Source of the DNA: Clavaria fumosa
Taxonomy: Eukaryota > Basidiomycota > Agaricomycetes > Agaricales > Clavariaceae
Direction of reading: 5' to 3'
Assembly: GCA_951802425.1 (NCBI GenBank)
Contig: OX637797.1
Span: 2,914,001 to 2,978,000, forward strand
Length of the DNA: 64,000 nt
Shown: one piece after another, positions 1 to 64,000 of the stretch
How the letters are laid out: every line of letters starts with the position of its first letter
Position numbering within the stretch: the stretch's first letter is position 1
The notes under the pieces: generated by a model
The model's database searches: none
The model's input: only the letters and a program-made list of their open reading frames with translations
Told to the model about the DNA's origin: nothing
Program-made: the position numbers and the translations under genes

Positions 1-710
1 GGGACTCGTATCGCAGGAGAGCATGGTCACAGTTGCAAAGTAATCAGCATTTGGTGTTCTTGGGATTTTTTTAACTTGGGAGATTGCCGTAAACTCTCTG
101 CCCATATCCGAGGACTACCCGAGATATGGGCTAAATTACAAGTGAAAACGGATGCATTGCTCCACGACGACCTGTTGTGGTCACGCCCTTGACGATTGGA
201 TGTAGGCTGTGGATATCGATTCGATATCATAACCTCTTACAGGGGGGATGTCACACCCAGCACCCAGGATGTCGTCTCACACCAGGCCTTTTTTGAAACG
301 AGGACTTGTATGGTGTTACCCGGTTGATCCTGCAGCCGCACGTGATGTGGAGACGCCAACAGTCGCGGTCAACGGCTCAGGTCACTGAGAATGCGACACG
401 TCTCACGTTCTGACCCTTGCGCCGGACCGACGACAATTGAAGAAGAGATGTTTGAACAGGTCGATACTTCAAGCCTGCACTGGTTGCCCTTCACTTTTTC
501 CCTTCCTTTCCCTCGCCCACCTTCTTTCATCTCCCGAACTCCCAACCTCCCTTCTTGCTGTATTCCAAGTTCTCATACTTGCGTTTGATCTGCAAAGTCC
601 TTCGTTGTGCTTTTATGATACTGGGCTGGCCCTAAACGGTTAAGGTAGCGGTTTCAGCCCATCGCGCGCCTGCTCGAGTTAGTGGACTCACTCGTTCGAC
701 GTTCGCAGAT
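1..710. other. left-edge non-coding stretch
   Basis: No supportable gene is seen. A pyrimidine-rich tract (about 480-600) precedes the first gene and looks like a promoter or 5' leader. The short open frames here have no recognisable motif and no good splice context. Confidence 0.4.
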
Positions 711-2227
711 ATGACTGACATGTAAGTAGGGTACCTCAGGCACCGGTCGTCTTTACCGACCCGCGCAGAAATACAGCTACAATCACGGCCACACCTTCTT
801 TCCCGGCCATAACTAGAACTTCTTCCAGGCCAACGGCTCCAACTTCTTCCATGGATCCAACTTCCATTACGGGTTCAATTCTCTCCAGATCGTGAGACGC
901 ACTTTCCCTGACGTCGGCACCCTGTGCGTTCAAACTAATTCTTCTGATGTGTACTTTACCATTAGAAGCAAAGCCGGATCTAAGTCGACGGTGCTCTCCG
1001 CCTCTGCGTTGGTGACCACGACCGCGATTCCGACCGCGATTCCGACCTTGACCACGCCCCCGATCTCGACCCCGACCCCGATCCCGACCTCAATCCCAGA
1101 CCCAGGCATAACCACAGACATAACCCCAGACATAACTCCAGAGATAACCCCAGAGATAACCCCAATCATCACACCTGAGGTGCCATCTACCGTTATCGTT
1201 CGTATCACTAGGCCTCCACCGCAACCTACGGCTGCATCTCCGACATCTTTCATTCAAAATAAGTCAATTTCAACGGGAGTCATCGTGGTCATCGTCCTAT
1301 GCATCATCGTGGGCGGCCTCGCCGCGTTTTACTTCATCCGAAAGTGGTTGCGCAGACGTAGAAACTCCCGAGCAGCCATTTCCTTCGATCCAAGGGACAT
1401 AGCCGATTTCCCTTCGGGAGACGGGAAGTTCGGAGGAGACTTGTTTATCGGGGACGAAGCATCCCGCCACTCGAAGGAACCCTTGACCTATGATAATGGC
1501 GTTGTGCGCGAACGTATCGCCCCTCCTGGCTCTGTTCACTTTCCCCTCCCTAACTCCTTCCCCCGTCCTAACTCTACTCACGTCACTCCGGCCAATCCGA
1601 GACAATCGTATAGTTTCGACGATTACTCGCGGTATCCTGTCATGAACACTATTGGTGCTCCGAACGGCTTGGCGCGTACTCCCAGTACGACATCTACCGA
1701 GCAGACCACTGATCCCTACTACTTGACGCGCTCCAATGTGGCGCCTCCCGTTGAGTTGGAGAGGAACATGGATCCTTACTACCTGGCGCGTAGCTACAGT
1801 GAGAGAACACTTCCAAAGGCGAACATGGATCCTGGTACTGTGCCCGTGTATACCGACCAGAGGAACATTGATCCGTACCACCCGCCACCTTTGACACCGG
1901 GACGTGTCAGCCCTCCTAGAAGGAAGCGGGTTCCAGAAATTACGAAGAGCATGCTGCCCATGTCGAATCAGCTGCATGAGACTGATTCCACTGGAGGTCG
2001 ATCTGAGACGGACGAGCTGTTGGCGGGGCCGCCCCAAAGCACGGATCAGCCTAGCAAGAGGGAGACACGTGTCCCCCGTTCCTCCCGACGCTATAGTGCC
2101 GGCTCAGCTCGTTCCGGGTTACCGTATTATCCGAAGGCGCTAAAGGTATGTGCAATATCACTTATTCGATGGTGCATGAAAATGACGGTGTTTTTCCTTT
2201 ACTTCCACTCAGATTGCGAACCCATGA
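711..2227 (+). CDS. single-pass membrane protein with Ser/Thr/Pro-rich ectodomain
   Basis: The inferred exons are 711-721, 769-891, 966-2145 and 2213-2227, giving 442 residues. The N-terminal part is very rich in Ser, Thr and Pro and carries short ITPE/ITPD and PTPIPTS-type repeats, as in an O-glycosylated stalk. A single hydrophobic helix follows at about residues 150-172, then a basic stop-transfer stretch (RKWLRRRR). The cytoplasmic tail holds four degenerate DPYYL/DPYH units about 25 residues apart. No signal peptide is visible at the chosen ATG, so the helix probably acts as a reverse signal-anchor. The first exon codes for under four residues and is the weakest part of the model. The design resembles fungal wall-stress sensors, but no diagnostic extracellular domain is seen, so the function is unknown. 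Confidence 0.6.
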
Positions 2228-2931
2228 TTAGCACCCGATATGCTAGGAACCCACCGCGCTCGGATACAGTACCTGCTCGTAATGATGTTTGGGGTTTTCG
2301 ATGTCTGTATGTTAGTGTTGAGAATGTGGAGTTTTCTGGAGACGATGCTCTGTATATGAGCGGAGAGTCTCGGCGCCGACCTTCGTTACTCGATGCGGTG
2401 AAAGCAACCAGAGTCTGAATAGTGGCAGGATCCAACCTTCATACTACAATACAATTTCTACGAGTAGAAAGAACGTCCAGTCAAAACACTGTAATCATGT
2501 GACTGGTGACACAAATCCATGATGTCAAATTAGTCAGTTTTTTCGTAATAAGCAGCGAACCTGGCGGTCAAATGCAGTTTCGTAATGGATAGGCACGTGT
2601 TGATTTCATAATCGGTGCATCATCATTGCTGCACTCCTCCTCAGGCCTCACTCCTGCTAGCGGGAGCACTATCGGCGACCACTCTCCGGATGTAACTTCC
2701 AAGGGTTATGAAGGCGGGCAAGTCTAAATCTAACAGCTTTGCACGGGTGAATTTGACTCCGTTCATTGCGCTTACCAATCATTACCAAGTGGGTCAAAGC
2801 ACTCCTGTCTGGTCAACCCTGATTCTGATCCTGATCGAACACGGGACACTTCTACACATATGTCCTTATAGTCAACTCTCAATCAGCCCACAACTGGCTC
2901 CTTCCTCCAATCCACCACCGCGCGCCTCGGC
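2228..2931. other. intergenic region
   Basis: This is about 700 bp between two plus-strand genes. It should hold the 3' end of the upstream gene and the promoter of the Ytp1-like gene. No repeat, RNA gene or coding exon was recognised. Confidence 0.4.
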
Positions 2932-5189
2932 ATGCGCCTCAGCTGGTCCTCGGTCCTCCTCATCATTTCAACCGTGGTAGCCCTGCACACCTCTCCTGCA
3001 TGGGCCGACGCTCCACCATCTGCGATCCTGAAACGACATGGCGACGATAAACCGCAGTATGCCAATGATAATCACGACTCTCATCGTCACGACAGACCAC
3101 CTTTGTTGAAATTAAACGAGTCTCGCATTCTCGAGATCCATCCCCCAACTCCTCCTTCATATTGGACCATTGATATTGACCGAACGGATCCCTCTGCTTC
3201 GACTTATCCCGGCTTAATGGCCCTTCATGTTCTTCTCATGTCCTCTGCCTTCTTCATCGCACTTCCCATACGTACGTCACATCTTCATACTCCCGAATGT
3301 ATGAGCTCACACCACGTAGGCATTGCAATGCGCGCTGTTAATTCCTCATGGCGACCCCTCGTCGACGTCGCATTCTACAGCCTATGTGTGCTCGGATGCG
3401 TTTCAAGCGCAGTCTACTCCAAACTCACCCCTACTAACATGTAAGTCACCCCTCACGTGTCCACCCGCTTCCGGACTCGAAGGAGTCATCACGTCACAAT
3501 TAGGTACGAAGGCGCCAAACACCGCACCCACGGTTATCTCCTGCTGTTTGCTGCGGTGGCTTTGTCAGCCCTTGATTTCCTCGGCTTCATCCGGCGTCTT
3601 ATCTCCCACGCCCGATCAGGCGATATAAAGGGCTTCTGCACGGTGATCCTGAGACGCGAGAAAGGCACGGCCCATGCCGGGGAGTATGTGGGGCTGGCTG
3701 TAGAGGAAGTAGAGCCACAGGAATTTAGTTCATCCCAGGGACACACCCGAACCAGTTCTGATCGCACGCACCACTCGCGCTCGTCGCTCGTCTTACAGAC
3801 TCAGCCCGACCTTATCGCCACCTGGATTAATAATAATACTTCTGAAGAATCGCCATTCTCCCCTCTGGACCCGGCGCAATCTGAACCTGGCTCCTCGCGG
3901 GGGTCCGACGACACGGTCCCATATTTCGGTCGCGAGCCATATCAAGTCCCTCGCAAGCCAATTTCTCGGCACAAACGCATAGGCTCCATCGCTTTTGCGG
4001 TCGTGGAGAGGTCATTTGTTTTTGCAGCGTTTGCACAGGTTCTCTCGGGTGTCATCGTTTACACAGGCGGATGCCGCAATAACTACATTAATGGTTGTTT
4101 AGCCCATCTTATCAGTGCGTTTCTGATCAATTACGCTTCAATCGTCACATTCGAAATGTCCAACTTCCTTAACAGAAGGAGGCATTTTCTGGTGTTATGG
4201 CCTCGTGACATTTGCACGTTTCCTCGGTGCTTTCTCAGAGTACGGCTGGGCGTGGAATCGTTCCCCAAACAGCAAAGCTGTCTCGGCGGAGTTCGTAGAG
4301 AGCTTAGTTATTTTCCTTTATGGGATCACGAACGTCTGGATGGAACGATTTGGGGCTAGTGCAGGCGATCCTTACACAACTAAGCAACTGCAGCACATAA
4401 GTATCGCGGTGAGTGTAGTCCGGTTCGCATTTTATGGGTTTCGTTAAACTGTCCATATACCAACCAGGCAATGTTCTGGTTTGCTGGTCTCGTAGGCATG
4501 ACTATCGAATCCCATACGGTTCGCAGGTGGCTCGCTTCGGGCTCCATCTTGTCGGTAAAGGAACAGGGCACCACTGTGGCAGTGTGCGAGCCGCGGAGTT
4601 ATTCTGCAAGCTTTAACCCATTTCCAGCACTTGTGATCGGCGTCACGGGGGCAGCTATGGCGGCCCACCACCAGGACTACGTGTTTCAGGTACGTCCATT
4701 CATGCGCTCTGCTCGTCCTGGCACACCAATCCCATTGCCCTGGCGCGATGCATACTTCTAACTGCCATCTAGGTGCAGATACATATGCTCTGGGGCAACC
4801 TTCTCGTGGCGTTCTCCATCCTGCGATGCTTGACGTACTTTTTCCTCTGGCTCAGCCCCCCGACGTCGGTCCTGCCGTCCCGCCCGCCGACTGAGGCCCT
4901 CGGGAGCTTCTTCCTCGCATGCGGTGGGCTGACTTTCATTCTGAGTTCTGAGGAGGTGACGTTCGCCGCGATGCGCCGAGGTCGGGACGGTAAGTCACCT
5001 TCACGCACCGAGAAGAGGATATTGATTCCCGTTTTGCTGGTAACCCCCGCAGACATGATGATGTTCTTGAACGTGACTGTCGCCATGACATGCTTCGCAA
5101 TGTTCTGGGTTCTCGCCGTCGTATCGTTTAAAGGCTGGCTCAGGCATCGTTCGCTCGCCCAGGCGTCGTTTAAGCGTCGCTTTGCTTAA
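2932..5189 (+). CDS. Ytp1-like multipass membrane protein (DUF2427/Ytp1 domains)
   Basis: The exons are 2932-3271, 3320-3440, 3504-4114, 4176-4408, 4468-4689, 4773-4989 and 5053-5189; they sum to 1881 nt (626 residues). An N-terminal signal peptide ends near AWADA. A His-rich linker and several hydrophobic segments follow. The C-terminal half carries the Ytp1 signature: GGIFWCYGLVTFARFLGAF, the LYGITNVWMERFG block, an LQHISIAAMFW block and a late HMLWGNL block. Fungal proteins of this type are predicted endomembrane proteins, sometimes compared with cytochrome b561; their biochemical role is not established. Six introns of 48-83 bp all have GT-AG ends. The gene converges on COQ2 with a gap of about 290 bp. 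Confidence 0.8.
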
Positions 5190-5482
5190 GATAAAAGTTC
5201 TTCATCCTTGCTTTGTCATTTGGCTTCTGTTGTGTATCTCGATTTCGGTATGTAGCGAGTCCTCCGGGTACTTGAGATCCTTTGCATATTACAATCTCTA
5301 CTCCATTGTATGACTGTTTTCTAGACTTCATCCTTCTACGCACCATCCAGGGTCCTTTGTTCTCTGGCTGTATTCAACTACTCTGCTAATCTCCATGTTG
5401 TTTGTGTGTTCTCATGTATTTTATCAGGGAAAGGGTAAAGTTCATCTACTAGAGGAGAGAAGAGGAAATTCGGCCCTATAAC

Positions 5483-6892
5483 TTATGCCGCTCCTGTCAG
5501 CAGCACCACATAATCCGCCGCAGCGCCCATCCACACCCAGAACCCGGCCCAGCCGCAGCCGATGAAGCCGCGCCAGCAGCAGCCGCGGTCGTCAAAGTCG
5601 ACGCGGACGAGCACACGGACGAGCTGCGCGCCTGCGAGGGCGACGCCGACGAAGAACGGGGCGGTGTGCGCGTTGAGCGCACCCGCGAGCGAGAGACACG
5701 AGACGGAGGCGAGGGAGAGCGCCCCGAGGATCGGCCGTGTGTGCGCTGCGAAGAGGAGCGCGGTGGAGCGCACGCCGACGCGCACGTCGTCTGCCTTGTC
5801 CTTTCGGGGGAAACGCAATACGTGAGCGAGTTGGGGGGTGGAGGCGTTTTTCACGGGACCGAATTAGATCTGGATATAAGAGTACTGACCTGGTGTGCGT
5901 ATATGCTGTCGTACACGAGCGTCCAGCAGACGCCCCCGACGTACAGCGGGAGGCAGACCGCCCAATCGACAAAGCCGGCCACGGCGGACCAGCCGAGGAG
6001 GGCGCCCCAATTGAAGGTCAAACCTGTAGGTGGGGTTTCAGCATGGCCAGCGATGGTAGTCTAGATGGCAGGAGATGCACCGAGCACGGCCTGCGGCCAG
6101 TCCGTGATGCGCTTCATGAATGGATATATGGTCACCAGCGACAAGGACGATGCTCCCAAGAGTATGCTGCAAAGAACGATCAGGTTGTACCAGGTAGAGG
6201 TTGCGTTGACTTGTGAACTTGCTTACCTCGACCAATTCAGCTGAAGGAGTACCACCAGTCCGACGGTCAGTTGTGCACCGAGAAACACGAAGGCCTGTCG
6301 AGGAGAAAGATCACCCCTGGCCAATGGACGGTCTTGTGTCCTCACTGGGTGTGGATTCTAGGTTTTGCTTTTTTCGAGCGACGGCAATAGAGCTTACCGA
6401 CGCCTCGGTCGATATTTCTGTCCCACATATCATTGATTGTGCATCCTGCGCCTCGCATAACGAGCGCACCCACGCCGAACAGGCCGAGGTACGTTAGTGG
6501 GGTACTCGGCGGGAGCTGCAACGCGTAAGACGCCATGGTGATCGACCAGGCTGACGCGAGGCGTCAGCAAAAAAAAAGTAGTCGCAGGACACAGTCTAAT
6601 GTAGCGACGGACCGCAGGGGTAAAAGAGTAAGAGCGTCCCAATGGGCTTGTCCAGCCGGGTGAGGGCGAGATAGGGCCGTATGCGCGCCGGCAGGCGGTC
6701 AGCAGTGGTGTGAGGAGATTCCGAGGCAACTTGAAGACATTCAAATTTGGGAAAACGACGTTGATGTTGCGAATAGCCTCTCGTATTAGAGCATGCATTT
6801 CTCCGTATAAGTGAGAGTGAAAGTCGTGGTGTGCGGGAAGGACGGAGACATAGGTGCAAGAGACGCGTGGCTGGGCGAACGAACAGGACCAT
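5483..6892 (-). CDS. COQ2: 4-hydroxybenzoate polyprenyltransferase (COQ2)
   Basis: The exons, in coding order, are 6613-6892, 6398-6550, 6227-6344, 6081-6166, 5890-6023 and 5483-5800 (1089 nt, 362 residues). UbiA-family enzymes of this type attach the polyprenyl tail to 4-hydroxybenzoate in the inner mitochondrial membrane, an early step of ubiquinone synthesis. Both Asp-rich prenyl-diphosphate/Mg sites are present: [12 protein letters not shown] and DKADD, the latter followed by [11 protein letters not shown]. The [17 protein letters not shown] and [19 protein letters not shown] blocks are typical. The start was chosen because it gives an Arg/Leu/Ser-rich, acid-poor N-terminus ([20 protein letters not shown]), as expected of a mitochondrial presequence. 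A longer upstream open frame lacks this feature. Confidence 0.93.
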
Positions 6893-7114
6893 AATAATAA
6901 AAGCAAAGCATTTGCCGTAAGCTGGATAAGCGTGCATTCCTTCACAAGGTGGTCTCCAAGATACTTGGATACACGAAACAGGCTTGTCAACAAAATGGCC
7001 CCAGCTATTCAAACTAAAACATTGAAATAGCAAGGCTGATTGATACACTAGCGCAGAAGGTTCCCATCCTGCCGTGCGAGTCTTAGCTGAAATGGGAGAG
7101 ATCATGGCAGCTTT

Positions 7115-8132
7115 TTACCACTCTTTGCCCAACTTGAAGGCCCACACCCAATCTGAAAGGATCTGTCAAAGATCGGCGAAGCAGTTCTTGGCAGTTGAAT
7201 CATACCGGCGTAGACCTCTCCATCATCGTCAACCACGCGACTCTGAACCGAGTACGTTCCGGATCGAGCCAGCATTCCAGACGGCGACTCCTCCGTTTCA
7301 AAGTTCTTCGTGTACGCCTCGCCGTTGGGGTGGGGTCCATACGAGCCCAGCATCTGCTCCAGCTTGTCGACTGGTTCAATCAGGATTAGCGCCGCTCTTC
7401 GGCATGGGACCCGAATTACCTTTGATGCCAGCCCGTTTGACGAGCTGAATATATCTCACGCCCTTGGTAACATACCACATTGATGCAAGTCCATTGATTG
7501 GACAAAACAAGATACTCGTACCGAAATGATGGAGTGATTGACCTTGAATGAGATTCGAACACTGGGAAAAATTGTAACTCCATGGGACTAAGGATAACAA
7601 CCCGCACTCACTTGTATTCAACGCCTTCTTTGATGGTGACCGGGTTCTTCTTCAGGTCTGCAATCTGAGCGGCGTTGGTAAGGTCGAAGACCAGCCTTTT
7701 CCCATGTGGCAAAGTGGGCGAAACGAGCTCCAGCGTAAGAACAGTGACCTGGCAATAGACAGAACGTGCACACAATCGAGTCATGATAAGACATAGTGAG
7801 GACAGATAAGCTGATGGAATAGCAAACCTTGGGCCCGCTCGCTTGGCTTGTTTCCGCCCCTGGGACAATGCCGAGGCTCGCTTTCCAGCGTGCCAGGCTT
7901 TCGTCCTCGGCATCGAGGTTCGCCAACTCCTCTGCTGTCTTACGGACACCAGGCTTGTAGCCTTTGCATGTAAACCTCAGCCTGCGATTTCAAATACATG
8001 GTATTTCCGGTCCTTGAACTCACCTGGAGTGAAAGTGGGCAAAAGCTCTGCGTGATCGTCCTGTAAAGCATTAAAGATGAATCAGTGAAACCGAACGATT
8101 GTAATTCAACAATGACTGACGGTGGCCGACAT
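7115..8132 (-). CDS. RDI1: Rho GDP-dissociation inhibitor
   Basis: Eight exons (8121-8132, 8024-8060, 7828-7961, 7612-7748, 7522-7561, 7420-7462, 7206-7370 and 7115-7152) sum to 606 nt (201 residues), the usual size for the family. RhoGDI extracts prenylated Rho/Cdc42 GTPases from membranes and holds them in the GDP-bound state in the cytosol. Conserved blocks include ELANLDAEDESLARWKASLG (switch-binding arm), KEGVEYNVRISFKVNHSIIS (beta-sandwich), RYIQLVKRAG, EQMLGSYGP, SGMLARSGTY and a terminal WVWAFKLGKEW. The first exon codes for only four residues (MSAT). All seven introns are 49-79 bp. Confidence 0.93.
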
Positions 8133-8550
8133 TGCTGAAGGATTAGTTGCGAATTTAAAAGCAAGTTTGCAAGTGACCTTTGTGTGGAAAGCAGCGACAG
8201 TAATCGATTTCGCACGTTTGAAAAGGACTTTGGTCAGTGGCGCAGAATCAGGTCCACCGCAAGTCAAGTGATGGCTTGATCGATGTGATCGACCTTTCCA
8301 AAACGGGTAGTAAGCCCAAGGGTAAAAGCCGAAAGCCGAAATCTGTAATGCATAACGCGCTCCATCCACCTTTGTACGACGGCTAGTGATACAATAATAT
8401 AACTCGGAATCTCCCTAAACATTGGCACATCACGCCTATCTAATATCCAAAACAAGAAAGCATGGCTTGAATCAATCGCACCATTTCGAAAGCATCCAAT
8501 CGCGGAGGGAGGCTCGGGCAATATCTCAGTGCATAAATTCTTAGAACACG
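8133..8550. other. intergenic region between RhoGDI and the first CCCH gene
   Basis: About 420 bp lie between the RhoGDI start and the stop of the next minus-strand gene. It should carry the RhoGDI promoter. No coding exon or repeat was recognised. Confidence 0.4.
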
Positions 8551-10374
8551 TCAGCAAGCAGACCTTCTCTCAGATAGCAGGGAATGGTGCGCACCGCGTT
8601 TAAACCAACACTTCCCCTTGCTCAGATGGTAGCACTTGGGCCCGCCCGGGCATTGGTGGCCCCAACAACACGAATCGCCGTAGGGACAGTCCTGACCTAG
8701 CACGGCCGGTGTTTACCTCAGCCCCATTTCTACAGCTACATCGCAGGAGGAGGCTACCAACCGTCCTTGAGCCAGTTGCATGGAGCTTTTTTCGCGAGCA
8801 TGGCGAGCTCCTGGAGCTGCATAGGAGTCAAGATGTAATCATGCGAGTATTTACAAGAGACCTGTGAAGGAAATTAACAAAAATGCAGATTTCAAACATG
8901 GAAAACGTGCTACTAACTCCTTTGGTGCATGTCATCAAGTAAAACTCGTTACAAGGAGGCGGAACCTCTGCCCGTTCATCAGGAATCATTTGCACCCGAG
9001 AGCGCCGATGACATACGTTTATGAAGAGGCTGGGAAATTCACACGTTAATATAGGCCACGCTCCACGATAAGTCGCTGTCAGCTTACCAGCTTAGAGTCA
9101 ATTACTTTCGGAATGTGGCCATTACGTGCAGAGATACTTTCTGGAGACTCAGGGCTCATCAGGCCGTTGGACAACGAGGAGCGTAGGGTCAGGGTCAGGG
9201 CAGCGGGTTTAATGGAAGCAGAGGAGTCGTGAGAATGGAAGAGTCGGTCTATGTGCAAAGTTTGCACGTCCGCGTAGTGAGGATCGCTCGAATTTTGGTC
9301 CTTCTTAAGAAAGACTATCTTTCCCAATAACTGCTCGTTGTCGATGTCCTCGAAGATTTTTGCATAATATTCGTGACGTTCAACTACGCATCAAAAGTTA
9401 GACTTTTTAGAAGGACAGAAAGAGCAAGACATTGAACACACCACCCAGGAAGACATGCATAGTCTGTGGGAAACGCGTGAATGTCGTGAGTTGTTCTAGT
9501 CAGTTCAGCATATCGATTGAGAAATATAGGTCCACCGCGTGAGCAGGACGTCCTCACCTGCTAGTTTTGCAGAGGCATGACTTAAGCCGTCTCCCACGTC
9601 GACGACGGAAAAACAAGGCGAGGCCTGGCTGAAACCGTCGAAGAAAGAGTCAAACTGTTCCTTGGAGCATAAGCTCTGTTGTATGGCGCTCGCCCTAAGA
9701 GAGTCACGGCAATGATATATACTGATCCTAAATGAGAGGTTCTTGAAGTCTTGTAAACCTCGTGACGATAGGAAGTCGGCAATGGCCCGTGTGAGAAGGC
9801 TGGCGGCCCGCTGACCACCCATCTGGCCCTGCGTCAAGTACTCCTGGTGGAAGATAAAGTAGTTTCCATCCAAGATGCAAAGAATCAACGGCGTTTGAGG
9901 CTGCAAGCCGGTGGTGGAATGCAATCAGTCAGTGTTACAGGATGTGCGGCGCCTCTCTGAGAGCGTACCCCAAGCGACTTCAGCCGCAGCGCGGAGATCT
10001 GCTTACGGAGTGCACAGAGCTGCGCATCGTACACCGCGGCCCGCCGATCGATGTCGTCTTGCAGATTAGCATGCGCATTGTGCCATGTGAGGACCTCGTT
10101 TTCGAGAGTGGCCGCGCGCCGTTGTAGCTGGTCGTTGTGCCGCAGGGTTTTCGAGCATAGATCTATCCGCGGGGACGCAGCAATGAAAAAAGGATAAGCA
10201 AAGAGTTCTGAATCTTGAATCGGAAACAGAAGGAGGCACATTGTATATGTTGAATTATTTCGTCCCTTCCGGTAGAGGTTCAGGGTAGAAGGATTCAGGT
10301 CGAAGATATGTTCACAGGGTATATGGGGCTCACCAATTCTGAATCGTTACCTCTTGAGATGGTGATGTCGACAT
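8551..10374 (-). CDS. CCCH zinc-finger protein, copy A (coiled coil plus DUF7923-like domain)
   Basis: Ten exons (10334-10374, 10240-10265, 9969-10162, 9558-9900, 9442-9495, 9088-9383, 9017-9029, 8918-8967, 8762-8861 and 8551-8696) sum to 1263 nt (420 residues). The layout is a coiled-coil N-terminus (LRHNDQLQRRAATLENEV), a central domain with the acidic motif LILCILDGN, and two C-terminal C-x7/8-C-x5-C-x3-H zinc fingers: CNEFYLMTC...C-KYSH and CNWLKDGQDCPYGDSCCWGH. Tandem fingers of this kind usually bind RNA. The central domain matches what I know as a fungal CCCH-associated DUF; the acidic motif recalls NYN/PIN nucleases, which is only an inference. A 13-nt micro-exon (9017-9029) restores frame across the finger junction. 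The gene is a tandem paralogue of the next one upstream. Confidence 0.8.
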
Positions 10375-10924
10375 GAAGATCCGGGGGGGCGGGAAAGGTA
10401 AGAACTTAGACTGGCCGCATCTTATGCCCAATGCCACGATGCAGCAGCCACCCTTCCCAGGCGACAGGCATATCTTTAGTGCCCATTTTTAGTCAGATAC
10501 CCCATTCCGATCCAGCGGGAGGAGCAAGTATGGAAAGCTAGATTCTTGATCGCAGCTGAGAGGTTCACCGTTCACCATGTTTAACTAGCACATTGCAAAC
10601 CTGGCACACTGTTCCCAGACAATGGAAGTTTCTAGCACGCGTGGCTCATCTTCTGGCTTACAGGGTCCGAGTTCACATGAGTTTCAAGTACAGAAGAATT
10701 CTAAGACAAAGTTGTCTCCGTCTTCTTCTCAATTCAATACATCAATAAAACGCCGCAACAGCAGGGTGCTCGCGGACTCTGAAAAAAGTTGTGGCGCAAC
10801 ATCTTTCGTAATTTCACATCCTCATGCGGTTGAACAAATTTAGGCGTTGTTAGGCTATTTGTAGCCGTGCATATCGACTGTGGGGGGGTTCATCAAGTCA
10901 GTAGGCGGGTGAAGGTGTGGTGTG
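10375..10924. other. intergenic region between the CCCH paralogues
   Basis: This 550-bp spacer holds the copy A promoter and the copy B 3' end. A short plus-strand open frame at 10622-10843 is Ser-rich and has no motif or splice support. Confidence 0.4.
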
Positions 10925-12766
10925 TTACATACAGCCGACGAATTTGCAGCGTCCGAGCTGTTCGAAACGGCAATTCCCGCCTTCTGGGCACTTGTGACCA
11001 TAGATGCATTTATCACCCCAGGTGCATTCTTCGTCTAGAATAGGCAGGTGAGAGGAAGATAAGGGATATGAAAACCCTAGGCGAGAAGCTTACCTTTGTT
11101 AAGCGCAGGGCAAGGAGCTTTTTGTGCGTTCCTACGCATCTCCTCGTAGTGTTCATCATTTAAAAGGTAGTCATGGGAATATCGGCAGGACGACTCGTGC
11201 TTGCACGTAGCGAGGTAGTGCAATGTGCAAGGCGGAGGCTTATCTAAACGGAAAACTTTAGCAGCTGCTCGGAACAACAATCCAGTTGCCATACGCTTTG
11301 AGAGTGGCTTAATAATGTCGAGTTAATACAAGACGCCGTCATGACAATAAAATCCAATGCTCAACTAGATCGGGAATGATATATCGTCGCGTGGGTGTCA
11401 TTTTTGCGGAGGAAATCCCCTTAGCCAAGTCTAGAATACGATCACTAGAAGCCGTGCTCCCGCTTTCGGACCGCGGCGATGTTGGGCGGCGTGCAGGCAC
11501 ATCAACTGGTGCCTGTAACGCTGAAGAATAGGTGCCTGAAGCAGGAAGCGCACCAGAAAGCGTGGGAGATCTTGTAGAAAATGTGTTATTCAGCCCAGGC
11601 GGACGATGAAGAGCCGACGCCCAAGAGATTGCGTTGGTTTGAGCAGGAGGCGGCATGGATCTCGCATTAACAGGTGGGTTCTCCAATTTGTGAGACAAGA
11701 AAAGCTTGGACGTAGTGATAATTGGCAGTTGTAATTCTTGGATTCCGATTGCTATTTCTTGATATCCAGGTAAAAGGATTAATTTTTCACGAAATCCTTC
11801 TGTCATGAGAGATCTGAGGGTTGCGACGTAGCCATTGTCGTGACAGCCTAATTAATCGTAGGTCAGAGATGGTACTGGATAACAAAATGTGGACTACATA
11901 CCCCCAAATAAGATCCTCGCCGTTTGGGGTAAGCGAATGTTGTCGTCCAAGAGTGCTGTATGAAACAGACGCGGTAAGCTGCTATCATCCACCAAGCAAT
12001 GAACTAACCCTTAATTTTAGTATCTGCCACTTCCTTACCGCTGCCCACGTCAATCATCAAAAATGGTCCAGCTTTATTAAAACCAATAGCAAATTTGTCG
12101 AATTCCTTGGCTTCCTGTCCGTGACCTGCTCTTGAAAAGGCATCCACGAGACCGCGCTTATTGAGAAATATGTATGTCCACAATTGATGTTGTTCCAGTC
12201 CATCGTTGGAGAGGTACTCTTGAATATACTTTGTCAAGGTCTGAGCGGCCTGATATCCACCGTCTTCGCCTTGAGCAATTAAATCTGGGCGAAATATAGT
12301 CCCGTCGCCATCAATCAAGCAAACAACTCGTCGTGGTAATCCCTGGCCAACATTGAAGAAGAGAAGAAGTTGGATGCAGAAATGGCTCCAATGAGGTGCA
12401 TATACTGACCTTCAACACTGTTATCTGAGTTTCAAGATCACGCTTCTCCTTCTCCCATGCAGATTCTCGGCGTAAGAAATCCGCTTTTGAGTCGTGGTTA
12501 GACTTCTCCAGAGAGGTCCAAGCCTCTTTGTATGCATTCAAGTCGCTCTTGAGAGTATTTATTTCTTTGACATGGCCTTCTTCGCTGGCTAAGAGTAAAT
12601 GGATCGTGGCTGAAGCAGCTCATCAGCGTATCGAGCACAATAAGATACCATTGTTACCTTCTAATCCTTTCCAATACTGATGCCTGTGTAGGAATGAGCG
12701 GAAAACGGGTTTTTGAGGTGACAATGCGTACAAGCTACTTCGCATTTCATTTAGCTCTCTGCTCAT
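10925..12766 (-). CDS. CCCH zinc-finger protein, copy B (coiled coil plus DUF7923-like domain)
   Basis: Seven exons (12658-12766, 12410-12588, 12009-12342, 11902-11955, 11366-11847, 11094-11307 and 10925-11034) sum to 1482 nt (493 residues). It has the same order as copy A: coiled coil (EEGHVKEINTLKSDLNAY), a central domain with RRVVCLIDGDG, the block ARILFGGCHDNGYVATLRSL, a Pro/Ser linker, then CTLHYLATCKHESSCRYSH and a second finger ending CTWGDKCIYGH. The linker is longer than in copy A. Paralogue relation is supported by shared domain order and by a central exon of 54 nt in both copies (11902-11955 and 9442-9495). RNA binding is the likely role; the target is unknown. Confidence 0.83.
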
Positions 12767-13370
12767 CTCGCCTAGACAGATATTCAGAATCTCAAAGTGG
12801 GCTCGCGGAATCTCGTTGGATGTTCAGTTGATAAACCTCTCTCGAGTTATGCTTCCAAGGGTACCATTGAGGTTAAGGAAATGGGGCGTGAACCCTATTG
12901 CACAGCGCTCACGAGTACAACACGTGTCAAATATCATTATTTATTTTGAGATCCTAATTAGGGAAACTCTACGACGGAATCAAAGCTGCGCATCCCCGCT
13001 TCCGAATAACATCACGACAGCATAATTACGCGCCATGTTGATCCATAAGGCAGTCTTTTCTACGAGAGCATCCTTTCACTGTCACAAGAAGTGCTGTTCA
13101 CGCTACAGCAATGCATCGATTTCATCAACCGTGTGGTCGTAGTTGAGCGTCTGTGCGGATCAATGTCGCCATTATTTCCACCCCTTCCTATCACAGTCAC
13201 CCTTTCGCCCTGTTGCATGAGTCATTGCGACGGACGGGGTCTTTGATGTGATAACGATGTGACCATTTTTTGTGACAACTCGCGTCGCGTGACGGGCGCG
13301 TCTCTTCTTCTCCGTTGTGATACCTGCCAAGCCGTCGTCACCACCCTCTCGCAGCGATACCCTTACCTCA
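12767..13370. other. divergent promoter region between CCCH copy B and CDT1
   Basis: This 600-bp spacer separates divergent genes. Its CDT1-proximal end is rich in CpG and contains GCGTCGCG and GGGCGCG steps about 75-90 bp before the CDT1 ATG. No coding exon was recognised. Confidence 0.4.
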
Positions 13371-15219
13371 ATGTCAGATATATACACATCACTGAACTTG
13401 TCTCCCCGAAAGAAACGCGTACCTGTGGAGCCTAACGACGATACCCTACTGACGCCCAAAAAACTAAGACAAACCGCAGTGTTCGTCGGTTCAGTTTAGA
13501 TCCCTCGCCTTCGTCGTTTCTCATTCATTTTTCATTATACACAGACCGCCTCCTACCCCACGGAGCTTGCCGCGTAAGGCAATCAAAAAGACCGCCCCTG
13601 ACCTTCCTCCACATCTCGCTCGCCTTTACAATATTCAGACCGCCCTTCAGAACGCCATATCACAGGCTTTAGCAACTTGTGCAGTCTCTCCCACCCCTGA
13701 CACGGGCGTCGTTCGTAATGTGCTCAATCACATATCCTTGACTAGCTACGCCGGTCTCAGAACCAGATTGGACCTTGAAGACATTAAAAGACTGTGCTGG
13801 CTTTGGGAGTGGGATGGCGAGACTTTTTCCAAATCATCTTCAGCAGACGATGGAAACGACAACCCATTCTTGGATGATCAAGCTGCTCCAAAGCCCAAGG
13901 ACTGGTCAAGAGGATCCATGGGCCTGGTAATCACCCCCACAACGCATTATTCCAAATCGTTCGGGAAACGCGTCCCTGCTTATGGCATCGGCGTCGAAGT
14001 TGAGATGGACCTGGACAAGGACATGAGTGCGGGTGTGGCAGCCGTCGCACGGTGGACAGCTGCTGGTGAGACACGCCGCAAAGAGATCCGTCAGAAGCTA
14101 GACAAATGGATACAGGTGACGCTCTTCTCACGTCTCGGCATCAGTCATTATTCACACAGCGTCACAGCTCCACTCAGACATTCACCCTGTCCCGAACATC
14201 CCCGAGGCAGATCTGCCACCCCTAGCTACATCGACTCAGCTATCTTCCCTCACTCGACTCTTCGCCGCTGCGTCGCCTACAGCGGCACCTTCATCTTCCC
14301 TTCCAGAGCCTCCCTCTCCAACACTTAGCTCACCTAAGAAATCTCCTATTAAGGGCTCCTCAGTTGTGCGAGATTTTGCCATCCCGTTTCCCATCTCTTC
14401 CGGCCAGAAAAATACTGTCGTATTCCCTCAAACCCCCTCTCGTCATGACCGTCTGGAGAGCAAGAATTCTCTCTCGGTTCCACAGACACCCATGACCTCC
14501 CCTGCAAAATTTTCTGTCCCGTCTACTCCAATGGCCACAACGCCGAGGACTCCTAGCTCGTCTCGCCGCGAAGCTCTCTACGAGCGAGTTCGCCAGCGGT
14601 CACTCAGTGCTTCCCCATCCAAGATCAGGGTTGCCGGCGGTGACCCAGCAAACGGAGAACAATTGACGAGGGATCAGCTCCTCCGGATGAGTCAAGAAGA
14701 GAAGAGACGGCGGTGTTTGTTGGGTCGATTGGGAAGCGTGGCAGAAAGCGTCTGGATGTAAGGGATCTTGTCTCTGAAGGGCACGTATATCTACTAAAAG
14801 TTACCAGGCTTTTCTCCACGCCCGTGGCATCCACGGCCACCCCAACATCGCGTAAACGTCGCGCTCTGCCCACGTCTGAAGTAGCCCTCGCAGTGATGAA
14901 ATCTTCGCCAGTGCCTATTTCGACCGCGGATGCCAGCGAGTCCCTCGACATGCTCGCGAAGCTATGTCCGTTCTTCCTCAAGAAACTGGAGATTGCTAGT
15001 GAAGAATGGCTGGAGATGCCCATGTCGTCTGTCTCTGCCGCAGACGTTGAGGGCAGTCCGAGCGGCAAGGCTGCTCCTCCAAGTCCTGGACCGAGTCGAG
15101 GCAAGCATGAAAGTGCTGATGAGATCTTGACAAGAAGTCCGAGGCGAGTGAAGAAGGAAGCGGGAGGGTTGAGAGAAGTCAGAGAGATTGTCAGGAGGGA
15201 ATTGGAGCTAACGGAATGA
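13371..15219 (+). CDS. CDT1: DNA replication licensing factor Cdt1
   Basis: Exons 13371-13480, 13545-14115, 14168-14757 and 14808-15219 sum to 1683 nt (560 residues). Cdt1 loads the Mcm2-7 helicase at origins with ORC and Cdc6. The protein has a geminin-binding-type winged-helix region (about residues 55-230, with [16 protein letters not shown]), then a Ser/Thr-Pro-rich linker with many SP/TP sites, a [20 protein letters not shown] helix, and a C-terminal MCM-binding winged helix ([36 protein letters not shown]). The SP/TP-rich linker would suit CDK control of licensing, which is an inference from composition. The start sits in [16 protein letters not shown], which is typical of the family N-terminus. 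Confidence 0.82.
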
Positions 15220-15314
15220 TGCTCGCTGTGGCTGGATTTACAATGCTTCCATCTAATCTATCTAATTCTCGTTTTGTTCTATTTTACGCCACAACAACTT
15301 GACTACTGTATTGT

Positions 15315-16884
15315 ATGCCCCGTCTCCTCCAACGACTGAGAGACAAGATCTCCCGTGCACAAGTCTCACTGAAGGAAAACAGACCCGTCCGGGTCGCAGC
15401 TAAACGGCGCCGACGTCCGCCAAGATCTCTGCGGCAAGCAATACTCCCTTCCCCCTCTTGGTCTCGGCTGGGCCGTACTCAATCCATCATTCTCGACGAC
15501 AATAATCCGCTTATCTATAAGAAAAAATATACCCTACATAAATCTCTGCCTCCAAAAATACGCGTCGGACCAGGGAGGCCAGGACCTGTAGACGAGTATG
15601 ACCGCCCCAGAGAAATGACTGAGCAAGAGAGGTCTTGGTGGTCCAGTCCCTACCGTGCGTTTAATCTCCTCGTCTCCTTTCCCCTCCAGCCTCTCTGAGA
15701 TACGTGCCACCCAGTGCGGATGTTAGCGTCTCCACTTCGTTTTTGTGTCCTGACATTCAGATATTTGCCAGCTGGTACTTGTTGCATTACCAATTTCTCC
15801 ATATCACCGCCTGACTTGTGCGTGAGCGGGCAGATTTCATGATCCGAATGGCACCTTTCAAGTTAACAAATACCAGCCCGACTAAGGCGACGCAAACTTC
15901 TTTCCTGCCGGATGGTCTGGAGCATCCCAGTTTCAGGGGTCGCAGGTCTGGGGTAGGACGTCATATCGTATGCTGGAAAGCGGCCGTCGAGGAGCTATCG
16001 CGACGAGGTCCGTTTCTTCGTCCACTTTTTTAACGCCCAGACCATGATATCTATTTTGGGCTGGCTTAGAGTCTTATAGACGCTTTGCACCCAGCATCTC
16101 CATTCACCCTCTGCTGACAGTGCAGATCGGGCACCTTCTCCGTTTGCGCGTTTTGCAAGAATTCGAGCTTCTCCTAGAGCGGCTGCGACGCGAGCCGCGC
16201 GGAGCTCAATACAGTCCCGTGTTACGACGCCTCACGCGGGCAGAATTCAGGAACATCAAAGCGAACGGTGTGATTCCGTATCCTCACGCGATCGCCGTCC
16301 TCGTCGTTCCGCCCCCCAACAGGGACCCGAAGACGAATGAGCGAGTCACCGCGGCCTCGTTGCTCGACAATATGCCCCCAGAGATAGCGGATGTGGATGT
16401 GCCCAAGGACTTTGCGCGCCCGTTACCTCCCCTCTCTGAGCTCCTGCCCACCGTCCCGATGCATCATGACTGCGATCTGCACAATTCTTCTGTTCCGCCC
16501 CACTCCCAGGCCAAGGTGCCATTGTATAATGGACTTGCGCTGTTCCCCTCTCGACCGCAACGAGCTGCCTTTCACGCACTCCTGTGTCAAATGCTGAATG
16601 TCGAGCGACTTGCACGAGGGACGCATTCGCCAGTCGTTACTACTCATGGGTCAGCGTCAGAACCTGGCATAGAGAAAGAGGTAATCGGAACATTGAGCGA
16701 TCGCAAGGCCAGCCATGCATTTCTGCTCCACTCAAATGCGGGCACGATGTTGAGGGCTGATTCGGTTGGCGCTGCCGTTTCATTAATGAGACTTAGAATG
16801 TGGGAGGGTGCTGGTTGGGATGAGGCCACCAACCTACCAGGTGGTTGGTTATGGCGAGCGTACAAAAGGCGTTCATTGTCGTAG
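15315..16884 (+). CDS. conserved protein of unknown function, possibly mitochondrial
   Basis: Exons 15315-15654, 15715-15774, 15834-16007 and 16121-16884 sum to 1338 nt (445 residues). I do not recognise a named family with certainty. The N-terminus is strongly basic and low in acidic residues (MPRLLQRLRDKISRAQ), which would suit mitochondrial import. Later blocks that look conserved are WWSSPYLRMLASPLRFC, DFMIRMAPF, LPDGLEHPSF and TRAEFRNIKANGVIPYPHAI, with a final LPGGWLWRAYKRR. The exon joins restore a continuous frame through the SSPY/LRML boundary, which supports the model. The gene lies 95 bp after CDT1 on the same strand. Confidence 0.65.
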
Positions 16885-16958
16885 AAAGATCACGTAGACG
16901 CTACACCAATGAATACCAGCCTCGGGATCTCTATTCTTTCCACCTCAGCCGTGAAGAC

Positions 16959-17964
16959 TCAGGCTTCTTGAGCCATTGGCACCACGTCTGTTTCAATATT
17001 CTTCCCCCCGAGACCAGGTAGCGGTACACCCTCCCAGAACCTGGGCAGCTGATCCCCAGGTATAAATTGTCTGTCGACGCCGTCTTCTGTAATGATACAC
17101 AAACGAATGCAGCCACCAGAGCTGCTATCACGGGACATCGCGAGGGCAAGAGCTAGAAACGAGCGAATCAAGCTTGGTGCAAGGGAAGGGGGACAGCGCG
17201 AGAACAACACACTATTTTTGACGAAGGTAATGGTCTCGTCGCGACCCCAGCCGTGGCGATACTCTGCGTCACAGTACCCATACACATATGCTGACCCGGA
17301 TCCTGATGGACGCTTAAGTCAGTCACAACACACTCATAGGCCCGCCCAGAATTGCATACCTGCAATAGCCCACGGCTGCTTGAACATGCCGCCACCGACC
17401 GGAACCACGTATACACTTGGACCGGCTTCTTTATCCCACCCGGCGATGATCATGGAAGCCAAAAGGGCTGCTTTGTTCGTGTAGATTACGTCTTGGAAAA
17501 GCGCCGCGGCGGCTTGCACAGGAGGTTGTCCCCATTGTTGGCTAGACGGGCGACACTTGATTATCAAAAAGGTGAACAAAAATATAGGTGGGCACAATCG
17601 CTCACTCATACAGCTCCATGTAGTACCTGACGATATCGGCGATTGCTTGGGTATCGGCGGACGAACCTGAGCGACAACAGTATATATAATCATGTATAGC
17701 CGTCAGTTTATCAGTGAGTCTTGATTGCTGGCAGAAATCTTATAAGCCAGAACAAGAAGATAGTCCACGGGATGTAGACGTACAACGAAGGTTCCCGTTG
17801 AAGTTCGAGTGTCTGCGCCAAGGACGACACCTCCTTCAAATTGGACAGCCATGATAGATGTCTGCACAATACCATTAGATATAAGAAAGGCCAATAGAGG
17901 TATAACTTACCCCGAGGTCAACCTCACCCTTCTTAAGCTGTTCGATGGCACTGTGCTCATCCAT
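16959..17964 (-). CDS. PRE3: 20S proteasome subunit beta1 (caspase-like catalytic subunit)
   Basis: Six exons (17911-17964, 17784-17861, 17606-17727, 17360-17541, 17213-17302 and 16959-17152) sum to 720 nt (239 residues). The 18-residue propeptide ends in Gly just before the catalytic Thr in [19 protein letters not shown], the usual autocleavage site. Other family features are [47 protein letters not shown] and [13 protein letters not shown]. It cleaves after acidic residues in the 20S core. It is divergent from RPN12 with a 106-bp shared upstream region. Confidence 0.93.
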
Positions 17965-18070
17965 AGCGTTGGTGAAGACGTGTACGTCACAAGAACGAGG
18001 TCACACCTTCGAAGCTGAAGCGCTGAAGCGCTGACGCGTCGCGCCTCTGCTACAGCTTTCTCTGCACAAG
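17965..18070. promoter_or_regulatory. shared 106-bp promoter of beta1 and RPN12
   Basis: The two ATGs point away from each other across 106 bp. The interval contains ACGCGT at 18034-18039 and a CGTCAC step near 17979. It also has short GCTGAAGC repeats at 18013-18030. Co-regulation of both proteasome genes is an inference from this arrangement. Confidence 0.5.
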
Positions 18071-19142
18071 ATGACTAGTCAACGGTTAAAAGAACTCTAC
18101 CATGAGCTTCAACGCGCTTTCGAGGCACAACCATCAGATTTGAAACGATGCGGGACGTTGCTCGCTCAGCTGAAGGCGAGGTCGCAACCATCACAGTATG
18201 CGTTGTGTCGTCCAACTAGCCATTTATACAGGTGGAACTCATCAAAGCCGGAACAATGCTGCCCCGCGATGACTTGCCCGTGGAAGACCTACTGGTTGCT
18301 AGTATGTGCCCCTCACTGTTTCCGAAGTGTTGTCATTCAATGCAGATCCACAGGAGACATCCTGGAAATTGGGGCCTTCTGGAGCATTAGGACGAAGGAT
18401 GTCCCTTCCTTTGACCGCTACTTCTCTCAGCTTCAGACATTTTACACCGATTATAGGTGCGCATTGTTAGGTAACTTATCTCAATCTATCATTTGGCCAA
18501 TATGCACTACCTCAGCTCGGTTCTTCCACCTTCAAAGCGCGAATTACCAATTCGTGGTCTCAACCTCATCCGCCTTTTAACCCAGAATCGCATCGCAGAC
18601 TTCCACACGACCCTAGAGTCCCTCCCGCTTCCAGCAGACGAGATCACTGCCAATCCGTTCATCAGTCATCCGGTCAATCTGGAGCGTTGGCTGATGGAAG
18701 GAAGCTATAGCAAGGTGTGGAACGCCCGGGAGGAGGCGCCTGTCGAGGAGTATAAGTTCTTTGTCGATAGCCTGATGGGAACCATCCGGTGCGTCCCAGG
18801 CATACGTTTGGTTGTTGAAGTTCCGAACGTCAAGCAGGAACGAGATTGCAAGTTGCGAAGAGGCGGCTTACGATAGTTTGCCGCTCAAGGATGCTGCCAC
18901 TTTACTATTTTTCGCGAAGCAATCTGAGTTGCGATCTTTCGCGCAGCAGGTATTTACTTCATAAGTTGTGCGACTATTCATTCGCTGACTGCTAAATTCA
19001 CCTAAAGCGGGGATGGCAGGTCAACCTCACGGCGGGCACAATTACATTTGCTCGCAAGGGCGAGGAAAAAATGGAGATACAGAAGGAGAAATTGATCGCA
19101 GCGTCGCTATTATATGCCCGTGAATTAGAGCAAATCGTCTGA
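18071..19142 (+). CDS. RPN12: 26S proteasome regulatory subunit Rpn12 (PSMD8)
   Basis: Six exons (18071-18175, 18232-18301, 18354-18456, 18516-18788, 18838-18949 and 19008-19142) sum to 798 nt (265 residues), the family length. Rpn12 is a PCI-domain subunit that locks the 19S lid during assembly. Supporting blocks are [59 protein letters not shown] and the PCI segment [23 protein letters not shown]. Intron 1 must use a GC donor (AAG|GCGAGG) to keep the frame into VELIKAG. The other introns are GT-AG. Confidence 0.92.
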
Positions 19143-19213
19143 ATTCTTACCCTCCGTTCGGTTTCAGGAAATGAGTTTGATTAGAAGATACATCGCAGCT
19201 GCGTGACATATAT

Positions 19214-20282
19214 CTATTCAAAATTCTCCAATGCTGCCTTGGCCTTCTGCTCTGCTTCGTCGTGCAGATCTTTCGGTACGGGCAAATGCAACCCTTTCGT
19301 TTCATCTCCCACCCAGGACATTTCAAGTTCAAAATCTTTCTCCTTAGCATCCTCGTGGACGAGGTATATACTGCAATGAATCATAGAATCTCGAATGCGG
19401 TGCATGAAAGCAATAGACCTACATTCTTGCAGCCTCGAAAACGGCTTCGCGCGTCGTCATTTCTGAGAAGTTCAGCTTTTCGAGCTCAGTTTTAGCAAGT
19501 TGACGGCCCTTGCCGACTGCCGCTCCATGATAACCCTGGTGCGGAGCGCCTGAGCACGAGATAATAATGGGAGACGTCAAGACTCACAAAGTACACGCCA
19601 CTTGGCTCAATGACGTATAGACCTGGCCCATCTTTATCGACCGCCGAAAGCAAAGTGCTGATACCAAAGGGGCGAACGCTCGAGTAAAGGGTATACATTT
19701 GGACGTAGTATGCCAGACGGTTTGCAATGGCCTGAGTGCGCTCGAATGAGTCAACATGTTAAGGACATGGCCCTATGTACCTTCAGAGGTGCTGGAGAGC
19801 GATATGTTTCACGCCAGGAAATAGCCTCGTCGATCGCTCGATTTCCGATATGCCGAGCGTCCGCTAGCAAGCCAGCGGTAGCCTATCATAGCGTTTGTAA
19901 TATTAGTTGTTGGGCAGTTCAAAGATTCGAAAGCTCTGAATGCGCACCATGCCAACATGTCTGTCGATTGTCTGGATACGTCGATTTACACCTGGCACCA
20001 ACATTTTGGAATGCACCAGCTTTTCGACGGCAAGTACGACTCCATCCTTAACTCGTAGACCAATAGCGGTACTTGGCGAGGTCAGCCGGCAAATAGTTAC
20101 AATACAACACCAGCGCCCACCCAGAGTTTTCAACTGCTTTGGATGCGTATTCTATCTGCGAATATAAATGGGGCCCAATGAATAAACCAAGCAATAGAAA
20201 GGAGAACCCCTACCTGAAAAATCCGGCCATCTGGCGAGTACGTACTCGCAGACAGATCATATCCTGTTCCAATCGAGGTCAT
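19214..20282 (-). CDS. PRE10: 20S proteasome subunit alpha7 (PSMA3 type)
   Basis: Seven exons (20214-20282, 20121-20155, 19948-20071, 19781-19882, 19588-19731, 19423-19535 and 19214-19370) sum to 744 nt (247 residues). The N-terminus [20 protein letters not shown] followed by [19 protein letters not shown] is the alpha-subunit signature and matches the alpha7 subtype. Further blocks are [31 protein letters not shown] and [20 protein letters not shown], with an acidic C-terminal tail. Alpha7 forms part of the gated outer ring. The gene converges on RPN12 (71 bp gap) and diverges from the nucleoporin gene across 106 bp. Confidence 0.92.
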
Positions 20283-20388
20283 GGCGAAGGAGGTGTGTCG
20301 TCAGTATTTGGACGCGTAAGCCCGTGGACGCGACCTGGGTCACAAACATGGGTACATCGTCACGAACGGCACCGAGTAAAAACCAACG
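20283..20388. promoter_or_regulatory. shared 106-bp promoter of alpha7 and the nucleoporin gene
   Basis: The interval between divergent ATGs carries ACGCGT at 20312-20317, as does the beta1/RPN12 interval. Shared regulation is an inference only. Confidence 0.4.
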
Positions 20389-23361
20389 ATGAACGACGAC
20401 GACAACGACTATAGTAATATTCTAAAATGCCACCCCATCTTCTCTGTTCCGGAGCCATGCCAAGGTGACTCTGCCGAGGCATCCCTGCAACTATCCACGG
20501 CCACACTCCCAAAGTTCATCAGGGCCGAACTGACTGGAGACGAAAGAATGTTGTACGGGAGACGACAGGTCTTTGCACTGAAAGATTCTGACCTAATAGT
20601 CGCCGCTGGGAAGGAAATTCGAATCTGTTCATTGGGCGACCGGAGACGCAGTCGCGAAGCCAAGAACGCGTATAAGGTTCAGACATACTGCACCTTATGT
20701 TGGTGTGACATTTGACGACTTGTGCACAAGGTTCTCCACACGCCCAACATACAATTCGACGTATATCAACTTGCTCTGAATCCTACCGGTAAATTTTTAG
20801 CCGTGGCAGGCGTTTCACAAGTCGGAGTTGTCGTCCTTCCCCGACCTGGCTATTCAAAGCTTGTTCCGAGTACTATCGACTGCAGGTCTGCGCTAAGCAC
20901 CCCCTGTTCCCATTATCTCTACTGATGTGTCCAACACTAAGGTCGATCCAAGTTGGCCAATTTCATCACGCCTCGACCACTTCTGCTCCTGTTGCCAAAA
21001 TTGAATGGCATCCATGGGGAGAAGGGGGCTCAACACTTATGGTTATGACCACAGACGGGAAGCTCAGGTCTGCATTCTCTTCTACAGACTTTATCTACAC
21101 AATCTCACTTCGCTTCCATAGGGAATATGATATCTCTATCGACCCCGAAGAACCCCAGCAGGTCCTCTCCTTCGTTCCAGAACGCAAAAACAGCTCTTAT
21201 GTCGCAGAGGATGTATCAGAGCGAGAAGTGGCGTCTTTTACGCTGGGGAAAGGTGTTGCAGATTGGGGTCCTCTGACCATGTACGCCGTAACGAAATCCG
21301 GCGACATATATTCTATTTGCCCTTACATGCCCAAAAATGCGTAAGTACTCATTTGCAGACACACGTTCACAAACTCATTCTGGCGTCGAAAGCTCTATCC
21401 CATCCTCTTATGTCCATGCGCTGGAGTGCTTCATTGCTGCCAAACAAGAATTTTTGTCTCAAGATCCATCGGCGTCAACGGCTGCAAGATCCTTCGCGGC
21501 GCTCTACGATTATCAGCGCAAGTATGTCGCCGCCTTGCTCAAGCAGCTTCCTCCGGGGACCGCTTTCCCGGCAACCTCCCGCTCGTTGCCTATGCATCCT
21601 CCTGTTACAATAAAGAATTTGCCGATGCGACAGGGACCGTTTCTCCTCCAACCTTCTCCTCGGACGTTAGAGGGCAGTGAGGGTGCGGACGCTACAGACA
21701 TAATTTACCTCTCCTTCGGTAATCGGGAAGACCGCGGCGAAGAAGAATATGAGGGAGAGACGGAAAGACTTGATGTGGTCTTGATTGTATATAAGGATGG
21801 GAAAGTGGATGTCTGCCTGGATGTGGAAAAGGTGGAAGCTAGATGGGAAACGGGACCGGTACGTTGTCCTTTCCTTCGGGTTTATTTCTGTGGTTAACCA
21901 AATTCACGCCAGGGCACTAGTCGTGACTTGCCAATGCTCGCTGTTTATGAGACCATAGATCTGGGACTCATCTCCAATCTGAAAATTGCATCCGCTTCAA
22001 CGTCAAATCCGCCACTCCTCGACCTACTGCAAGGCAACCATGTTGTACTCTTTGCAGACCCTATCCACGACGATGTTATTTTTGTCTATCATGCATTTGG
22101 GGTGCACTCGTTAGACCTCGGACCGATGCTGCGGAGCTTAACTACAGCACTACGTGCGGAGGAGGAAAACAAGGGTGCCTCACTGTCCGCCGCTTTGGAG
22201 AAGCCAACTGGGACGAATGTGAAGGCGATATTTACTTCTTTCTCGGTTGAGCGACAGTTCGTCCCAACTTGCTGTGCCTACTGAGCTTCCTCGCTCATCC
22301 CATTCCCCAGATGTTCAAGTCCAGTTGTCGGCATCGCGATTTCGAACGACATTCATTTGTCATACAGCATCTTCATACTGACATCCCCTTTATCTGTCAC
22401 AGTGCTCAAGTTGATGATCCGACTGGAACCGTCATCTCTTGCTTCTCCTGAAGCCACAGCTGAACCCGAGCAATCCAAATATCTCGTGCCGCCGTCGGGC
22501 CCACCACCATACGTCTCATTGCTTACCGACGAGCCGTACCTTGTCCCACCCATATTATCTCAACCGTTTGTCCTCCCCTCAAATCCTCGCTCATCGTCAA
22601 GCTCTTCAAAGGAATTCATGCTTACTCCTGAAATCATGCGATATCTTGGCACGGTTGTAGAGAATTTCACGACGAAGATACATGGGGTACAACTCGCGTA
22701 TCGTGGTTCCGAGGTCCGTCGGGAGTTGCAGAAGCAGGAATTCAAGCGGCAACAGGACAAGTGTCGTGAGCTACTTGAACTTGTGGAACGATTGAAGGGT
22801 AGGCGCTCGGGTCTGACGCAATACAAGCTCAACGCTATCAAGGAAACGCAGAAGGGTTTGTTGAAAAGGCTAGACGGAGTGCTTCAGGCGCTGATGGAAC
22901 AGGCATCGCCTGAATTGAGTGTTTATGAGTTGAAGTGGTTCCAAGAATTGAAGCGGATGAAGGAAGAAGTCATGGGTTTGAGGCGGTTTGACGCAAGTTC
23001 CCTGGCAGCCAGAGTCTCACTGGTGAGTTATGTGGTACTATGTTAAGAGAACTCCCCCTCAGAGTTTCTCTAGTTGCAGCGGGAGTATGCTCGACTTTTA
23101 CCTGACTTGAAGAAGTTGCTGGAGAAAGAAAGGGAGTGGAGCAAGAAGTCCGCTGAAGCCAGTCATGATCTAGGAGTTTCACAAGCCTTCCAACTAGGCG
23201 AGATATCCAATCACGAGTAAGCCCCAGCATTACTTCGCCCGCCAACGAAAGCTTATCAAAACTATGTTAGACGCTCGAAAATCACCAAACTCGAGGATCA
23301 AATATTGAGATTAGCGTCCCAGTTAGACTTGTCATTGGGTCACCCTGTCCTGAGAGCATGA
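20389..23361 (+). CDS. Nup82/Nup88-like nucleoporin
   Basis: Nine exons (20389-20676, 20731-20885, 20942-21067, 21122-21340, 21393-21858, 21913-22256, 22311-23022, 23080-23216 and 23271-23361) sum to 2538 nt (845 residues). The N-terminal two thirds read as a beta-propeller: repeated hydrophobic strands with YQLALNPTGKFLAVAGVSQV, KIEWHPWGEGGSTLMVMTTD and IYLSFG. The C-terminal third is coiled coil (RRELQKQEFKRQQDKCREL and later YARLLPDLKKLLEKER). This propeller plus coiled coil is the layout of Nup82/Nup88, which anchors the cytoplasmic mRNA-export module of the nuclear pore. The family call rests on architecture and weak motifs rather than on a diagnostic site. Confidence 0.68.
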
Positions 23362-24694
23362 TCCATATTAGCACTAAACTTACTGTATCCCAGTTGCTTG
23401 CGGGACGGCGTTCTTGCTGCAAACGCTCCCGATAGGCGAAGGAACCAGGAGGGGACAGGGGAAAGGCCCGTGATGAAAGAGAGTTTTTGTTCCTAACCAC
23501 GATCTTGATGTCCCCGTGCTCCTACTAGTAGAGGGTGTGCGCTCGTCGAGCAACTTCACCTGCTGTCTCTAACTTGCTCTTCGGCACTTTCCCGTGTGTC
23601 CATACACTATAATTCGGTGTCTAATTTCACAGAATTCGCTGCCCTGCCATCTAGCGCCTTGTACAGCGCCTTGTACTGCATTTTGCCACGGCGGCAGCGG
23701 GGTGTTACAGCTAATCGGATTGAGGGTGCTTGTAAAGTAAACATACATTGACTTTTTGGTTTTCAGGCTGGAGTGGGTGGGGGGATGTTTTGGGCGCGTG
23801 AGAGATAGATAGGCTTGAACTAGCGCATCTCGCTCCTTGCCTTGTAGAGAAATTACTAGACCAAGAACGTATTAATTATTTGCTGTTCTCGCCTGAGGCA
23901 AATTACGTTTGGTCGCGCTCCGTATTGCATGCAGATCAGGCTCGATCGGTGCTGTGCCTTTTCGCCGCTGTGCGTGGAAGTTTCTTTTTCTCTCGGCTTG
24001 GTGCGGAGACGTTGGTGGTCCACAAATGGAATGAACGCCCAGGGGAGACTGGCAAATGCTGGAGTGCCCCGTTCCTATTCTTTGATCAACGAGGCGGCGG
24101 CGGCGGCGGCGGTAAGAACTTGAAAGCTGAGATGTTCTTTTTCTCCCAAACACAGTTGCAGAAGGGCATTGGCCGAAATTTGACACGGTGTCACGACAAA
24201 ACTTTATACTCAAAAAAAAAAAGGTCGCCACTCATTACCACAGCGACAACCGCGAACTGCGAAATGTGTTGCCACCAGAACAAAACGTCAAACTGTCGAA
24301 CTGACTTAGTTTCCAACATGAGCCTCAGAACCTGCGTTATCTTGTATCTCAAATATCGTAAATCGAGATACGACACGACTGCGGGGCAAGCGCCAATCCA
24401 CTGGTGGACTTGTGGCTTCGTTCCCGTTTTGGACACTTGCTCGATATGTTTTTTTTTTTTCCAAGACAATCGGTCGAAAAAAGAAGGGGGTGGGAGGAGG
24501 AAATGGATTTCATCCCTGTGCGCCTGTCCCGAAACGTCGCAGCCCTTTTACAGTTAAATATGCATTGACTGCATCGGTTCCTGTAAAGATCTAGGTCGTA
24601 AGTACTGACTGTTCTTTACCCCAAGCGCGTGTGGTCAATCAGAACTCACTCTTCACAGTCCTTGTCCTTGTAGTGTTGCGTTTCCTCCCTCGCC
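23362..24694. other. gene-poor interval of 1.3 kb
   Basis: Nothing convincing is coded here. It contains a short GCG repeat near 24091-24113 and A-rich and T-rich homopolymers near 24213-24223 and 24449-24462. A 225-codon plus-strand frame at 23880-24557 is Cys/Trp/Phe-rich, has no motif and looks spurious. Part of the interval must be the promoter of the WOPR gene. Confidence 0.4.
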
Positions 24695-25703
24695 ATGCAG
24701 CAACCTACCTGCACAAACATCTGGATTCGCTCTACGCTGGACGCACACAAAATCTTCTACGGTGTATACTTGGGCATCCTCCCAATGGTCCACAGGCATT
24801 TAGACGCCGGCGAGCGGCTCGCTCTGCGTTCAGGTTGCGTGTACGTGTGGGAGGAACGAGGCCCACACGAACTCACCGTGAGCGCGTCCATGTCGTATGT
24901 TCGCTCTTCTTTAATTCGTGGCTCGAGCACAGGGACTCAAGCGCTTTACCGAAGGGCGGAGATGGAGCCGCTGGCGGGTCAGAGACGTGAGTCAAACCAA
25001 TAACGAGGTCGTTTGGCCGTTTAGATTCTAGCATCGTTTCAGAAGTTCCAACTCTACTGCGAAAAGTATACTCTACCCGGAGACGGTCAAAAGAGGTTGG
25101 ATAGATTCCCTACCTCTGTGCGTTTCGCATTCACTCCACTCTCAGCCGAACCCCCGAAGTACATCCCCCAAGTAATTGGGACCCTCTCGTCAGGCAGACG
25201 TACTCCGTCTCAGTTGAGACCAGTGAGGGCTGGAGGAAATGGCACCTCAGTATACTCTCAAAACTCGCCCAGATAATTCCCTCGGCTAATTCTTTCCTGC
25301 AGCGGCTTACTTCACTCAAACTACGGTAAATCAACTACTTACTGTAGACGACATTCAGGATGTCGGCACCGCCGTTATACCAGAGGGGAAATTCCTCAGC
25401 AAAAATCGCAAGCTGGACGGCTCGCAACATCGCTCAGCCGAACCACCCGTACCAACGGTCAGGCAACCGTGTGCGGGGCAAGGACCCCAGCAGACGGACC
25501 CATCGTCTCAACTCTCCCCGTATCCGCCCCCTTCGCAACACACGTTTCCGGGTAACGCACCCATTTCTCTCTCCTCGGATTCACTCATGTCTAATGCTGG
25601 TATTGCACTACCCATCATGAACGAGCTTATTCCTCACACTTTTCATCTCAGCCCTCCGATCTTATCCCCAACACTCTTCAGCACCACTGGCACTCCTCCC
25701 TGA
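24695..25703 (+). CDS. WOPR-domain (Gti1/Pac2 family) transcriptional regulator
   Basis: Exons 24695-24877, 24933-24986, 25043-25095, 25146-25249 and 25303-25703 sum to 795 nt (264 residues). The WOPR domain fills about residues 1-140. Its first half holds IRSTLDAHKIFYGVYLGILP, a RSGCVYVWEERG block and GLKRFTEGRRWSRWRVRD. Its second half holds DPLVRQTYSVSVETSEGWRK and WHLTAYFTQTTV. This family (Wor1, Ryp1, Sge1, Gti1) binds DNA and controls morphological switching and development in fungi. The C-terminal 100 residues are Pro/Ser/Gln-rich. An alternative intron (donor near 25598, acceptor near 25651) would skip the stop at 25701-25703 and extend the tail; I cannot decide between the two ends. 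Confidence 0.8.
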
Positions 25704-25891
25704 TCGAGAGCGCAACATTGCCAACGGGCACGCGTACCAACCAGGTCATCCTCACCATCAAATCGCTTTTCCAGTACCACACGGCCCACACCTACCCTCT
25801 AATGATGCCCTCATTGTTGCAGTTCGTCACTCCAGGGTGTATTCGATTTATAGCTTAACCCTTCACCTAGACCGTTGCTACTGTCGCTCTC

Positions 25892-26233
25892 ATGGTACAA
25901 CTCCTCACAACGAATTTGAATGCGATCGCTCGTGCCATCCTCTCCTTTGGAATCACGTTCGAGTTACTCGGTCTGCTCTTTATTATTTCCTTCCTTTTCC
26001 CTCAGCGCTTCAAGGACATCGGCCCTCCAATGGCTCCAAGAACTCCAATCTACTTCGCCACGTGTGCCCCGACAGTTTTGATCTTGATGGGGATATTCGG
26101 ACTGTCCGCAGCGATCGTAGTGGAGACCGTGAAGTTTTCGTTGAGTGTAGCTATAGCCATGAGCTGCATCCTCATCATCGCAGGTATGCTCTGCCTCTTG
26201 GTTTCCTTGCTTAGAGTTTGTGGACGACTGTGA
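25892..26233 (+). CDS. small predicted membrane protein, three hydrophobic helices
   Basis: An uninterrupted frame from an ATG gives 113 residues with three hydrophobic segments: AILSFGITFELLGLLFIISF, IYFATCAPTVLILMGIFGLS and LSVAIAMSCILIIAGMLCLL. I do not recognise the family. The frame is open upstream to a possible acceptor (CACCTAG) at about 25870, so an additional 5' exon is likely. It lies under 200 bp from the WOPR gene. An extended WOPR tail would read through the same interval, so the boundary between the two genes is uncertain. Confidence 0.5.
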   Translation: MVQLLTTNLNAIARAILSFGITFELLGLLFIISFLFPQRFKDIGPPMAPRTPIYFATCAPTVLILMGIFGLSAAIVVETVKFSLSVAIAMSCILIIAGMLCLLVSLLRVCGRL

Positions 26234-26722
26234 TAAGTTGGAGAGGAGTTATTGAGAGTTATTGAGCTTTTGTCCCTGTCGATCGTTAGTACGCGTTAGT
26301 ACTGGCTCGATATAAACATTGGGTTTGGTTTGTGACATTTCTTCTACGGCACGCGGAATGTTGCCGCGGCACGGCTCAGGTCACAGCCAAGTCTAATACA
26401 AATCATTGAACGCTCCGACTTCAACTTGGAATGGAATTATGCGACCTTAGCAAATTGAGCTCCTGCCAAGCCCGCCGTAAACTCGCATCGCCTTCGTGTG
26501 AGAGTGCAATTGCGGAGTGGTGAACCAAACGATGGTGGTGGACTTGGGGGTGATGAAGGACCAATTTGTGGTGAGAAAGCGGACTGGGATGTGGTGATGG
26601 CAGGAGGAGCTCAGGGAAAAGGACGTCCCAACCCGACAACGATAGCATGTCTAAAGCAGAGGCGCTAGAGAATCAGATGAGAAACCCAAAGATGGCATCG
26701 GTAAGTTGGAATGCACTAGTAC

Positions 26723-26959
26723 CCCAGAGCTAGTGTTGCCACGGCTCGGCTTTTTTCGGCTCGGCTCGGCTAAACCGAGCGAGCCGTTGGACAATGCACA
26801 ATGGGAGGAGAGATTTTGATACATCTGATCATTCACTCCTTCTGTGAGAGCCCAAAGCCGCTTATTCTGTGGGACTACCTGTTGATTTGAAGCCACAATA
26901 CTCAATGCAAATTCCCAAAAAAGAAATCGGCTCGCGCCGTTGGCAACACTACCCAGAGC
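26723..26959. mobile_element. non-autonomous hAT-type MITE with target-site duplication
   Basis: The 221-bp core (26731-26951) begins TAGTGTTGCCACGGC and ends with the inverted GCCGTTGGCAACACTA. The first 11 bp of the ends are perfect inverted repeats (TAGTGTTGCCA). The core is flanked on both sides by the identical octamer CCCAGAGC (26723-26730 and 26952-26959). An 8-bp duplication plus termini of the form (C/T)AGTGTTGCC is the hallmark of hAT insertions. A subterminal hairpin of GGCTCGG units lies at 26757-26786. No transposase frame is present, so it would have been moved by an element elsewhere. It sits about 120 bp upstream of the FunK1 kinase start. Confidence 0.8.
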
Positions 26960-27080
26960 CGCTAAAACGGGGACGCGTTGTATGTTGTTATTGTCTGTTG
27001 TTATTGTCGGATAACATCGCCTCCACCACTGACTACGGTTCACCCAATACTGTACCTAGGTGAAAAGAAACCGCCAAATC

Positions 27081-29436
27081 ATGTCCCCGAAAGGCCCTTT
27101 GACCTCCTCATCTGCTTCCAGTTCTTGTGATACTACCCCGCCACCATCTGCCATTCCTTCAGCTGCTCTCCAAGATACTCCGATTAGCAAGAGGGCATCT
27201 AGGACGGACCCCTACACGTCACTTCATCATGAAAGGGATTTCCGGATGCGACAACTGGGCGAAGAGATGGAAGGGAAATTCGTTGGTCCCATGCCTGTTA
27301 TCAAATTCCTAAACAAATTCCTACCCTCTGGCAATTTCCCAACCATGCCCTGGAAGGAGAAGCATCAAGCAGCTTTTAAACGCGTGGCAAAGCAGGGGTC
27401 CGAAAAAGCGATGTATAAACCATTGGTTCATTTCATTTCATTTCAACAATACCTTTGCTATTTTAACTAACGGCTTTCGTTGTTAGATAAAAGCATTAAA
27501 AGCATTCTGTCCCAACCTCGAACTCGTCGACACACATAACCACGTCGACGAATCTAGCATCCTGAATCAAAACCTGCTTAAACCTGACATCACCGCCTAC
27601 ATCACTAAAAGCGGTAGGGATCAAGTGACGGATTTCTCTTTGATGGAGATTCACACAGAGGTCAAATTCGACGAAAGAGACGATCCTTTTTGCGACGACT
27701 CGCCCGAGTCAATAGAACACGATACTGAGGCGAGCAAAGACACCAAAGGCCAAATCACGTCTTACGCCGTCGCTCAGCTTGCGACTCAGTTCCGCTCACA
27801 CATCTTTTCCGTCCTGATCTGTGGCAAATATGCGAGACTTCTACGCTGGGATCGATCAGGAGCCGTAGTCTCCAAAGCGTTCGACTATACGGGAAGGCAT
27901 TTGGCGCAATTTTACTGGCGGTACAATCATTCAGATCCCAGTGTCCGAGGAGTGGATTGTTCCGTATCTAAGCCTTCGGCAAAGGAGGCTATTTTGGCTA
28001 GGAAACTGCTCAAGCTTGAAGAATGTGCCCGCCTTGTAAAGTTTGAAGTTTATGACGAAATCGACGACACTGTTTCTTATTATATTGGAAGCATGCCAAC
28101 ATTCGATAGCGACGCCTCCCCGACCGGAAGTGCCACTCGAACATTCGTCGTCGTCGACCCGGACACGGAACGCGTCGTATTTTTGAAGGATACATGGAGA
28201 ATAGATCTTCCTGATATGATGAAGGAAGGCACGATTTACCGCACTCTTCACAAAGCTAATGTGTCGAATATTCCCACATTCGTACGAGGGGATGATGTTC
28301 CCCACCAACGAACCCGCTCGCAAGATTTTGTTTCTGCCTCGTGGGCTCGACTGCTCGCTAAGCCACTGCGACCCCATCAACACTATCGAATGGTACTTGG
28401 AGAAGTCGGCCGTGACCTGACGTCGTTTGATTCAACTTGGGAATTGGTCAATGCCATGAAAGATGCGCTGCAAGGTGCGTTCGCTTTAATATTATACCAA
28501 TTTTGCTGATATCCCGCTATCTCGTAGCTCATAAGGAAGCATTTGAAAAAGCGAAAATTCTGCATCGTGACGTCAGTGTCGGCAATATATTGATCACCAA
28601 CGATGGACGTGGATTGTTGATAGACTGGGACTTGTCTAAACATACGGAGGACCTCGCGAAAGGTGCCCGACAAGAACGCTCGGTAAATTCACTTTTCCGT
28701 TCGCATACTTTTGGACTCTGAGGAGTTGCCTTGTCTACTCCAGGGGACTTGGCAGTTTATGGCCGCTAGGTTGCTCTTGAGTTCAACACCAGTAGTGCAC
28801 ACTCTCGCGGACGATCTGGAGTCATTCCTTCACGTGCTCAGCTGGGTCGCGTTACGGTTCACACCTCATGACTTGAGTTCTAGGGCCTTAACCGATCTTC
28901 TGGGTATCATGTTTGACGATTCTTATGAGGACGATGACGGTTTCATCCGAGGAGGGCTTTCCAAGCAGTACTACCTGGTTGGAGGTCAGGTTCCGAGAAC
29001 CGGATTCCGCCAGCAGATACTCAGGAACCTGCTGGAAGGTCTTACCGAAACCTGTGCCGTTCGCTACGAGGAACGTCCTTCTGATGGCGGGCTTGCTGCA
29101 TCTCACAAGATGCAGCCCAAGCGTGATGATGAGCTTGCTATGTTTCATTTTCTGCTGGCGGCGCAGTATGAACGCAAATTAGCGGCACTGGAGAGTTCTG
29201 ACTGGATGTTGGAGACCTTCGCGGAAGCTTTGGCGAACCGTGAGGCATGGCCACAAGATGACAAGTCCATCCCGAATCCATTGGCTCACAAGACTCCTTC
29301 GGGCCGAAAGAGAAAATCGGAGACTGATGACTATTTGCCCAAACAGAGGCAACGGTTTACGCCATCGATATCTGAGCACCTTAGTGAGGGAGGTGGCGAT
29401 GAGGAAACCAGCGGCGAGGAACGCACTGTTGATTAA
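27081..29436 (+). CDS. fungal-specific FunK1-type protein kinase
   Basis: Exons 27081-27425, 27487-28474, 28528-28682 and 28744-29436 sum to 2181 nt (726 residues). The family is expanded in multicellular basidiomycetes and its substrates are unknown. The region ahead of the kinase core carries FSLMEIHTEVKF and YAVAQLATQFRSHIFSVLIC, typical of FunK1. The catalytic loop reads LHRDVSVGNILI and the DFG-like motif is DWDLS. SGTWQFMAARLL follows as the activation segment end, with LADDLESFLHVLSWVALRF after it. The C-terminus has basic and acidic low-complexity stretches. All key catalytic residues are visible, so the gene looks intact. Confidence 0.85.
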
Positions 29437-29732
29437 TACGAGCAATCGGCCAGGGGCCATGAATTTCTTCTTTTTCGGTCAATGTTCACTACTTCGTCAT
29501 TACCACAACGTGTCCTGTATTCATCCATCTTGCATACCTTTCAGAAGAGCTCAGAGATACAAAATTTATGGGTGAGCCTGGTTGCTGAACAGGAACCCCA
29601 GAAAGACCACAGAAAGGTGACGACATTACGTTCGTCAGATTGTTTTAGTGCACAACACAAGCGAAAAAACAAATAAATTCGTGACAGAAGTGCGGTTTCA
29701 ACAATAGTACGTCGACTCGTCCAAACAGATCA

Positions 29733-30400
29733 CTAATAATTGAAGTCTCGTTCAAAAACGTCTAACCTTGCCTTGATGCTTAGGATGTGAGCATGTTTCT
29801 GAAGGAATTCTCGCTCCTTTGCAGCTGCCGGCTCCTCGCCAAGCAACTGGGCGAAATGTTCAGCAGCTCGGTCTTGTGTGAACAACGTGTGAAGGAGCTT
29901 TCCCTGCATGTCACTCGCGAGAGCTTGATTGAGCTCGTGTTCAATCGCCATTGGGAAGATGTCAATAATGCGCTGTGCGTGCGGTTGGTGCGATCAGAGG
30001 GATTGGATGGATGCGGTAGAAGCGGGGCCCCGAAATACCTTGTAAGCGACTTGGAAATACGCCCTAGTTTCTGCCATGACGATACCTCCTGTTCAAATGA
30101 ATCCGCTGGCCGAAGGAGCGAGAAACTCTCTGTCGTGAGGCCTGTGAATCCGGCATTCTGCAAGTTGCGAAGTGCTTCCAACTCGTAATCAAACTTCTGT
30201 GGGGGAACCTGTTTTTTCGTGTTCTCCAGGTCAGGTTTGAGGAACTTGTAGGAGTTCAGTCTCGCATCCTTGTAACGTATATGCCACTTCGTGCGCAACG
30301 AATCGAAATACTGATCCCGCCATGCAAAGAACTGCAATTCGAGCATTTTAGTGACCAGCAAATGGTCGCACTGCATCTGCAGCCCAGACGGATTTGCTTA
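29733..30400 (-). pseudogene. relic of a dynamin-like GTPase, C-terminal (GED) part
   Basis: Reading on the minus strand, the end of the frame carries a dynamin effector-domain tail: MAETRAYFQVAYK, an intron, then RIIDIFPMAIEHELNQALAS and a final stop at 29733-29735. Just upstream, another frame carries the preceding stalk-type segment: FFAWRDQYFDSLRTKWHIRY and NAGFTGLTTESFSLLRPADS. The two halves belong together in fungal Mx/dynamin-like proteins. They meet near 30086 in different frames, with only five bases between them and no room for an intron. No GTPase motifs (GxxxxGKS, DxxG, TKxD) were found upstream. It is best read as a decayed 3' fragment, though a sequencing indel is possible. Confidence 0.6.
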
Positions 30401-31209
30401 TCCCTGCATAAAGCGAATCGAGGCTCTGCGAGAGCAGCCGTTGCAGGCCCTAAAAACACAGAAAGCGTCGTCAACACCGCACCTGAAACGAAAAAAGGGG
30501 GCAGAATGCACAACATAGACAGCGATCGACGAGTCCGTCGGCTGCGCAATAGGTGAGCAGGAACCGCATTTCCGCATTGCAAATGATATAACTAAGATAC
30601 ATGCGAAAAGAAGCGTCAGCCAACTCGAGCATGGGAGGTTTCATTTCGATCCGTAGTTTGAAGGGGTCGGTGGTGATGCTGCACCCAAGATTGACAGTCG
30701 AGGGAGTGGGCAGCACAATGTCAAGGGTGAAGCCAGCGGCGGGACTCCATCCAGCCTGAGAGCAATCCAGGCGTCGAGGTTCTAGTAAGGGAATTAAGAG
30801 CCGGCAGCTCGCCGAGTTCAGCGCAGACTTGGACACCTGAATGATGGAAATAGTGAGCAAGTCCCGCCATCGAAAAACTCGGCGGCGCAAAGCACCTTTT
30901 TTCACAGGTTACGCTTAGACAGTACAGCTCCAAGCGATAATCGTCCTTTGATGCTACAACCAAGGATGCGGAGAACAATTCCATCCATGAACAAGCCCTG
31001 TTACAGCTGGTGGGTAGTCTACCAAATGAAATGTTGCATGTACTCGGCTCCACCTCTCTTTTAAATTGTTGAATGTTCAAGTTCAACACTGTATTGTAAC
31101 AATGCCCCTTAGGGGGAGAGAGACAGGGGCATTTCATTTGAACACGAACACGCAACAAGCGAACACGCAACAGGTCAACGTGACTGTTGTCTTCCGTTCT
31201 TCAACGTCA
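30401..31209. other. unassigned 0.8-kb interval before hexokinase
   Basis: Minus-strand frames here (roughly 30470-31000) contain stretches that look partly coding, such as DIVLPTPSTVNLGCSITTDP and ASLVVASKDDYRLELYCLS, but I cannot join them into a gene or name a family. They may be the decayed upstream part of the dynamin relic. The right end should be the hexokinase promoter. Confidence 0.35.
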
Positions 31210-33287
31210 ATGGATTCCTTGCATACAACAGCCCTCTTCGGGTCGGAGAGGAAGCGACTCTTCTCTTTGATTGAGAGTCAGTTTCGTCTGAGCCCAGAGC
31301 GTCTTGCAAGCTTGACCCAGGCTTTTCTGGACGAGATGCAGGCGGGCTTGAAGGAGTACAAACGCCCCATGGCCATGATGTGCGCATCTCTCATCACCTT
31401 TCAAGTTGGCAATGACGCATTTTACACTGTCGGAATCTAGACCGACGTTCGTGACTGGAGTGCCAGACGGCACAGAGACGGGGTCTGCATCGTCGTCGTC
31501 CTCGACCGCGTGTTCTGATCGTAGGTCTATGTAGCACGTTCTTGGCCCTGGACTTGGGTGGCACAAATCTGTAAGGTCATCTCGGACCTCTCAGAGTACA
31601 ATGAGAGATTAACTACTTTCATCCAGGCGAGTGTGTGCGGTGCAACTGAATGGGGACAAGACTCTTTCGCTCCGTCAGCAGAAATACAAAGTTTCCGAGA
31701 CACTCAAAACAGGGGAAGCATCCGCCCTTTTCGGTAAAGTTCCACCCTGAATTCGAGATCTCTCATCCCTGAGACTTCTTAACTACGAAACCAGATTATC
31801 TCGCCGACTCTGTCGATGCGTTTCTCACCTCACCTGCACACGTCGATGACTTTGAGTCTCAGACGGTCTACCTCGGCATGACGTTCTCTTTCCCTGTGGA
31901 GCAGACTGCCCTGGATTCCGGCAAATTGCTCACATGGACTAAGGGTTTCTCAGCGAAACATGCCGTAGGGAAGGATGTTGTAAAGCTCCTTCAAGACGCG
32001 TTCGACCGCAAGCATATGCACGTCAAATGCGTCGCGCTCATAAACGATGTCTGTCATTGAGCAGTTTATTCGATGGCAATTGATGATGATTGGGATTGAA
32101 TAGACCGTCGGTACTCTCCTTTCCCGCGCATATGCGACTGGCAGCTGCAAACTTGGCGTAATATTTGGGACGGGCACAAATGGGGCTTATGTCGAGCGAG
32201 TACCTAATATCCGTAAGCTGGCACATTCGCATCCCAAGATCTCCAAGGCTGGTGGGGACATGGTGGTCAACTGTGAATGGGGTGCATTCGACAATACTGT
32301 AATCATCACTCCTCATATTCCTTTTTCTTTTGTCTCATCACGTTCATGCCAGAGGAGCCATCTTCCTTCCACGCCGTACGACAGGACTCTCGATCGCCTC
32401 TCGGTAAATCCTTCGGCCCAAGCGCTCGAAAAATTCATATCAGGCATGTACCTCGGTGAAATCACCCGCCTCGTTCTGCTTTCGCTCGTCGATGCCACTT
32501 TTGCCCTACCTCCCGGTAAACCGCCTCTGGCATTGCTGTTTGGGGGCAAAGGGAGTGAGGTCATGAATAAGATGTGGGCCCTTGATTCGAGTGTTATGAG
32601 TGAGATCGAGGATGCATGGCAGGCCGGACAAACCGAGCCGCCTACGTCTGATGATGAGACGTTATCTGTCGAGGACTTGCCATTCGAGGAAGGCCAGTTG
32701 AGTGGGGCAAGACGCAAACAACTAGAGAGAGTAAGAGATGTGGTCGTGAGAAGGTTTGGCTATGGTCCGAACGAGGTTGGATTGTGGGACGCGGCGGTAG
32801 GTGTCACGTCTAGAGATCATTTGCCCTCTGCTTTCTCATTGGGCGTACAGGTGGTCCGATGGGTGTCGGCCCTCGTCGCTCGCCGTGCTGCTTTGCTCAG
32901 TGGTGTTCCAATTGCCGCTATACTCATCCACGCGGGCGAAGCTGTTCTCGGCGGTCAGAACATTCCAAGTCCAGCGAAAAACAAAATTGTTGTTGGCGTT
33001 GACGGCTCGTGAGTTCTTGTTGAGAACTCGACCACAATGTGTTGTTATCTGATGTCGCATGGAACAGTTTGATCGAGCACTATCCAAACTTCGAACGTAT
33101 GCTTCGGAAGTCGCTTCGCTCCGTGGTGGGAGCAGAGGCAGAGGCGCGCGTAGAGATAGGCCTGGCCAAAGATGGAAGCGGAGTCGGAGGTGCGTATCCA
33201 GGGTAGATTGCAATTCGCTTGTCTGAAAAATACCTTGCAGCTGCTCTTGGCGCCTTACAAGCGTTGAAGGGTGCTTCTCTTAACTAG
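31210..33287 (+). CDS. hexokinase
   Basis: Ten exons (31210-31379, 31441-31482, 31535-31570, 31627-31733, 31795-32048, 32104-32298, 32353-32796, 32851-33008, 33068-33189 and 33241-33287) sum to 1575 nt (524 residues). The enzyme phosphorylates hexoses at the entry to glycolysis. Signature motifs are all present after splicing: FLALDLGGTNLRVCAVQL (phosphate-binding loop 1), MTFSFPVEQ, the catalytic-Asp loop LINDTVGTLLSRAY (split by an intron after Asp), GTGTNGAYVE and MVVNCEWGAFDN. The C-terminal half has IVVGVDGSLIEHYPNFERML. It ends in ALKGASLN. It converges on AP-3 mu with a gap of 136 bp. Confidence 0.93.
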
Positions 33288-33423
33288 TTCGTCTCTTCCG
33301 TTCTTTCAGGTATACTGATTCCCGGGCAAACAAATTGTAAATGTATCTACATTTGACAAACCACTGCTAAACGGCCCATGGCAGGCATTCCGCCTTGACC
33401 GCGTATCATCTATGCGCAATGGT

Positions 33424-35240
33424 TCAAATTCTCCACTCGACTTTCCCAGTGCCCCTTCCCCTGACGCCTTTATATGGCTTGTATCCTTCTGCCACCGCCA
33501 CTTTGAGTTGGTCAATCTTGAGTGCGGAAAAGGTGCTCAGCGGCACGCTGAATGTCACCTGAACCGCACGAGCGGGTCGAGGTGTCACACCAAGGGCTGT
33601 GTTCCAGAAGCCTTTGAGTGTATGGGTGCACGCGTTACTTGTCGAGCCTATCTTCCAGCGTAGGACGCGGCGTTTTGGGTCGTATGACCAGCCCGCAATG
33701 CCCTCTTCTCCGCCGTCTTCGGTGGACCCAAATCCGCTAGAGCCACGACCGACGTCGCACCGTAATGCACTGATTTCAGGGTCATCCCCAAGATACAACT
33801 CCACCGCGAGGTCTTCAAGGGAAGTGACTTTCCCGGAAAGCCGAGTTTTGAGAGACAGGTCCAGGGTCACTTTACGAGATATATATTTTTTACAGCAACT
33901 CAGCATGACTAGGAATTTCAAATCGCTACATCACTGACCTGAATTTTCCTCAAACTCCAGTACGCCACTGATCACGAACGGCACAGGAACAGCATGGATA
34001 TCTTTCGTTACCGCCAATGTGGACTGATTGGATATATTTCTCGCCGCGGGCGAGTAGCGGTACTCCATGAGGACAAAATTGCCGTCTGGAGGCACGAACG
34101 AAAGAGATTTGTTCGACGTCCAGCGAGATAGACTTGGTCTGATGTATGAGTCGTGGTTCAAGGAGGAAGGCAAAAGCCTAACCGGACGCAAGGATGGAAA
34201 GAACAATCGGCAAGAACGCTGGGGTTCTGGAATGTTACAAGAAGGTCGGGGATTCCTGCGTAAGCAATGAATCAGCAAAGCCGAAGCAGCAACGTGGATG
34301 GAAAGGGAAACGCAGACCTGATAAACGGGAATTGCACTCTATCTTACCCCAGACGTTATTCGACAGCATTGTGCCATGCCTGGACGGGTTGTGCATGCTT
34401 GGAAAAGCAGGATAAGTTCAGTGAGCAAACTGCCGCTCACTTGTTGACCACTGCAACCATCCCCTCGGTCACATCAAAATATATCTCGTTAGACGTGTGC
34501 TTCACGTTCGCCCGTCGCCAAGGGATCGGAGATGCAAAGACGCTTGCACCGGCACCCATGCTGGTGTTCAACGAGGCGGTGATGTTTGCAGCAGACAGGA
34601 GCTTCGAGAATAGGGAGGGAGGAAGAACGATATCGCGTAGAGCGTTCGAGAACGTGGTTACTGGGTGCCCGCTAGAGTCGAGCATCTCTTCTAGCAGCTA
34701 CACAGAGCGTCAAGGATGGCCGAGCTCTATAGTAGATCGGGGTGTTGCGGCTTGCCTGATACACGACATCGAAGTTGTCTCGAAGCGTGGCAGCTGACAC
34801 GGACCCAAAGTATTCCTTGAGGACGCCCACGAACGTCTTGAGAAATGAGAAGCCAAGCAAAGGGTCCACTTGGGTATCCGCGGAAGTAGGTGTGAGTTCT
34901 ATGTCCAATCGATCCGAAGGCACCAGCGCACCATCTCCGCTAATAGGACACAGAATCCTCACGTCCCCGCATGGGACGTGGCAGCATGCACTAAGCGCGT
35001 CGCCCGCGTCATGAGATGGTAGAAACAGTAGGGGATTCACGTCAGACGGTCGCGCAGCTTTGGCGAGGGCGTTGTTGAACGTGTCAATGTGGAGGAGTGC
35101 ATATGCAGTATTCGTGGACCGAAAGCCAGATTGAATGATAGGGCGTCTGGTACCGGAAATGTCAGACATTTTTATTATAAGTTCAGATTGTTGTCGACGG
35201 ACCCGTTGGTGTCCAGAATGATGAGACCATCAATGGCCAT
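33424..35240 (-). CDS. APM3: AP-3 adaptor complex subunit mu
   Basis: Seven exons (35203-35240, 34756-35146, 34441-34697, 34318-34379, 34183-34255, 33939-34138 and 33424-33869) sum to 1467 nt (488 residues). The N-terminus MAIDGLIILDTNG begins the longin-like domain. DNFDVVYQLLEEMLDSSGHP closes it. The mu-homology domain follows with GTMLSNNVWGKIECNSRLSG, DCSFHPCVR, SLSFVPPDGNFVLMEYRY and the C-terminal AYK-type segment EGYKPYKGVRGRGTGKVEW. AP-3 sorts cargo from endosome/Golgi to the vacuole. Intron 2 has a consensus GC donor (CAG|GCAAGC). Confidence 0.9.
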
Positions 35241-35363
35241 GGCGAACGCACTGGATCGAAGGGAAGCTAATTAATTTCACCATACATCTTATCTTATCAC
35301 CCTCCCCTATATACACACGCACAACAGTATGCATGGTTGATATGTATTCCGCCCTTGTGAGCG

Positions 35364-36582
35364 TTACTTTTGTGGTATTTTGAGAAGTTCGTCATACGTT
35401 CTACTAACCTTCTCCCAATCGACAACGGTCCAGAAGCGCCGCATATACTCCTCCTTTCCCCACACACCATATCCGGCGCTCATCCACGCATGTTCATGCA
35501 CAGATACGCAAAACAGCGGATGAAACTTACGTGAATGGCCGTATAGTCGCTCACTGTGTGATCCAACCAACTCGGGGGTGTCATACTCGGGAACATCATA
35601 AAAATTGGGCGGTCGAGTGCTGAGTTCATGCGACGGGTCGGTGTGCAGCGAATGAGAAGAGGTTGAATTTGGCGCCGATGACGGCGGACGACCGGTGAAT
35701 GTGCCTGAGGCCGGCGACGTGGGCTGCGTCGTGAAACGCTTCGACGAGGACGACGGCAGATTGAGGTTTGGAGTTGTTCTTAATTCTTTCACCAGTGGAC
35801 TACTCTCCAGATAAGAATCGTGGAACTTTTTCTCATCCTCCCCAAGAATAGGCGCCTTTTCCGCCATATGATGTCTTGAACGGACTAGCAATGTCCCGGC
35901 TCCAAACGTGGGCAGAATAGCGGTCAGCCCTGAAGAGTCCGCCACAAACCAGATCCAACCCGAACTGACGAGCCCGAGCACGGCTGCGGAGAAATTGGAT
36001 TGGAGCTGCCCTAGGCTGCTGTATTGCTCGCGGATCATCGCCATGAGTTTGCTAGATAATTTTTGTTCATGCGAATTGGCGTTATAATTTTTCGGAAGAG
36101 GTTTCTAAGTGTCTAATGAGTGCTGGTTCCGTAGACAAAAACGAAGTAGACGGTAGTGCGGACACGCACGATTGAATTTAGGAAGTAGCTGTTGTTTAAC
36201 GCTTGACTGGCATAATTGAATGCCAGCGCCTTGCTACGATCTGTAGCGGTGTGTATGACTGTGTCCACTACGCTTTTATGCTCGAGTCCAGTCCCTACGA
36301 TGCGCGGTCAGCTCGCTCACTGTACGGTCGTAGGACCGTTTTTTAGAATGGCCTACCTCGCACCTCGTCATTTAGACGCTCTAGCAGACCATCTTGATAC
36401 TCCACTGCAATAACCCTCAGCGCGTCTGGACTCAAGAAACCGTTGACCCCATCTTCTATTGGGTAGGGTAGAGGCCGTCGATTATGTAGGTGCCGTGCTA
36501 AGCGTAAAAGGCGCGCAGGGCCTGCGAATGAGCAACTTCGCGTTGGTATGGTTGCTGCTATGCGGACGCCGAGCCAGCTCAT
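35364..36582 (-). CDS. SOD-fold mitochondrial small-subunit ribosomal protein (mS42/mS43 type)
   Basis: The first exon (about 36354-36582) has a basic presequence-like start (MSWLGVRIAATIPTRSCSFA) and the SOD-like N-terminal helix block LPYPIEDGVNGFLSPDALRV. Exon 2 (about 36173-36323) gives GLEHKSVVDTVIHTA and ALAFNYASQALNNSYFLNS. The last exon (35364 to about 36050) has the Fe/Mn-SOD C-terminal features LGLVSSGWIWFV, LPTFGAGTLLV, VHEHAWMSAGYGVWGKEEYM and FWTVVDWEKV. A long Ser/Pro insert splits the C-terminal domain, as in Rsm26/Mrp1-type mitoribosomal proteins rather than true dismutases. The join between exons 2 and 3 fits no GT donor in frame; a GC donor (ATCGT|GCGTGT) would restore it. 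Confidence 0.72.
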
Positions 36583-36735
36583 GGACCAGAGTGGGTTGAG
36601 GAAGCAGCCAACGCGCTGAAGTAGAGACTACCGGCAGGTCAAAGTCGACGTGATGGTTTTAGAAATTTTGCGTTGACGCGGCAGTTGACGAGCGCTGGCG
36701 TTGAGTGACCGTCTACATCTACACCGACAACAACG
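36583..36735. promoter_or_regulatory. 153-bp divergent promoter, mitoribosomal gene / OST2
   Basis: Two genes diverge across this interval, so it must hold both promoters. No specific site was recognised. Confidence 0.35.
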
Positions 36736-37204
36736 ATGGTCACCCCCAAAGTCACACTGATGGCCCAAGCCAACTTCGAGTCGCTGTGGAAAAGTTATCT
36801 AGAGCAGACGCCCCGCCGTCTTAAGCTCATTGACGCCTACCTCGTCTTCATCTTACTCTCTGGTATCCACCAATTCATCTACTGCATCCTCCTCTCCAGC
36901 TTTCCGTTTAACGCCTTTCTGGCTGGGTGCGTTCTATCATCGCTTGCATGTCTCTTCAGGGCTAAGAGCACTGGGATTTTACAGATTCGCAAGCACAGTG
37001 GGCCAGTTCGTCCTTACCGCGTCGCTACGTTCCCAGGTAAACCCAGAGAACAAGGCTGTCTTCGAACACGTTTCGCCTGAGCGGTGAGCCCTCTCGTCCG
37101 GCTTGCTTATACCTGATGCCAATCTTGCTTTCTCTAGTGCTTTTGCAGATTTTGCCTTGGGATCCATCGTTTTGCATTTCTTTGTTTTTAATTTCCTGGG
37201 ATAG
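36736..37204 (+). CDS. OST2: oligosaccharyltransferase subunit OST2/DAD1
   Basis: Exons 36736-36926, 36985-37083 and 37138-37204 sum to 357 nt (118 residues). The subunit is a small three-helix ER membrane protein of the N-glycosylation complex. The sequence is highly conserved: [60 protein letters not shown] and [20 protein letters not shown] at the terminus. A second in-frame ATG at 36763 ([10 protein letters not shown]) gives the more usual family start and may be the true one. Confidence 0.94.
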
Positions 37205-37314
37205 ATGCTCTTCCAACTTTGCTAAATCACACATATGCAAGTGGCAACAATCTCGCGAGAAATGCTTCTCAGAAACATACAACCCATGCATCCTACCATG
37301 ATGCGCCCTACTAC

Positions 37315-37813
37315 TCATGCGCCGAGGACGAGAAGCAATGCACACCATAACGAAAGCTTGAGGTGTCTCAGGACCTCCTCTCGAATGACGTCGACCGCTG
37401 AGCGACATGCACGAACTATATCAGCAGTCAAACAACGAACAAGGAATAAGATACATGCCCCGAAGATGACGACAGCAAAGTCGAAAACGTATTCCCCTGT
37501 AAAACGCATTGAGCAGATGGCGAAAAGTAAGACGCACTGCATGCATCACCGAATTCCAAGTAAGTGCGAAGCCATCCTGAGACGGCAGCTCAAATCAATG
37601 CATATACTGTCGATTGTTTTTACGGATTCAAACTCACGACGCATGTCCTTATGAGGCACTAGTGATACAGCGGGTCTATGAGTTGCAATTAGCTTCTGCG
37701 CTTGAGCGACAGAGGGGGTCATTGTACGTGAGACCAGTGGAGCGCTTGATGCCCGCGAGGAAGGCACTAATGAGCATAAAATCGAAGCCCAGATGTATGA
37801 GTCTGCCGAGCAT
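37315..37813 (-). CDS. ATG44: mitofissin (Atg44, DUF1748) homologue with extended C-terminus
   Basis: Four small exons (37728-37813, 37638-37675, 37550-37576 and 37315-37496) sum to 333 nt (110 residues). The core matches the DUF1748 family: MLGRLIHLGFDFMLISAFLA, GIKRSTGLTPAVSLVPHKDM, RRWLRTYLEFGEYVFDFAVV. Mitofissins act in the mitochondrial intermembrane space and drive membrane fission during mitophagy. Family members I know are about 70-90 residues and end soon after the final conserved helix. Here the frame continues for about 45 more residues, including an Arg-rich helix and a hydrophobic end (LWCALLLVLGA). All three introns have good GT-AG signals. The gene converges on OST2 with a gap of 110 bp. 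Confidence 0.78.
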
Positions 37814-37979
37814 GATGGTATTGTACACGGAGGAAGTCTTGAATGTTGAACGTTGAACGTTGAACAACTGCGTAACACTTCAGCACAACTACAATTCCCA
37901 CGGGCTTTGCAACGCTGAAGCGTTCGGTATATTCATTCCCAAGTACATCTGCGCCGTCTATATCTGCTCTATGTTGTGG

Positions 37980-38875
37980 TTACAAAAGGCTTTTGGGCCT
38001 GACATCAGCCATAGCTTTCAACGCGTTCTCCGTGCTTTCCTTTGCCTCCTTAATCGTACTTGAAAAAGGTTTGAACTTAGGTGTGTCCGAGTCCACTGTA
38101 AATTTGCTAGAGTTAGACTCGATTCGAGAAGAAGCGCCTTCGAAGGCACGCTGCTTACCCATGAGCTGAAAAGCGGCGCTTTCGCTCGTAGTCACGAAGC
38201 CTCCCGCTTGTTTGATCCGACTCAGGGCAATTGGAATTTCCTCCTTGTTGCAGCTAGACACACCATCTGCCAGGAGGTGTACTGTGTACCCTGCTTGGAT
38301 CAAGTCAAGCGCAGTTTGCAGGACGCATACATGGGACTGCGGAACGGTCCGGAAGCTTCAGATCAGGTCAATATGGTAGCAAACGTGTGATTGACCTCAA
38401 TGCCGAGGAGGATGATGTCTTGGGGACGCTCCGAGAGAAGGACGTCCTTCACCTTGCCGACATACATCGAGAAGAGGGTTTTGGGGAAAGGTCCATGGCA
38501 CAGAGTTCCGAGAGAAGCCAGATCGATTTCTGGACTCGTTGTACCAAGCGCTGCATGGCGTCAACAACATGGTCGGTTGCGTGTGGTGGACTGGACAGAC
38601 CTCTGGGATTTTGTTCCGTGACGACCACGCCGATCCCCAGGACCTAACGAAGGAATCTGTTTTCTGAGATGGTTAGCGGCGTTGGACGAGTGCTGACTTT
38701 GGCTACTTGGAGCATTTTGTTACATGTGTTCACAACATGCTCAAAGCCATAGATGAGGGTGCCTTTGGGGTACAGTATCAACGCTCGCGATTAGCGTGGC
38801 GCGTGGTACCGAGTCCTCACTGAAGCGGGTCTGCATGTCGCACACAAAGAGCATCGTTTTGCCTTGTCCGAGCAT
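37980..38875 (-). CDS. isochorismatase-fold cysteine hydrolase
   Basis: Six exons (38821-38875, 38698-38762, 38601-38643, 38396-38550, 38159-38336 and 37980-38095) sum to 612 nt (203 residues). The protein is close to the ISOC1/ISOC2 group, whose substrates are poorly defined. The catalytic triad positions are visible: Asp in LFVCDMQTRF, Lys in HGPFPKTLFSMYVG and the nucleophilic Cys in SHVCVLQTALDL. The VVVTEQNPRALGTT segment is typical. The C-terminal tail (about 35 residues) is polar and Lys/Ser-rich. It is divergent from STI1 across about 360 bp. Confidence 0.87.
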
Positions 38876-39236
38876 TTTGAGTGCGGCGACGTTGTATCAG
38901 CTGCGCGGACAGCCAGTTGTGGAGTGAGAGAAGGGCGGAAGAGCGGGATTCCAGCTCTAGTTTTGGTCACGGTTGTCGCCGGCACTCTTTAGCTCGCTCA
39001 ACACGATATGGTGTACGGCGACGAGGTTGGTCGTCAACCTGCTTGAGCGCTAAACATCTGCGACCGTGCCCAACAGCGGCGAGCGCAATCCTTCGTATAA
39101 TTATCAGCACGAGGGTGTTTGTTTCTGGAATGTTCTGGCGGAGACGTGAATCACCCCCACTCCGGCCCTATATACGGGTAGCACAGCGAGCTCGGCCTCT
39201 TCCTCACCGTTTCTCATCCCAAACGCACCATTGGCC
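38876..39236. promoter_or_regulatory. divergent promoter with perfect heat-shock element
   Basis: At 39123-39135 the sequence TTCTGGAATGTTC is a perfect three-unit heat-shock element (TTC nn GAA nn TTC), about 100 bp upstream of the STI1 ATG. Hsf1 control of HOP/STI1 genes is established in fungi and animals. The partner gene on the other side is the isochorismatase-fold hydrolase. Confidence 0.75.
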
Positions 39237-41574
39237 ATGTCCGACGTGCGTGCATTTGAGTTCCAGTCACTGCAGTATTTTGATATCAACCCCTAGGCGA
39301 ATGCATTGAAAGATCTGGGGAACAAAGCCTTCGCCGCTAAGGAGTGGGACTCCGCCATTGGCTACTTTACACAGGCCGTCGCCCTCGACCCGACCAACCA
39401 CGTCCTCTACTCCAACCGAAGCGCCGCACATGCAGGGAAGAAAGAATGGATTGACGCCCTGAAAGATGCCGAGGAGGTGTGTTTGTTATTCTCCTCTATC
39501 TCCTCAGCGTTCACTAACGAAAAGCTGGATGGATGGCTCTGGCTGGATAGTGCATAAAGGTCAACCCTAAGTGGGCGAAAGGTTATGCCCGGAGGGGCGC
39601 TGCGCTGCACGGCGCACGGCGATACGACGACGCGATCGTCGCATACGAGGAGGGTCTCAAGCTCGAGGACAGTCCTGCACTGCGCAAAGGGCTAAAGGAG
39701 GTGCGGGACGCAAAAGGTACGCGAATATCGCTCTCTGCCTATTCTCGCATCGCACGCTGATGTGGGTTTTGACATACTCCACGAGCAGAGGCAGCCGATG
39801 AACCCCTTGGTCTCGGAAAGATGTTCTCTGATCCCCAACTGCTCAGCAAGCTGGCCGCCAACCCGAGGACGCAGAAGCATCTCGCCGATCCGTCGTTCAT
39901 GCAGATGGTGTGTTCTCTTCTCCGCTTGTGCACTTCCCGTTCCTGCAGTGTCGCTAACCACGTTTTTCCAATGGCAGCTGCAAATGATTCAACAAAACCC
40001 GAAGTTAGCTAGCAAGTACGTATTTCATGCCCTCGATGGTCCTGATGACTTAAACGCCTCTCCCATCATTATAGCCTCTTACAATCTGACCCTCGAATGA
40101 TCGACGTGCTTGGAGTTGCGATGGGTATCGACATCCAAGGATACAGCCGCCCCGAAGGCTCCGACGAGCTTCCCCCAGGCGTCGTTCCTCAAGATACTCC
40201 AGGGGCATCTTCTCGACCCCCTCACACGGCCACGTCGACCTCGCCCAAATTTGAGCCGCAAACTCAGACCAAGTCTTCATCCTCACCCCCTCCTCCTCCC
40301 AGCGAGGATGTGGAAATGCTGGACGACGAGGAGGCCACGGCAAAGCGGGACGCGGAGGCTGCTAAGAAGTTGGGCAGTGAGGCGTACAAGCGTAGTGACT
40401 TTGCCGTCGCTGCGGAGCAGTTTGCCAAGGCATGGGATCTTTCGCCCAAGGATATTACATATCTCACCAACCTGGGAGGTAAGGAATTGCCGTTCTATGA
40501 CTTTAAGAAATGGTAGCCGATTCAGCGATGGCATGTAGCGGCGTACCTCGAGCAAGGAGAATACGACAAAGCTATTGAGGCTTGCGAGAAAGCGGTCGAC
40601 GAAGGCCGTTCGGTGCGTGCGATTCAGCTCCTCTTCTCCACGGAACATTTCTGTTGATGGCGTGTGTAAACTCCAGCTGCGCGCCGACTTCAAACTCATT
40701 GCCAAGGCGCTAGGTCGCATCGGCTCCGTCTACCTCAAGAAGTCCGATTTATCGTCCGCGATCAAATACTTTGAGAAGTCACTCTCGGAGCACCGCACGC
40801 CGGACGTACTCAACAAGCTGCGCGATGCGCAACGCGCTAAGACAGAGTCGGACCGGCTCGCGTACATCGACCCGGAGAAGGGCGCAGCGGCGCGCGAGGA
40901 GGGCAACACGCAGTTCAAGGCGGGCAGCTTCGTAGATGCGGTGAAGAGCTACACGGAAGCGATCAAACGTGACCCAGATGATCCGCGCGGGTACAATAAC
41001 AGGGCGGCTGCCTACCAGAAGCTAGTTGCGCTTCCCGAGGCGCTCAAGGACGCGGAGGCGGCACTCAAAATCGATCCTTCTTTCGGTGCGTGTGGTGTTT
41101 CTCTTCGTGAACAGTGTGGCTGAGCTGTGTGTCGCTCTAGTTAAGGCGTACATTCGAAAATCGGCCATCATGTTCGGCATGCGGGAGTACACGAAGGCAA
41201 TCGAAGCTCTGCACCAGGCGGAAGGACACGACCCGGAGGGGAAGCACAAGTCGGAGATTCAGCAGCAAATACTCAAATGTCAACAAGCCATGTTCACTCA
41301 GCGAGCGGGGGAGACGGAGGAGGAGACATTCAACAGGTTGATGCGAGACCCCGAGGTTGCTGTGAGCAAGCTGAATTTCTTTGCCGGTTTAGATTTTTAC
41401 AACTGATTTCTTTACGATGTCAAGGGTATCATGAGCGATCCAGTCATGCAACAGATCCTGCAGCAGGAAAAGTCCAACCCAGGTGCGCTGCAGAATCACA
41501 TGAAGAACCCTGTGGTGCGTGCAAAGATTTTGAAGTTGATAGAAGTTGGGGTCATTCAGGGACGATGGAGTTAA
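39237..41574 (+). CDS. STI1: Hsp70-Hsp90 organising co-chaperone Sti1/HOP
   Basis: Ten exons (39237-39245, 39297-39476, 39551-39716, 39789-39907, 39978-40015, 40075-40478, 40539-40612, 40677-41085, 41141-41361 and 41425-41574) sum to 1770 nt (589 residues). The order is TPR1 (ALKDLGNKAFAAKEWDSAIG), DP1 (MFSDPQLLSKLAANPRTQKH), a Pro/Ser linker, TPR2A (AAKKLGSEAYKRSDFAVAAE), TPR2B (GAAAREEGNTQFKAGSFVDA) and DP2 (VAGIMSDPVMQQILQQEKSN). The protein bridges Hsp70 and Hsp90 by binding their C-terminal EEVD tails. The first exon codes only for Met-Ser-Asp. A heat-shock element lies just upstream. Confidence 0.95.
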
Positions 41575-41680
41575 AGGAGGCAAAGATTTCGCAGCTGCTG
41601 AGATCTGTTTTGTATTTTGTGTTGCATGGCACTTGTACTTCTCGCTACAAAACATAAATAACAAGAATGGAATGACTTGC

Positions 41681-43167
41681 CTAGCTCTCCGCTGCTGGGC
41701 AAGCCCAAGACCAATCTAGGAACCCAGCATCCTCAAACAGGCGTCTCAGCTCGCCCTCCCGGTTCGTCCTCTTCTGTTTGTCGTCAAGGCTCTCGCGCCG
41801 GAGCTGCGTCCAGACCTGCATGCATTCACGCACCTCGTCTGGGTTACTCAGCCCAACGACAACCGGGACGTCCAGCTCCGCCGCAGCGCCGAGCGAGAAC
41901 CCAAGCGCGGCCCGCGGCAGGCCGCCGTCGTGCAGCAACCGCGCGCACGCCCGCGCCGAGGCGTCCCGGAGCGCGGGCGGCGCGGCGTGCCACACAGGCG
42001 GGGCCGGCGTGAGGAGGCCCATGCTGAGCGGGGAGGCAGAGAGCGGCTGCGCGACGTGCGCGCGCGCGCGGAGCGCACCTGCGAAGGCGACGAAGGCCGC
42101 GTTCTGCAGGGTGAGGTGCGCGTAGGACTGCACGGCGTCGAGCGGCTCGTACGGCGGCGTGTGGCGCACGAGCAGCGCAAAGCGCAGGAGTGTGGGGAGA
42201 GGGAAGCCTCGACGCAGCCGCTGGCGCGTCAGCACGCTCGCACGGGAACGGGCAGGGGCAATAGGCAAATGCGTTACCTGAGATGCCAATGTTTCTGACG
42301 AGCCCTTCCTCTTTCAGCTTTCTGAGCTCCAGGATCGCATCCAGCACGATGCGGTCTCCTGGTCCCCAGAGTTTCGCCTCGCCCCCCTCTTCCAGACCAT
42401 ACGCGGCCTTCTCTTCTCCGAGGGCGGCGAGGGGGTTGCCCGTCTTCCGCGGGGCAACTTCCGCGCCCACGAACTCAACGTCGTGCAGATACACGACGTC
42501 CAGGTAGTCTGTGTGGAGGCGGTCGAGACTGCGCTTGACGCTGGCGCGGATCGCCTCTGGGGAGTAGTCGAACGACGCGGCGGCCGCGGCGTCGTCGTCG
42601 TCGTCGCAGTACCGGCCGCACTTGGTGATCTGGAAACGAGAAGGACATGTCCCCTCGGCCGCAAAGGGCTGCACAAGCAGGGGGGGGGGGGAGGTACGCA
42701 CGAGGTGGTACGAGCGCCGCGGGAACTCATGCTTGAGCGCGGTGAGCGCCTCGCCCAGGACGCCTTCGGACTGTCGGTAGAAGGGTGCCGTATCGAAGGC
42801 GCAGAGACCGCAGCTGCACAGCAGGTCGGCTTCAACGGCCACTTTCCAGGACGCCAAAAGGGACGTATTTACCGAAGGGCGAGTCTGACGGTCTCCAAGG
42901 GGGTGTAGCCGGCCACGTATTCTTCCGAGTTATATATCGTCGAGAACGTAGCCGTCCCGACGATGATGGGCGGCAGTCCGAGTGGGCCCAGCGTCGCCTT
43001 TCAAAAGTACGGGGGGGGGGGAATGTTCGTTTCAGTATTACAAAGAGCGCGATGAACGATCGGGGGTTTGGCCTGCTCGCCTCTTTGAGCTGCACCTGCT
43101 GGAAGCCGCCGTCCGTCTCATCGGTCGGGCGCACGTCGTCGTCTCGCGATCCAGCTGGGGGTAACAT
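41681..43167 (-). CDS. aldo-keto reductase, D-arabinose 1-dehydrogenase (Ara2) type
   Basis: Five exons (43042-43167, 42873-42997, 42702-42813, 42278-42629 and 41681-42207) sum to 1242 nt (413 residues). The barrel signature is complete: LGPLGLPPIIVGTATFSTIY, CAFDTAPFYRQSEGVLGEAL (catalytic Asp and Tyr), LITKCGRY (Lys), LDVVYLHDVEFVG (His), GLVRNIGISGFPLP and the late VVVGLSNPDEV. Ara2-type enzymes oxidise D-arabinose towards D-erythroascorbate, a fungal antioxidant; the exact substrate here is inferred. Two of the introns contain long C-runs (10 or more on the coding strand). The first 42 residues are polar and poorly conserved. Confidence 0.85.
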
Positions 43168-43637
43168 GGTCGTCAGATGATAGGGAGCCAACAACGGAGA
43201 TAAGCAACTATACTTTTCGAGCGCTGAGCGGCGACGTGCGCTCGTTGGCAAATGGCAAAAGCTTATTGCAGATGGCAAAGGAGCAACTTTGCTAGCCAAA
43301 ATCAAATTTACGCGTCGCGTCTGGACGTATGCACAACAGTACTTCGCCACCTGCTTGCTAAGTTGCCCACTGGCAGACACGGCTGAGCACACAGAACAAA
43401 AAACTGGGCCTTTGGGAGCCAGAGTTCGCCCCTCAGCCTTCAGGGAGTGCATTTCAAACAGCTCAAATGCGCGTCTGCAACGGATGCAATAAACCATCCG
43501 CATGGTCAAGTGTTACAGTACGATACCAACCAGCCACTGGCAGATGATTCTCGATGAGATCACGATAGCAGGGGGCTCCAGGGCTCCCATTCCCATCTCA
43601 GGCTACACGTCCGAGTTTGGATCTCGCTCCTTGATAA
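43168..43637. other. intergenic region upstream of the aldo-keto reductase
   Basis: This 470-bp interval lies between the reductase start and the 3' end of the next minus-strand gene. It should hold the reductase promoter. No coding exon or repeat was recognised. Confidence 0.35.
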
Positions 43638-44505
43638 TTACATTCTGCAACATTCGCGCGAGAGGAGACAAGGAAAAACAAACAAAAGACCGGGGAATTG
43701 AAAACGCGGGAGAGAGGCAGGCGCAAAGGGGCCCACACTCCAACGGGGGGGGGGGACTCTACAGCTTGTCCCGCTTCCACCTTTCGCCGCGCGGACATGC
43801 CAAAGCAACAAGTCAGCCCACCAAGCAAAGAAAAAAGTAAAACGAGGAAACAAGGCACGAAGACGCGACCCCCCCCCCAAAAAAAAGAGACGCGCACCTG
43901 TGATCCAAATCCTCATTGACGTTGACCATCTTAGTGATCTGGTTCGGCTTGATCGTGTTCCACGGCGTCGGGTTGCTCTTCGTCCACACGACTGGAAACG
44001 GAGGACACACACACACACACGCACGCACAGAGAGAGACACACAATCAGCACATTCATTCGCACAGCAGCAGCAAAAGCAAGCAAGAGAGAGGGAGGGAGG
44101 GAGAGAGGACACGCAACTCGTAGGCCCTAGGGCAAGCCGCCCGAGGTACCACGTCCCGCCCACGAGGACGCCCGAGATGATCACGTAGCTGTTGTGGGGG
44201 AGGCACACACACCAGTCGGTTGGGGCTGGTCAGCTGTGGGCGCAAGGGGGGGTTAGGAAGGAGTGCATACGCACATCGGGATGGCCTATTAGCGGCGGCG
44301 TCATCACCATCATCACCATCGTCATCGTCGTCGTCGACAGCGAGTATCGGCACAAACCCAACAACCAAAAAGAAAGAAAGAAAGTAATCAAAACATCAGC
44401 CCCAACCATCCCCAACCATCCCTATCAGCCCCACCACCAAAAAAAAATCCGCACCTCAATAGCAAACCAATTCCGCATGAAATGTCTCCGAAACCCACCC
44501 GCCAT
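43638..44505 (-). CDS. NDUFA4/MLRQ-like mitochondrial inner-membrane protein
   Basis: Five exons (44455-44505, 44275-44285, 44118-44188, 43898-43991 and 43638-43644) sum to 234 nt (77 residues). The protein starts MAGGFRRHFMRNWFAIEAIP and has one transmembrane helix (YVIISGVLVGGTWYLGRLAL). It continues with the conserved tail GPTIVWTKSNPTPWNTIKPN. The family includes human NDUFA4, a subunit associated with cytochrome c oxidase. Exon 2 is only 11 nt and the last exon only 7 nt, so both ends of the model need transcript support. Introns are long for this window (up to 253 bp) and carry G, C and A homopolymers. Confidence 0.75.
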
Positions 44506-45219
44506 TGTTTTTTCTCAACTGAGGAGCCCTCACTGTAATTTTGGAAGGCGCGTCAGCGCCGCTACGATGCAGTAAAGATAGAGAGAGTGTACAGACAAAG
44601 ACAGACAAAGATAACAGACAGACAGATAGACAGACAGGCAGACAGGCAGACAGGCAGGCAGGGGGAGGAAAGGAGTTGATTGGCAGCGACAAGCGACAAC
44701 GGCTTCTTGGGGGGGGGGGGAATCGGCAGTGTAGCACGTTCGGATGCAACGCTCACGCTCACCCTGACCATGCTCTCGCCCAATCACGTGCGACTCGCTG
44801 AGATAGAGGCGCAAACGCAAAAGCCATCATTTCGAGAAAGAAAAAAAAAGCTCGTTGGTATATCGTCATACTGTACAACCGGCTTGTTTTACTGTGACAG
44901 AAAGAAGAGAGAAAGGAAGAAGCAGAAAGGGGGGAGGAGGGGGGGCATAAAAGCCTCCATACAGTAGTAACAAGGAAGAAAGAAAGAAAGAAAGAAAGAA
45001 CGAACGTAGAAAAAACTAACTTCATAGGTTCGTGAAAAAAAAACCAACATGTACACAAGAGCCGAGCGAGCGTAAAGAATGGATCAGAAACGCAAAAACC
45101 AAAAAAAAAAAAAGAAAAAAAAGGTAGATGCGAGACGATACGTGCGTGCGCGTGCGCGTGCGCGGGATGCTCATGAGCACCTTTTTGAAAAGAAAAGGAC
45201 ACAGACAGACGAAAAGGCC

Positions 45220-45252
<33 letters not shown>

Positions 45253-45330
45253 CGAAAGAAAGAAAAAAGCGAACAAAAAGGAAAAGAAGGAAAGAAAAAA
45301 AACCGATAAAGAAAGAATAAACACACGCCC
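44506..45330. repeat. microsatellite-rich intergenic region
   Basis: The interval holds a CAGA/CAGG-type tetranucleotide array (44590-44665), a GAAA array (about 44975-45000), a GACA array (45221-45252), a G10-class run near 44709 and several A-rich homopolymers. No gene is supportable. It covers the promoter of the NDUFA4-like gene and the 3' end of the large coiled-coil gene. Confidence 0.8.
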
Positions 45331-48300
45331 TCAGCGGCCCAACCCCCCATCCAAGAACCGCCGTCTCAAGCGCTCCAGCTGCTTCTCCTTCGACACAAAC
45401 CTATGAGCCAGCAGCAGCGGCGGCGGGCCCACTGGCGCAGGCCACAACGGCAACGGCGACGGCGACGACAGCACCTCCTTCTCCGCGCCGGCCGCACCGG
45501 CCACCAAAGGCATAGTAGCAGTGGCCACAACAGCGCCAGCGGTGGAGGAGGCGTCGCTAGCGGTGGTGGTCGCGGTGGTCGCGGTGGTCGAAGCGCTCGC
45601 GGTGGTGGCCATCATCTTCCCCTCCTGCTGTCCGTCGTCCCCGCCCCCTTCCCCCTGCCTTTTTCCTTCCCCTTCTCCTTCCCCACCCCCAACAACAACG
45701 ACAGGAGCGACAACAACAGCAGCAGCAGCAGAATTACCACCACTCGCCACGCGCCCCAACGCACGGGGACCATCCCCGCTCCCACCAGCACCGACGACGC
45801 CAACACCAGCACCAGCACCAGCACCAGCACCAGCACCAGTACCACTAACCACACGCGCACGGCCAGACGACCACGACACTGGCATCAAACTGCCCACGCC
45901 CCCAAACACCGCCCTCAAAAACGCCGAAGAAGAGGAGACACCAGCACCAGCACCAGCACCACCGCCAAGACCAAGACCGACCGCATCCCCGCGTCCCTCC
46001 CAGGCACAAACACGGGCACCCTCATCACGGACAAAATCACGGCCGTCGTCACCACTACCACCACTACCACCACCATGACTCTTGTTCGGTATCGCCATCG
46101 CCATTGCCGTCGTTATCGCAGTCATTATCGTCGTCGTCGCCATCGCATCGCCAGTCTTCACGACGCGCGTATCACAGACGGCCGCGCCCCCCGCTGCCGC
46201 TGCTGCTGCTGGTGGTGGAACACGTACAGACCTGCAGCCACAACGAGACACACAAACGCGCCCGTCACAGTCACAGTCACAGTTGTCGTCATTGGCAGCG
46301 TCGGCGGCGTCTTAGAACGTGAGCGAGCGAGCCACCCAAAAAAAAAAAAAAAGAAAGTGTGCAAAGGGGAAGGGAAAGGGCGGGAAGGGAGTGATGAAAA
46401 ATCAGGAGGGGAAGGGGGCGAAGGAGAAAGGGGGGGGGACGTACATATGTCGGCTGCCATGCCCTTGGCTGACGCGCCCTTGGCGCCCGTGGGCGAATAC
46501 GACGCAGGATTCGAACCCGAACCCGAGCCCGAACCGTAGCCAGAGACAGGCGACCCGGACCCCGAGCCAGAGCCAAACGACGTATTCGCAGGCGCACGCC
46601 CCGCCCCGGGCTGACGCACATACGCCGGGATCGTCGTCGTCGTAGCCGCCGCGGCCGCCGTCCTCACACCCTTCACCGTCTTCACCACACCCGTCGCACT
46701 AGTGCCCGCAGCAGCAGGAGGAGGAGACGCAGAAAACACAGGCTGCGGGATGAACGACGGCCGGGGCACGAGCGCAGCCCCCCGCTTCTGTTTCTGGTTC
46801 TTCTTCAACGACGGCGGTGTCGGTGTTGCCGTTGGCGTCGGCGTCGTCACAGACCTCGACATCCCATTCGCGCCGCTCGACGCCCCAGTCTTCAAGCACG
46901 ACCCCACCATCATCGCCGCCGGCACAGGCACGGGCACAACAGGACGCGACCGCGACGGCGAGTCGCGCGCGACCGGGCGCGGGATCGCCGACGGGGAGTG
47001 GTGGGCCGCGGCCGCAGCGTGTTGGGGCACGACCCTCGTATAGGCCACCGGTATCGCCGTCGCCGTCGCCGTCGCCGTCGTAGCTCGAGTCGGCTTGTCT
47101 ACCGACATAACTGCCGTCCTCGTAACCGCGTGCTCCTCCCCGTCCCCATCGTGGTCCTCCCCCTCCCGAGCCTCCACCACCCCACACCCATCTCCACCAA
47201 CCCCAGAAGAAGACGAATTCAAAGACGAATCCAAAGACGAGGACAAAGACGAAGCCAAAGACGAAGACGCCACCAACCCCCCCTCCTCAGGCGGCGTAAA
47301 CGTGATCCGGATCCCACCCATCTCCGCCCCAAAGAACCCCTCCCCCTTCTCCTCTCCGTCTTCGTCCCCCTCCCGCGCATCATAATCCTCCCCATCCACA
47401 TCCGCATCATCCCCCTCCAAAGCCAACGCATCCAAAATCTCCCGCTCCTCCCGCTCCTCCTCGCTTTCGTCCTCCTCCCACTCCTGCACAGACACAGACA
47501 CAGACACCGGCACAGACACAGGAGACACACCCCCAACAGGCACGCCCCCCGCCTCCCTCGGCAGCACAAACGCAAACGGCATATCCACATCCTCCTCCTC
47601 CTCCCCCTCCTCCTCCTCCTCCTCCATTTCCCCCAGCCCTCCAAACCCAAGCCCAAACCCTAACCCCCCCTCCACCCTCAGCTCCCGCCCAAACATACCC
47701 CCGCCCCGCCTCCCGCTCCCGTTCCCGCTCCCGAACAGCCCGCCCCCAGCGCGCTGCCCAAACACCCGCGCATCCCGCACCGGCGCCCCCGTCTCCTTCG
47801 CATCTGCATCCTCCGCATCCGCATCCGCATCGTCGTCATCGTCGTCCAAACACCCAAAGAACCGATCCACCTCCGGCTTCTTAGTCGAGCCAGCAACGGC
47901 AGCAGCAGCAGCGCCGGCCTGAGTAGCACCTGGGACGAGCAGTGCTCCCGCCCCCGGCCCGCCGCGACCGAGCGCCTCGCCCACAGGGAATGTCCACGTC
48001 GTCGATAGCGAGCTGCGCCGCTTGTGCCCCGACCCCAGTCCAGCAGCAGCAGGCACGTGCGCACCGCCGCCGCCACCCGCAGAAGGGGACAACGGCGTCC
48101 CAGCCCCGCTACGCACCGTCGGTGTGCGCGCGTCGTCTTGCTCCTCCTCGTCCTCCTCCTCGTCCTCGTCCTCGTCCTGCCCCTGCCCACCCCGACGCCG
48201 ACCAAAGAAGAACCCCTCGTCCTCGTCCTCGCTCGACGAGAGCCCGGAGAACGCCGAGTCCCCCTCGTCCGCGTCTTCGTACCCCCGCAACGGGTTCTCG

Positions 48301-50036
48301 TCCCCGCTCCCGTCGTCGCCCTCGCCCCTGTCGTCGCCCTCGCCTTCCTCCTCCGCGACGCTCTTCAGCCCCGCCTTCCCGCGCCGCCCCCCTTCGTCGT
48401 CCAGGACCACACACGTCCCCTGCGAGTCCACCGACGCGAACCCCGCACCTCCACGCCCCCGCACGCCCCCAAACATGAACGTCTTCGCGGTCGGCGTCGG
48501 CGTCGCCATCGCGTCCTCCTCCCCCTCCTCCTCCGCACCCGCACCCACACCGCCGCCCAGCGCCCGCACACGCCGCTCCAACACCCCGCGCACGCGCCGC
48601 TCCTCCGCCAGCGCGACCCCCAGACGGACACACTCCGCCGTCGCCGCCGCCCGCACCGTCTCCGCCTCGCGCACCACGGAGCCCCGCCGCGCCGCAGCCA
48701 CCTGCCCCTCCTGCGCCGCCCGCGCGGCCGCCAGCTCGCGTGCAAAGCGCTGCACCTCCGCGCGTAGCCCCGCGGCCTCCGCCTTGGCCGCGGCGAGGGC
48801 GGCGTCCGAGGCACGCACGCGCCCCGCGGCTTCCTCTTGCACCGCCGCGGCCTGCGCACGCGCGACCCACGCGGCGCGCCGCTCGGCGTCGACACGCAGG
48901 CCCAGGACGCCAAGCTGCCGCTCGAGGTCGCCCACGCGCGCACGCCACCCGTCTGCGTCCGCGCGCAGCTCGTCGCGCTCGTCCTGCAGGTCGGCGAGGC
49001 GGCGTTCGAGCTCGAGTGGGCTGTGGCTGTTGCTGGTGCTGGTGGTCGTGGTCGTGGTCGTGTTTGGGTCTGGGCTGGAGTGGGTGACGGGTGAGATGGG
49101 CTGGGAGAGGGATCGCTGCCGCGAGGAGAGGGCGCGCTCGAGGTCCTGTATGCGCGCTAGGAGGGCGTGGTGCGACTTGAAGAGGAAGTGCTGGTCCTGC
49201 AGGGAGAGCGGATTGAGCTGTTGCTGCAGCTGCAGCTGCTGGAGGTCCGAATCTGTAGACGAGGCTGTGGTGCTACTGGAGTCGGAGTGGCGTCGCTCGG
49301 GAGTGGTTGGAGTTCCGTTATCCGGCGTGGGAAGCCCGGCTGGATTGAAGAGGGTGCTGGTAGTGGACCCGCTGTTGTTGTTGTTGCTGTGGTAATTGTT
49401 ATTGCTGTTTCTGTAGCAGATGCTGCTACGACGCCTGAGCGCTTTTAGGGTGTCGTCGTCTGAGAAACGACGACCGACGGGGAACGAGGTAGAAGCGGGC
49501 AGACGCAAAGGGGCTGTGAGTTCACGGGCTGGAGTGGGGAGACCCGCTGGAGAGGTGACGACGAGATGTTCTGGGTCCAGAGCGAGGGGACGGAGGTTAA
49601 GATTTGGACGAGGTTTGTTTGGGTGTTTTTGAGTGACAAGATGGATGTTTTCCTTGTTGCTATCGTCGATAGTTTTTGATAGTTTAGAATCTTTTTCGTC
49701 TTCTTCTTCTTCCTCTTCCAATAGGGTGTGTAGTTGATCTGATACTGAAGCAGAGAGACGTTTTCCCATTGGAGGGAATGAAGGTTTGGTTGCTACAAGG
49801 TGATACGTTAGAGTGGTCAACGGTGATAATAACGATGATGACTTACGCAAGTCCGTTGACAATTGAGGTATTTCTACGACGATATCAGGTTTCCCTTCTA
49901 AAGCGAGTAAAGCTCTCCTTCGAAGAGAGTCTTTGTCTGACTCTACGATGATATCTTGAATTGTAACCCCCATCATATCAGCAGACTCTCTTCTAGTTGA
50001 GACAGATGATCTTCGACGGTGGTGAGAATGACCCAT
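45331..50036 (-). CDS. very large basidiomycete coiled-coil/low-complexity protein
   Basis: Exons 49847-50036, 46445-49792 and about 45331-46310 sum to 4518 nt (1505 residues). The start is set at MGHSHHRRRSSVSTRRESAD, followed by MMGVTIQDIIVESDKDSLRR and RALLALEGKPD, a block I associate with uncharacterised basidiomycete proteins. The middle has a coiled coil (about residues 280-480: LLARIQDLERAL, LADLQDERDELRADADGW, RRAAWVARAQAAAVQEEA). Long acidic, Ser/Thr, Gly/Ala and Pro runs follow. The C-terminus ends in a basic helix (SKEKQLERLRRRFLDGG). Function is unknown; a scaffold or cytoskeletal role is only a guess. The junction at 46311-46444 and the Asp/Cys-rich segment just after it are the least certain parts. 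Confidence 0.65.
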
Positions 50037-50386
50037 TCCCTTTTCCCTTTTAATAATAAACGAATGTGAGCAAGTAAACGAGAGTGGTTGCGTTGTGATG
50101 AGATGAGAAGAGAGTGTGAGTGTGAGTGTTGTGAGTGTGTGAGTGTACCACAACAAAGCCATACAATACTATATCAAATGTCACGGTACCCAATAGAGTA
50201 TCACAACAAAGACATACAAATATCACTCTCTCACATCATATTCATTCTTTGATGATGAAACTCCGATTGTGACGTAGGGTCGAACTCTCTCTTTCCTTCC
50301 TTCCTTCGTCATCATTCATCATCATTCATCATTCATCATCATCGTCACCTCTCACCTACCCTCTCCCCTCCCCTCTCCCTTCTCAA
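50037..50386. promoter_or_regulatory. 350-bp divergent promoter with ATC/TTC simple repeats
   Basis: The interval separates the large coiled-coil gene and the bZIP gene. It contains a run of ATC and ATTC units at 50308-50344 and CT-rich stretches near the bZIP ATG. No discrete factor site was recognised. Confidence 0.4.
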
Positions 50387-52456
50387 ATGTCCTCTTCTTC
50401 CCCTCCTCCTTCTCTTCTAAACAGACTCTCTCCTAACAACAACAACAATAACAATAACAACAACAGTAACAGACATAAACGTTCTGACTTTGAACTAGAA
50501 CCAAATCCTTTCGAACAATCCTTCTCTCGTCCTTCTGTTAAACCATGTCCTATCCAACAACAACAACAACAACAACAACAATCTCAACCAAAACAACACG
50601 ATCACCGTCCTATCTTACCTCCTCTCGCTTCCATATCTTCTCCACATGATCACGGTTACAGCTGGCCATTCTCTTCAGTACATGGCTCTCTCCGCGCTGG
50701 TCCACTGTCCCCCGCAATGCTAGCTGGTCCACAAGACCGTCCAAACTCACCTAACCATCCAAACTCACTCTCATCCACTACCGCTGCCAATGCCGTCACA
50801 GGTGCAGGTCCCTCCTCCACTACCGACCTTTCCTATGACTCCGCTTTCCGCACCGGCCTCACCCCCCGCACGGGCCTTACCCCCGCCTCCGGTCTTACTC
50901 CCCTCGTCGGGGGCCCTGTCGCATTCCCTCCCCCTTCCCCAGGCACAGCCGCCTTCTTCGCCATGGTTAACCCCCAGGGCCCCGGCGGAGCCGTGCCTAC
51001 CATAACCCCCAACACCCTCTCTGCCCTCTCCAACGTCATCGCCGCCAACGCCGCCAACGCCTACGACACCTCCGCCTCCCCCGCCTCCTCAAACTCCACC
51101 AACAACGGCGGGTACCTCCCCTCTAGCGCAACCGCCGCCGCCACCACCGCCGCCAACGGCCTCTTCCTCCTCAGCCAGGCTCACCAGGAGCTCACCAAGC
51201 GCGAAGAACAGGCCGCCAAGGCACAGCGCGCCGCCGATGCCCAACGCGCCGCCGCCGCCGCCGCTGCTGCTGCTGCTGTTAGTACCACTACCGTGTCTGG
51301 CGCCATCACCGCGGTCGCCGCCTCATCCTCGTCCGCCTCTGCCTCCTCGGCTAACGGCGTCGTCGTCTCCAACGGGCACTTCCGCCACACTCCCGGCCGT
51401 CGCAGCGCCAAGCGGAAGCAGGTCTACGACGTGGACCCCGGTCCGGCCCCAGTGTCCCCCGTGCACACGCGCGGGGCGCAGAAACGCACGAGGGCCGCGG
51501 CTGCGGCTGCGGCTGCTGCTGCTCGCGCCGCTGCTGCTGCTGACGCCGCCGTCGGCACTATGCGCGGGGGCAGGAAGGCCCACGATGACGAGAACGTGAC
51601 CATGATAGACGACATGGACGATGAGGAAGAGGAGGACGATGACGACGACGACGACGACGGGGAGCATCTTCTCCCCCACTCCGGTAGCCCGACCCACTCC
51701 GGCGGGCCGTCTGCCCGCGGTGGAGGGAGCCGCGGTCATCCGGGCAGCAAGAAGCCGGAGACCGAGGAGGAGAAACGACGCAACTTCCTCGAGCGGAACC
51801 GCCAGGGTGCGTCATTTTCTTTAGTGATTGAAAAATTTCGCATCACAGAGCTATTTTTACTGATTTGATGGTTTATCATGATCTGCTGATGTCCCTGATA
51901 CGATGTGCGGTATTGCGGTATTGCGGTATGCGATATGCGATATGCGATATGCGATATACACACAGCCGCGCTCAAGTGCCGCCAGCGCAAGAAGGCGTGG
52001 CTCGCGTCGCTGCAGACGCAGAACGAGTACCTCAAGAACGAGAACGAGCGACTGACGAGCGCGCTCGTGGCGAGCCGGGAGGAGGTGTCGCGGCTGAGCG
52101 CGCTCGTGGGCGGGGCGGGGGTCGGCGGTGGTGGCGGCGGTGGGGCGGCGGGCGGCGGTGGCGGCGCTGCGGGGGGGATGAACGGCCACGGGCACGGGGG
52201 CCATGCGCACCAGGGGCATGGCCACGCGCATGGGCAGCACGGGCATGGGCAGCACGCACACGCGCATGGACACCACCCGCAGCCGGTGAGCATGAACGTG
52301 GCGCTCCCGGCGTCGGCGGCGGTCGCGCAGGCTGCGCAGGCGGCTGCTGCGTCGAAGGGGGGTGTTGGTGGTGCTGGCGGTGGTGGTGGTGTTGGTGCTG
52401 GCGGTGGTGTGGGAGCGGGGGCGGGGGTGGAGAGGACGGGCGGGTATGGGTATTAG
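50387..52456 (+). CDS. bZIP transcription factor (ATF/CREB-like)
   Basis: Exons 50387-51806 and 51966-52456 sum to 1911 nt (636 residues). The basic region spans the intron: EEEKRRNFLERNRQAALKCR then QRKKAWLASLQTQNEYLKNE, with the N-x2-A-A-x2-C-R core of ATF/CREB and Atf1-type factors. The zipper continues NERLTSALVASREEVSRLSA. The N-terminal region has Asn, Gln, Ala and Asp/Glu homopolymers and SP/TP sites. The C-terminal tail is unusual: a Gly-rich run, then a stretch of about 35 residues with alternating His and Gly/Ala/Gln, then Gly-rich again. Atf1-like factors act downstream of stress MAP kinases; that role is inferred. The 159-bp intron holds a heptamer repeat. Confidence 0.88.
51910..51957. 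repeat. GCGGTAT/GCGATAT tandem repeat inside the bZIP intron
   Basis: About seven 7-8 bp units run from GCGGTATT through GCGATAT in tandem, ending just before the 3' splice site of the bZIP intron. Confidence 0.75.
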
Positions 52457-53975
52457 GGTGTGCTTGCCGTTGGGTTGTTGTTGTTGTTGGCGGCTGGGCG
52501 TTGAGTGACTTGACTTGATTGTGGTGGTGGGTGAGGAGGTGGTGGTGTTTGGAGGAAGTGGAGGTGATGGTAGTGGTGGTAGTGGTTTCGTTTGGAGGAG
52601 GCACACGGGTGGACTTTTTATTCTCTCTATCACACACGCACACACACTCTCTCCTGGGTGGGTGGGGGGGTTCCTTGCAACGAAAAGCGTACATCGGACA
52701 TCGCGGACACATCGCATACACGACGTACACGGTGCGGGGCGGGTGCGGTGCGAGGCAGCACTACTACGCGGTTCCCCTTGCTCCCGCTTCCACCGCGGTT
52801 TACGCACACACACACGCACACACTCGCTCTCTCGCTCTCTCGCTTTGGGCGGACTGGCGGACTGGCGGTGGCGGTGGACCGCACACCCTCGCTGCGGCGG
52901 GGGGACCTACCTCCCCCTCTCTCGCGGGGTAGTCCCGCCGGCCGCGGATCGGGATCGGAGGACCGGGGCGGGACGCCACCCAGGATTCGCGTCACAAAAA
53001 AGGTTTTTTATTCGGAACGAAAACCCCCCTTGCTGAACGTCGCGCGCGCGCGTACGCGATACGAACACGGGAACGCGAACGCGAACGGCGACGGTGCGCT
53101 TTGCCCGCCCTTTCCCCCTCCCCTCTGCCTCTGCGGCCGCCCACACCCCACACCCCACACCGTTATACACGCGCCCTTGTGTGGGCCTCTGGGGGCGCAG
53201 CGGCGCGCGGCCACGCGGGAGCCCTCCTCCTTCATGGGTGTACTACTGTACTTGGTTGGTTTGGGAAGTGTTTTGGCTTTTGGCTTTTGTTTGTTTGTCT
53301 GTTTTTTTTTTTTTTCGGATTTGGATTCAAAATGGAGATGGGGATGGGATGGGATGGGGTGTAGTGTGGGTGTGGGTGGAGTGGGTGATGAATGGATGGA
53401 CGGATAGACGGAGACGGTTCGCTGTTTTCCTTTTTCTGTTGTCGCGTTGCGCGCCCGGCTCTGGCCCCCCGGTTCTGGCTCTCACATGATTCACGACGAC
53501 GAACGACGACGACGGAACCGAACCGACGAGCTGTAACGATCGCGTGCGCTTCTATGTTGTTTTTGGCCTCCCCCCCTTTTTTTTTTGTTGTCCCCTCCTG
53601 CGTATGTTGTTGTTCTTTTATCACTTTCACTTTCGATCACTTTTAGCGTTTTCTGTCGTCGTCATCGGCTGCGTATCCTTCCCCCCCTTTTTTTCTTCTT
53701 TTGTCCTATGTATTACTGTCATTATTTCCCCCCTTTGCGCGCTCTCTCGCTCGTTCTCTTTCTGTGTGTGTGTCCGCGTGTTCCCGTCGGACTGGCACGA
53801 AGTAGCGCGAGGACGACGGATGGTATGACACGACATGACACGACATGACGCAGGGAAGTGCCGCTGTGTGCTGTGGCTTACTTCCTTGCCTCTGTCGAGA
53901 CCAGAGACGCACTGCCACATCTGAGGATCTGAGGCGAGGCGGCAAGCCTGTTATAGTTACGTTCCTGTCCGTGCC
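52457..53975. other. low-complexity intergenic region, no supportable gene
   Basis: This 1.5-kb stretch is dominated by G/T-rich and C/T-rich simple sequence, (CA)n-like runs near 52632-52645 and 52804-52825, and T homopolymers near 53301 and 53577. Long open frames exist on both strands, but they are translations of simple sequence with no motifs. Confidence 0.5.
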
Positions 53976-54240
53976 TTCGCGTACGGTGTGGCACGGCATG
54001 GCATGGCATGGTACGGTACGGATGTGCTACGCGTGCAGTGGGGTATCTACTGTACTCCTGCGGCGCGGACACGGCCCGGCGCGGACGCGGCGTCGCCGCG
54101 CCACCGCGTCATCGCACCGGAGAGGCAGGCTTCAGAAGGTCTGGAAAGAAGAGGCGGGTCTCCCTCTTTTTTTCCTTCGTGCGGCGTGCGGGCGTGTCGA
54201 GGGCGTGTATGAGTGCGCGGTGCGTCGAGTTCGCCCATCA
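53976..54240. repeat. direct repeat, copy 1
   Basis: It begins CGTACGGTGTGGCACGGCAT and shares long blocks with the copy at about 54450-54730: GGTACGGTACGGATGTGCTA, ATCTACTGTACTCC, GCGGCGCGGACACGGCC, CGCCGCGCCACCGCG and TTTCCTTCGTGCGG. The two copies are in the same orientation and differ by small indels. Confidence 0.75.
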
Positions 54241-54249
54241 GTGCGTGGC

Positions 54250-54379
54250 GCATCAGCAAAACAGCTCGGCTAAATGTAAGTATGGGACTGGTATGGAGGT
54301 GTGTTAACACCCCAGGTTGCCTTGGGGTGTTATATACCAGTCCATACTTACAACTTTAGCTGAGCTGTTTTGCTGATGC
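54250..54379. mobile_element. foldback (MITE-like) element of 130 bp
   Basis: The ends are inverted repeats beginning GCATCAGCAAAACAGCTC (left, 54250-54267) and ending with its complement (right, 54362-54379). Complementarity continues inward with a few mismatches through GTAAGTATGG and ACTGGTAT, about 45 bp per arm. A second inner stem (AACACCCC / GGGGTGTT) fills most of the loop. The single strand would fold into one long hairpin. No clear target-site duplication was found and no coding sequence is present. It sits between the two direct repeats. Confidence 0.75.
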
Positions 54380-54449
54380 TGCCCGCCCGGGAGACGCAAG
54401 CGGCCATATGACAGCCCCACACCTTTAAAAACTGAACTGAATGAGCCCT

Positions 54450-54730
54450 CCGCGTACGGTGTGGCACGGCATGCCATGGCATGCCATGGTGCGGTACGGT
54501 ACGGATGTGCTAACGCGTGTATCATCTACTGTACTCCCGCGTGCGGCGCGGACACGGCCTGGCGTCGTCGCCGCGCCACCGCGCCACCGCGCACCAGAGA
54601 GGCAGGCAGGCCAGAGGCGGGTCCCCCCTCTTTTTTTTCTTTTTTTTCTTTCCTTCGTGCGGGGCGGCGTGCAAAATACAGCGCGTCGAGTGTGTGCATG
54701 AGTGCGTGCGTCGAGTGCGTGCGTGCGTGA
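54450..54730. repeat. direct repeat, copy 2
   Basis: This is the second copy of the repeat at 53976-54240, in the same orientation, starting CGTACGGTGTGGCACGGCAT. It continues into GTGCGTGC and GAGTGAGC simple sequence. Confidence 0.75.
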
Positions 54731-54857
54731 GTGAGTGAGCGAGCGAGTGAGCGAGAACGGCCCACACCGCCCAACGACCAAAACCAGAAACCGAAAACCA
54801 AAACTCGCCCGCCCCGCCCCGCACGCACGCACGCACGAACGCACGCGCCCACCCCAC

Positions 54858-57318
54858 TCACCGTGCACGCCCCTGCCCCTGCCCCGCCTTCCCCTTCCCC
54901 TTTCCCTTCCCCACGCCCCCGCCCATTCTCAGAGGGTGCACCCCCCGCCCCGCCTTCTCCTTCTCCTTCTCCCGCCCTTCTCCCCGCCCATTCCCCTTCC
55001 CCTTCCCCCCCAGCCCAAGCACGCCCGCCTTCGCCCCCGCCTTCGCCCTCGCTTTCGTCCGCCGCTTGCGCACATGCGCCGCGCGCGCCTCGCCGGGCGT
55101 CAGCTCCGACCGCGCGCGGGACACGCCGCCGCCGCCGCCGCTGCTGCTGCCCGCAGCGTGCTGCGCAGCGTACACCTCCTCTGGCGCGAGCAGCGTCGTG
55201 CGCGCCGCGTGCGTCGAGGGCAGCGCCGACTCCAGCAGCGCCGTCGGCGCGTTCGGCGTCGTCGTAATCACCAGCTTGGGCTACCATCATTTTATTTTTC
55301 AGTGTGGGTCCGAAGGGTGTCCTTGACAAGAAAGAAAAAAAAAAAAAAAAGGGTAGGGGGAAGGGGGGAACGCACCGGCTTCGGCACAAAGTGCGCGCTG
55401 CAGAGCGCGTCCAGTTTGTTGCACAGCGCCTCCCACACCGCCTCGATCTGCTCGTGCTCCTTCTTCAGCCGCCCATCGCGGTCGTCTACGGTCCCCCCCC
55501 GCCCCTGCTGCTGCGCAGCGGCATACTCGCCCTCATATATCTGCGCCAGGCCCACCGGCGACTTCGTGTCCAGCACCGGCTCCGCGGCGACGGCCCGCTG
55601 CCGCGCGAGCGCCGCACCCAGCGCCGCCGCCGCGGGGCGCACGACGTCGTCCCACTGCGCCGCCAGCACGCGCGCCCGGATGCGCGCCTCCAGCCCCTCC
55701 ACGGCCGCTTCCGTCTGCAGCGGCGGCGCCGTCGCGCGCCCCGCGCGCTCGTACTCGAGGTCCTCCGCGAGCAGCGCGTCGTGCGGCCGCGCGCGCGCGC
55801 CTGCCTCCCCCAGCAGCGTCCATTTCTTCGGCGCCACGCTCGCCGCCTCGAGCGCGGCGATCTGGGCGCGCAGCACCGCCTGCCGCTTCTCGTGCGTGGA
55901 CAGGTCACCTTGAGGGGGGGGATTTGAAAAGGCGGTATTAGTTCGAGAGTCGGTTAGGGGGAGGGAAGTGGGACTCACCGTCGGCGGCGGGCTGGTCTGC
56001 GTCAGCGAACAGGTCGTCCTTGAACCGCGCGATCGTGTCGGGCCCACTAGGTTCGTCATTTCCCATCGCGCTAACGTCGTCCTCGTCCATGGCGTCGCCC
56101 ACGCTGTCAGATGCATCGTCCTCGGCGAGAGTGGTGGCTTCCATGTCATCCGCAAATCCTGTGTTCCACTCCATCCTATCGTCCTCATCGTTCTCGCCAT
56201 CGTCTGCGCTACCGTCACCCTCGCCTTCGCCGTCTTCCGCGTGGTCATAATCATCGTCGTCGTCGTCGTCTTCGTCATCGTCCTCCCATAACGATAGGCC
56301 TTTGCCTCTCGATTTGATATGTTTCACCCGAACTTCTTCACGGAATCGCACTTTGCCAGATGAATTCGACTCTTCGTGACCACTCTTTTGCGCCTGACTT
56401 GCGGGTTTTGGGATTCTGATCGTAAGTTTAGGTGCAGCATCAAAAAAGTCCTGGTAGTAGAGCTCTGGTGCGGAAGAAACAATTGTTAAAAAAGCATTGA
56501 CGCGAGGAAGCTGGGTGCGTACCAGTAGAGCCGTTTTCTAGATCTTCTTCATCGAAATGTTCAAACCCGTCTATTGGTTTGAAGAGATCAATGACCTCGG
56601 TTTCATCGTCCTCATCTCCGTCCCCGTCGTCTTCTCTGTCTCTGGCGTGGCCCAGCGGCGAGTTTATTGACGCCTCCTCTGTCTCCTCATTAAACTTTAA
56701 CTTTGTCAAGTCGTCCCCGTCCTCGTCTCCGTCTTCAGAGCTGGAGAAGGTAGCCACGATGTCATCGCCATCATCATCGTCATCATCATCGTCATCGTCG
56801 TCGTGCTTTGCACCCTCAGGGCTGCTGGCTCCGTCGTCATCCAGCGGGAAGCCCACCGCGCCCAGGACTGGTCTGAGCACGTCACACACCATTTTGCCGC
56901 GCAGGTCCAGCTGCTGCCAGACCTGCTCCGGCTCCATGCCGTCCACGAAAAGGGACGTGAGCGGGGTCGGGTAGAACGTAGACAGGGGCCCAAGAAGCTG
57001 TTTCTGGGCCTCCCCCTCGCGTTGGGCCTTTGCACGAGCTCGTGTTAGCGGGGCGTTCTGGGGAGAAAGAGAATTTAGGAACTTGAGAACGGAAGGCTGG
57101 GACCGCGATTCGGATCGGAGCGCTGCAGAAATTGCAATCGTTAGTGTGATACGGGCTCGCGAGAGAAAGGGAAGAGAAGTACCGAGGTCAAAGACGAACT
57201 TTGTCGCGCTCAAGGCGGCTGCTTGTATGTGAGGATTGCCAGTTGCCAAAGACTCTGGCGCTTCATTTATGAAGTTGGTGAGCGCCAACAGCTCAGCAGG
57301 CAAGGTTTTCGACGCCAT
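54858..57318 (-). CDS. MPP10: U3 snoRNP protein Mpp10
   Basis: Exons 57183-57318, 56523-57122, 55979-56464, 55376-55908 and 54858-55274 sum to 2172 nt (723 residues). Mpp10 works with Imp3/Imp4 in the small-subunit processome for 18S rRNA maturation. Typical features are the N-terminal helical part, long Asp/Glu runs, ELYYQDFFDAAPKLTIRIPK, KVRFREEVRVKHIKSRGKGL, LAEDLEYERAGRA, KSPVGLAQIYEGEYAAAQQQ and IEAVWEALCNKLDALCSAHF, then LLAPEEVYA and RARSELTPGEARAAHVRKRR. After that, where the family has a Lys-rich conserved tail, this model ends in Gly/Lys low complexity. A GTGAGT right at the stop suggests a missed 3' exon. Confidence 0.85.
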
Positions 57319-57699
57319 TTTTGTGGTTGTCGGGCGTGCGTACTCGACGCATGCACTCGTCTTTCGCTCACAACGACGCGTCCGTAAAAAAAAAAATAGC
57401 AACAAGATGTTTGTATTTATTGACTTCAAAGCAACCCAAACTGGTAGTACGTGGTACCGCCTCGGGGAAACGCACAGAGCTTCGGTGTGACGTCCTTTTG
57501 CGAGGAGGCGGATCTGTTATAGCGGTAAGGCAATGTATAGCCGTCGGGTTCCGGAGGGCGTTGAGCTCTTCGTAGGGTATTTCGGAACAGCGTCTGCGAT
57601 AGGCTCTGTGGTGCTATGATTGATGAGCCCAAGCCTGAGTCCGAGGTCTGGATGAAGTACTGAAGTAGGTCAAGGAATAGTTTGAAAGTCTTTCTGCCT
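57319..57699. other. interval between MPP10 and the FAD-oxidase relic
   Basis: It contains the MPP10 promoter and possibly degenerate downstream sequence of the oxidase relic. No intact frame is recognisable. Confidence 0.35.
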
Positions 57700-58541
57700 T
57701 CCTCCAGCCTCCGTGATTTGAGCGACATGTTCGGAAGAAAAACACAGGACTCCGGCGAACAGAGTGAGGCACTGGAGATACAGCTTGAATACAAATTCGG
57801 TGACGACGCTAAAGTTGCAACCAGAGCCTCGCACGGCCCAGAATAGGTCTGAATTCTCTGTCTCGTTCGCGACTAGGATGGTCCCATCAGCGATGACGAT
57901 AGTGACCTGGTGAAAAAGAAATGTGTTGAGCGGTCTTCGCTCTCAAGAAATATATCATTGGATGCGCACCTGCATGACATCGTCAAGGGCGAGTCGGTAA
58001 GCGCTACTTTGATAGCCATGACCACCCGAGTGTAAGTCTGTCGAGAATGCTCATCAGTGTTCATCGCAAAAGATGAGATCTCAGGCTCACCCTCCAATGC
58101 TAGTCTGCGTGCCTCTACGTTAGCTGAAAGCGCCGTAGATGAAAGAGGATACTCTACATGATCGACCGTGCCCACAACATCTGCAAGACCATGCGTGATG
58201 GCGGCCTCGTCTACGGCGCGCAACAGCGCGCCCTCGCCGACATACGCAAGGCGCTATTCAGAATCTATCCTGACGGTATTGATATGGCGAGAAAGGTCGA
58301 CGACAGGCCAACCCTCGCTCGAGGACGCGCTAGACATGGTGGCCCCACCGCAGATGGCGAGGTCCAACTGCTGCACACGCATACCGAATCGCCTCCGCAA
58401 CGTCCGACTCGTCTCGCACAAATGCGACGACCGCGGCCTGCCGCTCAGCGTTCGCTGCCCAGCGCGCAATGGCATCAGTGTGGTGGGCGTTGGCCGGTCC
58501 CCTTTGAATTCAGAACGCAACACGTCCAGGGAAGGTGCCAT
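57700..58541 (-). pseudogene. decayed FAD-linked oxidase (berberine-bridge type)
   Basis: Fragments in several minus-strand frames match the intact neighbour: DAIARWAANAERQAAVVAFV, VVDLSRHINTVRIDSE, RLAYVGEGALLRAVDEAAIT, HGLADVVGTVDHV and NETENSDLFWAVRGSGCNFS. An in-frame TAG interrupts SE/RLAYVG at 58254-58256. A frame change occurs near 58371, where the flavin-linking GGHH motif should be; only CGGATMS remains. The BBE C-terminal domain is absent. These lesions support a relic of a tandem duplicate. Confidence 0.75.
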
Positions 58542-58845
58542 GTGTGGACGTCTCGGGGTGGGCTTTTGTACCGCACATCTCTGCTATCAGTTGATAGATT
58601 CTGAAAAGGATCGAACAGCCAGCTTTTCTCACTCGCCATCACGAGACCTTTACGGCTGCCGTGTGTCAACGCGCCTGGCTCGACAATTTACAGTAAGATC
58701 TTCACTCAACAGAATAAGTATTGTTTGCAGCGACCATGATGCACTATTTGCTAAACTACACACGACATGGATGCTGAATCGCAGTGATGATTGATTTCAA
58801 GGGCACCCCCATAGACTAAAGAACCTCGCACCCAAACAGAAACGC
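58542..58845. other. spacer between the two FAD oxidase copies
   Basis: This 300-bp interval holds no recognisable gene. It should include the former promoter of the relic and the 3' end of the intact oxidase. Confidence 0.35.
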
Positions 58846-60534
58846 CTAGGCGGAAGGGGTGATAGCATACCACTTGTTGAACAACACCTCAGGATCGTAC
58901 TTTTGCTTAAGCTTCTGGAGGCGCGGATAATTGTCGCCAAATTGAAGATGAGCGGAAGAGGCATTCGATTCTACCGCTGCGTTTGCAAATTGCGGTCAGG
59001 TGAGTCTAAACTTACCATCGAGCACGACAGTCACGTACTGTAATTGCCATAGCACAAATCTACTTGAGTTTTCTCCTGGTCAGCCACGATGGACAGCAGC
59101 GCGTTACATTCGCGCCGGGCGGTTTCGAGGTTCTGCTGTGAGTCCTCAGTCCAGGTGGCCAAAACGACCATATGACAGGTGCGATCGCGATGGAAGAAGG
59201 CGGTGGCGTCTCTGGGCACACTGGAGACCTTTCCGCCAACAAAGTACTCCTGAAACACCGTGAACTTGACAGGACCTTCGTTGAGAGAGAGGACGCGGGA
59301 AATCATCTGCGGCATGAGAGGGCGCAACGACTTAGTGAAGTAGACGGATTTGAGGTAACGGTTAAGGCCATGTGCCGCCATCGGGTTGTTGATCCCGTTG
59401 AGCGTTTCGTAAGGAATCTCTGCAGTGGTATCCACAATAGGCTCTGGGAATCGTGGTCTCAATGAATGTCTTCAGTTCTGCGATGAGGGATACTGACTGA
59501 GCTCATAAAAGGCCTTATACTTTGCCCTGCCTTCTTCGGCCGGACCGTTATAAACCAAGATAACACCAACAAGTGGCTGACGGGAATGAGGATTGGAACA
59601 GACGTGTAAAAATATGGAACATACTTTGGCGTCTGGCGCGATCGCATGATAGATCACCTCATTCTCAGATGGATTGGAGTCCCACCATGCTTCAATCAGA
59701 GCAGCCAATTTGGGCTCAGTTTCATGAGGGAAGAGCAAAACTCCGCATAAAATAGTGCGGCTCTGAGGATGCAGACGCAAGACAAACTCAGTGATGACAC
59801 CGAAATTGCTGCCAGCACCTCGGATACCCCAGAAGAGATCTGCATTCTCTTGCTCGTTTGCTGTAAGGATGGATCCGTCCGCGGTAACCACAGTTGCCTA
59901 GAAGGGAGACATTCAGTAGAGAGCATTGCATGGAATGCAGCAACAAACCTGAACCAAGTTGTCGATTGCCAGGCCATGACGTGGAGTCTGGAAACCATAA
60001 CCGCCGCCGCTGATCAAACTATTGGGGTCGGAAAATGTCAGAATATGATATCAGCCAAGCAGGGTCACCCACCCTCCTACACCAGTCTAAAGGAGTAGAC
60101 TTCAGATAATCAAATAGGAGTTGAGACAATGGACAGCGTACGTGGTTAATGGTCCCGACAACGGTGGCAAGACCATGCTCAATAGCGGCTTTGTCGACGG
60201 CTTCGAGGAGAGAGCCGCCCCCAACGTACGCCAAGCGTCGCTCGGGGTCAACCCTCACGGTATTGAGATGGTGGGATAAGTCGATGACGAGGCCACCGTC
60301 TGTTGAAGATGCAGCACCGGCATGATGACCGCCACACTTAATGGCGATGTCCAGCTTCAGCGACTTAGCATACTTGATAGCCAACGATACATCGTTCGCA
60401 TCTCGTACGAAAGCAACTAGTCCGGCTTTCTTAGTCGAGTTGGTCGCCCAACGGGCGATGGCATCATTATACCTCGGGTCGCTGGGTAAGACGAGATCAC
60501 CCTTGAATTTGGCTTGGAGGTCAGCGAGCGACAT
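58846..60534 (-). CDS. FAD-linked oxidoreductase, berberine-bridge-enzyme type
   Basis: The exons begin 60142-60534, 60073-60086 (14-nt micro-exon), 59949-60015 and continue from 59897; later junctions lie near 59624/59582, 59502/59451 and 59046. The N-terminal FAD domain has AIKCGGHHAGAASSTDGGLV (the His of GGH is the usual covalent flavin site), VIDLSHHLNTVRVDPERRLA and TINHTGVGGLISGGGYGF. The substrate half has NADLFWGIRGAGSNFGVITE. The C-terminal BBE motif is DNYPRLQKLKQKYDPEVLF, then NKWYAITPSA. Such enzymes oxidise sugars, alcohols or secondary metabolites; the substrate cannot be read from the sequence. No signal peptide is seen at the chosen start MSLADLQAKF. Confidence 0.85.
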
Positions 60535-61084
60535 AGTCAGGGGAGGAGAAGAGGGGGGAAGTGTGGACAGGGCGCCGCCCCATTTTATATGGAACTGAGG
60601 TCGTCTCCTATTCTTTTTTGAAATTGGTGATGGGATGGATAATCGTATTGCATAAATGTTACGTAAAACATTTGCCTTCGCGCCATTTACATGGTCGCGC
60701 CTCCCCTGCTGTTAGGGTCATCACAGAATGAACTGTCATCGATGTCATCCCCTACCAGCTCACTGAGTTGCACAACCCGCTCATTAGTGCAAGCAGAGTG
60801 TTTGCTCACCAGCAAACTCCACTCACTGCCAGTGCAAATGGCTTCTTGAGACTCGCTTTGCCATGGCTGGCACAACATCTACTACTCATGTCTTGGAGTC
60901 CATCCCCTTGCAATGTAAGACAATGGAAACAAGATCCTTTATAGAGTTAGCAGGCCCTGCTGTGTACCGCAGCCTTATTAGTAGGCAGTAGTAGGATACA
61001 TTTTCTTGTCATGTGCATATAAAATTAAAATTAATTTTACGGGGTAGGACCCAAACCGAGCATGCGAGGCAAGGTCACACTCGC
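60535..61084. promoter_or_regulatory. divergent upstream region of FAD oxidase and TAD1
   Basis: About 550 bp separate two divergent ATGs. An AT-rich stretch lies at 61015-61040. No specific regulatory site or coding exon was recognised. Confidence 0.35.
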
Positions 61085-62638
61085 ATGGAATTGGGCATGG
61101 AACACGACCCCATCAGCATCAGTGAAGTACTCGACCAGTATCGCCGTCTGGCCTTCGTTCTACCTTCCGGAAATTACACAGTTCTCGCGTCATTTATCTT
61201 GGCCAACTCCTTCAATGGATCTCGCAAAGTCATATCCGCCTGTACAGGTTTAAAATGTCTACCCATAGACCGTTTCCCACCACGCGGCAACGCGCTCCAT
61301 GACAGCCACGCCGAGATCCTGGCTCGTCGCGCTGCTCTGCGCTGGCTCGTGGAGGAGGTTGCGCGCTCCCACACCAGCACGGAGTCCGAGTGGATCTTGA
61401 AAGGGTCGGACGGTAGATACACCCTCCAGGAGAACGTCCTTCTGCACATGTACATCTCCACCGTCCCATGTGAGACCTCACAATCAAGAACGTCTTCTCA
61501 CTGAAATATATACAATATTAGGCGGCGATGCCTCCACCCGCCTACTCGCGTCCGTTCAGGATCCCCATATGGCCACTCTGAAAGACTCCATACCCACCCC
61601 CGTCCTACCCTTAAACGCCGCCGCTCGCGGGCGGGACGGCTACTCGCGGCACGGTGTGCTCCGCACCAAACCCGGCCGCGCCGACTCCCCGCCTACATCG
61701 TGTATGTCATGTAGCGACAAGATCGCCGCGTGGAATGTGCTTGGTATCCAAGGCGCGCTCTTCTCGCGTCTCTTCCGTCCTATCAAGCTCGCGCGCGTCG
61801 TCGTCGGAGGTGTGCCGCATGAGGCACAGGAGCAGTTTGTGCGCGAAGACTGCGAGCGCGCTCTGTTCGGCAGATTGGAAACCTTGCAAGGTCTCTCTTC
61901 TGTCGCCGGGTTTGCTGGTTCGATCTTATAAGCTGAGAGGCCAGCACATCTCTAGATCTACCGGGTGAATTCAAGCTATTCAAACCAACTATCCACTTTA
62001 CGAACATCGCTTTTGCGCATTCTCGACCATTTCGTCGCTCCCAAATCGTAGACAAGTCGTGCAATGAATGTATGTGCGTCACGCTTTCAGGAACCTCAGC
62101 TCCACTTTGACGAGATCTTTTGAACACTCACCGTCAGCTCTGTGTTGGTTTGCCGACTCTGGGAGGCCACACGAAGTACTCATCAATGGCTTCAGACGGG
62201 GTGTGCCCGCGAAACATCGTCAGAGAGAGTCGTGCAAGTCAGTCTGCAATCGAGACCCTGTCTGTGACGCGCCCAAATTCACATTGTAGATGTGCTGCGG
62301 CCGAAACTTAAAACTAAAAACCAAGACCTCTGCTCTGCAAGCTGGCCATGTTTCAGTTGTATCAGCAAACAGCGGCTCTTCTCAATCTTTCGCCACTTCC
62401 GCGAGTATTCTGCCTCGTTCACTAACACATCCACTGACTTACTGGACCTGGTACTCGTCTACACAGTCATAACATGTCGTACTTTGATGCGAAGCAGACT
62501 GCGGCGGACTATCAAGCAGCGAAGCGTGTTTTGCTCGGTGTGCATTCTCCGTTTGCTGGATGGATCAGGAGCGGTGAGGAGTGGGAGTTATTTGATAGTA
62601 GTGGGGCCCTGGTCGAAAAGCACACGCTACCACCATAA
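61085..62638 (+). CDS. TAD1: tRNA-specific adenosine deaminase Tad1
   Basis: Exons 61085-61469, 61522-61890, 61956-62069 and 62138 onward; the end is at 62638. Tad1 converts A37 of tRNA-Ala to inosine. The deaminase motifs are present: GLKCLPIDRF, the zinc/catalytic site LHDSHAEILARRAALRWLVE, the STVPCGGDAST block and the second Cys pair in SCMSCSDKIAAWNVLGIQGA. Later conserved blocks are ARVVVGGVPH, HSRPFRRSQI, LCWFADSGRPHEVLINGFRR, LCKLAMFQLYQQTAALLN and MSYFDAKQTAADYQAAKRVL. The 3' exon joins (about 62215-62480) cannot be made in frame with GT-AG sites alone. A GC donor fits the last one; the preceding join remains unresolved. Confidence 0.78.
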
Positions 62639-62863
62639 ATCCGTCGACGCTAACCGGGAACTGCAGTATGGTCGCAGCCACGCATTCTAGTTATTCACAA
62701 TTCAACTGTGCCTGATCCCGGGGCGATACAGTAAGTACAAACATAGTCGTAAATTTACATACTGCTCATCGTGACACAGCCACTCGCAAACACAAACAAA
62801 ACCTGACGCTAGATAAAGTAGTCGCATATTAGTTCGCAGATCATCAAAATCGCTGATGCGGTG

Positions 62864-64000
62864 TTATTGATCCTTCTTTTTGAAAGAAGCAGGAGAGCGG
62901 GTGATCGAAGATGTTATTATGTCGTCAGAGTTAGAATCAGAGTTGGAATGTGGAAGAAGGGGTTCGCTGTCGAGGACTGGGGACCTCGACGTTGCCACCG
63001 CAGGCGAGTGCAGCTCATCTTCGCTAGAACCATGACTGCACATGCCACCCCGGTTCGGCGTCGATGTTCCCGAGCGGGCGGACGACTCCGCAAGCTCTTT
63101 CCGGAGCAATTCGAGTTCGCGCTCGAATCTATACCGATGGGAAATTTACGTCGCGTATCAGAATGTCATTGCTGAGAGCTTATAATAGTGTGAAAGGATA
63201 ACGTACTTGCGTCCGAACACTTCAATGTAAAATCCACCGCCGTTCCAGACGCTCACGGCGAAAATGAAAATTATGAAGACACCGCTCCAGAACGCGCTAT
63301 CGTACAAGATGTACACGGCGGGCAATTCAGTCAATATGCCATAGACTGGGAAGAACAAGCATTGTTCGTGAGCACTATCGGGTGAATACATCAAACGTTC
63401 GGTAGTAAACCTCACCGAGTTGACCGCTCATGAAAGCTATTTCACGATGTTGTTCTGGTATCGATGATAATGTGCGGCCGATGATACCACGCTTATCATT
63501 CAAAAGCCAGGAGAAGGAAGTGGTTCGTTGGCCCGATTGAATTTTCGCTCTACGGTCAATTAGAAGAAACTACTGAAAATTCAGCATAACTTGTATGTAG
63601 CTCGAGGGTCGTGCTTACTTTCCAGTACAGCAGTTGCCAGACCACATCTGAATGTTTCATTTATAAGCACCATCACAGTAGCATGCATGACATGAAGACC
63701 TACATATCAGACTACTGAAGAGGAAGGCACGGAGGGGGTTGAGATGGGGCACGCTACGTAAGGCTGGAAAGCGTGTTGGGGCGTCAGGGTAGAAATGTCT
63801 GTAAACCATAAGAACGAGTTTTCAGAGACTGGGCGAGGCGGCGTACCGTATCACGGTGAACGCGAACGGAGCATAGATGTGAATGAATAACGAGGTGACT
63901 TTGTCGATGTCGTGGAAGACAAGAGAGTTCCTCCATGTAATGACTGAGCTGGCGAGGGATCCGTGAGAGAGGCAGTAGCATGCGACAAATAGTGTAGGGC
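62864..64000 (-). CDS. GPC1: glycerophosphocholine acyltransferase (GPC1/DUF2838), C-terminal part
   Basis: The gene is cut by the right edge, so the N-terminus is missing. The recognisable blocks, in coding order, are YCLSHGSLASSVITWRNSLV, FHDIDKVTSLFIHIYAPFAF, then short exons, VYGILTELPAVYILYDSAFW, a hydrophobic helix (SGVFIIFIFAVSVWNGGGFY) and IEVFGRK leading into FERELELLRKELAESSA. The last 65 residues are Ser-rich and polar, with a stop at 62864-62866. Members are multipass ER enzymes that acylate glycerophosphocholine to recycle phosphatidylcholine. Intron-exon borders in 63400-63850 were not resolved one by one. Confidence 0.8.

What the first reader, a model, noticed from the sequence alone, without database searches (positions are those of the whole stretch)
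26723..26959. 221-bp hAT-type MITE with a perfect 8-bp target-site duplication
The octamer CCCAGAGC flanks both sides of a segment whose termini are inverted copies of TAGTGTTGCCA. Known hAT elements make 8-bp duplications and have ends of this type. There is no coding capacity, and the duplication is unmutated, which suggests a fairly recent insertion. A subterminal GGCTCGG hairpin could be a transposase-binding region.
Basis: partly seen in the sequence, partly recalled or inferred. Interest (0 to 1): 0.75.

Follow-up and report, generated by a model that had tools for sequence, protein, structure and literature searches.

The report
A recent hAT MITE family
A 221-base piece of non-coding parasitic DNA has fairly recently copied itself to about forty places in this fungal genome, most likely using the enzyme of larger relatives that share its end sequences; it is a well-supported but ordinary kind of mobile element, sitting here just upstream of a kinase gene.

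Summary
The interpretation also holds. The genome (48.8 Mb; probably a mushroom-forming basidiomycete, species not identified) holds 40 scored copies; 30 of 40 have perfect 8-bp target-site duplications (TSDs), at 28 distinct sites. For four of those sites another copy of the host repeat shows the uninterrupted target with a single octamer. The end sequence TAGTGTTGCCA occurs 408 times genome-wide against 7 for the reversed control. It bounds several other short element families with 8-bp TSDs, and one 4,786-bp element with a hAT dimerisation domain, both ends and a 7-of-8 TSD. KDZ transposons, the main rival with 8-bp TSDs, showed no exact copy near their domain.

The family is young: outside CpG sites 34 copies differ from their majority by 0.5% on average; the window copy keeps all 13 CpGs. 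It lies 121 bp upstream of the inferred start codon of a fungal-kinase gene.

Not tested: transposition, which transposase moves it, and empty alleles in other strains (no relatives held). Active autonomous and non-autonomous hAT families sharing ends are published for Marasmius oreades, so this is a new family of a known kind.

The parts
26723..26730 (.). left target-site duplication, CCCAGAGC
26731..26951 (+). 221-bp non-autonomous hAT element (MITE); orientation arbitrary
   Evidence: 40 copies in the genome; family boundaries fixed by the TSDs and inverted ends
26731..26741 (+). left terminal inverted repeat TAGTGTTGCCA (the similarity to other elements of the group reaches about 20 bp at this end)
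26742..26786 (+). CpG-rich subterminal block with five CGGCT and three GGCTCGG words and a small hairpin; possible transposase-binding region (inference only)
26941..26951 (-). right terminal inverted repeat, exact reverse complement of the left one
26952..26959 (.). right target-site duplication, CCCAGAGC; continues into the leader shared by the kinase paralogues
27081..29436 (+). downstream neighbour (not part of the element): gene with matches to Pfam Pkinase_fungal (FunK1 type) in two open frames; start codon at 27081 and end inferred

Best explanation
The segment is one copy of a young family of about forty non-autonomous (MITE) elements of the hAT superfamily. Shown: identical 11-bp inverted ends, 8-bp TSDs at 28 distinct sites, empty paralogous sites with one octamer, and the same ends on larger elements that carry hAT transposase domains. 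Inferred: a hAT transposase made elsewhere in the genome binds the shared ends, cuts the element out and inserts it at a new site with 8-bp staggered cuts; gap repair makes the duplication. The window copy was inserted this way into CCCAGAGC, just upstream of a fungal-kinase gene. The element itself has no known function.
For: 40 scored copies, mostly 94-100% identical; the second search with a diverged copy gave 40 rows, all on loci already in the first list. TSDs: 30 of 40 perfect, 3 with 1-2 mismatches, 2 of 7 bp, 5 none; of the 5, three are truncated or disrupted (L094, L095, L099) and two are the inverted pair of L093. Empty sites: for L010, L020 and L090 another copy of the host repeat runs through the target with a single octamer, and for the site shared by L015/L016/L083 locus L080 does so; that is 4 of the 28 distinct sites queried. 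The 11-bp end: 408 against 7 in the control. Other families with the same end: of 20 spans examined on C1-C3 and C11, 16 have a perfect 8-bp TSD, 1 has one mismatch, 3 have none. hAT link: 7 of 30 fetched hAT-domain loci have the exact 11-mer 309-338 bp downstream of the domain; on C1-C3, 4 of 29 hAT matches have it in the right orientation within 600 bp, against 0.07 by random placement. The element at C7:2471832-2476617 (4,786 bp) has the 11-mer at both ends, flanks ACCCACAG/ACCCGCAG, and a hAT dimerisation domain (E 8.4e-11) between them. A hAT end of L034 is 84% identical to the MITE over 44 bp.
Against: No transposition was observed. No single transposase is tied to this family: only the terminal 20-45 bp are similar, and the MITE interior matched no larger element among the loci held. 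The transposase reading of the 4,786-bp element is in pieces (introns or damage not resolved), and its BED-finger match is below the curated cut-off (19.4 against 20.6 bits). Most hAT-domain matches (25 of 29 on C1-C3) do not have this 11-mer at that place, so several hAT groups with other ends are present. The window's own site has no full empty counterpart; homology of the kinase paralogues stops at the octamer.
Confidence: 0.95

Rival explanations
1. A MITE of another superfamily that also makes 8-bp duplications, above all KDZ (Kyakuja-Dileera-Zisupton), which is abundant in this genome. (That KDZ makes 8-bp duplications is recalled.)
For: 185 KDZ matches in the genome. Allowing one mismatch, 4 of 10 fetched KDZ loci contain an 11-mer like the end, which is more than chance would give; in two (L057, L060) it lies inside the matched KDZ domain.
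Against: Exact 11-mer in 0 of 10 fetched KDZ loci and 0 of 48 listed KDZ matches on C1-C3 within 600 bp downstream, against 4 of 29 for hAT.
Confidence: 0.03
2. Coincidence: a chance octamer repeat around a chance inverted repeat.
For: In the window alone, 13 of 100 shuffles give two one-mismatch matches to the 11-mer.
Against: 40 copies with boundaries at the same bases and 30 perfect, mostly different octamers.
Confidence: 0.001
3. A real repeat that spreads by segmental duplication or as a passenger of other elements, not by its own cut-and-paste.
For: Some copies are duplicates of the same insertion: L015/L016/L083 and L098/L099 share octamer and flanks, and L093 holds an inverted pair.
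Against: 28 distinct octamers and unrelated flanks among the 30 perfect copies, with precise empty sites.
Confidence: 0.01

Closest known systems
MarorhAT-10 and its non-autonomous relatives MarorhAT-4, -11, -12 in Marasmius oreades (PMC9674265; abstract and sections 7, 8, 9, 16, 19 read)
   Same: An autonomous hAT element and several short families share their terminal inverted repeats in a mushroom genome; the short ones there are 597-631 bp, close to the 601-606-bp family found here.
   Different: There, movement was observed in monokaryons. Here activity is only inferred. The end sequences of the Maror families were not in the text I saw, so identity of the ends is untested. The 221-bp family is shorter.
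hAT MITE families of plants and animals, such as mar in Drosophila (PMC3517528) and BniHAT in Brassica nigra (PMC7385995); both seen only in search listings
   Same: Short, non-coding, terminal inverted repeats, members of the hAT superfamily.
   Different: Other hosts and unrelated sequence, as far as the listings tell.
hAT7 elements of rust fungi (PMC12730594; passages read)
   Same: Fungal hAT elements; that paper gives 8 bp as the usual hAT duplication.
   Different: hAT7 makes 7-bp duplications. Here only 2 of 40 copies show 7 bp.

Membership tests
hAT superfamily | 8-bp target-site duplication | tested here: met
   30 of 40 copies perfect; empty sites with one octamer at 4 sites
hAT superfamily | short terminal inverted repeats (10-25 bp, PMC3942097 passages) of the type YARNG at the tip (type recalled) | tested here: met
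   11-bp perfect inverted repeat TAGTGTTGCCA
hAT superfamily | ends shared with an element coding a hAT transposase | tested here: met
   4,786-bp element with both ends, 7-of-8 TSD and PF05699 domain; 7 of 30 hAT loci have the exact 11-mer 309-338 bp downstream of the domain; Hermes transposase is the solved relative of one such domain, E 0.0016 over 57 residues
hAT superfamily | mobilised by a hAT transposase | not testable with these tools
   needs an excision or integration assay
MITE | short, non-coding, multi-copy, homogeneous length, inverted ends | tested here: met
   40 scored copies, 221 bp in the 34 main copies, no Rfam match
hAT subgroup Ac or Buster | duplication consensus nTnnnnAn (Ac) or nnnTAnnn (Buster); both recalled | tested here: inconclusive
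   43 octamers, strand-symmetrised: position 2 T 29 of 86, position 4 T 21 of 86, neither raised over background; position 3 is C or T in 65 of 86 and position 1 G in 35 of 86. Symmetrised halves are not independent, so the p-values there are only a guide. No transposase tree was made.
KDZ | ends shared with elements coding a KDZ transposase | tested here: not met
   0 of 10 exact (4 of 10 with one mismatch); 0 of 48 within 600 bp downstream

The most novel reading that the evidence does not exclude
One hAT transposase lineage in this genome drives a whole guild of short families (199-209, 221, 247-257, 601-606 bp and 1.8-2.4 kb) that share little but about 11-20 bp at the tips, with a target preference (roughly G-N-Y-C at the half site) that fits neither recalled hAT subgroup, and repeated use of the same octamer in both orientations. 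That would make the genome a natural assay of the minimal hAT end signal.
Probability: 0.15. Interest if true: 0.45.

Novelty: new member of a known kind. Interest (0 to 1): 0.22.

Why it matters
It is a clean, young MITE family with many dated copies, a set of sister families with the same ends and candidate parent elements in one genome. That gives material for asking which bases of a hAT end are enough for mobilisation, and how fast methylated-type CpG decay overtakes new copies in a fungus. The copy in the window sits in the presumed promoter or leader of a fungal-kinase gene, where an effect on expression could be measured. None of this changes what is known about hAT elements.

Tried and rejected
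Left nowhere or rejected: (1) A parent element for the MITE interior: no long match among the loci held; the L034 hAT group has the most similar end, but its copy is interrupted by retrotransposon sequence and its nearest relative (L123) shows one end only in 1.2 kb and the same flanking octamer, so it looks like a duplicate of the same insertion. (2) The 5' end of the hAT group of L024/L025/L044/L046 was not reached after three rounds of fetching upstream (analysed); in L025 a repeat with 651-bp spacing breaks the element. (3) Elements L063 and L064 (2,397 and 1,785 bp, perfect TSDs) were tried as autonomous partners: four frames gave no Pfam family. (4) KDZ as the source was rejected. (5) Rfam gave nothing. 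(6) An empty counterpart of the window's own site: only half a site. (7) Joined-flank matches also cross the junction for L019, L087, L088 and L092, but in palindromic, short or gapped alignments that I did not resolve and do not count. (8) The hexokinase neighbour was used to place the organism: the best hits are unnamed; named ones are Termitomyces, Amanita and Fomitopsis at 33-46% identity, so the species stays unknown. (9) Literature: by words; by the end sequence (59 papers hold one of four strings, 30 listed, none of those 30 titles is about transposons, none opened). I found no report of this 221-bp family in these searches; Repbase and other repeat libraries were not available.

Full report
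What is there. Bases 26723-26959 read octamer CCCAGAGC, a 221-bp segment, octamer CCCAGAGC; the segment begins with TAGTGTTGCCA and ends with its exact reverse complement. In the window alone the end 11-mer is not decisive: 13 of 100 shuffles give two one-mismatch matches.

Copies. The window lies in a 48,762,940-bp assembly of 17 contigs. The search with the 237-bp stretch gave 41 rows on 40 loci (58 first-look candidates, 40 scored, so a lower bound). A second search with a diverged copy (59 candidates, 40 scored) gave 40 rows, all on the same loci. Of the 40 copies, 30 have identical 8-bp flanks exactly at the element ends, 2 differ by one base, 1 by two, 2 share 7 bp and 5 have none. In both one-mismatch cases (L081, L097) the difference is a C/T or A/G change at a CpG. 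Three copies with the octamer GGATGACT or its complement are one site, so the 30 perfect copies stand for 28 sites. The five without TSD are two truncated copies, one with a disrupted end (a duplicate of L098) and the two members of an inverted pair.

Empty sites. No related genome is held, so I asked whether the flanks of other copies lie in repeats of which an unfilled copy is among the loci held (46 joined sites, 30 of this family and 16 of sister families). For L010 the joined flanks run through L020 (98.7% over 236 bp) and L042 (97.0%); for L020 through L065 (89.3% over 299 bp); for L090 through L065 (96.7% over 300 bp). Each shows one octamer where the filled site has two. For the site of L015, L016 and L083, locus L080 shows one GGATGACT. 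These are four of 28 sites. Sister families gave further matches across the junction (L068, L072, L075, L080). For the window copy, four other loci share the right flank from the octamer onwards, with 7 of 8 octamer letters in three of them, but their left flanks are unrelated, so this is only half an empty site.

The ends mark a group. TAGTGTTGCCA occurs 408 times in the genome against 7 for the pattern read backwards (100 places listed). Of 20 spans between facing ends that I examined, 16 have perfect 8-bp TSDs, 1 has one mismatch and 3 have none. They include families of 199-209, 247-257 and 601-606 bp and two related elements of 1,785 and 2,397 bp; the longest spans look like short elements with other elements inserted.

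The hAT link. The genome has 79 matches to the hAT dimerisation domain PF05699 and 185 to KDZ. Of 30 fetched hAT loci, 7 have the exact 11-mer 309-338 bp downstream of the domain, facing inward; of 10 fetched KDZ loci none has an exact copy, though 4 have one with a single mismatch, 2 of these inside the KDZ domain match. On C1-C3, where the list of ends is complete up to C3:3,769,448, 4 of 29 hAT matches and 0 of 48 listed KDZ matches have the end within 600 bp downstream; random placement gives 0.07 and 0.11. Within 5 kb in any direction the figures are 9 of 29 and 5 of 48. The element at C7:2471832-2476617 is 4,786 bp long with TAGTGTTGCCA at both ends and flanks ACCCACAG and ACCCGCAG, again one CpG-type change apart. 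Between them lie a hAT dimerisation domain (E 8.4e-11) and a BED-finger match just below its cut-off. A sister domain from L025 matches Hermes transposase (E 0.0016). The MITE's left end is most like the hAT end of L034 (84% over 44 bp) and those of L063/L064 (20-36 bp).

Age and decay. In 34 main copies I counted 136 substitutions against the majority: 103 in 26 CpG columns (91 transitions) and 33 in the other 196 columns (6 truncated or diverged copies left out). Mean divergence outside CpG is 0.5%. CpG loss per copy runs from 0 to 10 of 13 sites (mean 2.7, variance 7.2); the window copy has lost none and differs at one other site. This fits a recent burst with CpG decay of the kind expected from cytosine methylation, which is inferred. 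The published work on M. oreades reports high CpG methylation of repeats (PMC9674265, section 9).

Setting. The element lies 121 bp before the inferred ATG (27081) of a gene with two frames matching Pfam Pkinase_fungal. Six further copies of this gene occur in the genome; four begin within six bases of the right octamer and two begin at 27093. An effect of the MITE on the gene is possible and untested.

Mechanism. Shown: element, ends, TSDs, empty sites, shared ends with hAT-coding elements. Inferred: cutting and pasting in trans by a hAT transposase. The GGCTCGG block and hairpin (fold z-score -4.61, which includes the pairing of the inverted ends) may bind transposase, but sister families with the same tips lack this motif, so this is a guess.

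What is known. Papers passages give hAT elements as 2.5-5 kb with 10-25-bp inverted repeats and 8-bp TSDs (PMC3942097). An autonomous hAT with several non-autonomous families sharing its ends, moving in monokaryons, is published for M. oreades (PMC9674265). This family is therefore a new member of a known kind. Searches by words and by the end sequence found no report of it; repeat libraries were not searchable.

Noticed in passing
window 26951-26956 and paralogues L119, L120, L121, L122: Five copies of the fungal-kinase gene share sequence that starts within a few bases of the MITE's right octamer, with four different left flanks (L119 and L120 share theirs) and different right limits. The kinase unit seems to have a sharp left border, exactly where the MITE inserted. 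Unexplained.
   Followed up: partly
L015 (C1:392810), L016 (C8:3374279), L083 (C4:3219270): The same host repeat carries the 221-bp element at the same octamer in all three, but in L015 the element is flipped relative to the flanks. Either an inversion in place or two insertions into one octamer.
   Followed up: partly
L063 (C3:1178296-1180692) and L064 (C3:2494734-2496518): Elements of 2,397 and 1,785 bp with the same ends and perfect 8-bp duplications carry frames up to 375 aa with no Pfam match; possibly a captured gene piece.
   Followed up: partly
C1:5087949-5088141 and many places near contig ends: A repeat of about 190 bp recurs at 651-bp steps in arrays near contig ends (for example C1:38985-46338), probably a subterminal satellite; one copy breaks a hAT element.
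   Followed up: no
L006, L018: Two copies have 7-bp rather than 8-bp duplications.
   Followed up: no
L093 (C9:2756060-2758290): Two copies in inverted orientation, each flanked on both sides by the same 30-bp sequence instead of an 8-bp duplication.
   Followed up: no
L043, L061, L066: Nested insertions: a 257-bp sister element with its own 8-bp duplication close upstream of a hAT domain, and long retrotransposon-like stretches between the ends of short elements.
   Followed up: partly
genome-wide: KDZ transposons are very abundant (185 matches, capped list), many near-identical, which suggests recent KDZ activity too.
   Followed up: no
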